From the NCBI GenBank assembly GCA_000827205.1, contig KN832566.1, positions 808,905-872,904 on the forward strand: a stretch of 64,000 nucleotides of DNA. The letters run 5' to 3'. The notes beneath the pieces were generated by a model. The model did not search any database and was not told the DNA's origin. It was given only the letters and a program-made list of their open reading frames with translations. Position numbers and translations under genes: made by a program. This document shows positions 1 to 64,000 of the stretch, in pieces (within the stretch, counting starts at the first letter, position 1; each line of letters begins with the position of its first letter). Source of the stretch: Plicaturopsis crispa FD-325 SS-3. Its lineage: Eukaryota; Basidiomycota; Agaricomycetes; Amylocorticiales; Amylocorticiaceae.

Positions 1-12
1 TGACACGGTAAG

Positions 13-1566
13 GCGGCGGAATTGGCTGGTCGGGCGCTACAGCGTGCATCGCCGGGTGAGCTGCGCAGAGGGCTTTTTGCATGGATCCTGATCTGCTTTG
101 CTTTTTAAGGTATACCTGCACATATTTGAATGACTGTACGTCACTTGCCAGCGCTGCTTGACGGGGTAATTCTGACTCCGAACCGATACAGATTATAGCC
201 AATGCCTCGCTGGCACTGCGACCTCAGCATCTGCGACCTCCTCAGGCGCTGCGACCTCCTCAGCACCTGCGTCCACGCCCACCTCGGACGCCTCGGCGAA
301 TTACTGGTTTAGCTTGTAAGTCGTAATTCTCCTGGTAGGGTAAATAAGAGATACTTATCAAAGGACGTATACACCAGCGGCGATTCATACACCCAAACCG
401 GCTTCGTCGACACCGACACACTCCCCGCACCAGGGAACCCTCTCGGGAACCCCCCATACCCGGTATCCTCCCCTCCCTCCCCCCTCCCCCCCTCCCTATC
501 CACTCCCTCACTCACAACCCACGCGTTTCATGCAGGGCTACACCGCCGTCGGCGGAACGAACTGGATCGACGTCGACACGGTAGTATACAACACCTCCCT
601 CGTGCTGACGTACAACTACGCGTACGGCGGCGCGACCATCGACGCGAGCCTCGTCGCGCCGTACGAGCCCACGGTGCTCTCGCTCACGGACCAGGTGGGC
701 GAGTTCCTGGATACGGCTGCGAGCACGCCGTGGACGAGCGGGAATGCGCTGTTTTCGATTTGGATTGGGATTAATGATATTGGGAATAGGTGAGGAAGTT
801 TGGATTTGTGGTGGTGGTGGTGAGTCGAGACTTACTTAGGAGGACTGGGTGCGGGGTAGTTACTACGAGAGCGGCGACCGCTCGGCTTTCTCGGATACCC
901 TGCTCAGCGCCGAGTTCGCGCTTGTGCAGAAGCTCTACGACGCTGGGGCTAGGAATTTCTTGTGGCTGAACGTCCCGCCCGTCGACCGCTCTCCCCTGGT
1001 ACGTCAACCGTGCACATGTATTCAAGGTTGCCAAAAAGAATTCTCATGGCCTGAACAGACGCTAGCCCAAGGCGCCTCCGCGGCAGCCTTGGAAAAAACC
1101 GTCCTTGACGGGTTCAATACGAAACTGGCCGCGGCCATCGATTCTTTCGCAGCGAATAACACGGGTGTAAATACTTCAATCTCGCTTTTGCCGTACTATG
1201 TCATTAACTTCACCCTGTCAATACGCAGGTAAAGACGTGGCTGTACGACTCGAACGCCGAGTTCACGACGATCCTCGATTCCCCTACCACGTACGGGTTC
1301 GCCGACGCCACAAGCTACGGAGGCACCGACGATTTCTGGGCGTAAGTCACTCACTCTTCCCTGCGTGCCGCTCACTTGAATCCGCTGACTGAGTTCTGCT
1401 GTTTGTCGTTTGGATAGGAATAACCTTCACCCTGCGAGTAAGCAACTCTCGTTCGCTCCGTAATTTATCGTTTGCTGAATCATACCCGGGCCCTTTTTTC
1501 CTAGGTGCTGTACACACGATTATCGGCGAACAGATCGGTGCGCTGCTCGGGGATACTGTGTGGTAG
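13..1566 (+). CDS. CBM1-linked carbohydrate esterase family 16 (GDSL) acetylesterase, 5' end missing
   Basis: Secreted esterase that removes acetyl groups from plant polysaccharide fragments, tethered to cellulose by a CBM1. Exons read as 13-55, 110-135, 192-315, 378-462, 536-789, 860-998, 1059-1166, 1229-1341, 1418-1437 and 1505-1566, all in phase. The first three spell a CBM1: CGGIGWSGATAC, then AGYTCTYLND, then YYSQCLAG. A Ser/Thr/Ala/Pro linker follows. The catalytic module has the GDS block (WFSFGDSYTQTGF), the GG block (AVGGTNW), the GxND block (GINDIGN) and the C-terminal histidine block NNLHPAS. The upstream exon with the signal peptide lies outside the window. The CBM1 split over three exons is unusual, but the phases close exactly. 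The call is secure; the position of the first exon is the weakest point. Confidence 0.88.
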
Positions 1567-2198
1567 TTGGGGATGCAGATGTGCCGTCCTTGGGCGAAAA
1601 GTTTGGTTACGGTACACTGCCGATCGTATTGAAGTACGATTCGTGTGTCGATTGCACGCGCGGTACATGTGGACGTACACAAAGAGCTCTAGAGGAATGT
1701 ATTGCTGTTTAAATTCCCAACTGAGTCGGACGACAAGTGTAAAGGGTGTGCGCACGAGTGTCGACCGCTGCAGTACTAGTGCTTGATCACAGAGGCAGTA
1801 TCGAACTTCAGCACTTCAGCAAGTCGAGGGGGAGGGATTCGAAGAACTTTCGACCTCTTCGCAAAACTCAAAAACCTGCCGGAAACATTAAATCTATATG
1901 CTATTATGATCATGAGTGGTAAATCGGTGAGTGGTAAATCGGTGAGGGGAGAGTGGTGCGTGCGGGGGGCTATGTAAATAAGTAAGAAGGTGGATGTAGA
2001 GTACAGATGCATGATGCATAGCGGTGTATATGAGAGCGGTGTAAGTATATGATATTGGAACGATGCAAACGAGGAGGGGGGGGGGAGGATGCGACAACGA
2101 GGAGGGAGGAGAGCTTTTGACGACGACGGGGAATAGATAGCCCAATAACCCAATGACGAGAGGAACTTCACGAATCGGACCCATTTCCCTTCCACCCC
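1567..2198. other. Intergenic, convergent gene ends
   Basis: Gap between the 3' ends of the esterase (+) and the carrier gene (-). It holds short G-rich and A/T-rich runs, and the tract gtgagtggtaaatcg is repeated in tandem near 1913-1945. No supported gene, RNA or terminal-repeat element was seen. Confidence 0.5.
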
Positions 2199-3297
2199 CT
2201 ACCGTTCCCCCCACCTCAAAACCCCCTCATAAATCGAATACATCACAGCCGCATTCGGCACCACGCGCATCAAGTGCGCGCTCAGCCCGCCATACAGCGC
2301 GCGCGCGCCCTCCTCCGCGAGCACCCTCCTAAGGGTCTGCGTGAGCCCGGTGTAGCGCGGGGCGCTGGGGGAGGTGGGGGTGGGTTGGCGGAGGCGGGTG
2401 CGGAGAACCTGGGGGGGGGGGGGGTTATGAGTTGGGTTGGGTTGGGTGAGGGAGAGGGGGAGGGGAAGGGGGGAAAAGGGGAGGGGAAGAGAGGAAACGC
2501 ACCTCGTGTGGATACGTGATCAGACTGGCGACGCACTTCGCGGTGCCCGCCGAGCCGAGCATGCCGAGCCACTCCGCCGCGCCGCCCCTGCCCTCCGTGT
2601 TCCTCGTGAGCCTCTTCAGCCGCTCGTACAGCACCCACTGGATCGTGCCCTCCGTGACGCCGAGGTACGACGCGCTCAGGCCCTTGTAAAACCCGCGCAC
2701 GCCCTCCTCCCTAAATATCCTCTTTATCATCGCCGCGCTCCCCCCAATCCCCCTCCCGGCTGAAGCGGTCTCGAGCTGCAGCCTTGTCTTGACGACCCAT
2801 ATCGGATTCGTCGCCGTGCCGGTGACGACGCCCGCGCCCGCCGCCGCGCCGAGGTGCACCCAGCTGTTCTCCTCGCCTTCGTTAAAGTGCCGCGCCAGCA
2901 CGTGCTTGCCGTTCCCGTACGTGAAGAAGTTGATAGAGCGCGCGGGGACGACGCCGACGAGGGTCGGGCCGAGGCCCTTGAAGAGCGCGCGCGGGGACTC
3001 GCGCGTGTAGATGTCGCGCAGGATGTGTGCGGTCTCGACAAAGTTCCAGAGTAGGCGTCCGGCGGGGCCGCCGCGTGCTAGGGTGGCGGTACTGGTGGCG
3101 GAGCCTTGGAGCTGGACTGAAGCAGAGGGCTGGTGGTGTTGGGAGAAGAGGGAGGACTGGAGGCGGGTTTTGACGACGTCGAAGGGCGAGGTGACGATCG
3201 CACCGCACATCCCGCCCAGTCCGCCGGCCACGAAATGGCGAGCAGACTTTGCGGGGAGGAAAGAGGTGCTGGCTTCGGGCGCTGGATGGTCGCTCAT
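2199..3297 (-). CDS. RIM2: Mitochondrial pyrimidine nucleotide carrier (SLC25A33/36, RIM2 type)
   Basis: Inner-membrane carrier that exchanges pyrimidine nucleotides and supports mitochondrial DNA and RNA synthesis. Two exons, 3297-2503 and 2408-2199, give 334 residues, the usual length. The three repeats of the mitochondrial carrier family are visible through their signatures PFDVVKTRLQ (about residue 38), NPIWVVKTRLQ (about 165) and YPHEVLRTRLRQ (across the intron, about 264). The second-repeat Trp (PIW) and the GTIQWVLYERLK stretch are typical of the RIM2/SLC25A33 branch. The single intron contains a long run of C on the coding strand. FAD/folate carriers of the FLX1 type are the main alternative, but the YPHEVLRTR signature favours RIM2. 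Confidence 0.87.
2409..2502 (-). other. Low-complexity intron of the carrier gene
   Basis: On the plus strand this intron is almost pure purine, with an uninterrupted run of G at about 2410-2422. On the coding strand it is a polypyrimidine tract running straight into the 3' splice site. It is a likely place for sequencing length errors, but it is intronic and does not affect the reading frame. Confidence 0.7.
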
Positions 3298-3710
3298 CGT
3301 CGTCTGTCGTTGGAATTACACAGAGTCGCTCGATCGGGTGACGCGCAACGCCAAAAAAATGTCGGCGCGTCACGTGGGGTGGCCTCAATAACTTCATTAA
3401 CCAGGCGACTTCTCCTTGACGCTACCTGACGCTACCCATAACACTGTTATATCAGAAACTCATCCTCTATACACTCGTACTGCTATATATGCTTTGAAGA
3501 GACAGGCTCCAAGGAAATCGAATATCTGCAGCCGCAGGCCAGCGAGGCTGCCAGCGTCAAGCCTTCAAGGACACACCACACAAACGCCGCGGAACTTGAA
3601 TCATGGCATCTTAGGAGCCATTGCCTTTTCCAGGTGATCCTCCGTCGACTCTAAGTTTTCTGCAGCTCGCAGACATTTCGATTTTCTTGTAGCGTTGATA
3701 ACACGCAAAA
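3298..3710. promoter_or_regulatory. Divergent intergenic region between RIM2 and MAK11 genes
   Basis: Shared upstream region of two genes transcribed apart. It contains a TATA-like tract, gctatatatgc, near 3482, facing the MAK11 gene but over 200 bp upstream of its ATG. Nothing else was recognised. Confidence 0.4.
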
Positions 3711-5489
3711 ATGGCCCCCAAGCTATCCAAAACCACAAAAGCGAGCGAGCGGCCTGTAAAACGAGCCCGCGTCGACGCGCAACCCCAAAAGTCCAAGGGC
3801 CCGCCGATACTACACAAGAAACCGGCCGCGGTGTCGAAGGGAAAGGCGAAAGCGAAAGAAACGCGAGCTTCCGACGACGATTACCGCTCGCCCCTGCCGT
3901 CGACGTTCAAAATCATAGCAGGGTCGTACGAGAAACTATTATACGGGCTCGAAGGGTCCGTCTCCCTCTCCGCCTCCTCCGACTCCGCCTCCTCCAACTC
4001 CGCCGAAGACTCTGGTGGATACAACGACGGCTCTGGCGGTGGATACAAATTCCACCTAAAACCGATATTCATCTTCCCCGCGCACGTATCCTGCATCAAG
4101 GCCGTCGCGGCGTCGCCCAACGGCGGGAAGTGGCTCGCGACGGGGAGCGCGGATGAGATCGTGAAGGTGTGGGATTTACGCAGGCGGAAGGAGATTGGCG
4201 GGCTTATGCATCATGAAGGTCCGTTCCCCCTCCCCCTCCTTTCCTCCCCCTCCCCCTCCTCTTACACTTACACTCACCAACTAACTCAATTCCCGCGTGG
4301 GGTTGTAGGATCCATAACCCACCTAACATTCCCCACGCGCTCCCACCTCCTCTCCGCCTCCGAAGACGGCACCCTCGCGCTCTTCCGCGCGCGCGACTGG
4401 GCCGTGCTCCGTTCGCTGCGCGGGCACACGGGCCGCGTGAACGCGCTCGCGGTGCACCCGAGCGGGAAGGTCGCGCTGAGTGTGGGGAGGGATCGGACGC
4501 TGAGGATGTGGGATTTGATGCGCGGGAAGGGGTCGGCGAGCGTTAAGTTGGGGAAAGGTGCGTACTTGATTGATTGGTGGTGGGGAGGGGATATAAGGCT
4601 GATGTGGTGGTGAGGAAAGAGGGGGAATTGGTGAGGTTCTCGACGGATGGGAGTTTGTTCGTGGTGCAGGCGCAGTCGACGATGGATCTTTACACAACCG
4701 TTCGTCTTTCTTTTTCCGTTATCATCTTTCCCCGTTAACCATATACTTTGCACAGGAAATGCTCCTCCTCCACACAATCCACCACCCCTCCCGCCTGCAC
4801 GACGTCAAATTCGTCTCGCGCGTCGACGGGTCGGGCGAGCTCCTCCTCGCCGGCGCGGAGGATAGGAAGCTGGCTGTGTATGATATACCGGCTGACAGAG
4901 AGAGGGTGCCGAGTGTGGTGGCGGAGATGGTGGGGCATGGGAATCGGTGCGTGCCATCTTTATCTCATCGTCCCCATCGTCTATACCCTCACCGTCCACA
5001 TCATCCTAACTCTAACTCGCGTACACCCACAGAGTAAAAGCAATCGACACGCTGCGCATCGCCCTCCCCTCGACGACGCGGCCAAGCACGACGGTCGTGT
5101 GCACGATCTCGTCCGACGGGAAGGTGCGTGTGTATGACCTTGCGTCCGTGCCACCCGTGGGCGAGAGTGGCAATGTGAGGACGCAGATCTCGCCTGTGAC
5201 GCAGATCTCGCCCGTGGCAGAGTACGACTCGAAGGGCACGCGGCTCACGTGTGTCGCGCTCGCGGAGGGCGATACTACGGCAGATGGTGATGGTGATGGT
5301 GCGGCGGGTGAGAAGCGGAAACGCGAACGCGATGAGGGGGAGGAGGGGGATGGTGGTGAGGAGGATGGGGAGGATGGGTGGGGGTCTCCTGAGGAGGAGG
5401 ACGGAGATGAAGAGGAGGAGGAGGATGAGGAAGAGGAAGAGGACGAGGACGAGCAAGAGGTGGAGGAAGAGCAGGAGAGCGACGCATGA
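3711..5489 (+). CDS. MAK11: WD40 protein of the MAK11 / PAK1IP1 family
   Basis: Nucleolar beta-propeller protein needed for assembly of the 60S ribosomal subunit. Exons 3711-4218, 4309-4557, 4620-4699, 4756-4946 and 5033-5489 give 494 residues. A basic N-terminal tail carries Lys/Arg clusters (KRARVDAQ, KGKAKAK) that look like a nuclear signal. WD repeats end in KVWDLRRR (about residue 155), ASEDGTLALF, GRDRTLRMWDL, GAEDRKLAVYD and SSDGKVRVYDL. The C-terminus is a long acidic Asp/Glu tract after a basic KRKRERDE stretch, as in many nucleolar proteins. The third exon start uses an AAAG acceptor that keeps a canonical GT donor and the family-like reading KLGKEGELVRFSTDG. Confidence 0.87.
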
Positions 5490-5631
5490 TGCATGATGGG
5501 GCGCATTTGTTCTTAGATCTATGGCAAAAATGTAACGCTGCGCACGGTGGCATGCCAAAGAATGCACTCAGATTGCTATGAAGTACAAATTATGCGGTGG
5601 TTAAGTACAAGGTGTTTAGATATAATGCTGA

Positions 5632-8600
5632 TCACATGAAGTCTATAGCTCGTTTCCGCCCCTTCGTCGGTGGGCCTGAATCCATCGCAGGATCTCCATG
5701 TAAATGCAGCGGAGGGGCGGATATGTTCTTGACTACTTCCGGAGGTGGTTTCTCCACCCACATCCCGTCGTCGTCGTCCCCGCCGTCCTTTTCCTTCCGC
5801 ATTTTCTTCTTGGGCCTCTCCCTATCCTTATCCTTGCTCCGCACCGGCTCTTCTCCCTGGTCCTCGTCCATCTCGAACGACACTAGCACTTTGCCCTTCT
5901 TCTTCTTGTCCTTCTTCTCTTTCTTGTCTTTGTCTTTCTTCGTCGACCTGTCCCCGCGCGGGACGAATGTCGGCTTGAACGTCGCGAGGTCGACCTTCTC
6001 GTCTGCGGCAGGGACAGGAGCCACCGGAAGGATATTGGAGGAACTCGGCTGAGTCTCCACACTCGTCGACGGTCCGGGGGCAGCGGATGCCTGTGGCGGA
6101 ACGGTGACCGCATCAGTCCTGACCTCAGCAGCGTCGTCCTCATCTGCGCTATCCTCATCATCGCTCGCGAAAATCGCCTTGAAGATGTCCATAGCCGGGC
6201 GCTCATACGTGAGCGTATCCCGCCCCTGCTCCTCGTCCTCGCCCAAGCCGACATTATCCAAATCACGCCGCCCATGGCCCTTCTTACCAGGCGCCGCACG
6301 GAACGACGCGTCCGCCGCGATCGGGGGCTCCGGCACCGACGGCGGCTCCCACCCAGACGTGCTCGCCGGGGCAGCAGGCTCCGCCATAGGCTCCGGGTGC
6401 GGGTCCTTCACCCCAAAACGCTTGCACAGCAGCTTATTCGGCTGCCACGTCCTCACCTCCCTCGTCATCGGGCCGTACATGCCCATCCGCGCGGCATGCG
6501 CCTTCGGGCTCTCCTCCGCCTTAAACCTCTCGAGCTCGCTCGCAGCGTGCGCTTCCTCCGCCTTGGCGTCCGCCGCTGAGGGCGTGTGCAGGCCCTCGAT
6601 GATTTTAGGGCCGTTGTCGATGATGGCCGCGCTGGTGAAGCGGCCGGCCATGGCGCCGGACATTGGCTTGAACAGAAGCGCCGCCTTCGCGTAGTCGGAA
6701 AGCTCGCGGTTTAGTTCGTCGACGGTCTGGCCCGGGAGCGGTGGGAGCGGTGGTGCGGTGTCGTCTGGATCGCTGGGCGTCGCTTGTGAGTGCAGGTAGG
6801 CGGTGTAACGCGCCTGCTTCGCGGGGTCAGTCGTAAATGGTTGAAAGCCACGCAATGCGGCCTGGGCAATGTGTGATTCTGTGCGTGGAACGGTAGGAGC
6901 AGCTTCAGGGGGTGGTGGAGGTTTGCCCGGAGCGGAGCCAGGGATGATGTTCTTGAGCCGCTCGCGATCTTTTTGCGACATGTACTCGAAGACAGACCGC
7001 GGTGCCGCCGGAAGGGGGATTTCGCCCAGGATGGTGCCACGCTGTAAAGCGATGCACGTCAGTCGCTTTTAGATGGGCCCCGAGAAATAGGATGTGCTCA
7101 CCTCGTCTGCTGATTTGCCTGCCTTCCATGCAGCGTGCCCCTGTGGCTCTTGTGCGGCTTTTCGTGCGACGTTTTCCTTGTCTTTCGCCCACACGCGCTG
7201 AGGATCTGGTTTCCAGCCTTTGGGAACGTCGGGGAGGGGGAACCTATGGTACAAGTTAGCGCTTCCGCATTTTATCGGAACCAAAGACGGCAGACCATCT
7301 ATCCTCCGCGACAGGTTTTTCAGACAGAATGAATCCCGATAGAACGGGACGTCCGTCATGAAATGTTTGGGATGCTGACGTTGACCTCTTGGAACAACTG
7401 TGTCAGATGTATAGATTGCGGCGACGAGAGGGGGTTACTCACTGGTTGTTGCTGAACTTGCGCTCCTCGCCCAATGACTATACGCTCGTCATCGTCCCGG
7501 TCCGCCGCATCGTAGGCCATGCGGTTACGTGACACCGCGCCACCATCGTAGATATCTACATCGTCGTCGTCGGCATCATTGAGTGCTCCGAGACCGAATC
7601 CCGCTATGGAAAGTGTCAGATAAAGGGGGAGCAAGGCACAAGTGGGAGATTTACCTGCTAACCGAGGTCCCGCTGGACCTTTCGTACCGACGCTCTCGTG
7701 CAAGCCCATACCGGGCCGATATCCCAAGCCATGAGAATTGTCTTTACGGTCGACTAGCAAGACCGCGGTGTCGCGCGGTGCATAGGTGTGCTTATTCGCC
7801 TCCTCGTCGTCCTCCGGGGCAAGGTCTAGTGCATTCCCTGTAGATGCCTGTAGATCTTGCTTGCGCCGCTGCCGCCAGGTCATGCGAGGCCCTATACCCT
7901 GCCCGAGACGCCAGCCCATTTTCTTGAGGATGCGCGCGCCGACCGAGTCTTTGGGGGCGGGAAGCATGGACGATTCGAGGGCAACAGCTACAGAGCTATG
8001 CAATGTCAGTCGATGGCATGAGCGGTTGTAGGTATCTCGAGATAACGCACTCTTGCTCGGGGTCGTCTCCTCCGCGTCTCCGGACTTCAGCTTGCGTACC
8101 ACCGAGTATGTCCATTTCCTCTGTCTCGTCGACCAATTTCTGGCTGTCCTTCAAGTCCGCCAGATCTTCCTCGTCCATGAAATCCTCCGGTCGTGCCGCC
8201 TTTTGCTTTCCCCGCTGCGACCGCGAGGACACGAATTCGGTGGGGGTCCATCCTTATCTACATGTCAATAGACGTGGGGGACGCAGAGGAATAACGCGGC
8301 ACACCTTCTTTAGACCCGACGGTGTTGAAATGCCCCGCTGAGAAACCACCTGTGAAGGCCCCATGTAACCTCCTACGACCCTTCTCGTCGCGAACCTATT
8401 GAGAGGCTGCTAAGTCTCAGCGCGACAATGTATAAATCCCATCAGATATACCTCCTGTTTCCACAGCGGCACGAATTCGCCTGTGTCTTTGGACTTCTCC
8501 AACGGCGGCAGCGGCGTGCCAATCTAGTAATGTTCAGCAAGTGCATGCACACTGGCAAACAGATTTGGGCGCACCAGACAGAATGATTCATTGGCCTTTG

Positions 8601-8655
8601 CGCTGTGCGTATCCACGCCGATGTCGCCAAGTTTCCGCTTCAGCCTGGAGCTCAT
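5632..8655 (-). CDS. G-patch domain protein, GPATCH1 family
   Basis: Nuclear RNA-processing factor associated with the spliceosome. Nine exons (8655-8575, 8523-8452, 8395-8305, 8252-8051, 7995-7655, 7613-7443 with its start at 7603, 7387-7296, 7243-7102, 7041-5632) give 863 residues. The N-terminus has the family block [10 protein letters not shown], the [17 protein letters not shown] block and [11 protein letters not shown]. The G-patch follows as [19 protein letters not shown] (about residues 160-178). Next come [12 protein letters not shown] and [13 protein letters not shown], then the SURP-adjacent C-terminal half with [19 protein letters not shown]. The tail is Lys-rich and acidic. The seventh exon uses a CAAG acceptor, the least certain junction. 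It diverges from the epimerase gene across 346 bp. Confidence 0.88.
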
Positions 8656-9001
8656 ATTCGCATGAAGGTGGACGCTGCTTGAAAGTCGCGCGAGACCAGT
8701 TACGTAGTAAGAGAACTGCCTATGTTATCGCGTCCCAGTGCTTGGAGAATCGTTGCAGATATTCCGGGTACCTTTGGGTAGTCCTCCGATGGTTTGGGAG
8801 CCCCTTGAGCGAGGGTACTTGAGTAACGGTTCTGGTGTAAGTAAGTAGATTCGACGTTGCGGCGGCAGGACAATTTCGCAGGGAGCAGGCGGAGATCGCT
8901 GAGTTGCGGAGATTGAAGGAGTTCGGGTTTCCCCGTGCTCCTCTTAGTCGCGCGACGCGCACTCAGACTTTGCTCAGACTGCATAAATTCACTGTAAAGT
9001 C
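8656..9001. promoter_or_regulatory. Divergent promoter region between GPATCH1 and epimerase genes
   Basis: 346 bp separate the two start codons, so both promoters must lie here. I saw no clear TATA box and no other element. Confidence 0.4.
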
Positions 9002-10034
9002 ATGCCCGTTACTATCGAGGCTGATCGTATTTTACTGCACCATGGAAAGGTATGCAAACTAGGTGAATTCTCTAGCAAGGGCTTACCGTTGTCCACGTAG
9101 GGTGCATCCGCCGAGATCCTTGTGTACGGCGCGACGGTCATCTCCTGGAAGTCGGGCTCGGTAGCGCGCCCAAAGCCCGTCGAGAGGCTCTTTGTATCTT
9201 CTACAGCCATATTGGACGGCTCTTACCCTGTTCGCGGAGGGATACCAATCATATTTCCCTGCTTCGCTGCACCCACTCATCCCGAACACTCCAAGATAAC
9301 CCAGCACGGTTTCGCGCGGACCGAGCCGTGGAAATGGGACAGCATTGTGACGGATACCGATGCCTGTGTCTCCGTTAGACTAAGTATCTAATCTCGGCTA
9401 TGCTGCTGAACCTCGGCTATGCTTAAGAGTGTGTTGGGCAGCTCTAGAACCAACTCCGAGCATTTTGGCCATGTTCGACAAGCCGTTCCATCTCGCCTAC
9501 GTCGTTACTCTTGCGGAACATCAGCTGAGCACCGATCTACACGTGAAAAACACGTCGACAGACAGGCCCCTCGAATTTCAAGCTCTGTTCCATTCATACA
9601 TCCGTGCACCATCGCAAGACGTCCTCATCACTCCCCTCCAAGGCACGCGTTTCTACGATAGAACAGAGGCTTCAGAGGAGGCGAGGAACACGCCACACAT
9701 GGAGACTAGGGCGGCCGTTGACGTCAAGAAATTTACGGGTCGTGTCTACGAGGATCCGCCGTTGAACTATCAGGTTACATGGCCTGGGGGACGCGTCGAC
9801 GTGAAAGCGGTCGGTCTTCCTAATCTCGTCGTCTGGAATCCGGGACGTGAATTAGCCGACTTGGAGACTGGCGGGTGGTACGTTGCATATTTTGGAAGAG
9901 CAATTCGTATTGCACGTACTAATTTATACAGGGAGAAATTCGTCTGCGTCGAGCCCGGATTCGTTCGAGGCTTTGCCAATCTCGACGCCGGGAAGACCTG
10001 GATTGGACAACAGGTAATATCTGTCATCGAGTAA
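9002..10034 (+). CDS. Glucose-6-phosphate 1-epimerase (YMR099C type)
   Basis: Interconverts alpha and beta anomers of hexose 6-phosphates in the cytosol. Exons 9002-9049, 9101-9383, 9442-9877 and 9932-10034 give 289 residues, close to the yeast enzyme. Family motifs in order are GATVISWK, PVRGGIPIIFP, HGFARTEPW, FHSYIRA (His at about 161, the proton donor) and VEPG (Glu at about 263, the general base). VVWNPG precedes the last intron. The first exon codes only 16 residues up to HHGKG. No signal peptide is present. A galactose mutarotase is the alternative, but the RGGIPIIFP and WNPG blocks mark the D-hexose-6-phosphate branch. Confidence 0.93.
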
Positions 10035-12434
10035 GGCGACAAGCAACTGGCGAGGCTGCCATTGCAGGTGTAGTACGAATCCACGACACTTGTGCATGCT
10101 AATGATATCAAGGATATAGGCAAATGACCGTGGAGCGTAGAATTTGCGGACTGTCGAGGGACCACAGTGTCTTCAAACTTGAAAGTCTTCGGCGTCTGCA
10201 CCACTGCCACGACGACTACTCGCATGCTGAGCAGCGCCAATATGCAACGCGCATGATGCATGCAGGACATACAAATGACGCCTGTATAGCCTGATTATCT
10301 GCCGCTCTGACTTTGGCGCGCACTGAAACGACAAGGCAGGCGCCCTTAGCTGCGGGACAACAAAATCAGCCAAGTTCGATCTACACTTCCTACGACTCCT
10401 AGCAATCTAGTGCTCATGGATCTATCCACCGTGCTTTTGTGCCAATGCTCGATTCGGAGTCTGCGCGTCTGAGCGGTTCCTTCGGACAAGATCACGTTTC
10501 AAGGGACAGCCTCTCAGCGTTGCTCCGCCCTGGCCCCTGGCCACTGTCGATCAACATAAGTACCTCTGCCGCATCCAGAGTCGACAATGCGATGGACCGG
10601 CCCCCACGGTCTTTCTTCTTGTTGATGCCCACGACACCTAACCGATGGCCTAACCCGTTAATATGTTCCGTTCAGCATGGATTAGACATGAGATCGACCT
10701 ATCTCGCGCCCCCGCTTTTACGACTTTAAACATCCCACCATCTATATTGTGTACACCGATGAAGCTTTACATTCCCGGAGGGATGAGGTATCCGTGCCAG
10801 GAACGGCGTATCAGGAGGTGACGGAAATCTTCTTGCTCTTCTTTCCGAGCTCCTTGTAAAGTTGTACATATTGATGTAACACAAGAACCACAGGAAACAA
10901 GCATGTGTGCAATGCCACCGCGCCTCCTGTGCTCCTTCAAGTTCGACCGCGTTGGCGAAGCGTTTTCCTCGCACCAGCGAGTGAAGATATGGTAGATGCA
11001 CAGGATGTACACTGCGGTCAACGTTGAGTGCATAGCATCTTCGTATCAGAATTGTGGCAGAATGCTCACTCATTCTCAAGTTCGAGTGAGGTAGCCACAA
11101 CCGAATTGCTCCGGTTAGCGCACTTGCTGGCAGCTGCACTCGGAATTTGACTGGATGCGAAGTGAACCGATCTGGGCGCTCTGAAATCAAATTGCGATGT
11201 TGATATCCTGCATACTCGACACTGCGAGGACATCGAGTTTGCTGGGAGAGCATCCTCCAGAGCATGCTCTGGAGCATGCTTCGAATGATCGGCACCGAGA
11301 TCCATGCTCTCGGCAATGTTGCCAACGATCGGGATCCCGCCGTTGACGTAAATCACGTCTTCCGCGTCGTCGCCGACGCGCTCGTCGCGTGGACCAAGTA
11401 TTCTGGGTCTTGCGCAGACGTTGCGCTCTGCGGCCCTTTTGGCAGTGAATGTCACCCTTTGTATTTAAGTCCTAAACTGCGGCAATGTTGTGATGCACCC
11501 CCCGAGGTTGATTCTATTGAGTTGCAGATGACTTATTCACTCAAAAAGACGTGTTACTTTTATGAAAGAGCTCAAATTACAATAGCTGCTAGAGAGTTTG
11601 ATAAGGCATGCCCATGAGCCGTGCTGAGCGCTAAGGGAGGCGGGCAGCGCGTATTGCGCGCGCGAGTCTCGAGGACGGCGATTCGGCTTACGTAATTTGT
11701 TCCAAACTAATTCGCGGCACCGGCATCCACGACAAGGCACTCTTTTTGCTCGCAGACTCAAGCAGTCAGGCCTCAGGTTATTTCCTTAATATAGAGTAAT
11801 ATTTCAAGGGTGCTACCACCCGACGAGCGAGGCAGGGGACGACGGGCAGCGCCGGTGGCACCGGCGTTGAGTAGCAGAAGGAAGCGCGCCATGCGGCACG
11901 GAACTGATGCCGAGATCTCGGCTACCGCGAAACTACCGAAGATAGCCATCAGAGGCCGGAATACGCCGATCCTCCAGAGCATGCTCTGGAGGATGCTCTC
12001 CCAGCGGATTCGATCTCCTGGACACTGCTGTTGCACTCTCACGGACTGGCTTCTGACGATAAAGCCGCCTTAAACCTGAATGTGCATGCAAATGCCAAGT
12101 CAAGGCTCGCGAAACGCGACCAGACAATGGCGCTACAAGAGACTCTTATCGCAGCTGTGGGCGCTAATTTTTCCAAACCTAGTAGGCAGGAAGCAACTTG
12201 AAGGGCCTGGGAAGCGCTCCTCCCCAATAACCGTGTGGTTGTGCCTTATCTTTGCTATACGCTCCGCCTTATCCACATCGAAGCTACTTGATGAAGCTGT
12301 TCAGGGTGGTCCAAGGGCACAGCGAACCGCATTCTGGGCGTACTATGATGGGCGGTGGCAGAGTACACGCATCTATATAGTAACAGGTGTCTTGCATCAC
12401 ACCTTCCACTGCTGCTCCCCTTCTCCCACCCATC
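10035..12434. other. Gene-free 2.4 kb region containing an inverted-repeat element
   Basis: No open frame here shows family motifs, codon character or splice-linked neighbours. The region holds the inverted repeat described separately. Just before the permease gene is a TATA-like tract (ctatatag, about 12373-12380), about 55 bp before its ATG. The rest is undistinguished. Confidence 0.6.
11241..12005. mobile_element. Possible non-autonomous DNA element with 33 bp perfect terminal inverted repeats
   Basis: Positions 11241-11273 and 11973-12005 are exact reverse complements. Both arms begin, reading inward, with gctgggagagcatcctccag. The similarity continues outward imperfectly (gaggacatcgag versus ggagatcgaatcc). 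Inside each arm is a perfect palindrome: 20 bp at 11255-11274 and 26 bp at 11969-11994, sharing the core ccagagcatgctctgg. The enclosed 700 bp has no coding frame with recognisable motifs. I found no clear target-site duplication, so it could also be an inverted pair of a short repeat rather than a transposon. Confidence 0.55.
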
Positions 12435-14460
12435 ATGAGCGACGTCGAGAAAACGAGCCAAGAAGTCGAAAAGGGCGCGCCCGAAGACTATGTCGTTACA
12501 GCGGACTCTGCGTATGTGGCTATAATACTCTCCACAAATATCCTACTAACACTGTGGCTAGGTATCATTTCGATGCCGCTGACCTGGACCGGGTCCAGCG
12601 GCACTTGAAGCAGCGGCACGTTCAGATGTGCGGTTAATTTTCTGGCCCAGAGATCACCATCCATCTCACCGTATTTTGTACAGGATCGCCATTGCCGGGA
12701 CGATAGGCACTGGTCTTTTCCTCGGTTCTGGAGAGGCACTAAGTGGAGCAGGTCCCCTCGGCGCATTGATAGCGTATGCCTTGGTCGGAACGGTAGCCTA
12801 TTCTGCTCTCTGTTCAATAGGTATGCACATTCCTCCCCCGCTGATGATTTATACGCCTCAACGACCCGCCCTCAGGCGAGATGACCACGCATGCTCCCAT
12901 TTCCGGGACGTTTCCCCATTTCGCTGCTAGATGGGTGGATCCCGCCCTTGGTTTCGCCGTCGGGTGGAATTATTTCTACAACAACGCGTTAGTACTTTAT
13001 GTCCTAACCATCGAGCCAAAGCCTTATAACAATCAATCTCCAGCATCACCGTTCCCGTTGAAGTCACGGCGGCTGGAATCCTTCTCACATTCTGGGACCA
13101 GAACCTGAACCACCAGGTCATCTACACAACTGTCATCCTCGTCGGCATCGTTGGAATCAACATATTCGGTGTCCGATATTTCGGAGAATGTGAGTAGATA
13201 GCATCCGTAACACGCACCTCGAGCGACGATACTAACGAAGCGCATCTCAGCCGAGTTCGCTTTTTCCATCATCAAGCTAACGATGATCACTGGTCTCATT
13301 CTTGTCGGCCTCATCATCGACCTTGGTGGAGGCCCAAACCACCACCGCCTTGGTTTCCAGTACTGGAAGAACCCTGGAGCTATTGCTGGCAGCGGATTGG
13401 AGCCTAATCACATCGGACTCGACCGTTTTCTCGGTATAGTCTCGGTGCTTGTGCAAGCCGCGTTCTCTTTCCAGGGAATGGAGCTTGTTGCTATCGCCGC
13501 CTCCGAGACTGAGAGCCCCCGCCGCAATATCGCCAAGGCTGTCCGTCGCGTATTCTTCCGGATCGTCGTCTTCTACATCCTAGGCCTCCTCATTACAGGA
13601 ATGGTCGTCCCATACAACGACCCACTGTTGCTGCAGGAGGCCGTCAATGCTGCACAGTCACCGTATGTTATCGCCATGACCAACGCCGGCATCAAGGTCC
13701 TACCCCACATTATCAACGCCGGCATATTCACCAGCGCGTTTTCGGCCGGTAGCTCCTACCTATTCTGCTCCTCGCGTATCCTATACGGATTGGCCCTTCG
13801 TGGCCAGGCTCCCAAGTTCTTGACATATTGCACGAAGAACGGTCTTCCACTCGCCGCTGTTGTCGTGTCGGGCCTGTTTTCGCTGCTTGCGTACATGAAC
13901 ACGTCAAGCGGTGCGGCGACGGTTTTCAACTGGCTCGTTTCGCTCACGACTGTCGGTGGATTCTTCTCGTGGTGCTCAATCAACATCACCTACGTTTTCT
14001 TCTGTGAGAGGTTTCTTTCACGCTCCATCTTTTTTCTCGCTGACGGTGTGTTGTTTTGTAGACCGTGGAATGAAGGCTCAGGGCTTCGACCGCACGAAAC
14101 TCGCATACAGCAATAGGCTGCAGCCATATCTCTCTTACTGGGGCATCTTCTGGACCACCCTGTTCATCCTCATCAATGGCTTCGAGGTATTCTGGGACTT
14201 CAACGCAGCAGGCTTCATCACGTCGTATGTCAACATCCCAATATTTTTCGGGCTCTACTTCGGATGGAAATTCTACAAAAAGACGAAGATCTGGAAGACG
14301 TCGCAGATGGACTTCGTTACGGTGCGTTCTTCGTCTGCGTCCATTCTTTGCTCTTCTAAATAATCTATCTGTCCAGGGTATCCCCTCCGTAGAGGAGACC
14401 GAGCTACCAGAGGTACCTCCCGTAACGATACCACAGAAGATTGCTGCGATACTTTTTTAA
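12435..14460 (+). CDS. Amino-acid permease, fungal YAT/APC family
   Basis: Plasma-membrane proton symporter for amino acids. Eight exons (12435-12511, 12562-12627, 12684-12820, 12876-12987, 13044-13189, 13251-14003, 14062-14321, 14377-14460) give 544 residues. The family signature starts with RHVQMIAIAGTIGTGLFLGSG at TM1, then SIGEMTTHAPISG (TM3 entry), FAVGWNYFYNN, FQGMELVAIAASETESPRR in the middle, and SAGSSYLFCSSRILYGLA. The Gln-Gly-Glu-Leu arrangement around GMELV fits broad-specificity amino-acid permeases. The cytosolic N-terminus has acidic and Lys residues suitable for ubiquitin-dependent turnover. Twelve membrane segments are expected; I did not place each. Substrate preference cannot be read from the sequence. 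Confidence 0.92.
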
Positions 14461-14870
14461 TTTGTGTTCCGCTCTGGAGTCTACATTCCTTGCAGACGTT
14501 TTACGAGCCCTCTTGGTGATATGATGTAGTGAGTAGGGGTGTATATTCCTCTCTTTGTACCCGTTGGTACGCGTTCATGGACGTCTTTGTCCTGCCTTAC
14601 CCAGTAGCATACTTGTAATCCATGTCACCCGCTGAACGTTAACGTTGAATTATTCGAGTACTTACTACCAGCGCTTCGAAGCGTCGTAAGTGCATTAGCA
14701 GAGCGAAATGCAGGACCCCTGTCACCCCGATCCAATTTCTTACCACCATACTTAACCTGATTCGAGGATTCGATTCATTCGAAGGTCAAGTTCAAACTTC
14801 AGATTCACGGTGACTACTGCACGCCGGCCTGAGGCGATTGTGCCTCCGCATCCTTCAAACCCCACAAATT
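14461..14870. other. Intergenic, permease 3' end to methyltransferase 5' end
   Basis: 410 bp between two tandem plus-strand genes. No TATA box, RNA gene or repeat was recognised. Confidence 0.4.
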
Positions 14871-16454
14871 ATGCAGGACAAAGACGCACCAGTATTAGCG
14901 TCAGGATCGCAGAATCAACGAAAACAGACGTCATCTGTTCATGAGATCAACGCGGAAAAGCCACCCTTTGGCTCGCGGTACGTCCGTTTCTAGCGTGTTC
15001 GGTCCTAAATCGATACCTCTCACACATATTGCGGTGTGCATTAGGTTCTTGACTGACGAGGACGCTGTGTGGAGTCAGAACGCTTGGGATCATGTTCCAC
15101 CACCGGACGATCAAGCCGACACGATTGCTGCGTCTTTGGAGCGGCAGCGAATCGCCCCCGTTCCGGAGGACGAGAAGGCAAAATATAACGAAAAACCTGC
15201 TAAACACTGGTCTGTGACACGGGATGCATTTATTTTTGTTCGTGTCGCTCACTTCCTCATCGCAGGGATAATTTCTACAAGATGAATTCCGCCAATTTTT
15301 TCCGCAACAGGAAGTGGTGAGCGCATTCACGGTTGCGCCAACGCCGTTCTGCTATCCGACTGAATTTGACGGTACAGGCTTCACCTTGAATTTCCAGAGC
15401 TGCTGGAAGCCGCTAAGGCAGATGTGCGCAAACACTACAATCAATGGGAAGTTGACCGCAACTGTATCTATTAGGCAGGACCCATGACTATCGCCGAGAT
15501 AGGCTGTGGTAAGATATCATGACACATATAATGGAGTCACTGCGCTGAAAAAAGCTGGTCTCAGGCGCTGGAAACGCGGTTTTCCCTCTCTTATCCGCGA
15601 ACCAAAACCCTCATCTCACGCTTCGTGCATACGACTACTCGAACCACGCCGTAAAATTAGTACAGGCACGCATTTTCTGACATCCCAGCCGACGAAAGCT
15701 TACTGATTGCCTAGAACAACGAGCTGTACACATCTCCTCCTACGGGGAAGATCCACGCGGCCGTATGGGATTTATCCTCCCCCGACATGCTCCCTCCGGG
15801 CGTAGATCCTGGCAGTGTCGATATAATCGTCCTGGTATTCGTAATGAGTGCGCTCCACCCGGATGAATGGGGCCGTGCCATCTCCAACCTCCACAAAGTG
15901 CGCTGCCCCGCCAGCCTCCAGTAATGATATTCACCGATTCAGCATCCGTGTGTCGGTAGATGCTAAAACCCGGCGGACTAGTGCTGTTCCGCGATTATGG
16001 ACGCCACGATCTTACACAGCTTCGATTCAAGGCCGGGCGCTTGCTCGACGACAATTTCTATATCCGTGGTGACAAGACGCGCGTGTATTTTTTCGACCTT
16101 GGTACGCGGCATCTTTTGGGCGGAACGAATATTGCTAATTGATGTTTTCTAGACGAACTATCCCTGCTATTCACCGGATCTGTTGTTCCTTCGACACAGA
16201 AGACCACGGATGAAACAGAAGTCCTGCAAGAAACAGAGAAAGACCTCACGGCGACACATGAGGAAACGGCTCATCATCGTAGCGGTCTTTCTCCCCATCC
16301 CAATCTTCTTGCACCACTTGCGGGCTGTCCTCCTCAACCGCTATTTTCTATCGAACAGCTTGGCGTTGACAGACGACTGCTCGTCAATCGTAAACGGCAG
16401 CTAAAGATGTATCGCGTATGGATGCAAGGAAAATTCCGGAGATTAGACTCGTAA
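14871..16454 (+). CDS. tRNA N3-methylcytidine methyltransferase, METTL2/TRM140 family
   Basis: SAM-dependent enzyme that makes m3C at position 32 of certain tRNAs. Exons 14871-14977, 15045-15209, 15266-15316, 15378-15423, 15475-15508, 15565-15665, 15715-15897, 15960-16101 and 16153-16454 give 376 residues. Family blocks are [40 protein letters not shown], the SAM motif AEIGCGAGN, the acidic motif YDYSNHAV, and [16 protein letters not shown] with YFFDLDEL. The sixth intron reads best with a GC donor (CAG|gcacgc at 15666), which keeps AVKLVQNNELY. A GT donor six bases earlier is possible and would remove Val-Gln. A Ser/Thr/Glu-rich insertion near residue 300 is lineage-specific. There is no actin-binding fusion as in S. 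cerevisiae. Confidence 0.9.
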
Positions 16455-16829
16455 CTCTCTGAATCTTGCGTATTTATTGCGACTCGCTGTAATCTGTACT
16501 CTAGCTATGTACCGACCACAGCTTTCTCGCGTTGCTGAAACGTGAAATATGCAGTGACCAGTTGCACGTTACAGCAGCTGCGGCATCAATACTTAGACAC
16601 GGGGTCCTGACTTTCGGCTCTGGAACGCAATCCGATCCGCATATTGGATCCTCTTCGCCGCAGGTCTGTGTCGGACTCTTCAACTCTCTCCGGTTGCTGG
16701 CGACGTCCGCACTGTCTCTCTTTCCTCAAGCACTTCCAACAGCACGCAGCTCTCTATCTAGACCGGTCTGGCTATCTGCATATACTAGACGGCAGAGTTC
16801 TGCCCGAAGCGCCTCTAGTCTCGCTCAGC
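16455..16829. promoter_or_regulatory. Upstream region of the Rho-GEF gene
   Basis: 375 bp between the methyltransferase stop and the GEF start. The GEF reading frame stays open back to an ATG at 16644, so a longer N-terminus is possible. The added residues show no motif, and the ATG at 16830 begins the well-behaved frame. Confidence 0.4.
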
Positions 16830-19800
16830 ATGTCTACCACTACGTCCATGCGACCCCCTGGAGAGGAGGACTTGCAGAAGCTGTACAACGATGTTCTGGC
16901 GGGATTTGGAGAGGAACCGTCCAGCACAGACCAATCTTCGATACGGACCTCGAACGAACGCGACCTATATTCGCTGTATAGCTCGTATGCGGCAGGAGAG
17001 GACGAGGAGAGCCTGAAGTCATCGCAAGTAAAGAACCACGTATCCCCGTCTCCAACATCTGCTAGTGAGTAAATTGAATCTAGAGAGGTCTATGTCTGCT
17101 TAACGAGATGTATGTGTAGCGACGCCGTATGCGACTTCGCCTCGCGATCGACCCCTGCCGGATCCAAGGGACTCCCCCACCCAAATGTCTGGACGCCCGC
17201 GTCGACTTCCACCACTTCCTGGTACTGCTGCCTCTCCCACTTCAGCGACGAGTATGACAATGCCGGAACCACATCCCCATCCGTACAAGCACGATAGTGC
17301 GGACTCGTATGTGTTCCAGACTGATTCCTCAGATTTGCGTAGGAAGGTAACCTCAGGTAGCATTAGCAATCGCCGTCTACCTAGTCCACTCCCAAACGGC
17401 TCCCAGAACGGAAATTCGTATGCTGCGCCACCTGTAGGAAGAGCTCCTCCTCCGCGGAATGGCCTCCCTTCTAGCGTCCGGCCCGCTTACAACTCTCAGA
17501 GTACTGCGCGATCCACAAGAACCGACTCGTCCTCAATTTCTGGAAACGCTAGCGATACTAACTCGCCCTATAACCCCATGCTTGCACCGTCGTTATACGA
17601 GTCCAATGCCGCTGCTTCACGAGAAACCTTCGACAGTGTTAATCCTGAAATAGCTAGCCCGTCGTCCTCGAGACCAGCTGGAGCGTCTGCCCCAAAAATT
17701 CCTGGATACGATGCACGGAATGAGGGAACATTTGCAGACTTCTCTTCGAACGGGTTTCCTTCGCCCTCTACTAGCGGATTCTACTCGCAGGATGGTGGTT
17801 CCGTCAGTGGCGACCATTCGTCCCGATTTGTTCCTCGCGGGTCCTCGTACCGTGCCATGGATACAGCTCGTCCGAAGACAGCGCAGCAGCCCTCCGCATC
17901 GTCCCTTGTCTCCAACGGCAGTCTGGGCGCCTATGGCAATCACACGAGAGGCCAGTCTGAATCGACACACCGGCCAACGACAGGGAATTCCTGTTAGTTC
18001 TTCTACTCCCTATGATGGCGAGAGTGCTAATAGGGCATTGCAGTTGTAGCAGATCCTCGACTAGACCGTACGATATCGGCTACTTCGACGACGTCTTCAC
18101 AGTCTCCAGGGACAAACCATCCACCATCGACAATTAACACGACCTATGAAGACTCTTTCTCTCTCGGCCGTCCTTCGACGACTACATCTGTGACCCGCGG
18201 AAACTCAGCACGTACGACCAGCTCGGACGGCTTGTATGCCACGGATTCCTATTTCGCAGCGTCTGCTACTGTAGTTCCCCCCGTTCCTCCTCAAGCTTAT
18301 CCCGCAGATCGCAAAGTCAACCCGTACACGGCAGAAGCCTCCGGCTCGCGTCCAGAGAAATCTGGTCTGGAGGCGTTCACCGCTGTCAAGGGACCGTTAG
18401 CGTTGCATGATGGTCTAGAGACCTACGACGAGTATGACGACTGGGATGGCGAATATTCAGAGCCCGGGGACGACGATTTTGCGAACTTCTCTCTCTTATC
18501 CCACATTGCGATGCGTTTGCGCGACAAGATCCCCCGTGGGACCCATGTCAAAGGCAGCATCCCCTACCCACGAGCCTTCACTGGAAAAGACATAGTGGTA
18601 GGTTCATATCTGATTCCTACACTCGCCGGCATCCTCTTACAGAACACCTGTTTTTGTAGTCCACGATCCAGTCTCTAATTCAACGGGACCTCTTGATAAA
18701 TCACAATGTCTCTACTAATGATCGGCGGGTCGCCCTACAAGTTGCTCGCAGTCTTCAAAGCCAACTCTTTTTCTACGAAGTCGAGTGGGGTGGACGCGTC
18801 TTACAGGATGGCGTAGAAGATGTCTACATGTTTTTGGACGACCAGGAAGGGGGTTCCGAGATGCATCCACCAGAGCGGGAGGAACTTCCCACGGGGGTCA
18901 TCACTGCTTTGACAAAATGCTACTCTCCCAGCTGTGGTGAAGGTCAACCGTGCTTTTCGTATGCATGCCCTCTACGGGTGAGTGTCATTTCTTATCATTT
19001 TGACTTGGTATCTCATCCAAATGGATCCGGATAACAGGGAGCGCCTATCGTTAGCGCGCCAGCTCCAGCAGAGAAAGAACAAGCGCGAGACGCTGTACGT
19101 GTCGAATTATTCCTTCTCTCACGACATCAGCGTTGAATCTCCATATCTGTGTAGAAGAAGGGGTTGGGCGACCACATTCCCAAGGAGGTTCTAGACAGAT
19201 TGCCTCCGAGCGAAATACGTCGCCAAACGTTAGTTGCGTAAAAGTATGCTCTGATATAGTCCGCTCACCCTCGTCTTCTAGGATTATCCACAAGGTGATC
19301 AGTAAGGAAGAAGACTACGTCGAGGACCTGGACACTGTAGAAGCGGTTAGTAACGTTCTCTTGCACTCAGGGCAGCCCATAATAATGCCATACCAGCTCT
19401 TCATCAAACCCCTGCGAACGTCCAATGTTATCAGGCCAGCCGTCGTGGACGACTTCATCGACGAAGTCTTCGGAAATATTCTGGACCTTCGACAATGCAA
19501 CCGGAATCTGCTTGAAGAGCTTTACGTGCGACAAAGGGAACAGTTCCCCGTCATCCAGCGGATCGGTGATGTGTTCTTGGAGGCCGCCACGCAGTTTCGA
19601 CTGGCCTACCCTCTATACCTTGGCCATCTTCCACTCGCTGAAAAGCGGCTGAAGGACGAGATCGAGGAGAATGGCGAGTTCAGGCTCTTCCTCGAGGTTC
19701 GTAACGGCCCTTTGCGTGGCAGCCACAATTCTCATATTTTTTGCCCGCGTTTAGGAGAACTACCGTAAGATGGCGAAAAACCAGCAGTCCCGGTGCTTGA

Positions 19801-22800
19801 ACCTAAAGCATTTCTTGACACGGCCCACTGAGCACTTGCAGAAATACCCGGTCCTCCTCGATGCGATTCTGCATGAAACCGACGAGGAAAACGCCGACAC
19901 AGATTATCTGAGCGAGGCTACACAGGCTATCAAGAACCTGCAAACCATCGCTCAATTGCGAACATTCCAAACAGCCATGGGCAGAGGACCTACAGGGAAT
20001 TGGGAGTGGCATGATCTACTGTCGAAGGAGGAACGACAAGCCATGGTAAAGCAGGAAGCCAAACGACAATCGTATGTTCGGTATCTCGTTTTCATGTCTC
20101 GCTGTTCTTGACCCACGCATTCAGGATCATTTTCGAGCTTATCAAGGGTGAAATGATGTATGTAAAGGATTTGGAAGCCATCGACACCGTAAGTGCATTA
20201 GTTAAGCTTTTCGATAGCCATAGCCGTTTACACTTTCTTCGCCTTCTTCCAGATGTACGTGCAGCAACTGCGCGACATAGATCCTCCGATTATCCCGCGG
20301 GACCGCTTAGAATCGTTCATTCGTGACGTCTTCCACAACTTCATGGATATTCATGCACATCATCGCAGACTCCTGGAGACATTCTTTGAGATACAACGAG
20401 AGGAGCATCCAACAATCAGGAGCGTCATTGCGCCTCTGTTTGATGCCGCGCTCAACTTCAGGGAGGCTTACATGGAATATGTGCCGAATTACCCCATTGC
20501 TGCATACCGGATAGAGGACGAGATGGGGAATAACCCTGCGTTTAGGCAATTCGCCGAGGTGAGTATAGGAGTCGCTGCCGTCCTCGCTGCCCGCCGTATT
20601 CACGAAACATCTGCTAGGACTGTCAACGACATCCAGACGCTAATCGTAAGCCAATGAAAGATTTCGTCGTCCGACCTATTCCCCGGCTACTGCGATATCA
20701 ACTATTGCTGAAGGCTATGCTGGACGAGACCCCTCCCGGGCATGAGGATATTGATGCCATACCACAGGTGCTAGACGTTCTTGCATCCCTTGGCAAGGAG
20801 ACACAACCAGGTGTTACATCGTCCGAGCAGAAGGTAGAGCTGTGGCGATACAACTCTAACCTAGTGTTCAAACCGGGCGAAGCTATTGTAAGGTGACCTA
20901 TATCTCTTCGTTGCGCCTAGTTAACACCACTTTCAAGGATATGGATCTATTGGACGAGAACCGCTCCTTAATTCACACCGGGAAATTCCTTCGCCAACCA
21001 GATACCGGCTTTGAATGGAATGGATGGACCGAGTTGTCTGTGATCCTTTTCGATAATTATCGTACGTCCTTTTCTTATGCGACTTCTACGAAGAGAGGCT
21101 AATTTTACATGCAGTGGTCATCGCCAAAGCAAAGGAACGCGATGGTCTCACGAAATATCATGTCAATCGTAGGGTGAGTCAAGCAGTACCACGAGTGTCG
21201 AAAAATGTCTGATGCCCGTCGATAGCCCATACCGCTGGATCTGTTGACGCTTGCCAATTTCAGCGACCCTCCTACCATCCGAAATACTGGTATCCAGCGT
21301 ATCCTGCGCGGTGGTGAGCGGGTTGACTCCGCTGGTCCCGCTCCCCAGATGAGCGCCACGACTCCCGACTCATCGGGGGATTCTCGCGCTGTGTACCCTT
21401 GCACAATCCATCACAACGGGCGACTTGGAGGGCTTTACACCATGTACACTGACAGTGCACAGGCTCGTGCAGAGTGGAAACAGAAGTTGGAAGAGGCGAT
21501 TGGGCTACGCAAAGCTGTACAGGAGAACAACAAGGTGTTCGAGATCGAGACTCTGAGCACCGATACATTCCTGGTACCTTCTATGCTCGCTGGTGCTGCG
21601 ACTCCTTCGTGGAATTCGGAGAATTCTTACACTGGCAAAGTCACCTGCTCTGTGCCCTTCAGTATGTCTTCTCGTTTTGCTTCATGTGCCATATCTTACG
21701 TCGTGGCTGTAGATACCTCGGATGGGCGAGGTCTTGTCGCTATTGGGTGTGCCGAGGGTGTTTGGATCGGGTTTCGACATGACTCTCGATGTAAGTGGCG
21801 TATTGTGCCATTCGTCACCCTCGATGCTTATCTTCCTTGGTAGCTATGCGCCGCGTCCTACATCTCAAAATGGTCACACAATGTGCTATGCTTGCAGACT
21901 TCGGCATTTTCCTCGTGCTGGCGGACAAGGTGAATAATGTTGCTTCGCCTGTGCTTCATCATATCTGATCAGTCTTGCACAGTCCTTATTTGCGTATCAC
22001 ATCGAAGCACTGGTGCCTTCGGCGCCCCAGGGTCAACATAACAACAACCAACCGCAAAAACTCAACGGCACCAAGGACGTTCACTTCTTCAGCGTGGGCA
22101 ATCTTCATGGACGCACGCTTGTCATATACATGAAGAAGAAGGGTCTCGATAGTGTCTTCCGTGTTTTGGAACCCGTGATGGATAAAATTGTCGAGAAAAC
22201 AAAGGCTCCTGTGTCCATCGGGTCGCGCCTCGGATTCCGCACTCCCCGGTCGGAATGGTTCAGGGTCTACAGGGTATGGTTGCATCACGATCTTACATTG
22301 TTTCATTGACTGAATCCCCCTTCATAGGACTTTTTCTTGCCGTCGGAATCGTTTGATCTAGTGTTCCTGAAAGCAAAGATAGCCATTCTTTGCACCAAGG
22401 GCTTTGAGATTATGGATCTGACAGAGTACGCTAATTGCACATCGTCAATGTTTGCCAGTGCTGACTCCAATGTTTAGCTTCAAGTCGGTGACCATACCCT
22501 TACGAGATGACCCACGACTGGAAAAACTTGCGAAACGATGTGAGGCGTGTCGGCCGAAGGGGATGTTCCGATCCAACGACGAGGAGTTTTTACTCTGCTA
22601 CGACGGTCAGTCGGCTACATGCTTTGATAATCTCTACTCACATCGTTCTTTCAGAATTCGGTCTTTACGTTGATAAGCATGGTGATCCAAGTCGTTCATT
22701 TGGGACTATAGAATGGGAGGGCACCGCAGAAAGTGTGGCTCTCCATGGAAAATACGTTCTGCTGTTCGACTCGCGCTTCATCGAAATTCGGCATGTGGAG

Positions 22801-23139
22801 ACTGGCCGTCTCGCGCAGATCATTCCTGGGAACGATGTACGTTGCCTGTGGGATGGCGGAGGGCCCGATACGAACCCTCTTGGTAGCCCCGGCGGCTGGA
22901 CGGACGGCATGTCGCAGGAGCCTCGCGTACATGGCGTCACGAACGTCACGGATGCCCCGCAAACAGGTCCCAACAGGGCAGCTCGAGCTGTGACGCAACA
23001 TGTCTTTGAATTGGTCCCTACGATTCCTTTATACCTTCCCGAGTCGCTCGCATCACCGTCCGCCGCCAACTATTACCCGCAGTCGTCCTCTCCACCCCAT
23101 TCTCCCCGACTCAATGCGGCCTCGTCCTGGAGGAGATGA
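16830..23139 (+). CDS. Rho1 guanine-nucleotide exchange factor with DEP, tandem DH, PH and CNH domains
   Basis: Cytosolic regulator that activates Rho1 for cell-wall integrity and polarity; related to yeast ROM2 and fission-yeast Rgf1. Twenty-one exons close in phase and give about 1738 residues. Residues 1-500 are Ser/Pro-rich and disordered. A DEP domain follows (LSHIAMRLRDKIP, QSLFFYEVEWG region, about 530-640). DH1 (about 700-900) runs from RRQTIIHKVISKEEDYVEDL to FLTRPTEHLQKYPVLLDAIL. DH2 (about 930-1140) runs from KRQSIIFELIKGEMMYVKDL to RPIPRLLRYQLLLKAML. PH (about 1145-1350) includes LIHTGKFLRQPD and RRPIPLDLLTLANF. CNH (about 1350-1700) includes VTCSVPF, LVAIGCAEGVWIGF and VRHVETGRLAQIIPG. 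Last exons: 21226-21661, 21713-21790, 21844-21929, 21983-22273, 22328-22425, 22478-22605, 22655-23139. Confidence 0.92.
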
Positions 23140-23728
23140 CGGCCAGCCTTTGCTACTTCTGACGCAAGAGAGGATGTTTCCCCTGTAGTAATAACATACC
23201 CTCTCTCTGTTTACCCATCTGTATCATTTTACACTCCATGTTTCTCTTATTCTACGCTCTAACGAACCTCACTCATGTATGTACCACGGGTATACGACGG
23301 CTATGGTGTTGTCTAGCACAGAAAGGTCGAGTAGAGTATTGCGCAAAGGATTTGAAGTACGAAACGTGGAAGTTGCGTTCATCGCTCACGCGAGCGGCAC
23401 TGCTTCGTCGGACTCTGCCATAATCTTGGAAGCTTCAGACATGGTTTCTTATGATTAAAACCTACACGACCTTCAGGTTTTGAACCTCGCTTTCAAGGGC
23501 TATCGGAATTGCAACGCACGGAGGGGTATAGTGGAACATTTGCATCTCGGAGCTCAACGGTTTTATAGCTGGAGCACATCGTGAAGCGAGCTCGAGTTCG
23601 AGGCGACGCAGGCGCGGCCACGGCCATACAGATTGAGATCCAGAGTGGACTAAGATTCGGTACTAGGATGAGTACTCCTTGGCGAGCTACATTGTAAGCT
23701 GATACACTATCTGTAGGTTACACCCAGA
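23140..23728. other. Intergenic between the GEF and its CNH duplicate
   Basis: 589 bp with no recognisable DH or PH remnant, so the duplicated block appears to begin at the CNH domain. No promoter motif stands out. Confidence 0.45.
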
Positions 23729-25201
23729 ATGAGGGACACGGACAAGGTTTTCGAATTAGGGACTTTACTCGACGCCGATGTGCTGTCTGTCTACGACGAG
23801 TCCTCATACGCTTTTGCGGTCAGTGGCCAGAAGTCAACAGTCGGAGCGATTGCTTGCTCATTGCCCTTCAGTACGTCTTGTTCGCACGGTCAACCGGTGG
23901 TCCATACTGTTATTCACCTATTTCAAGCTCATAAAGTTGGCTCTGAGCAACTGGAATTATTAGCGATTGGATGCGTGGATGGCCTTTGGTTAGGCGAGCT
24001 TGGGTGTGAGCTGGTCTTCAGATGCAACCATCCCACCGTCTGTTCACACGCAATGCACCGCAGCTTTACGCCGTGTCGAAAATCTAAAAATGGTGACACA
24101 GTGCGCATACATGGCGGACATCCGTACCTTCGTTGTCGTCGCTGACAAGGTCAGTGAGCCGTCATCTTCGGTCTGATCGTTTTTACTGACCATTCGCCGT
24201 GAACAAGGCACTGTACGCGTGCGATATCGATGAGCTCGTTCCTCATCGTGAATATGTACCACCCTGGAAGAAGCTAAATGGCGCGAAAGACGTCAACTTC
24301 TTTCGGGTGGGCAAGCTAGAGGGCCAAGATGTAGTGATATACAAGAAGATGAAGGGGGTAAATCCTTCCGAGCTAGTCAGGTTCCGTTGCGGCGCTCACA
24401 CCATAGCAAAGCTTGACAGCATATTTCGCGTCCTCAAAGCTGTCGACTCAGCGGCAGGCAACGAGCAATTTCAGGTGATCAAGGTGAGTCCCGACTTTTG
24501 TTGGATCCGACATACTCCCTTCTCATAGTCAACGGTAGTCATTCTTCGTTCCTTGCCAAACTTTCGACGTTGTATTCTTGAGATCCAAGATTGCGATTCT
24601 AACTCCCAAAGGCTTTGAGATCATGCAAATCGCAACGGGGTGCGTGCATGGCTATGCATCGTTGAATTTCGTGCGGTAGAGCTGGTGGGGACTGAGTACT
24701 CTCCAGATTTAGCAGCGTTAGCATCCCCGTCCCCGATGATCCCCGCATGACTGGGCTTCCGAAGCGTTGCAAGCCCTATCGCCCTATAGGGATGTTTCGC
24801 TGCAGCGATAATGATTTCTTCCTCTGCTATGATAGTATGTATGTCTCCAGCTCTGATTGCATTCATTTGACAAACCCGCGTTCCTGTTGCTCGCAGAATT
24901 CGGTCTACATGTCGACTCGGAGGGTAACCCAACGCACCCTCTATTCCAATGGGAAGGTCAATCTGCCGAACGTGCAGTACTTGAGCTGCCCTACATCCTT
25001 CTCTTCCACAATCGATGCATCGAGGTACGCCACGTCGACACGGGAAAGTTGGTTCAAATCATTCCGGGCACAAACATGCGGTGCACATGGGATGGCCGCG
25101 GCAGCAATGTAAGCCCTGGTATACATGGGGTTGCCACCAAGTTCAAGGACGGCGGGGCGATGCAACATGTCTTTGAGGTTGTCCTTGCACCCGCACTGTG
25201 A
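23729..25201 (+). CDS. CNH-domain-only protein, diverged duplicate of the adjacent GEF's C-terminus
   Basis: Seven exons (23729-23870, 23928-24005, 24064-24149, 24208-24483, 24539-24639, 24707-24834, 24897-25201) give 371 residues that align end to end with the CNH domain of the upstream GEF. Matching blocks include LLAIGCVDGLWLG, LKMVTQCAYMAD, KLNGAKDVNFFRVGKL, AILTPKGFEIM, PDDPR, FGLHVDSEGN and VRHVDTGKLVQIIPGTNMRC. Intron positions and phases are the same; exons of 78, 86 and 128 nt have exactly the same length in both copies. No DH, PH or signal peptide is present. No stop or frameshift was found, so it looks expressed or recently functional. CNH domains bind Rho GTPases or scaffold partners, so it could compete with the GEF; that is inference. 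Confidence 0.8.
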
Positions 25202-25337
25202 TTATCGGTGCGGAGGAGACCCAAGTTCGTGGAATGTTGTAATATCTCGTTATTGTATTGTAATGTCGACGGACGAGGAGGATTGTCCAGTGCTTTCTAC
25301 GGTGTATATGCACATAGTAGCCCACTATGGCCCGCAT

Positions 25338-26428
25338 TCACGCAGGACCTAGTCCTGCTCGTCGCCGCAGGGCTTCAACTTCACGCTCGCCCGGATTTGT
25401 TTTTCTGAGCTTGTCATAATCGTACCATACGATCACGGAATCAGACAAGGTCACGATCGCGCGCTGTCCGTACGAATACGCTACTGCTTGAACATTGAAA
25501 AACGGCGAGGTTGGCGGGTGGTCGGGGAAGTGCGGCTTGTGTGCAATGAGAAGCTATCACCGTACCATATACTGATTAGCACGCGACGGGCAATATAGTG
25601 CCAAAGGGAAGATCGTACCGTGTCCGGGTATGTAACAGGCCGTTTAAAATCGATGCTGAGGGACTTCAGGATGAAGGACACGCCTTTGCCCTTGAGCATC
25701 GCAGTGGCTCGCTCTGGGCCACCAAGATCATCTCCGACAGCTGTTATCCATTTCATGCGACCCTAGATCCAGAAGTAGCACAAGACGACCCAACAATGAA
25801 CAAAAATGTTTGTCGGTGGGCGTCACATCCGAGAAGAAGTATAGCAGATACTTACGGACTCAAAGAACCGCGCTGTCAGGAGAAAAAAAACGCGAGTTCA
25901 GCAGTGCTTTGAAAGGCAAACATAACGAAGTGATTTACCGTAACGCACGTTATTTACGTGCCTGCAAATTTCATAATGGGCCCACTTGTCGACTTTGGGT
26001 GGGAGGATATCCACTTACTGGAAAGAGTCATGATCTCCCCATACGATGGTTTGCTCGAAGAACGAATCCGGATCGTAACCTTTGCCCAAAAGCAATTCGC
26101 GAGCCTCTTTCGCTGGAGAGACGGAATCAGACCCCGAAGGCACCTCTGAAGCACTATGAGTTAATCCTGTATGCAAAGGCTGCCCGTCGTTCAAGGACAA
26201 GTCATCTGGCGAAGCTGGACCTTGCGCTCCAGGCGGGAGATGAAATGGAGATGATGGATCCCGAAAGGCCGCTTGAAGTGACTATAGAAAAGGTCAGTAC
26301 TTCATTTGTATCTGGCACTCATTTCGCGTACTGACACGTATGCTCGAGGAGTTATGTCGTATTTGACGAACGACGTTGTGTACCTGTAAAACGCCCCGCA
26401 AACGGCTGTAACCGTTCAACAAGGCCAT
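25338..26428 (-). CDS. Hot-dog fold acyl-CoA thioesterase-like protein, probably mitochondrial
   Basis: Member of the 4HBT/YbgC thioesterase group, expected to hydrolyse acyl-CoA; the substrate is unknown. Exons 26428-26384, 26281-26019, 25961-25939, 25872-25856, 25762-25619 and 25553-25338 give 235 residues. The family core is clear: VWGDHDSFQHVNNVRYARFFES, where the Asp and the Asn pair sit at the active site, then GRMKW, the strand VTYPDTLLIAHK and SDSVIVWYDYDKLRK. The first 60 residues are basic and lack acids (MALLNGYSRLRGVLQ and on), suggesting a mitochondrial presequence. Two very short exons (23 and 17 nt) encode the active-site loop. It converges with the CNH-only gene, leaving 136 bp between stops. 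Confidence 0.85.
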
Positions 26429-26977
26429 AGTAGTTCAACGTTCAGCGTTCAAGAGAAACCTGCGCCGGAGAGGAACGGCAACTTCGGCAAGCACGAACGT
26501 ACGAATTTCGCGCCACTCGAGCATGCCACGTGCTCTCGTTCAAAAAGGAAGGTAGGTAAGTTTCAAGATCGTCCAACCGTTTCTCTTCTCCGCGTCACCA
26601 TTTTTTTTCGCTTTAACTCCCGTAAATGCTGCAATTTTGGGCGATTTTCTGACTGAAGTATGTATCGGTGCCACCGAAACATTGACCAGTCTGTTTTGAA
26701 ATCACGTCTAGTCACTCAACGTCGGAATTTTCAGCAGGTGAAACTGGAACATATACGTTCGCGATCACTTGAGGCTGACCTCAGTATGAGACAACTGTCG
26801 GATCCATGCAGACATCGGTATAAAGAGCTGTCATGGATTCTAAGGTACGTTCATCTTTCCCTCTTTTCATCTCCACTTTCACTCAGATCCTGGCGATCGC
26901 CTTTTGCACTTGCACACCCTTTTACACCTTTCTCACCTCCAATCTAACTCAACAAACTTATATCCGCACATTTAATA
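26429..26977. promoter_or_regulatory. Divergent upstream region of thioesterase and His-rich protein genes
   Basis: A consensus TATAAA lies at 26819-26824, facing the plus-strand gene. Just downstream, aaggtacgt at about 26842 and an acceptor near 26886 (actcag) suggest a 5'-UTR intron of the His-rich gene. No other element was seen. Confidence 0.5.
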
Positions 26978-29660
26978 ATGGTTGCGCTCACCCCACGCTT
27001 TACGCTCCTTGCTACAGCATGCTCTCTTGCAGCTCTCTCTGCGACCGGAGCCGGGGCCGTAGCTGTCCAAGGACGAGGATCAGACGCATCTGATACCCAT
27101 TCGTCGTCGTCATCACCTTCCAGGCAGAGGACACCCGTATTGGCTCTTCCTCCTTCCGGATCAACTTCCAATTTCCGCGCGTCTAAGGGGCGCAAGGCCG
27201 GCTCCAAGGATGTTAAGGACCTCGAGTCGGGCACAAAAAGTTACAGCAAGAGCACGAAGAAACACCACAAGCAGGTACGCTCATTACTTTCTTTGATCTA
27301 TATTCTATAGTCCCTGACTTGGTTTGTGTTTTGAAAATAGAGGATGACGGACTGGACCCCGCTTAACCCGCTCGCAAGGCTCTTCATCCGCGATGAGGAA
27401 TGCTACGGACGCCCGTGCGGAGGACTCGGCCTTGAAGTTGACGTTGACGCTCCCGTACTCATTCGAAGAGAGCCGCACCATGACCACGACCATCACTACC
27501 ACCATGACGATGACGATCGCCATAAAATGGTCATGGTCACTGGCGATGATGACCACGTTCGCATTGGGAGGGCGCCTCATCATCACCACGGTCACAAAGA
27601 GCACGAAACAGTAGTCGTAAAGGGTAAAAACGACCACGTTCACATTGACCGTTCTCCTCATGACCACGGCCACCATGGCCATCACGACCACGAGAAGGTC
27701 GTCGTCTCAGGAAAGAACGACCACGTTCACGTCGAGCGTGCGCCTCACGATGATTACCATCATGACCATCGCGGACACGGCAACAACCAAGCTCGGCGTT
27801 CGTTGCTCATCGCTGACAACAATGGTGAAGCATCTTACCTTGTGGAGCATTCTCGTCGTGCCCCCGAGCCGCATCACCATCACGGCAAAGAGAAGGTCGT
27901 CGTGTCCGGGGATAACGACCATGTTCGCGTCCACAAACGTGAAGAAGAAGGCGTTCCGGGCACTGTCGACATCATGGTACGTTCTCTGCCGTGCTCTCCA
28001 TTTCATCCGAGTTTATCAATCTTTTGGTTCTGTGCAGAGTTCTGTGTACAACTCTACGTCTCCAGCCAAGATCGCCTCGCTTGTCTTGAGCACCAACTCA
28101 TCCGGCAATTCGACGGACAACTCCGTTTTTGTACTGAGCGCGTCTGACACCAACTCTACCCAGCTTTATCTTGTCGCTATGGACGCAAAGGACTCTGACG
28201 CAGCACCCTCGAACTCTTCTTCGAACTCGTTTGTCTCCCTTCAGCTCGCCGTTTTCGATGCATCGCAGGCTGCGATGGTGCCGTATTGCGCAACGTTCGA
28301 TCCAAGTCCACCTTCCCCGGAGCCACTGGTTCTGGAGCCGTGTTTCAACAACACGACACCGTCGATGCATAAAAGCCAGACTTTTGCGTACGACAGTAGC
28401 TCCGGTGTTATTCATCCTATGTGGTTCAACGGCGAAGACGACGGCATGTCTCCTTCGACTGGTCCGAGCAACGGTACCGTTTCCAACGCCGAGGATCCTG
28501 CGGCATCTGGGTCCAGTGCTGCACCGGGAAACACAAACTCTGGTCTAGCGAGCGGAAACGGAGGCAACGGCAATGGCAACATGGTCAACGCTCGCGCTGA
28601 CACCGAGGCTACCCCTGCTCCCTCGAATGCCTCTCCTGCTGAGCCAGCGAAAGCTCCTGCCGGATCTGGAAGCGGCGACGCGAGTGGAAACACTCTCAAT
28701 CTTCGGGACGCTAGCCAGGCGCAGAATGTGACGCTTGTTTTCACTCCTAGTGCACCAGAGGTCATCAAGGCTATCGATCAGACCGACACCACAACTGTGG
28801 TCACGGTCTCTTCGACGTCTTCAAGCTCTGCGTCGGCGACCACCTCAGTGATGTCTACCTCCACTGCAACTGACTCTGCTTCCTCGATGTCGACATCCAC
28901 AGCGATCGGATCTGCATCTGCGGTGAACGCTGCTCTGGTATCTGCTTCCGTCTCTGCCACTGCCACGGACAGTCCTGCCACCTCTGCCACTGCTAGTGCT
29001 ACAGCGTCCTCCTCCTCGGACCCTTACGGCGGGGAGGTCGAGTGGTACACAAACACCACCACCGGTACCGCGACTGCTACGTCGGACTCGGCTTCGGTGC
29101 CTACGTCCGCAGCGGCCTCAGGGACCCTCAGCGCACAGGATATCGACCCTTCTTACACTACGGACGATGGGCTAGCGACCGCCTCCACCACGGCAACGGA
29201 CACATCGATGCCCATGAGCACGGATACCTCGATGTCTACTAGCACTGACACCTCTATGCCTACCAGCACCGATGTCTCGTCCGCTACCAGCACCGACGCG
29301 TCTACTCCCTCCAGCACGGACGACTCGATGCCCACTGATACCGCGGCGCCTTCCAGCACCGATACCAGTGATCCCCCGATGACTACTGTCGACGCGGACG
29401 CGATCGCTGCCAGCATTGCTGCATTCGTATCGACCTGGGAGGGAGAAATGTCGCCATCTGCGTCCGCTGCGCCGTCCTCGACTGTTCCCGCTGCTAGCGC
29501 CTCGGCGACCGCGTCGAACCTTGCTGATTTCGCATCTGTCTCTAGCGCGCAGTCTGTGAGCACATCGACTGCGACTGCTACGAGCTCTGCTGCATCTGCC
29601 TCGATGACGCCCGTCAGCACCGCGCCCTACGAGTGGATGTTCAAGCCTGAGTCGCGATGA
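26978..29660 (+). CDS. Secreted histidine-rich repeat protein with Ser/Thr-rich C-terminal half, unknown function
   Basis: I do not recognise a family. Three exons (26978-27274, 27341-27976, 28038-29660) give 851 residues. A signal peptide is evident (MVALTPRFTLLATACSLAAL, cleaved near residue 27). After a basic Ser-rich stretch, residues 145-300 hold four to five degenerate repeats of about 30 residues. Each pairs a strand such as EKVVVSGKNDHVHVERAPH with a His/Asp cluster such as HDHGHHGHHDH. Such clusters commonly bind Zn, Cu or Ni. Two Cys (ECYGRPCGG) precede the repeats. The rest is Ser/Thr/Ala-rich with many N-x-S/T sites, then STDTSMSTSTDTSM-like tandem repeats, typical of an O-glycosylated wall protein. 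There is no C-terminal hydrophobic segment, so no GPI anchor is expected. Confidence 0.8.
29181..29370 (+). repeat. Tandem coding repeat, Ser-Thr-Asp units
   Basis: Within the His-rich gene, units of about 24 bp encode variants of MSTSTDTS / MPTSTDVS / TSTDAS in tandem. They form a mucin-like stretch likely to vary in length between strains. Confidence 0.7.
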
Positions 29661-30095
29661 TGAGTATTAGTGTACTTGCCTGTTTTGGAGCCTTTTCTAC
29701 CAGTAGAAATCTATATGGTGTTGGGGGTTTATCTACCTGACGACTTTGAATGGAAACCATCCAGTGCCTCTGTTCAATGCTACAGAAGCTTGTGCATTTG
29801 CAAGTATATTTTTCGTCGCTCGCTAAGTAGAGCATAAAGCAAGGTGATACATCAGCCGATGTAGTGAGACATACATTCTGAAATAACGTTATACCGAGAC
29901 GGAGAGGTACAGAGAGCCTGAGTCGTCACTACAAGACAAGACGGTGGCCAGAGGCTCGATGTGACAGGGTCCGAGCCTTCGCGGCTGTGGTGTTCACATA
30001 GCTATCGCACACAGTAGAATCGTTCAACTTCGATGGGTCTTTGGTGAAATACCCTCGTTCGAGTCCTCCCAAGTACGACCTGTTCTCGTATCAGC
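29661..30095. other. Intergenic, convergent
   Basis: 435 bp between the stops of the His-rich gene (+) and the GH5 gene (-). Nothing recognisable. Confidence 0.45.
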
Positions 30096-32228
30096 TTACC
30101 CAATCATGCTGGAAGGAACTGAATGGACAGACCATTCTCTGAGAACGCCGCTCGCAAGCGACGAGTTCTCTATCTTGAAATTCCAGAACTACGATCTCAC
30201 GTGAGTGGGTGGAAGATATGAACGATGAATTGGACATACGATCCAGCCCCTTCCTTGGTTGTAAGCGAGCTTTTGGGCATCTGCCCATTTTACAAGGAAT
30301 GCGTCTGTCGCATGGAACCCAGTCAAAAGAGCCCACTCTCCCACGACGAGAGGATCATTCTTGACGGATGCAGCGGTCGTAAATATGGCAGTGTCTAGTA
30401 TCATGTTTAGCGGTCATAACCAATTGGTGAGGTAAATACTGACTGCAGATGCTGGTCAGGTAAGCACTCTCGGTCGGATCGGCCTTGCTCTAATGAAAGG
30501 ATGTCATGAGTATATGGCGAAAGAGACGACGGAACGATGCATACGGCACTGTCATCCGGAGAAAGAGTCATTTAGAACGCTTGTTATCTCAAAATGGAAG
30601 AAAGTATCGCTCACCTGTAATAAACATGACTGTCGTATGCTTGCGGGCCTATCGCAGCATTGACAGGGTTTGGAGGGTTGTTGTACTGCCATCTGACACT
30701 CATGAAACTTCCGTATCCATGTAAGGCGACGTCAATTGGGTAGATAAACAGGAATGAGCTAACCTGGCAACTAGGGGTGACATAGTCTTCGTTGTGGCTT
30801 TATTGAAATTGGTCACCGAATCGAGAGAAAATTGCGTGGCGAGGCCCTGAAGAATCGGAGACGCCGCCTTTAGTGCGGACACCACCATGTCAGTGAAGAC
30901 GGCTCCGTTGGCACTGGACACCTCCGTGAGTGCGAGCGTAAGGTTTGTCGTGGAGATGCTTTGGGCCAAGGTGGTGTTGGGGACGGGAACACCTATTATG
31001 AGTTCTACTGCCCGAACAACTCGGACGAAGTCTTTCTGGACTGATACATGACATGCGTGTTAGCACACGTACTGGCTTGATTAACCGAGCGCATACGTAC
31101 AATCGCCGTATCCAGGAGTTAGCGATGCGTTTGCGATAGGTTCGTTGGCTGCTTCGATGGCTGCAACACTCCCGAAAACAGGGTCGAGATGCGAAAGAGC
31201 TGTCATGACCGCAGACCAAGTAAGAGCACGGCGGTAGTTGCTCGTGGTCTGTGGTATGATATCAGCTCGAGTACTTGATAGATTCTGAAGAAATCGCTCA
31301 CATAAAATTGCACATCTGTAGTGCATCTAATGCAAGCGAGTGGTCAGCTCAAGGAGATTAATGAGCGGATACGTATATTTTTATTACCTGCCCGTAGACA
31401 TTTGGTTTGGTGACTGCACTCCAGGAAGTCCGTGGTGGTCCAGAATGGCCGTGATGCCCGCCGCCTTAAGCATCTTCAGACCATTGCGCTGTAGGACGAT
31501 GCACAGTTCAGCAGAATACTTAATGTGTCCATATTCATAAACCTTACAAGATACGAAATTCCGCCGCGAGGGTAATACTCGGAGGTGCGATCAACCAGTG
31601 CTTCCAAAATCCAGTACCCAATCTGCAGAAACAATTAGACCCGGTCTCCGTCCGAGTTCCAAACGTTAAAACTTACCGGTATCCGAACTGTATTGATTCC
31701 TGCTGCACTGAGTTTATCCACATCGGTTTGATTAAACCAGGTAGACCTAAAGCCGTAAATAAGACTCTTTGAATATCGTCGACTGTGGGATCATTTATTA
31801 CCAATGCTTCGCAAAAGTAGCGTCAGCAGTACTCGGATTCGCCTGTGTTAACGCACTGGATCAGAGAGAATTGAGCATTTATTTTACAGGACGGCGGTAG
31901 AAACTCGAGGGACTCACTACTCGGTCGAAATGCATCCCGAGCAGGTTCCAGTGCACGTTTCACCACCCATGTTATGCCATTCTGGATGCATCCGGATGAA
32001 AGAGACTCAAGCTGATGAGACCTAATGGAACATACCCTGTGGCTGCATCCAAGACTCTACGATTAACCTTTGGAATGTCAATTGTGATAGTCGAGAGCAG
32101 TATAGGGGGATTGGAACTTACCATGATCCCAAATTTACACCATAAACTTTGTCTGGCAGTGCCGCGCCGCTCACATGTCCTATGCTACACGCGAGTAGGA
32201 CGGCGAGGAGATAAACGAGCGACTGCAT
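30096..32228 (-). CDS. Secreted GH5 exo-beta-1,3-glucanase type glycoside hydrolase
   Basis: Retaining glycosidase acting on beta-1,3-glucan or related wall glucans. Fourteen exons, the first 32228-32122, 32067-32036, 31981-31918 and 31855-31802 and the last 30394-30240 and 30188-30096, give 445 residues. A signal peptide (MQSLVYLLAVLLACSIGHVSG) is followed by KVYGVNLGSWLIVESWMQPQ, which marks the exo-glucanase branch. Later blocks are INTVRIPIGYW, GITAILDHHGLPG, IEAANEP with the acid/base Glu near residue 212, IGPQAYDSHVYY, and VVGEWAL with the nucleophile Glu near residue 383, then GRGWIFWNFKIE. Several Asn glycosylation sites are present. The junction before SFMSVRWQYNN uses a GGAAG acceptor and is the least certain. 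Confidence 0.9.
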
Positions 32229-33229
32229 TATAGGGGGGCGGCGAAGGCTTTTGACAAGACGCGTCTTCGCGTCGACCTTATGTATAAGTAGGTAGTCCAG
32301 GGGCCGAGGCAAGCCCGAAATTTGGACTTGAACATCCGCATCAACGATGAAACTTAGAAATCAGCGGATGCAAAACCATTCCGCCTATCGAAATGTTTGA
32401 TTCCCACCTGTCACCTGCAGACAGAAGAGGGTGGTGCTTCTGCTAAAAACACTGCACGCACGATGATCAGTCCCATGTCCCCTGATATACAAAATATTTT
32501 CCACTCACATGTTCGTTCCTCCGTCCAAGCCTCTACGCCGATGGTTTCAATGGGAGAGGGACCATGTTGTACTAGCACAATTACTATAGCTCGATCAATC
32601 TGTCGTTATGGTCTATAATTGAGTTTGTATTGACTCTTAAGTGAATCAATGATCCTCAGTCAAGGTTGTTCTGTTGTAAGCGTGGCCAAACTGCTGTGAT
32701 GTTAACGGATCGAGGAACCATCAAGTTCACTCGAAATGTCTGCTTACCCCTGGCCTTTCCCCTCCTTCCGCTGGCGGGTCACATTGACGCGTTCACAGAC
32801 GGGTTGATGGTGAGTACGAAGACTGCTTTTCGTCGGTTCCAAGCGCCATTTGACCGTGTGCGGAGACAATGATTCGCGTGAATAGCGGCGAGAACGCAAT
32901 AACCACGTGGAACGGTGGCTGTGCACTACCGCTCAATATCAACTCGCCTGTCCATAAAAGGAAATACGCGATAGGAGTTCGAGGCAACTGCCCGACCGCT
33001 CCGGCTTCGCTCAAGCAAGAAAATGCGAACTGGTTATAAAATGGTGTGGTAGCGGTGACAATGTGAGAAGACTGCGAGGTCCAAATGTCCATTGCCCAAT
33101 GCTCGTATACGTGAAGGACAGCGGCTGGTATATCTACAAGGTGTGTACAACAATGCATACCGCGGTATTTATGTAGAATGCAAGACAAAGTAGCTGTGAG
33201 CGAGAAACTGCGCCGAGAAATCGATCGGC
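32229..33229. other. Intergenic 1 kb upstream of the GH5 gene
   Basis: This region is upstream of the GH5 gene and downstream of the DGAT2 gene, both on the minus strand. A TATA-like tract (minus strand ttatacata, about 32280-32288) lies about 55 bp before the GH5 ATG. The rest shows no supported gene. Confidence 0.5.
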
Positions 33230-35044
33230 TTATTCGATGATACTAAGTTCCCGTGTGCGCACTTTTGCGAATTGGTCTTTGTAGGTGTTCCATATCCTGA
33301 ACGCGCGGTGATTAGCTATTCGGCAGATGGAAGAATTTGTAAGACTTACCTCGTCAGTTCCTCGATATACTGCTTTTGCACTGCCATGATGTCCTCCAGC
33401 GTAGGCTTTTCGCACTTCGTCACATGGATAGGGTTACCGACTGGAATGCCACATTAGACCACAGACTGCGGTTACGGAAGGGCGATATCACTCACTAACT
33501 GATACTATCCGCCGCCGGTAAGGCATTAACCCAAGGTTATCTAGGCAATCGAGACGGTCAGCCAGGGAGACGCAGAGAGTGGCGATGCGGGATTACAATT
33601 TAGGAGTCCACGCCCGTGGAAGAGAGGTAAAGTGAAACCAAACACGCTCTGGAACTTCTTTTGGAGTGCGTATACCGTCGTGCCCTTCTCGTTGGGCATT
33701 TGGTCGAATATCTGGAAGGAGTCAGCCTTTGCATTGACATAGGAAGGATGAAATACCGACATCATTCTCTCCGAACGAGAATACGGGGACCAAATCCGCT
33801 CTACTCGGGGTTCAGATTAGAAGAGCCGAGGACAGAGTATATCATAGACATACCCGTTTTGAATCGCAACCTTGATAAATCCTAGTCTGATTTGTGCCAC
33901 TGTATATCAGACGGTGATGCTACCGGAAGACAATCAGAGGCATACCTTTTGCGAAGTGTCAAATCCGCCGTCCCAGGATGTGCACTCAAGCTCTCCGCAG
34001 CCCCTCCCACAACGATAGTAATAGCCTCACCCGGGCCCTTCTTCAGGATATTTGAGCACGACTGCTTCGACACGCTACAAACTCCGAGGGCAAGGATGGT
34101 GTCGCGGTAGAATGGTATGTGGAAATTTGCGGCGAGGGTAAGGAGATGCGGCCGGATGCCAGGGAATGCTTTTGAAAAGCCTGTGGCTGCAGTGGGGGGT
34201 CAAATGGTGTAATTTTGGATGTAATGTAGGGCTACCTTCGGTTGCAAAGGTGACGATAGCGCCACTGTTTATCTAGGTGAGTATGCTAAGTGCATCGTAT
34301 CTAAGAGAGCTACACATACATGCTAATGATACCTAAGAGGAAGCCAGATTCAGTCAATGTGGAATAGAAAAAGGTAAACACTGACCGTGTGGGTGATATC
34401 CGAATACATACGGCCGGTCAGCTGGAAGATCACATTCCTTGGGGCCCAAAGTCACTATTTGCATATGTATGACTGTTGTTACTATGACCGACCTTCAAAA
34501 AGCTGTCCATTGCACGGTCAATCTCAGCAACTGAACAACGAGTGGCTACACTTACGATGACGGATAATAATCCGCAAAGTACTTCCAGAACCGCGCGGAG
34601 CGGAACCACGGGCTCATCCTGCCTCCATGTTCCGGGCTCTTATCTATGAAGTAAATCCATACAAAATACGTAGCCATGACCGGCCATAATGGCGGAAATG
34701 ACCTTGTAGTTGCGAGTTAAGCATGTTAGGCGTGTGCGCAGGAGTCGACGCGTACCATAGAATCAAATACGCGAAGAACATGAGAGGCATCAGTGCACTC
34801 CATATAGCCACTGCCATCATCTGCAGTCTCCTCTTCTTCGGGATCTTTGACGGCACGAAACTATCAATCCAAACATGGGACGTCAGCGTGTGAGCTCTCC
34901 ACCACGGTTGGTCTGTAGCACTCACTCGATATTTGCATGGAGGGCAGCGACGGGTGCCAACGGCGCCGCAGTAAGCTTGGAAAGACGCTCCTTGAGGGAG
35001 CCGGCAGAGAGCGTGCGGGACGCGGACGAGAGCCGTCCGTTCAT
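33230..35044 (-). CDS. DGA1: Diacylglycerol O-acyltransferase, DGAT2 family
   Basis: ER/lipid-droplet enzyme that makes triacylglycerol from diacylglycerol and acyl-CoA. Fourteen exons (35044-34926, 34860-34756, 34702-34556, 34502-34489, 34454-34386, 34332-34320, 34264-34236, 34186-33946, 33886-33854, 33803-33761, 33711-33597, 33540-33496, 33440-33350, 33296-33230) give 376 residues. A hydrophobic hairpin (AVAIWSALMPLMFFAYLIL and the next exon) is followed by the catalytic block YHPHG near residue 150. Then come TLAANFHIPFYRD, GVCSVSKQSC, the glycerol-binding-like IVVGGAAESLSAHPG, LVPVFSFGEND and the C-terminal VIGNPIHV. Exons of 13 and 14 nt are used; phases close throughout. It diverges from the cofactor B gene. 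Confidence 0.92.
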
Positions 35045-35371
35045 GACAGATTTATAACGTAGTTCGCTTTGCGATCGCCGGAGATTCCTGTGTCCAAAGT
35101 TGGATCGGCAAGTCGTTCCTACGCCTTAGTTAGCGCTGGGAGTGCGACTGGTATGGAGCAGAATGAAATGGAAAGAGCGGCGGGGAGGCGAAAAAGTTGA
35201 GAGTGGTATCGGGAGTGAACAGACCGGTCGTCCAAAAACCACGCGCTCGATGATATATCCGAGCGTTGTCCGCGCGCGCATGCTCCTTGGTTCCCGCCAC
35301 ATCGTACTGTATACGCCACGGACGCGTTTCTCTTTCCTCCTCGAATCCAACCTTGAAACGCTGCACTGAAA
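35045..35371. promoter_or_regulatory. Divergent promoter region between DGAT2 and cofactor B genes
   Basis: 327 bp holding both promoters. No unambiguous TATA box or operator-like repeat. Confidence 0.4.
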
Positions 35372-36303
35372 ATGTCTGCCGTATCGGTGTGGGTAAAATC
35401 GCCAGATACGCGCTCGGAGAGGCGCTTCGACCTTCACCTCACAGTCGGGCAACTCAAGGTTGCGTACCGCGATCCTCCGCGATCAGTCCTCCGCCGCTGA
35501 ACGACTGTGTTCTGCACATATGGATGGATAGGCGAAGCTTGAGCTCATCACAGGAATACCCGTTCCGAACCAGGCCATCGCGCTAGTCAACTCAGAGACC
35601 GATGCGGAAGTGGTCGCCGATCTGAGCGATGATTCGAAACCCCTAGGTTTCTATAGCGTGCGCGACTGGCAGGTTCTGCAGGTATGTTGTTTTTATTTGT
35701 CAAGGACACGAAATCTGAACGCGTTGCAGGTGACGGATACTGATCCGTCGAGTACATTTACTGGGCAATTGACGGACGTGTCTCAAGTCGACAAGTTTGA
35801 GCTAACCGAAGAAGAATACGCGCAGCGGCAAGGTCTGCATCCTTATACTTGATTGAAATGCAGTGAACTCATTTCTCGTGTGCAGATACTGTACTCGCAT
35901 ACAAGCAGCGTAACAAAGTGGGACGCTTCGCGGGCTCGAACGAATCACAGCCACCTCGCGAACCTCCCAAGATCGACATACCAGTCGGTGCGCGCTGTCA
36001 AGTCGACTCGACCGAAGAGGACCTGCACAAACGCGGCGTCGTCCGCTTCGTGGGCCCGACAAAATTCGGAAAGGGTGAAGGTGTCTGGGTCGGCGTTGAA
36101 TACGACGAGCCTCTGGGCAAGAACGACGGCTCGTATGTTTTGGCCTCACATTTCGCGCGCACACGACTTATCCTATTACTAGTGTCCAGGGCGAGCGGTA
36201 CTTTACGTGCAGACCGAAATACGGTGCCTTTGTCCGACCAGACAAGCTCAAGATTGGAGATTATCCTCCGGAGGAGCTGGACTTGGACGACGAGGAAATG
36301 TAA
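35372..36303 (+). CDS. ALF1: Tubulin-folding cofactor B (CAP-Gly protein, Alf1 type)
   Basis: Cytosolic chaperone that passes alpha-tubulin along the folding pathway. Exons 35372-35458, 35532-35681, 35730-35832, 35886-36132 and 36183-36303 give 235 residues, the usual size. The N-terminal ubiquitin-like half has [23 protein letters not shown] and [15 protein letters not shown]. The CAP-Gly domain lies near residues 155-210 with [22 protein letters not shown] and the tubulin-binding loop [13 protein letters not shown]. The C-terminus ends in an acidic LDLDDEEM, resembling the tubulin EEY/F tail that the domain recognises. Confidence 0.94.
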
Positions 36304-36571
36304 CCTGCGTTTCCACTGTAATTGTCGTGTATTCTTCTGTATCGTTTCCTGCGTCCACATAAAAAAAGTGAAATGACTATGAAGGTGTTGCAGACTGCGA
36401 CGTGTCGGTGCGCGTTCTGGTGTCTTCCAAAGGATTCTACTGGGGAGTGCGTGACTGGATTTAGGGCCGGTTCTAGGGTTAGAACCAGGACGCGCGTCCT
36501 CGACTTGTGTCTTTCATAAAGACCATCGAGTCGCCCTATTTCCTCCTTGTTTTCTTCCTTTTCACGACATT

Positions 36572-39423
<2,852 letters not shown>

Positions 39424-39788
39424 GCGCTTTGGACTGTTATTTCTTCCTGTTTTTTCTGCCATGTCATACTTAGCTGGGAGACGTTTGCATCAACTACACA
39501 AATTCGAATGAAATTAGAAACGTTTCCATCACGACTTTCGAGGCTTCCATTGAGCATTAGAGCACAGTTTTGGTCGCACGAGTGACTTGGAGGTGTTGAA
39601 GTATCTGTCTATCCACGAATGCAGCGATATGGCCAGTAAGTAGTAAATTGCTGGGGCATATAACATACAGACATAGATGTATACATAAATGAGCATACGG
39701 CATATTGAGCATTATTATTATACAAAAGCATGAGGCTATGCAGAGTACCCGGGAGTCCTGGCACGGTTATACGCAAGTAAACAGCACG
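39424..39788. other. Intergenic, convergent
   Basis: 365 bp between the CDC48 stop and the 3' end of the minus-strand unknown gene. A/T-rich 3'-UTR-like sequence near 39650-39730; nothing else. Confidence 0.45.
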
Positions 39789-40732
39789 CTATACCAGTGG
39801 ACCTTTTCCGGAGAGGACGTAGGGAGCGGGTCCTATGTTTGACGACAAGCCAGTCACTGTCGGGATCGTTGGGCTGCGTGTCTTCATTAGCAAAGGCGTG
39901 GTTTGGATTGTATGGTGCAGGGTGCTTACCTTCGGTCGTGAACGCCAATTCCCTTCTTGAGGCGGAGTGTTCTCGTCAGTCAAAGGTTCCTTGAAAATCT
40001 GCAACAAGACGAGATAAGAATTGGGTAGGCAGCTCAGGCATAAAGATGAAAGCTACGCACGTGAGGCACGCGTAGTCTATATGAGCGAAATTGCAAGAAT
40101 TCCATCTCCTCCTGCCGTCGTAGTGCCGGAGTCTGTCGTTGCCATTCCTCCGTCTTCGCCGTACATACAGAGAGCAAACGATCCATTTCGCCTGTATCCA
40201 GTCGGATATCAGCTTTGCCCCAGCGCTTCATTGCTTGCGTCTCAGTCCTGGGCAGGCGAAACATGAGCGCGACGATCCACTGCGCCGCCCGGCCAGACCA
40301 CGGCGGCACGGTCCTGAGCGGTTCGTCGGAGATTGCAAGATCACTGGTGGGATAGACGGGTACGAGAAACTTGCGCAACAGCGGAGTGAGCGCGCTGAGA
40401 TCAGAGCCTTGGAGTGTCGCCATGAGACAGACGAGCGGGCTGGTAGATGTGATATCGGGATCGCATATGATGCATGGTCGTATCTTGAGGTTCGGGTTGT
40501 CGGCATGCACCAGCGCGTCGAACGCTTCGCGTGCGTCGGGAGTGCACGCAGACGGATTGTGGTTGACTATGAGGTCGAGGAAAGGCGCGGTGATAGACGC
40601 AGGGACGCAGCATATGTCGCCGTATTGGATGGGCCGGCCGTCCGTTGGGGATGCTGAGCGGGAAGCGACAGGTACATCGTTTTCGAGGAAAGCAGAAAAA
40701 TCAGGCATGGCAAAATGATTCTCATGGGGCAC
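39789..40732 (-). CDS. Uncharacterised protein, no family recognised
   Basis: Three exons (40732-40061, 39998-39930, 39881-39789) give 277 residues in phase; an ATG at 40708 is an alternative start. The first exon is a clean 224-codon frame with good codon character. Visible features are GRPIQYGDICCVP, then NLKIRPCIICD, and a Pro-rich TVPPWSGRAAQW before a basic helix MKRWGKAD. The GDIxxVP then RPxxIxD order is loosely like the PemK/MazF beta-barrel, but similarity by eye is too weak for a call. There is no signal peptide or membrane segment. The third exon is the least certain; reading straight through the second intron also stays open for a while. Confidence 0.6.
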
Positions 40733-42697
40733 GGGGTGGTATACAGAGCTGTTTGGTATCCTAGGATGTGCATAGTGCGCTCGGTTTTATGCTCCTTGTC
40801 AAAGGGTCAAGCCAAAGCGGATGGACGACTATGGCCATGTTCAAGAAGGCACAGATGGCAAAGCGAGTGGTGTAATCTTCAAGATCAAAGGTTCCACCTC
40901 GCAAGTTGTCAAAGCGTGGTCAAGGCGGTCCGCGTAAATTTGTTTGAAGCGAGCGCGTCCTTTCCCGACGCACATTGTCAAATTGTCGTCAAGCGCAAGT
41001 GAGACGCGCCTCAATCCCAGTGAAAATCTACAATGACCAGGTAGGACAAAATATGACCAGGTAGGAAAAGAAGGTGGTCATCGGACTAGTTAGGACTTTC
41101 ATATGACCAGATAGGACCGTCGGTCGGCTAAATGAAAAATGTTTGACATGTTTTCTGTTTTGTGCGTTTGCGTGATGTGCGCAACGCTCGAACACTCAAG
41201 CAAAACATCAAACAGCTGTGTCTTGCTCCCACACTCGCTCTTGACTTGCTTTTTTTTTCTCTAAGTTCCCTCGGGTGTCGCCCTAAGTAGATATCTGACA
41301 CATACTTGCCGATTTTCCGCCATCGCACGGTCGAAATGGCAACGTCTCTTTCTTCCTTTCCACCACCATCCGACTCCCTCCAAGTGCCCTAAGTGCCAGC
41401 GCCCCAGCTCGACGAAGGCAATCGCGGCGACGATTAGCGGCTATCGTGGCCCCGCACGCAAGCAGGCTCGTTAGGCCACTGCCCGCTCGTAGCGGCTTGG
41501 TAGGAGTCGATATGGGCGTAGGTACGTGCTCGACGCTGTCTCGCACACTGCACGTATGCAATCTGAAGCTTACCGGCGTTTGCATATAGGCTACTCCCGG
41601 GCCAGAGCATCAAATAACGGTCAGTGCAGTGTCGTCTATCGCGGGCTCGGGGCTCGGTGGGAGTGATTGCGCAGCGGTGCGTTTCGTCAGCTCACATACG
41701 CGCCGCAGTGTAGGAGGTGGGACAGAGTATCCATAGTAGGTATGTGCATGCTGTATCGTGCATTCTGACTTCTAACTAATCCCCCCATCCAGGACTCTCC
41801 GCAGTTAGGCTTCGCCCAGTGCGGGCAGCCCGTACATGCCTGTCCACGGGAAGGCTTCGACGCTATGGCGCAACGATGGCGAAGCAGTGGCATTTACGGC
41901 GTGCATACGGGACTTGCAGGGAATCTTTCGGGTAGGGCAAGGTATGGCTGTAGCTTGTGTAAACAGGTACATAGACGCATAGTATACAAGCATAGCTCAC
42001 AGTCGGTACCGCCTCTGTATGCTATACCACGAATAGACAATTTTTACCTGCTCAAAACCAATGGCTAGCCAGTAACCAAATATTATCAACATTTTCGAGC
42101 AGGCTCTGAGCACGCCGCACCATATGCGCAGTCATATGCGCTCCGATCCAGTCAGATTGACGGTCATATGCGGTCATATGCGGTCTGACACAGTCCGATT
42201 GTTTATATGATATAGACCACATTTTCTGACTCCGTATGAAAATATATGACCGTCATATTTTATCATACCTGGTCCTACCTCGTCATTGTAGATTTTCACT
42301 GGGCCTCAATGAGAGGTCGATTGCCCGTGCTGTTGGCAATACGCCTGCCCCAGTAAAGGCAACGAACATAACACCAATATCAGACCGCAACAGGCTGTCA
42401 CCTTTCCACGCGACAAAATCGACCGACATTGACGAGACAGATGCAAATACGCGTACTGGGCGAGACCAGCCAGATAAATGGAGACACCGAGCCAGAGCGA
42501 GCGAGACCGACATGGAAGCAGGAAGTGGGAGGCGCGAAATTGTGGGCTCATACTTTTTTCAAAATATTTATACAGGGGCTATTTCCCGCTCGTTCACGAT
42601 GTCCTCCTTATACCGGCCCCGCATCGTCCTTTTCACTTCATAAACTGGCACGCAACCGACAAGGCCCCTGCAGAAAACACTCTGGCAACCTCCCTCA
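40733..42697. other. Intergenic region carrying a transposable element
   Basis: About 2 kb without a supported gene. Most is the terminal-repeat element at 41016-42303. The last 400 bp form the squalene epoxidase promoter, with a TATA-like tatttatac at about 42564. Confidence 0.6.
41016..42303. mobile_element. Non-autonomous DNA transposon with terminal inverted repeats and target-site duplication
   Basis: The left end begins cccagtgaaaatctacaatg and the right end is its reverse complement (cattgtagattttcactggg). The match continues inward as a near-perfect arm of about 40 bp, including gaccaggtaggac. The direct repeat cctcaat flanks both ends (41009-41015 and 42304-42310), as expected for a target-site duplication of 7 bp, or 8 bp if one end base is shared. 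Subterminal copies of atgaccaggtagga (41033, 41050, and a variant near 41102) and of tcatatgcgg near the right end look like transposase-binding repeats. The 1288 bp contain no transposase-like frame, so the element must be mobilised by another copy. Confidence 0.85.
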
Positions 42698-44350
42698 ATG
42701 TCGACGCACTACGATGTACTCATTGTCGGCGCGGGCGTAGCTGGCTCGTCGCTGGCCCACGCGCTCTCCGCAATCACGTCTCCGCGACGGGCGACACCGT
42801 TGCGTATAGCGGTGCTCGAGCGGTCGCTGGCGGAGCCGGACAGGATAGTCGGGGAGCTGCTGCAGCCAGGCGGTGTCATGGCGCTGAGGAAACTAGGCAT
42901 GGAGTCGTGTCTCGAAGGCATCGACGCGATACCTGTAGACGGCTACTGCGTCGTCGAGGCTGCCGAGAACAAGTCCGTCCAGATACCCTACCCCGACGGA
43001 TACCAGGGGCGTAGTTTCCACCACGGCCGCTTCATCCAGTCCCTGCGCGCGAAGGCGAAGCAAGCTGTCGGCGTGGACATGGTGGAGGCCACGGTGACGG
43101 ACCTCATCGAGTGCGAGTTCACGCAGAGGGTCATTGGTGTAAAAGCGAAGAGGGGGGCCGACGGGGAGAAGGAGAATCTCTTTGCGGACCTGGTCATTGT
43201 CGCGGACGGCTGTTTTTCGAATTTCCGGACATCGGTCATGGGCCAGGCAGCGTTCAAGCCCACGACCAAGAGCCATTTCGTTGGCGCCATTCTTGAAGAC
43301 GCAGAACTGCCTATGAAGCAACACGGAACGGTCGCTCTGGTCAAGGGCTATGGCCCTGTACTACTATACCAAATCGGGCAGCACGATACTCGTCTGCTGG
43401 TCGATGTCAAAGTCCCTCTTCCTTCGGATCTCAAGGTAGGGTTTTTTCAATAGGTACTGCGTGGTATTCGCTGAAACACGTTCGTAGGAACATCTTCTCA
43501 CTCACATCGTGCCTCAACTTCCGGAAGCCCTCCGTCAGCCCATCCGCACGGCCCTAGATAAAGACCGTATCCGCCGCATGCCCAATTCCTTCCTTCCCGC
43601 CATAGAACAGGGCTCGCAGTATCAAAAAGAGGGCGTCCTCCTTCTGGGAGATGCATGGAATATGCGGCATCCCCTCACCGGCGGTGGCATGACAGTCGCC
43701 TTCAACGATGTCGTGCTTCTCGCGGACATGCTCGCGGACGTCCGGGAGCTCGGGGACTGGGAGGAAGTCAGCGGGATGCTGCACCGCTGGCATTGGCGCA
43801 GAAAACAGCTCTCTTCGACAATCAATATTCTCAGTTTTGCGCTGTACGATCTCTTCGGTGCCGACCGTATGTTTCGCTGTCTAGACACTAGTGCGTGCCG
43901 CTGACTTATGACCACAGGCGAGGAACTCGCGGTCCTGCGATTAGGATGCTTCAAATACTTCGAACGAGGGGGCGAATGCATCAACGGCCCTGTTTCGCTT
44001 CTATCGGGGTGTGTTTTCCTCTCCCTGTTCCCAATCCTCTTGTTTTAACAATCGAGTTCAGAATCGTGCCATCCCCTGCCCTCCTATTTTACCATTTCTT
44101 CTCCGTCGCCTTTTACTCTATCTGGGTGATGTTCACGCACGCACAACGGCGGCCCTCCCCCGACGGCGGCAAGCCCGTCCTCGTCACCCCAGGCTTCGAC
44201 GAGTACCCCGCGCTTTTGGTGAAAAGCACGAATGTGGTATGTTGTCATTACTATTCATTCTCCTGTGTATGTTTCTTACGAGTTGTGTAGATTTGGACAG
44301 CGGTCGTCGTGTTTGGGCCGCTGCTGTGGACAGAAATCAAGTGGTGGTAG
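42698..44350 (+). CDS. ERG1: Squalene monooxygenase (squalene epoxidase)
   Basis: FAD enzyme of the ER that converts squalene to 2,3-oxidosqualene in ergosterol synthesis. Exons 42698-43435, 43488-43866, 43918-44008, 44062-44236 and 44291-44350 give 480 residues. The nucleotide-binding start is DVLIVGAGVAGSSLAHAL (GxGxxG), followed by DRIVGELLQPGGV, which is diagnostic. Next come VIVADGCFSNFR, PNSFLPAIEQGSQYQKEGV and the second FAD motif LLGDAWNMRHPLTGGGMTVA. The C-terminus has two hydrophobic segments (LLFYHFFSVAFYSIWVMF and WTAVVVFGPLLW) anchoring it to the membrane. Its N-terminus is short, without the extra N-terminal membrane segment found in mammals. Confidence 0.96.
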
Positions 44351-44619
44351 AATTACGCCGCGGATGGAGGCTGTTCTATCTTATTATCATATCATATATA
44401 TAATATCTGGATTTTTTCTTTGCACTGCTCATGCTGCGTCTGCACAACGTTTGCCTGCATTTTAATGCGGGGAAATTGAGAAGCAATCGATGAATTTCGG
44501 ACGCGAAGTGGGACCTCGACGGTCCTCGAGGCTCGGGCGCTAAGGGTCCCGCCCAAAAAGGCAGGTCCAGTAATAAGGATTCTATTTCCGACGCTCCTTC
44601 CCTCTCTCTCCCGACAACG

Positions 44620-45474
44620 ATGACCCCGGCCTTGACACACCGCCTTCCCCTCAGCTTACTTCCAGCGCACCTCAATCTCCTCATACACGCTCGTCTAGCA
44701 TCGACCACAAGCTCCGGCAGCGACCTCTCCTTTCCGTCGCACTCGCACCCGACCCCGCACCAAATATTCCATCTTCCGCCCGGCGCGTCCCAGCAGCAGA
44801 TCAAGGCTCGTTGTACGCTCATTCCTCTCCCTCATGTGTATGTACACACGCTAATGCGCTACAGACTACGACCTCGTGCGCACTCATCACCCCGACTCGC
44901 CCAACGTCCGCACGCTCCCGCCCCCCGTCCGGCGCGCGCACTTCCAGGCCATCACCGCCGCCTACGACGCCCTTCGCGGCAAATCCACCGCGAGCGACTC
45001 GTGGGGTGCGCACCGCGACTCGGTGTACGCGGAGGAGCTCGCGCGGCGGCGCAGGGCGCACAGCTCGAATTACCGGCGCCCGGGGTATGCGGCATACGGG
45101 CCTGCGGAGGGGTTCCCGGCGAGCGGCGTGGAAGAGGGGTGGAAGGATAAGGTTATCATTCTTACTGGGCTATGCGTGCGTAGTCTCTACTGTGCGTTCT
45201 AGGTGGCATGCTTACTGACCCCGGTGGTGGTACCCTAAATTGGACGCTTGCATCCAAACCTACAAAGGCCGTTATTGGTAGTCTGGCACCGTTCCTGTTC
45301 ATACCGACGGTCGAGAAGGACAGGCGGCACCGCGAGGCTGCAGCCAATCTTGCTCAGGCGCGGAGGGAGGCTGTTGAGGTTGGCGTGGAGCGCAGGCGTG
45401 CTATGAAGCAGCGTGTCGCGGAGCATGAGGCGTGGAAACGGGACGCGGAGGAGGAAAGACGGCGGCTTGTTTAG
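44620..45474 (+). CDS. Mitochondrial J-domain (DnaJ) protein
   Basis: Co-chaperone expected to stimulate an Hsp70 ATPase. Exons 44620-44809, 44865-45175 and 45268-45474 give 235 residues. The first 30 residues (MTPALTHRLPLSLLPAHLNL and on) are basic-hydrophobic without acids, like a mitochondrial presequence. The J-domain has HQIFHLPPGASQQQIKA, then HYDLVRTHHPDSP with the HPD motif, and FQAITAAYDALRGKS. A hydrophobic segment (VIILTGLCAVIGSLAPFLF) spans the second intron and may anchor it in the inner membrane. The C-terminus is a charged helix. The second acceptor (ACAAAG) is the least certain junction. It most resembles small membrane-tethered fungal J-proteins of unknown client. Confidence 0.85.
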
Positions 45475-49127
<3,653 letters not shown>

Positions 49128-49806
49128 TGACCGGGCCCATTTTTGGTTTTCATCGAACACTCACTCATTGACGCTCCGCGGACTTCTCGTGTCATAGACA
49201 TCTCACGCATCTATCTTTCCTCCTTGCATGTATGGACAACTCTTCTGCACATACCATCTGTATCCTATCTGCTAATGTTTGTTACTATCTGACCGCAGTC
49301 GTTTGACACTTACCCTCTTTTATACATAACCTCTTTGGACACTCGTATGTGTTGCCGCTGCAGTATCATACTACTACCAGCTTGTACTCACTAGCACTGT
49401 GAAATAGTTATCACAGTCCTGTGAAATAGTTATCACAGTCCTGTGAAGTTGAATTTTGTGGTCGAAATGAGCGACGTGGTAGTCTAAGTATGCTAGACTG
49501 AGGAAGACTACGGTTGTACACAACAGCGGAGAGCTACATGTATGAATGAACAAAAGTAGTAACAGCGTCCTGTGAGCGTCCTGATCATGTCCGTGAGCAT
49601 GTCCGTTGGTGGATGGGATATGCGATGTACAACAGTGGCCTTGAATGTGAGCTGGTGCGAAGAATCCATGAATGAAAATGCGATGCGATGCGAGGGAAAA
49701 AATAGAAATAAGAATAAGAAACTTCTACTTCCGTCTTTTCGTCTTTGACGGCTTCAGCGCTGTCTCTTTCGGCTGAGTATGGCGGTCAGTCCGTCAGCGG
49801 CAGGAG
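49128..49806. other. Intergenic, convergent, with short repeats
   Basis: 679 bp between the GMC stop and the coiled-coil gene's 3' end. Contains the 22 bp tandem repeat listed separately and a looser repeat of gtcctg/catgtccg near 49570-49605. Confidence 0.5.
49397..49440. repeat. Two tandem copies of a 22 bp unit with inner dyad symmetry
   Basis: Unit ctgtgaaatagttatcacag plus tc, two exact copies followed by a partial third (ctgtgaag). Each unit has inverted arms ctgtga/tcacag around an A/T centre. Confidence 0.8.
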
Positions 49807-52800
49807 TTAACCAAGAGCACGACATGCCTTCAATGTATTGCTGGAGCTCTCCGCCTGCGCCAAAGGAGCATGTGCCGCAGCGCGCTGCGAACAAAAAAAT
49901 CTTAAGCTCGTGGGGCAATGAGGGGGACATCATCACGCACCTGGCGCCTACTAGGCTTTTCGGCGTCATCCTCCATGCCTTTGGTCGGCGACATGCGGTC
50001 CCGGCCCCGCTTCCCCAGATTCGTCACGCGCGACATAAGGGGCTCGTCCTCGATATCATCTGAAAGATCTGACGCCAGCCTAGCGAAGGTCGCTCGAGTA
50101 GTCGTTGCGCCGCGTAGATCCTGGGCAGTGGCGGCTAAAGGGCGGGCAGAGGTAACTTGGGCGTTGGATACGGGAGGAGCGATCGCAGGAGGTGCTGCGT
50201 GCTGACGGGCGGCCTGGGCACTCTGAGTTCATAACGAGTACTAGTGAAGATGGTCAGACATACATGTTTCTGGGAACCATTGAGCGGAGAGCTCGGAACT
50301 ATCCAGTCCGCAGTGTCGACGATGGATGGACGAGCCGGCGCCATGCCGGCGGCGGCACGCTCCTTGGCCTAGGTTTCGAATATATCAGCGTGTAAAGTGC
50401 AAAGTAAGAGCGTCCCATTACAAACCTGGTTAGATAGGTGGCGTGCTATCGTCGACTCCAGGGCTACGATCTTCTGCTGGAGGACCTTGATGGTATTGTC
50501 CCGCTACGTGCACACAGGTCAGTGTATGCACCTTTAACGTAGTAACTGGGGTACTGTCACAACGTACTCTACGGAGCTCATTCGCCTTGGATACAGAGTC
50601 CTGCTCGTTGATGGACTGCGTTAGTGCAATGAGCGAATTCGCAAAGGCCTTCTCGTTTCCATCCTGTCCAAGAAAATAAGTCAACCACGCTATCCAAAAG
50701 GAGGACTCGAGAGCGGTACCAGTTGGTTCTTCTCATAGCGCTCCTGGAGCGTCGCAGTCCGTGTGGCGAGTTCCTCACGCTCCGCGTTGAGTTGCGAGAG
50801 CTCAATCTTTAGACCCTCGACCTCGCCACGCAAATCCGGATACGCGGCAACAACGGGTGGTGTGCTTTTGGGCGCGCGCTTAGCAGTGGCGTCCTTCAGC
50901 ATGTTCTCGAGAGCCGATATCCTGTCGCGGAGGTTCTGTACAGTGTTGCCGGCCTTAGCGAGCTCTTCCGCCGCTTGCGCGGCGCGTTTCTCGCCTGTTT
51001 TGATTTCACGCTGCATTCCTTCACTGAGCGATACCCCAGCCTCGTACTTGTCTTGGAAGCGCAGTGACTCGTTGCGAGCGTCTGCGAGTTGTGTCTGGGG
51101 GCAGATTCGTGGATGAGTTACGTGTGATCAAAATGCATTTATAGGCAGCGCGTACAGCGTGCGTGGTCTCAGCCAGAACGAGTCGTTCCTGTATCATGAG
51201 AATAAGCACAGAGACAAGTATCGCTCCAATTGCAACGAACCTGGAGATCGCCCGACTCTTCCCGTGTAATCCGCAGCGTCACGGTCTGGTCCTCAAGCCG
51301 TTGTTGTAGCACCTAAAAAATAGCACGTCAGATATATGAAAGCTCGCAGAGATATGAACGCACTTGGCGCTGGGTCTCCGAAACTTGAAGCCTATGCCAA
51401 CAAATTCTGTCAAATCGCCCCCACCAATCGACCGAATGCGAAATATACGTACTTGTCTCCGATTTCCGCAAGCGACTTCTTAGCATTGCAGAGCTCCGTA
51501 CCAAGGTTTTCTATGGTCTTCTCCAAGCCTTGCTTCTCCGTTAAGACGATCTTGTGCTGAATCTCCGCAGCATGCTCGCGTGCTACGCTTCGACGGGACT
51601 GTTCTTCTGCATCTTTGAGGGCGGCACTTGCGTTCTCAGCATCGGTGGCTGCCTTTTCGAGTCTGTGGAAGTTCAGTTGTGAGATTGTGCTTGTGTGACG
51701 CAGCGTGAATGGGACGTACTTTCCCTGCAGCCGCACGACATCGAGCTCGCAGGCAGCTAGAGCTGCTTCAGTAGAGCATAGCTTTAAATTTTGCTCGTTC
51801 ATGGCATTCGTGCTCGCCGCCACTCTTGGGTCTCGTTAATATCCGAATAGAGTTGGAATAGCAAGCTATGACGTACTCCTCGCGTGTTGAAGCCAACATC
51901 ACAAGACGGAGGTCTCGTTCTTTGACCTGGGCACGTAGATCCGCGTTCCTGTAAAGTTATGATGCTGAGAGAATAAGCGGAGAAAGAGATGACGGGACGC
52001 CGTACGCGTCTTGCCAAGTACGCGCTTCTTCCAGCTGCGTATTCTTCGAGCTCACGGTCTTCATTAGCTCCGCGATCCTATCGAGAAGGTTACTTGTGAT
52101 TAGTTCGCCATTGATACCGCAATGTGAGATACACACCTCTCGTTTGCCTTGAGCAACTTCGCGTGGGCCTCTGCGGCACCCACCAACGCATCGACAGTCT
52201 CCTTGCCTTGCTTCCTCTGGATATCCTGGGCCTCCGACAAAATGAGACCTAGCCAAGGTATGTTTGAGAATCGTCAAGGACAGCGAAATCGACTGTACTT
52301 ACTACTTTGCGTGAAGACGGCAGCGCCGACGTCGATTGAGCGACCACCAGCAGCGAAGGTTGCCTCCAGCTCTCGAACACGTGCCCGCGCGTCGATAAGG
52401 TCTGCGCCACACGTCTCCAACTTTCCGCGGAGGATATCCCCCACATCCTGCGCTACATGTTCAAGCTCGTTAGGTGACTTGACTGCGTGGACGGACAAGA
52501 ATGCCTACTGCGCTGGCACTCCGCCTGGAGCTCGTCGATGAGGGCCTTGGTAGCCGCCGCGCCTGTGTATTCGCCGTTGTTATCGAGCATTGGTGCGAGC
52601 GTCGCATGCGCCGACCGTGCATCTTCGATGACCTGCATATGCTCTTCCATTGCTTTTCGTGCAGCTTCTGCGATCGCAAAGGCCCGCACACTGTCCGCTT
52701 TTAGTGCCTTCATGCGTACCTTCATGTCTTCCATCCTGCGCTCGTCTGTCAGTAATAGACTACGTGTGTGCTGCGAGAGTGCGCACTTATCACCAGAAGT

Positions 52801-53439
52801 TTTGATCGCAAGTATAGTGCGGTCCTTGATTGCTTCGCATCGTTTTTCGAGTACGTCGATCTTGGCCTTATCCGCTAGGCCCGCAGCTTGTTGCACTGAC
52901 AGTGCACGCTTGTATCCCGCAGCCTCGTTCCGTGCATGCGTTAGATCTGCAGTGCTCTGTCGCAGAATCAAGGCGGACATATTGGCGTCCTGTGCGTCCA
53001 CAGCCTCTGTGTAAGGCACTGATGATGCTGTCTGTTAGCGGCGAACACCGGAGCCGAAGAGGGAAGTGTGCGTACACAAGTGTTCTGGCGGTGCCTCCGT
53101 TTTGAGCCTATACGGGGGAGGCTGCTGTCTCGTAGGAGGAAACATTTTCCCCTCTTCGGCTTTGACACGAAACACTGCTCCTTCATCGCGCGCAGGCGAC
53201 GAGGACTGTGGAGTCGGGTGGTACTGAGACCGGGCCCCAAGCATTGTCCTTCTACGAGGAGACTCGTTTTCAGAAAGGTGCTGTGAGGAGATCTGGTACT
53301 GCTGGGATGGCTGGAAGAGGTTCTGCTTGAGAAATGACGGTTGGTTCTGGTGATACTGGCCCTCATTGTGGTTATTCGGATTGCCCGTGTTCACGCGACT
53401 GGGACCAAGTGCGAAGGAGTGGGAGTTGGTTCTGTCCAT
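49807..53439 (-). CDS. Large coiled-coil protein, function unknown
   Basis: Eighteen exons close in phase and give about 906 residues. First exons: 53439-53076, 53018-52787, 52735-52509, 52482-52303, 52248-52137. Last: 51094-50720, 50663-50568, 50503-50426, 50368-50264, 50222-49941, 49884-49807. Residues 1-120 are Gln/Asn/Ser/Pro-rich and disordered. Residues 125-770 are almost continuous heptad-like helix rich in Ala, Glu, Lys, Arg and Leu (for example KIDVLEKRCEAIKDR, EKQGLEKTIENLGTELCNAK, RDRISALENMLKDATAK). The tail is Ala/Pro-rich with basic patches (NLGKRGRDRMSP) and a last exon preceded by a strong polypyrimidine-CAG acceptor. No motor, kinetochore or membrane domain is seen; a cytoskeletal or meiotic scaffold is possible but unproven. 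Confidence 0.8.
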
Positions 53440-54691
53440 TGAAAATTGAAACGGTGTATCTAGATAGAAATCATGCAACAAGAAAAGGGAAGGAAAGAGA
53501 TTGTGGTGGTCAAGAAGAAAGAGCGATTTTTGGAATGAGCACAGACACGACGCGACGCGTCTCGTACTGACTCGCGGACCTTGTATTATATTCCCACGGA
53601 AATACAACCTCTATATGGCCGGTCAGATCCTGAGAGCCATTTGTGCCCGCCGAATTCGATCAAGCTGGCCATTGACAGTGGTCCAAGCCAGACCAAGCAG
53701 TTCAAGCCACTCGTGCAGACATATTTGCAAGAAAATCACACCCTCCACGCTTCAAAGCTTCAAGTTGTGTAGACACGGCAACTAGACGGACAATCTAAAC
53801 AGTTCGACAGCAGTGGTCCCGCATCATTCCCACATTGAACGTCTGACTGGGAGGCGCCGGCAGGAAACGAATGGTTTACCGGTTATCTATGTTCCCTGTC
53901 CAGCGTACGGATCAGGCCTTTCAAATCTCAATTCCCGGAGTAACTCACCGATGTAAAACTGCAACATGCTGTGTGAGACACGCGAGATGGCCGAGAGTCG
54001 TGCTTCAGCTAACCTGTACTATGTCATGAAGCCCAAGCTGCAAATATCCAGTCAAAACGTACCAGCTACAGCCTATGCACTTTAATCTGCTGTCCGAGTC
54101 AGGTTTCGGCACAAGACGTTGACGAGAACTTAGCGAGAACAGGGCACCGGGCAGTCATTATTTTCAAACTCAGTGAACCGATGTTGATACGGTCGTGATA
54201 CGCCTCTTCGACGTGTCGCGTTTCGATTACTTACATGCATCTCTAAGTACCTTTTCTTCCTCCTACTGGCTGTCCGACACCTTGCAGCTGCTCAACTACT
54301 TAGTTTACTCTGACAATTATAGTAAGCAGTCGTTCTTTTTCAAGGCAGCTTACTCAAGGACTTCTAGACCCAAGCTTCGTAGCGCGTAAAGAATGATGAT
54401 CAAGGTGTCGAAAGAGATCATGTTGGGGCCTCGAGGTTACACCGCCTCTGCAGTGCGTAACGGATCATTTTGCCATCTGTCCACTACTGTTCGTCGCCGA
54501 CCCTCTAAACAGCGCGTTGCTATTCGACATTTGTCTGAGAGACCAGGAATAACGCGGACAGCGATCATTGCTCCATACAGCGGCGCGCGGTCTCGATCTA
54601 ATTCATATAATAAGTAACTTGATGAGTGCGCTCTCTCTCATCCATCCCCATTCACCTTTCCCTCCTTATTCTTTCCATAGGCCTTTCACCC
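53440..54691. other. Divergent intergenic region, coiled-coil and laccase genes
   Basis: 1.25 kb with no supported gene. A TATA-like catataataag lies at about 54604-54614, 80-90 bp before the laccase ATG. Confidence 0.5.
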
Positions 54692-56899
54692 ATGTACGGG
54701 CCTGCACTCCTTTTCGCAGTATCTATCGCCTCGCTGGGCAATCCAGTGCTGGCTAAGACTGTGGTGACCGATTTGCCCATTGTGAACACGGTCATCAGCC
54801 CCGATGGTTTTAGCCGCTCGTGCGTCTTTTCTGTAACTCGTACATCGAGTCCTTCCCGACTGAACTTGGTGTCAGCTCTGTTCTGGCTGGAGGTACATTT
54901 CCAGGCCCTGTGATTAGCGGATTCAAGGTGAGATGCCTTCGTGTCGATTTTGGCAGGAGGGTCACTTATGCAGTGCAGGGAGATTCCTTCCACATCAAAG
55001 TGACGGATGAGCTGGTCGACAAGTCTATGGTCACGGACACGAGCGTGGTGAGTGCCCAGGATGACTTGCATCTTGTGTCGAACTCATTCTAGCCCAAACG
55101 ATTTAGCATTGGCATGGCATATCTCAAAATGGAACGAATTTTGAGGATGGGACTTCGTCTGTGACGCAGTGCCCAATAACTCCTGGAAATTCTTTCACCT
55201 ACAATTTCACTGTCCCCGACCAGGCGGGCACGTTCTGGTACGTTCTCACAATGCAGTCCTTTGCGGCCGTTCTTGAATCACGCTGTTAGGTACCATTCTC
55301 ACCTCTCGACGCAATACTGTGATGGACTTCGTGGTGCGTTGATTCTTTACGACCGACACGATCCACATGCGCACCTCTACGATATCGACAATGGTAAGCT
55401 GCCTACACCAATGGGTTCATCGCGCTCGCTGATTTGTTCAACAGAGTCGACGATTATCACGCTGGCGGATTGGTATGCCAGCCTTGATACTAGACAGTTC
55501 GCGAAATGATGACTAAAACGTTCTATTTTCAGGTACCATGACCCGGCACCATCACAGGGATTCGCACCTGCGCCTAACTCTACGCTGATCAACGGGCTCG
55601 GGCGCTGGCCTGGCGGACCCGAATCCGAGCTCGCTGTGATCGAGGTCGAGCACGGGAAGCGCTATCGTTTCCGCCTCATCGGGATGTCATGCCATTCCTC
55701 GTTCAACTTCACCGTCGATGGCCACAGTATGTTGGCTATTGAGGCCGATGGGGTGAACACTGGTCCAGTGCCAACTGACCAGGTCACAGTCTTCACGGGT
55801 GTGTACCTAGGTCACGTTCGACGGGCTGATGTACTAGCATGCTTACGCTATGTGCAGGTCAGCGGTACTCTGTCATCCTCGAGGCGAACCAGACCATCGA
55901 CAACTACTGGATTCGCGCCATACCCAACCGCGGCAACGCTAACATCACCAACGGCCTCAACTCAGCGATTCTCCGGTACAAAGGCGCACCACAGGTGGAC
56001 CCGGCCGAGCGGAATTTCACGAGCGTAGCGGCTCTCAACGAGACCTCCCTCCACCCGCTCACCGCGCTTGCCGCCCCCGGTAGCCCCTCAATCGGTGGCG
56101 CCGACGTTGTGCTCAATCTGGATATGGGTTTCCTTGACGCTACAAACCAGTTCACGATTAACGGCGCAGTGTTCGTCCCGCCGACTACGCCTGTGCTGCT
56201 GCAGATTCTCAGCGGGGCGAAGAATGCGACCGATCTTCTCCCGTCAGGGTCTGTGTTCCCCTTGCCGCGCAACAAGGTCATTGAAATTTCTATGCCTGGA
56301 AAGAACTTGCACGGTTCACCCGTAAGTGACCGCGTCCTATCCCATGATACGATCGAGTACTTACCAGTATGCTTGTTGCACCTGAAAGCACCCTTTCCAT
56401 TTGCACGGGGTATGTTGACATGTTCTAGCTTGACTCAATACGTAGCTAATAATCGTCTACGTGCAGCACGACTTCTCTGTGGTCCGGAGTGCTGGAAGTA
56501 CGGCGTACAACTATGCGAACCCTGTGCGCCGAGACACGGTCAACCTTGGGTCTGACCTGAACGACAACGTCACCATCCGGTTCACGACCGACAACCCAGG
56601 ACCGTGGTTCTTCCACTGGTATGTCGCTGCGTATCACTTTCCATGCCATAAGACTGTCCGCCTAATCATTACTCGCATAGTCACGTCGACTGGCATCTGG
56701 AGACCGGTTTAGCCATCGTGTTCGCGGAGGATATTGGTGACACTGCATCTCACAGCCCTGTCACACGTGCGTCCACCGCTGTACTTTTGGGATGTGAAAT
56801 GAGTACTGACGAAAACTTGCAGAGGAGTGGAAGGATCTATGCCCCACTTACAACGCGGCGCATCCGGGCAACGCGACGTCCAATACGACATCCACATGA
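54692..56899 (+). CDS. Laccase (multicopper oxidase, EC 1.10.3.2)
   Basis: Secreted phenol oxidase that reduces O2 to water. Thirteen exons (54692-54819, 54876-54927, 54979-55047, 55107-55237, 55290-55393, 55445-55472, 55533-55798, 55858-56321, 56389-56409, 56467-56618, 56681-56766, 56823-56899 are the twelve that I read; any further split is not needed) give 525 residues with a 21-residue signal peptide. All four copper signatures are intact: L1 [16 protein letters not shown]2 [20 protein letters not shown]3 HPFHLHG plus H, L4 [20 protein letters not shown]. The residue ten after the L4 Cys is Leu, as in many medium-potential laccases. L3 is encoded alone by a 21 nt exon. Many N-glycosylation sites occur. 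Confidence 0.95.
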
Positions 56900-57334
56900 G
56901 TACATCTACTGCATCGGCACGAGCACATACACCCATAGATTGTCTCGAGGTTAAAATATCATATGGACGCCTCAGCGAACCTGCCTCTACCCCTCATTTT
57001 GCTTCTCGCGCGCCAGCACTGTCCATTCATTTCCTTTCTTCGTGTGCAATGGCTGCTATCTTCGTCTTTTTGGGGCAGCCCTTTGCATATTGTATCCCAC
57101 TAATGTATCCGCATTTTACATTATTTATTCCTTCAAAGATCGTCTGATCCTCCAACGTGAATAGATAGCAACATTCTACTACTTATATACCGCACAACCA
57201 ACATCTCAGTGCTATAGGTATCGAAAGCAATAATGGTATGTCGTAAGAGATGTTCGGCCAATGTACAAAGCGCCCGTGAATACCGCCCAAGAGAGGTTCA
57301 ATAGTTAGTCAGTTCCAGTGTATTAGCATGTTCG
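56900..57334. other. Intergenic, convergent
   Basis: 435 bp between the laccase stop and the first monooxygenase's 3' end. A/T-rich, nothing recognised. Confidence 0.45.
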
Positions 57335-59178
57335 TTATGCCTCCGTTCGCAGCATCCTGTCCACTTCCGCTAGGGCTCCGTCCAGCGTCGTCGTCCATGC
57401 CCACTGCCAACGCTCCTTCATCATCTCCCCAAGCTTCTCTAGTGTTCTTTGCTGAGCCTCTTGGGGTGCATTGACGTCGAAGTCGTCGCCATCAAACGAG
57501 TACCACTCGCCGTTCTGGTATGAGCGCTCGACGATGTCCTGGGCAAACGGACGGCGGATGGCATCGTAGACGGCGAGTGCACGAGGGAGGGTGTCTTTGG
57601 TGGTGGCTGCGTGGCCGAGAACGGCTGCAAGAAGGTATGCGTCCTAGGACAAGATATCAACGAGAGCATATAGCGAGAAACGGTGTGGTACCCACCTCGA
57701 TCGCTTGTCCCGCACCAGAGCCTTGCGCCGGTGTCATGGCGTGAGCCTAGACGACTCTACTCAATTAAGCCCCGACAGAAGGATTGAAAAGCATACCGCA
57801 TCACCAAGCAAAGCCGCCCGCTCAGAGACGAACGACTTCAAGGGTTTGATTTGGTGAATTGCCCAACGCATACCGCCGTCAACGCACTGCGGTAGGAGTC
57901 CCGGTTAGAGAGGAAAGGTTTCGCAGCGACCGGACCGGCCATACGTGCCTGTAAGAGTTGCTGAACCTCCCACTCCCACCCTGGGTAGCAGGCTTGGAAC
58001 TCATCGCCGGATACGTCTGTGACCCACGGACCGGCGAAAGTCGTGTCTTTTAGGTCGTGTTGCGTTCGGAACGCGGCAATGTTGATAGCAGCTCCTTGCG
58101 ATATGGGGTACGCAACGATATACTGTTAGGAGGATCCCATGAGCCTTTTCCTTGAGGACACGGCCACATGGTTGCATACCCCAGCCTTTCCAGAATACTG
58201 CAAAGACCGATTAGCTTGTGAGTACGAGGGGCTGATCAAGCGCTTACCACCGTTGGTTGCGTAAAAAGTCGATGTCCAGGGGCTAACTGACGCAGGCTGC
58301 CAGCTGGTATCACCGTGCGGTAGCATGTCTCTCCGCTCCATTTGGGGGATACGCACGACTCGTGATAATGTGCGCCATTGGTGTCGCCGCGGTCCCGCGC
58401 TGCCTGCGCTGCTCGACCAAGAAGGGTAGCGCGCACGGGGGATTTCAATCCATCCGCACCGACGAGTATGTCACATGTAGCAGAGGTACCGTCGGCGAAT
58501 AATAATTGAATTGATCCGGATGGCGACTGGGAGTATGAACGCAACCGCTTCGAGAGGTGCGTCCCGCAGGAAGGCGGGAGATGTTTCAGTAAAACTCCAT
58601 GGAAGTCTGCGCGGTGGGAAGTCGACAAGCCGCCTGGAGGTTCGCGTCAGGACGAGGGCGAGCTTAAAGAGACAAATAGTCGTACCTTTGGTCACCATGC
58701 TATAAAAATCAAAACCCTCGGGGATATCACTTTTTCGCATGGTGAAAGCTAATACTGTGAGCCTTGAGTTAGCTGCGCTGGCCCGCGAGTGAATACAAAG
58801 AACAAGGAAGCTTACCGTCTTCAGCGATCGACTGTCTCCTTACAAGTTGCTCTAAATCCGTGTGTACACCCAGTTTTTCCAGGATGTCCCATGTTCGGGG
58901 CCATATTCCTGTCCGAGCACTCGTCAACGCTCACTCGGGTATCCGAAATAAATAATGGTACATGCCTATCCCGGCGCCAACTTCGCCGAAGTGCGCGGTG
59001 GCCTCGTAAATGTCGACCTCGATATCTGGGAACTGTGAAAGTGCGAGGGCACATAGCATTCCTCCGACACCCCCTCCGCTGCAAAACAGAACCACGGAAT
59101 GATGTCATGAGTGAAAGACATAATCGAGGCGAGTAACGGAGCGTACCAGACTGCGACCCGAAATTTACAGGATGTCAT
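57335..59178 (-). CDS. FAD-dependent aromatic monooxygenase, salicylate-hydroxylase type (copy 1)
   Basis: Class A flavoprotein hydroxylase expected to hydroxylate an aromatic acid or related compound with NAD(P)H. Exons 59178-59147, 59078-58966, 58908-58816, 58754-58686, 58633-58248, 58197-58180, 58122-57949, 57886-57797, 57746-57696 and 57643-57335 give 444 residues. FAD motifs: CGGGVGGMLCALALSQ (GxGxxG, split by the first intron), the DG motif DILVGADGLKSPVRATL, and LLGDAAHAMTPAQGSGAG. Two introns read only with GC donors: ATAG|gcatgt at 58965 and CAG|gcacgt at 57948. The 18 nt exon YSGKAG is shared with its neighbour copy. The substrate is unknown. Confidence 0.88.
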
Positions 59179-59950
59179 GATATGACTGGAGGTAGGACTC
59201 AGTGACGCGGACAGTGGGATATCGGTAAGTAAAGCATTGTCGCTCGATGGTGGGCTGCTTTATGTACATACCAGAATCGACGGAGGACTCTTCCTCTCGG
59301 TGATCCCATCTAATTTCTGCCAAGGAAAAACTCCGATTTCAACGCTGTATCCTTTCATGGACACGATATTATTCAGCGCTTACAATTGCCTGCGAAGACC
59401 GTGATGAACATGTCAAGTATCAAATGGTGAATCGGTCATGCAAAGGGAAGAAACACACGGACCGCCGCCTCCACGGAGTATGCCCACGTTCAAATCGTCG
59501 CTCGGTGATGCTCCGATGGACGGGCTGGCGAGGCACACGGGGTCCGGGGCCGGCTGAGCAATACGTCTATATCTGCGACGGTTGCGAAGAGCAAAAGCGG
59601 TTTATCAGGTCCTCATCGGGACCTTGAAGAGGAGATTCAAGATGGCCACCGGCGCCGAATTCCCAACTGTCAACGTTAAACTTGACGAGGGGCACCACAC
59701 CTCTGTAAAATATACTAATACATGACGTCGGGTTTGTACCTCAGGCTTCAAGCCTCACAAGCCGATGTTGTCCGCTCTGCATGCAATGCTATCAGTAAGC
59801 ACTGGTAATACTTGCTGACACGACGTTACCAAACTGACCTCTTTAACCGGCCAAGATCTTCAGGGCTAGCAAAATCGAGAGGAAACCCTATCAGTGTTAA
59901 CGTTGAGTATCCGATCCACCGCACGGCTCACGTTCATGCTCACCAAGACT
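59179..59950. other. Intergenic between monooxygenase copies 1 and 2
   Basis: 772 bp containing the promoter of copy 1 (minus strand). No gene or repeat was recognised. Confidence 0.45.
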
Positions 59951-61676
59951 CTACACACTAGCCATTTCTTTCAGGCGCGTCTCAGCTGCCTCCCACTCCG
60001 TAGCAACACCCCCACCTTTCTGCCACGCCCAAGCTTCCGCGATTGCTTGGGCAATGGCGTCCAGCTTCTCCTTCTCATGTGCTCGATCTACGCCGTCGTA
60101 GTATCCCGGCTCGCTAAACATGTACAAGTGCCCGGCGGATCGAGATCTCGAAACGATACTATTTGCGAAAGGACGCCGAATTTCGTCGTAGGCTCTTAAC
60201 ACCGCGGAGATATTTTTCAGGGTGGTGGAGGGATGCGCCAGGAATCGCCCGAGGATGTAAGCGTCCTGCAAGGATGTGTAAATCCAATCAACATTTCCGT
60301 CAGGACCGCACGTACCTCGATAGCCTGACCCGCACCTGCGCCACAATGGGGTGTCATGGCATGTGCCTTGTGCGCGCGCCCAAGCTTGCATAAGAACGTG
60401 CAAGACATGCCGAGCAGCAAAACGGCTTACAGCATCGCCCAATAGAGCCACATTCCCTGAGGCATACGTCGGCAACTGATCGACCACATGCACCGCCCAC
60501 CTCGATGGCCTGTCAAGGTGCTGTAAAAGCTGCACGACTTCGGGCTCCCAGCCAACATAAAGGTCCGCGACGTCTTGTGCAGTCACATTGACTACCCATT
60601 TCTCCGGAAAGTGGGTGCCCGCTCCATTCTCGACGTAATGCATGGCCACGACGTTGATCATATGGCCCTGAGATATCGGGTAGGCTACAACTTGCTAGAT
60701 GCGGGGCATACGATATGAGACAGACAAAGCAGGCCCAAACAGTCGTGGGCTAACCTTCCCTTTGCCACAGTACTGTCAGAGGTTTAGGGTTAGATTTGAG
60801 ATGACACGCTCAGATGTATAGGGCGCACCATTAATGGTGTAGTAAGAGCAAGGTGGCCCGGATTTCGTGCCTTCAGATTTTCAGCAGGGAATACGCTACG
60901 GTACGCCAGCAGCCCACACCACTTGGGTGGTATGTACTGTCTATAATCTGCATTCCGCGCGTCTCCTTTGGTTGCCGCAAGGTCTTCGAAGAGCGTAGCC
61001 CGAGTTGGAGAGCGCACACCGTCCGCGCCGACTAAAACATCTGCGTCGACCGCGCTCCCATCTGCAAAATAGAGTGTGATGGCCCCGGATGACTTCTGAA
61101 CGTATTTTGTGAGCCGTTTCGAGAGGTGGAGTGTACACGTCCGTGGGAGGTTCTCCAGTAAGGTATGCAGCATATCTGCACGATGTAGAGGAGCTCCTGC
61201 TAGGTAGGATGAATACCATAAAATGACGAGCAATAAAGCAGACGCAGAGGTAACGACGTACATGGCAGCTTATGTGAGTAGAACTCGAAGCCCTCTTCTT
61301 TCTGGTCTGACCGCCTGAAGGAGAATGTGGGTCCTGTGTCGTGTGCAGTCATGAGGTTTCTGGCTAAGAGTGCGTCGCCAGGGAGCGCTTACCGTTAGCA
61401 GGCGCAACTGCTTTCATCCACAGCGCCTTGTCGAGCCCGAGCTTCTCTAGAACTTCCCACGTCCGCTTCCACACGGTGATGCCTGCGCCAATGGTCGATA
61501 CATCGGCGCCAGCCTCGTACACGTCGATAGGGAGGTCACAGAACTTCCCAATAGTGACTGCGACAGCAAGTCCGCCTATACCGGCTCCACTGTATAGCAC
61601 ATCATGATCAAATCGCACCACAGCAGTGATAATAGCGGGCCTACCATATTGCAATACGAAATTTGGGAAACCCCAT
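59951..61676 (-). CDS. FAD-dependent aromatic monooxygenase, salicylate-hydroxylase type (copy 2)
   Basis: Tandem paralogue of copy 1. Exons 61676-61645, 61589-61393, 61333-61262, 61199-60829, 60772-60755, 60694-60431, 60366-60316 and 60265-59951 give 439 residues. Motifs: CGAGIGGLAVAVTIGKF, GAGITVWKRTWEVLEKLG, HRADMLHTLLENLP, VLVGADGVRSPTRATLF, YPISQGHMINVVA and LLGDAAHAMTPHCGAGAG. The first exon (32 nt), the 18 nt exon (YCGKGK) and the 51 nt exon match copy 1 in length. Copy 2 lacks the introns that break GAGI and LLQ in copy 1. All splice donors here are GT. Its frame is intact. Confidence 0.88.
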
Positions 61677-62254
61677 CCTCAGATACTGGCGTTTCCTTAG
61701 GGAACACGCAATGTTCAGTCTGTCTATATACTCGCATGCGTCAGACAAAATTAGGTGAAATTGACCAAGATAGGTTCGTCCCGTACCCAACTCGGGCTCC
61801 GATGTGGGTGTGGCATTGTAAGTGGAGTTGCTGTGAAGCGGTTGAGAGCGTACGGGCTTCTTAAGGTTTCATGTTCTGAGAACTGCGCGAGGCTCGAGCT
61901 GCCGCCATGTTATACACAGTTGTTTCGTCGAGCTGCCAAGGGACTGCACAACTTTCCTTCCAGAACTTGCAGGATCATAACCAGGAGTACTGCCAATCAA
62001 TATGCGCCCAGGTTAGCTGCCCCGTCCCCGCTAACATTGAACATAGCCTTACCGAGACACCGTTTCGGAGTATTGCACTACCCATGCGCGGAAAGCGTCC
62101 AGCGAATTGGGAGGTTTGTGCTAATTATGCTTGGGAAACAAGGTGTAAATGAGAGGAAGAAAACACGGCTTTCGACAGTGTGCACCCAGAGTCTGAGTAC
62201 GTACGTCAACAACGAATAGTCGCGGAGTTCCAAATTCTATGTGTCTAGTTCGGT
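61677..62254. other. Intergenic between monooxygenase copies 2 and 3
   Basis: 578 bp, promoter side of copy 2. Nothing recognised. Confidence 0.45.
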
Positions 62255-63490
62255 CTAACTTTTCGCTTGAAGGGCTTTCTGCAATCTCTTATTTGCCTCC
62301 GTTACAGCCCCGTCCAGCGTTGTAGACCATGCCCATTTCCATCGCTCTGTCACGGATGTCTTCAGCTCCTCCAACCTGTCGCGCTTGAATGCTTCGTCGA
62401 GGACTTCGGACTTGTGATTATCGCCGTCGAATGAAAAGAACAACCAACGAGCGCTCTGCGATGTCCTGGGCAAATGGGCGGCGAACGGCGTCGTATACAG
62501 CAAGCGCTTCAGGGATAGTATCAACGGAGGTCAACGAATTGCATAGAACTGTAGCAAGAATGTAGGCGTCCTATAACAATTGATTACGTTGTGTGTTTTA
62601 GTGAACACGGCGAACAAAGGCGAACATACCTCGACAGCCTGCCCTGCACCTGAGCCTTGATTGGGTGTCATAGCATGGGCCTATAATTCTTCCTGCTCGA
62701 GCAAAGTTCTGGAGAGGTCAGAAAGAGGAACGTACAGCATCTCCGATCAATGCAACACGGCCGGAGACAAAAGATTGCAGAGGTTTGACTTTGTGGATTG
62801 CCCAACGCATACACTTCTCCGCACACTAAGTATATAGCATCCGCATCAGCCTCCAACGTGCATGTATACTGGCCAGGGAACATACTGACCTGAATCAGCT
62901 GCGTAACTTCCGGCTCCCATCCATCGAAACCGGGTTGGAATTCTTCTGCAGATACCTCCGCGACCCATGGACCGTCGAATTCGGTACCTTTCAATTCGTG
63001 TTTGGTACGATAGGCAACAAAGTTGACTGTTTCACCCATTGAAATCGGATAGGCGACAAGGTACTGCGTAGCATAGTGAGTAGGTGGTATCTATCGGACA
63101 GATAACATGATAGTATAGTACATACTCCGCCGCGACCAAGGTACTGCCAAACGACTCTGTAAATCAGGGACATCGTCGAATGAAATGCATGCACAGAGTG
63201 TACACACATGGATAGTATCCGATAGCGCCCGATGATTAGGCATCCTCTCGCGCAGTTTAGCAGCCGGAAAGAGTGTCCTGTATGACACTTCTCCACTCCA
63301 CTTTGGAACGATGCAAGATTCGAACAATGCTGCTGCTTGGGCGTCACCCTGAGCCCTAGCAGCCTGCGCCTCCAGATCTAGAAGTGTTGCACGTGCGGCG
63401 GACTTGAGTCCGTCTGCCCCAACCAGCACATCACATGTCGCGGTAGTCCCATCGTTAAATTGCAGGTGAATTGTGTCAGAAACTATAAGT
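62255..63490 (-). pseudogene. Degenerate FAD monooxygenase (copy 3), 5'-truncated and frameshifted
   Basis: Third tandem paralogue. Recognisable exons are about 63490-63206, 63156-63126, 63063-62890, 62825-62736, 62680-62630 and 62569-62255. They encode DVLVGADGLKSAARATLL, VAYPISMGETVNFVAYRT, VALIGDAAHAMTPNQGSGAG and the C-terminal WKWAWSTTLDGAVTEANK. Exons of 174, 90 and 51 nt match copy 1 exactly. In the last exon the frame shifts between QDIAERS and LFFSFDGDN near 62440, giving an early stop. Upstream of 63490, where FAD-binding and substrate-domain exons should lie, the sequence is replaced by short direct repeats, and no GxGxxG exon is found before the window ends. A distant 5' part beyond the window cannot be excluded. 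Confidence 0.75.
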
Positions 63491-63676
63491 GCGAAGCTAT
63501 AAGTGCGAAGCGGGTCGCGTCTCAGTCGCACTGTAAGAATAGTGGAATCGACTAAGTATTATGTACCTATAAGTGCGAAGCGGGTCGCGTCTAGTACATG
63601 TGTAAGTATCAAATGAAGGTGCAGTAGGTATAACACAACATACCTCAGTCGCACTGTAAGAATAGTGGAATCGACT
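63483..63676. repeat. Interleaved direct repeats at the break of monooxygenase copy 3
   Basis: A 26 bp unit (ctataagtgcgaagcgggtc plus gcgtct) occurs at 63497-63522 and 63567-63592, with a shorter copy at 63483-63496. A 33 bp unit (ctcagtcgcactgtaagaat and on) occurs at 63521-63553 and 63644-63676. The copies are exact. Confidence 0.85.
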
Positions 63677-64000
63677 GAGGAAAAGAAAGGAGAAACAATG
63701 TCTGAACGTGTCCATGAAAAAGCGTGGGAATAAAGTCCAAAGCCCCTAACATCCCAGGAATAAGTCGCAGGAATAATGATGTTTGGGGGACCGAGTAGAA
63801 AGGCTAGCTCGGTGCCCCAAAGGTCATCGATCATGTGACATGTGGCTGAAACGTCCGTGGGTTCAATTCCCCCTGCAGGAAAACGTTTTCCCAAGTGGAC
63901 ACCGGATGTGCGCGGGCACTCCTATTCACGTCCAGTTTTGACACTCCCACTCGAGCGCAGCCGGAGTCCCATAGCCTTGGAAAATTTCCAGTGCTTGTCA
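63677..64000. other. Right window edge, no supported gene
   Basis: 324 bp without a recognisable coding block. A B-box-like ggttcaattcc lies at 63860-63870, discussed among rejected items. Confidence 0.4.

Follow-up and report, generated by a model that had tools for sequence, protein, structure and literature searches.

The genome of the basidiomycete Plicaturopsis crispa FD-325 SS-3 contains a gene for an 851-residue protein built around a row of histidine-rich repeats, which are predicted to form beta-hairpins. Judged from its sequence, this repeat protein is real and uncharacterised, matches no described family among the libraries searched, and is probably secreted. The best overall explanation, which we advance tentatively and with somewhat less than even confidence, is that of a secreted hairpin-row protein that holds or buffers metal on the cell surface or in the matrix around it. 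The gene lies in a stretch of 64,000 nucleotides (contig KN832566.1, positions 808,905 to 872,904 of the forward strand), here called the window, to which all coordinates refer; within the 33.2 Mb, 49-contig assembly it is on the contig numbered C13.

The coding sequence starts with the ATG at 26978 and closes with a TGA stop that ends at 29660 on the + strand, and the coordinates 26978-29660 given in a preliminary description of this DNA are exact, running from the A of the ATG to the last base of the TGA. Among eight listed combinations of GT..AG splice sites, one reads through to the stop at 29660 and the other seven stop by residue 348. The chosen set has donors after 27274 and 27976 and acceptors ending at 27340 and 28037, and by this splice logic the three-exon gene model holds. 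The introns, like the dibasic sites considered below, are additions to the preliminary description. The features of the gene are as follows:

26819..26824, + strand: TATA-box-like element ~160 bp upstream of the ATG, a consensus match only (consensus scan of 26378-26977)
26978..27274, + strand: exon 1, coding for the likely signal peptide (residues 1 to ~29) and then for a Ser/Lys-rich stretch (splice test, translation, hydropathy)
27275..27340, + strand: intron 1, 66 bp, GT..AG, GC 0.33 (splice test)
27341..27976, + strand: exon 2, coding for the CX4C loop (residues 120-125) and then for the histidine-rich hairpin repeats (splice test, translation)
27422..27523, + strand: degenerate repeat unit 0 (GLGLEVDVDAPVLIRREPHH..), after which comes a His/Asp cluster (judged by eye, with weak strands in AF2)
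27524..27607, + strand: repeat unit 1 (KMVMVTGDDDHVRIGRAPHHHHGHKEHE; motif, internal match)
27608..27694, + strand: repeat unit 2 (TVVVKGKNDHVHIDRSPHDHGHHGHHDHE; motif, internal match)
27695..27793, + strand: repeat unit 3 (KVVVSGKNDHVHVERAPHDDYHHDHRGHGNNQA; motif, internal match)
27794..27889, + strand: degenerate repeat unit 4 (RRSLLIADNNGEASYLVEHSRRAPEPHHHHGK), which begins with RR and has RR internally as well (judged by eye, with weak strands in AF2)
27890..27946, + strand: repeat unit 5 (EKVVVSGDNDHVRVHKREE), its hairpin followed by a KR site (motif, internal match)
27977..28037, + strand: intron 2, 61 bp, GT..AG (splice test)
28038..29660, + strand: exon 3, with a two-cysteine segment (residues 312 to ~450) and then the Ser/Thr/Ala tail (translation)
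29188..29269, + strand: STD tandem array, period 24 bp, 3.4 copies (tandem-repeat scan)

Read from the N-terminus, the protein has a likely signal peptide and a CX4C loop; six repeat units and a two-cysteine segment come next, and a Ser/Thr/Ala tail carrying the STD array closes it. No 15-mer of the protein is more hydrophobic than residues 8-22, after which come small residues suiting cleavage (positions -3/-1); by hydropathy, residues 1 to ~29 likely fit a signal peptide, as had been proposed, and this would send the protein out of the cell. The Ser/Lys-rich stretch extends to about residue 100 and gives way to the sequence CYGRPC, with Cys120 and Cys125. Two further cysteines, Cys395 and Cys413, lie within residues 312-450, where a poor model places strands. 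The tail spans residues ~450 to 840, and the long Ser/Thr-rich half with tandem STD units noted in the preliminary description is recovered, with the array placed at 29188-29269. All ten N-x-S/T sequons (counted without overlaps) start in exon 3; the protein is probably glycosylated, and its Ser/Thr/Ala half may act as an O-glycosylated spacer. The C-terminus, PYEWMFKPESR, is charged, the top 15-residue hydropathy in the last 40 residues is 0.55, and a GPI-type hydrophobic C-terminal signal was not found from the hydropathy of the protein end, which leaves the earlier designation as a wall protein without that support.

The six units occupy residues 127-301, and the preliminary count of four to five repeats is right, with four clear units and two more that are degenerate: unit 0, which immediately precedes unit 1, and unit 4, which separates units 3 and 5 and whose hairpin did not align with the other units in MAFFT. 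The clear units have V.V.G..DHV in common, with 6 of 17 columns invariant, and the second strand of their hairpins reads D-H-V-(H/R)-(V/I), Arg replacing the second His in units 1 and 5. Every unit except the last bears a His or His/Asp cluster. The pattern [VIM][VIM].G..DHV.[VI] has four copies in residues 127-311, while one copy arose in five of 20,000 residue shuffles and two in none, a descriptive figure since the motif was read off the same sequence. A score independent of the motif, that of the best gapless internal match over 14 residues, is 75 (BLOSUM62), whereas 60 shuffles reach at most 49. In an unaligned AF2 model of exon 2, the repeat units are drawn as strand pairs, at low confidence (mean pLDDT 48.0; 29.6-34.7 in four other models).

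Residues 144-311 contain 38 His, arranged with 15 HxH, 14 HxxH and 12 HH. The peak His density of exon 2 is 30 per 100 residues, and the runner-up reaches 18 among the 216 stop-to-stop frames of at least 100 residues in the window. This second most His-rich frame, around 5281 on the minus strand, overlaps a GAGGAG-type repeat (5391-5477) and is perhaps an antisense artefact.

Codon agreement between the four clear units (six pairs summed) is 69/102 at position 1, 81/102 at position 2 and 44/102 at position 3, in units that were picked for peptide likeness. Nonsynonymous distances (dN) are 0.17-0.43 in all six unit pairs, and synonymous distances (dS) are 0.74-2.33 in the four pairs where they are computable. 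With third codon positions so much more diverged than the peptide, the repeats appear to be old and to be under constraint at the peptide level. The His codons of the whole protein are mixed (24 CAC and 19 CAT), and in residues 144-311 the same codon is used by 17 of 37 pairs of adjacent histidines (18.5 on average in shuffles); recent slippage is disfavoured because neighbours share codons no more than they do in shuffles.

These codon data bear on one rival account of the protein, in which it is a low-complexity spacer of mucin-like type whose His/Asp and Ser/Thr stretches arose by compositional drift, are tolerated and serve no particular purpose. The Ser/Thr half is indeed of low complexity, with an STD array visible at the DNA level, and no homologue that would show constraint was found in the fungus's own genome, in viral contigs or in prokaryote genomes. 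The hairpin cores nonetheless keep their peptide despite large synonymous change and the His codons are not arranged in slippage-like runs, and we regard this account as improbable. Should the protein prove to be neither a metal binder nor a Kex2-processed precursor, it would be one more mucin-like fungal protein.

The earlier statement that the protein belongs to no recognised family is supported within Pfam, NCBIfam, PDB sequences and a fold search. With the exons scanned singly against Pfam, exons 1 and 3 have no match and exon 2 has only DUF2382 (E = 1, 10.2 bits against a cut-off of 23), which was rejected as below cut-off. NCBIfam has no match to exon 2, and its one match to exon 3, a Campylobacter LOFI repeat (E = 0.084), was likewise rejected as below cut-off. 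Among PDB sequences, the first 148 residues of exon 3 match none, and there are four weak matches for exon 2, the best at E = 0.021 to the Cu/Zn superoxide dismutase 8imd, in which the alignment agreement is mostly His, Gly and scattered residues; matches to glucose dehydrogenase (E = 1.2) are attributed to chance. Foldseek returned no match at E <= 0.001 (best E 3.0 among 9 and 0.47 among 51), and its matches were set aside because both query models, of exon 2 and of the exon 3 segment, are poor (mean pLDDT 48.0 and 42.6, respectively).

No second copy was found in the fungus's own 33 Mb genome by six-frame protein searches, scoring best candidates only, with exon 2, residues 312-459, units 2-3 and the two-cysteine piece; the weak second row of one such search is a neighbouring unit in the same gene. 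Relatives of the exon 3 segment and exon 2 were not found in viral contigs, and none of 184 pattern matches to an exon 2 query in prokaryote genomes is a relative; none is expected in either set for a fungal protein. The peptides NDHVHV, NDHVHI, NDHVRV, GKNDHV, HDHVHIE and HDHVHVE were not found in the main texts of the literature searched, and no title or abstract among the matches listed for His-rich basidiomycete or fungal wall proteins describes the protein. Two further papers added nothing, PMC5595786 offering just the name of a KE4 transporter and PMC10942635 the term His-rich in the title of a reference. Beta-solenoids of the VTVxGxNNxVxV kind offer a possible likeness of the repeat, and relatives of the protein are presumably to be sought in polypores.

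The working part of the protein would be a row of beta-hairpins, each made of a strand (VVVsG), a turn and a second strand (NDHVHVe), with a flexible His or His/Asp loop after most of them. Alternate residues of the second strand (H-V-H-V) would set imidazoles (or Arg, in units 1 and 5) on one face and hydrophobic side chains on the opposite one, and the strand histidines together with the HxH, HH and DHDH loops may coordinate Zn, Cu or Ni at near-neutral pH, the ions being released upon acidification. General chemistry makes it likely that residues 144-311, with their 38 His, 15 HxH and 14 HxxH, bind Zn, Cu or Ni around neutral pH, and we would expect, with good confidence, a purified repeat region to bind metal. 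The most likely role would be to bind or buffer metal outside the cell, on its surface or in the matrix around it, and that metal handling is what the protein is for biologically seems possible, if open to real doubt. The metal reading is weakened because units 1 and 5 have Arg in place of the second strand His and because AF2 confidence is low. Wood-decay fungi acidify their surroundings, where most His would be protonated and would bind metal weakly, and this too counts against metal handling.

The genomic tests of metal handling are negative. No ZIP transporter match (PF02535) lies on the contig that carries the gene; the genome's seven matches at E <= 1e-4 are on contigs C5, C10, C15 and C16. 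The consensus of the zinc-response palindrome is ACCTTNAAGGT, and the full palindrome is absent from the 600 bp upstream of the gene, where three five-base half-sites are present, as chance allows. Together with the negative test for Pra1 motifs described below, these results leave the proposal of a surface metal store or scavenger with composition alone behind it.

The same histidines give the protein a calculated charge that depends strongly on pH, a feature absent from the preliminary description. At pH 3.5, 4.5, 5.5, 6.5 and 7.5 the net charge of residues 144-311 is +53.7, +36.6, +19.2, -2.0 and -10.0, and that of residues 312-851 is +2.1, -23.2, -37.2, -40.6 and -41.8, all calculated with unfolded pK values. 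Because the charge of the His domain swings with pH while the tail stays anionic from pH 4.5 to 7.5, a pH-switched adhesive or matrix role is possible. The protein would then be an electrostatic glue whose His domain, strongly cationic below ~pH 6, pairs with the anionic tail, wall glucan or plant polymers and lets go above that pH, metal binding being incidental. One PacC-like GCCARG site is found in the 600 bp scanned upstream, a six-base match of the chance kind. Any His/Asp-rich protein would behave in this way, however, and charge alone leaves the conserved hairpin frame unexplained; we consider such a role unlikely as the main one.

The repeat region also carries dibasic sites. Kex2-type sites at half of the unit ends suggest an alternative role as a precursor, in which the Golgi protease Kex2 would cut RR or KR at repeat boundaries, the X-Pro ends would be trimmed, the resulting His-rich beta peptides would coat the hypha, and the Ser/Thr half would be a separate product. 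The sequence [KR]R occurs at residues 141-142, 251-252, 271-272 and 298-299 but is missing from exon 3, which codes for 540 residues, and R-[A/S/E]-P (REP, RAP or RSP) follows the hairpin in five of six units. Hairpin ends hold three of the four [KR]R sites. Dibasic residues stand at the ends of three of the six units; the binomial chance of at least three is 0.029, calculated after the sites were seen. The genome has one kexin P-domain match. Against these points, units 1-3 end in GR, DR and ER, which are poor sites by Kex2 preference, RK at 72-73 and KK at 94-95 fall outside the repeats, and the largest predicted His fragment, of 110 residues, is too long for a short peptide. Weighing both sides, we see processing of this kind as somewhat unlikely.

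Kex2-processed proteins (KEPs) of fungi provide the reference for such a role. XA or XP after the Kex2 site is described as a Ste13 trimming motif in a Coprinopsis cinerea KEP, which the X-Pro after the present sites resembles; the six C. cinerea KEPs selected in the same study are short with many Kex2 sites, whereas the present protein has four [KR]R sites in 851 residues (PMC9769878). The protein is like the KEPs of Agaricomycetes and like Rep1 in its likely signal peptide, its repeats, the dibasic ends of some of these and the X-Pro after the site, but differs in being long, in its mucin-like half and in having three of six unit ends without a dibasic site. The Rep1 peptides form amyloid-like fibrils. 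Rep1 of Ustilago maydis is reported to be cleaved by Kex2 into 11 secreted peptides involved in attachment (PMC5293756). If the present protein is cleaved by Kex2, it would bring a His-rich type into a group of secreted fungal peptides described as largely of unknown function (PMC9769878).

The surroundings of the gene were surveyed with 39 distinct open frames scanned against Pfam, 31 of them among the 70 window frames of at least 150 residues, so that the window is partly annotated. The neighbours are:

19-23 kb, upstream: RhoGEF and CNH pieces, with a PH_5 match below cut-off (Pfam)
30703-32360, minus strand: frames resembling a secreted glucanase by eye (MQSLVYLLAVLLACSIGHVSG..VYGVNLGSW), four pieces without a Pfam match at E <= 0.01
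33.5-34.5 kb, downstream: DAGAT-type acyltransferase (Pfam)
downstream, past the DAGAT-type acyltransferase: CAP-Gly protein (Pfam)
downstream: AAA and Vps4_C pieces (Pfam)
42644-43450, downstream: squalene-epoxidase-like FAD protein (PF08491, 2.9e-18; Pfam)
47112-48757, downstream: GMC oxidoreductase N- and C-domain pieces (Pfam)
55513-56552, downstream: multicopper oxidase pieces whose best PDB matches are laccases (Pfam, PDB sequences)

No metal-handling cluster with the gene is seen among the 39 neighbouring frames scanned. The multicopper oxidase at 55513-56552, matching what we take to be basidiomycete laccases, is probably the laccase meant in the preliminary description, which conceded that the link was one of position only. 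This is so, the two being ~26 kb apart with other genes between them, and the laccase was rejected as functional evidence. The short introns of the gene and this oxidase fit a fungal genome, which may be one of wood-decay type. Elsewhere in the window, a 22-bp unit (CTGTGAAATAGTTATCACAGTC), itself partly palindromic (CTGTGA..TCACAG), is present in 2.3 copies with 100% match at 49397-49447.

The metal-binding reading, which we continue to prefer, invites comparison with known His-rich systems, among them the fungal zincophores. Like Pra1/Aspf2, the protein is fungal, His-rich and probably secreted, and parts of Pra1 are thought to gather zinc extracellularly. In one report, protein metallophores of the Pra1 type are described as highly unusual, and Pra1 as binding zinc via a His triad, its His-rich C-terminal parts being flexible and unresolved (PMC12663325). 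HRXXH is given there and in a second source as present in all known Pra1 orthologues, with CHTHXXGXXHC kept in basidiomycetes (PMC12663325, PMC3386192), and the latter source describes the Pra1 upstream region as shared with a zinc transporter gene in some species, including Ustilago maydis (PMC3386192). Probable secretion and abundant His might suggest that the present protein is itself a member of this family, but HRXXH, HAXXH and CHTHXXGXXHC are all absent from its 851 residues, PF13933 has no match in the three exons, each scanned singly, and its contig has no ZIP match (a neighbouring ZIP gene is not universal in the family). Genome-wide, PF13933 likewise gives no matches, but nor does the control, so that absence of the family from the genome does not follow. 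On the motifs tested membership is refuted, and we consider it extremely unlikely. If the protein does hold metal, it would represent a second, unrelated fungal design, based on hairpin repeats, showing how fungi hold metal outside the cell.

The hairpin strands resemble the designed catalytic amyloids IHIHIQI and IHVHLQI in their alternation of hydrophobic residues and His; the designed peptides are synthetic fibril formers of seven residues, whereas this is a natural repeat protein. The designed peptides bind Zn, and a fibril structure of one in the group has His outward at a Zn-compatible spacing (PMC10008563). A metal-binding hairpin row would be a natural relative of such Zn-binding beta-peptides. 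A full natural counterpart of designed metal-binding amyloids, in which a mucin-tethered hairpin row presents a His-face Zn/Cu array as a metal store or surface catalyst, assembled and released by pH, is very improbable in our estimation.

The DELD proteins of Piriformospora (Serendipita) indica are 101-135 residues long, His/Ala-rich, predicted to be two-helix bundles and end in RSIDELD (PMC3192844). Like them, the present protein comes from a basidiomycete, is probably secreted, spaces its His regularly and lacks any known domain, but it has 851 residues and predicted beta-hairpins, and ends in PYEWMFKPESR rather than RSIDELD. His-rich arabinogalactan proteins of the plant cell wall have His-rich motifs, for which a role in metal binding within a wall glycoprotein has been proposed (PMC5293756). 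The likeness lies in those motifs and the metal binding proposed for them, and the difference in their plant origin. To our knowledge, the plant proteins lack hairpin repeats.
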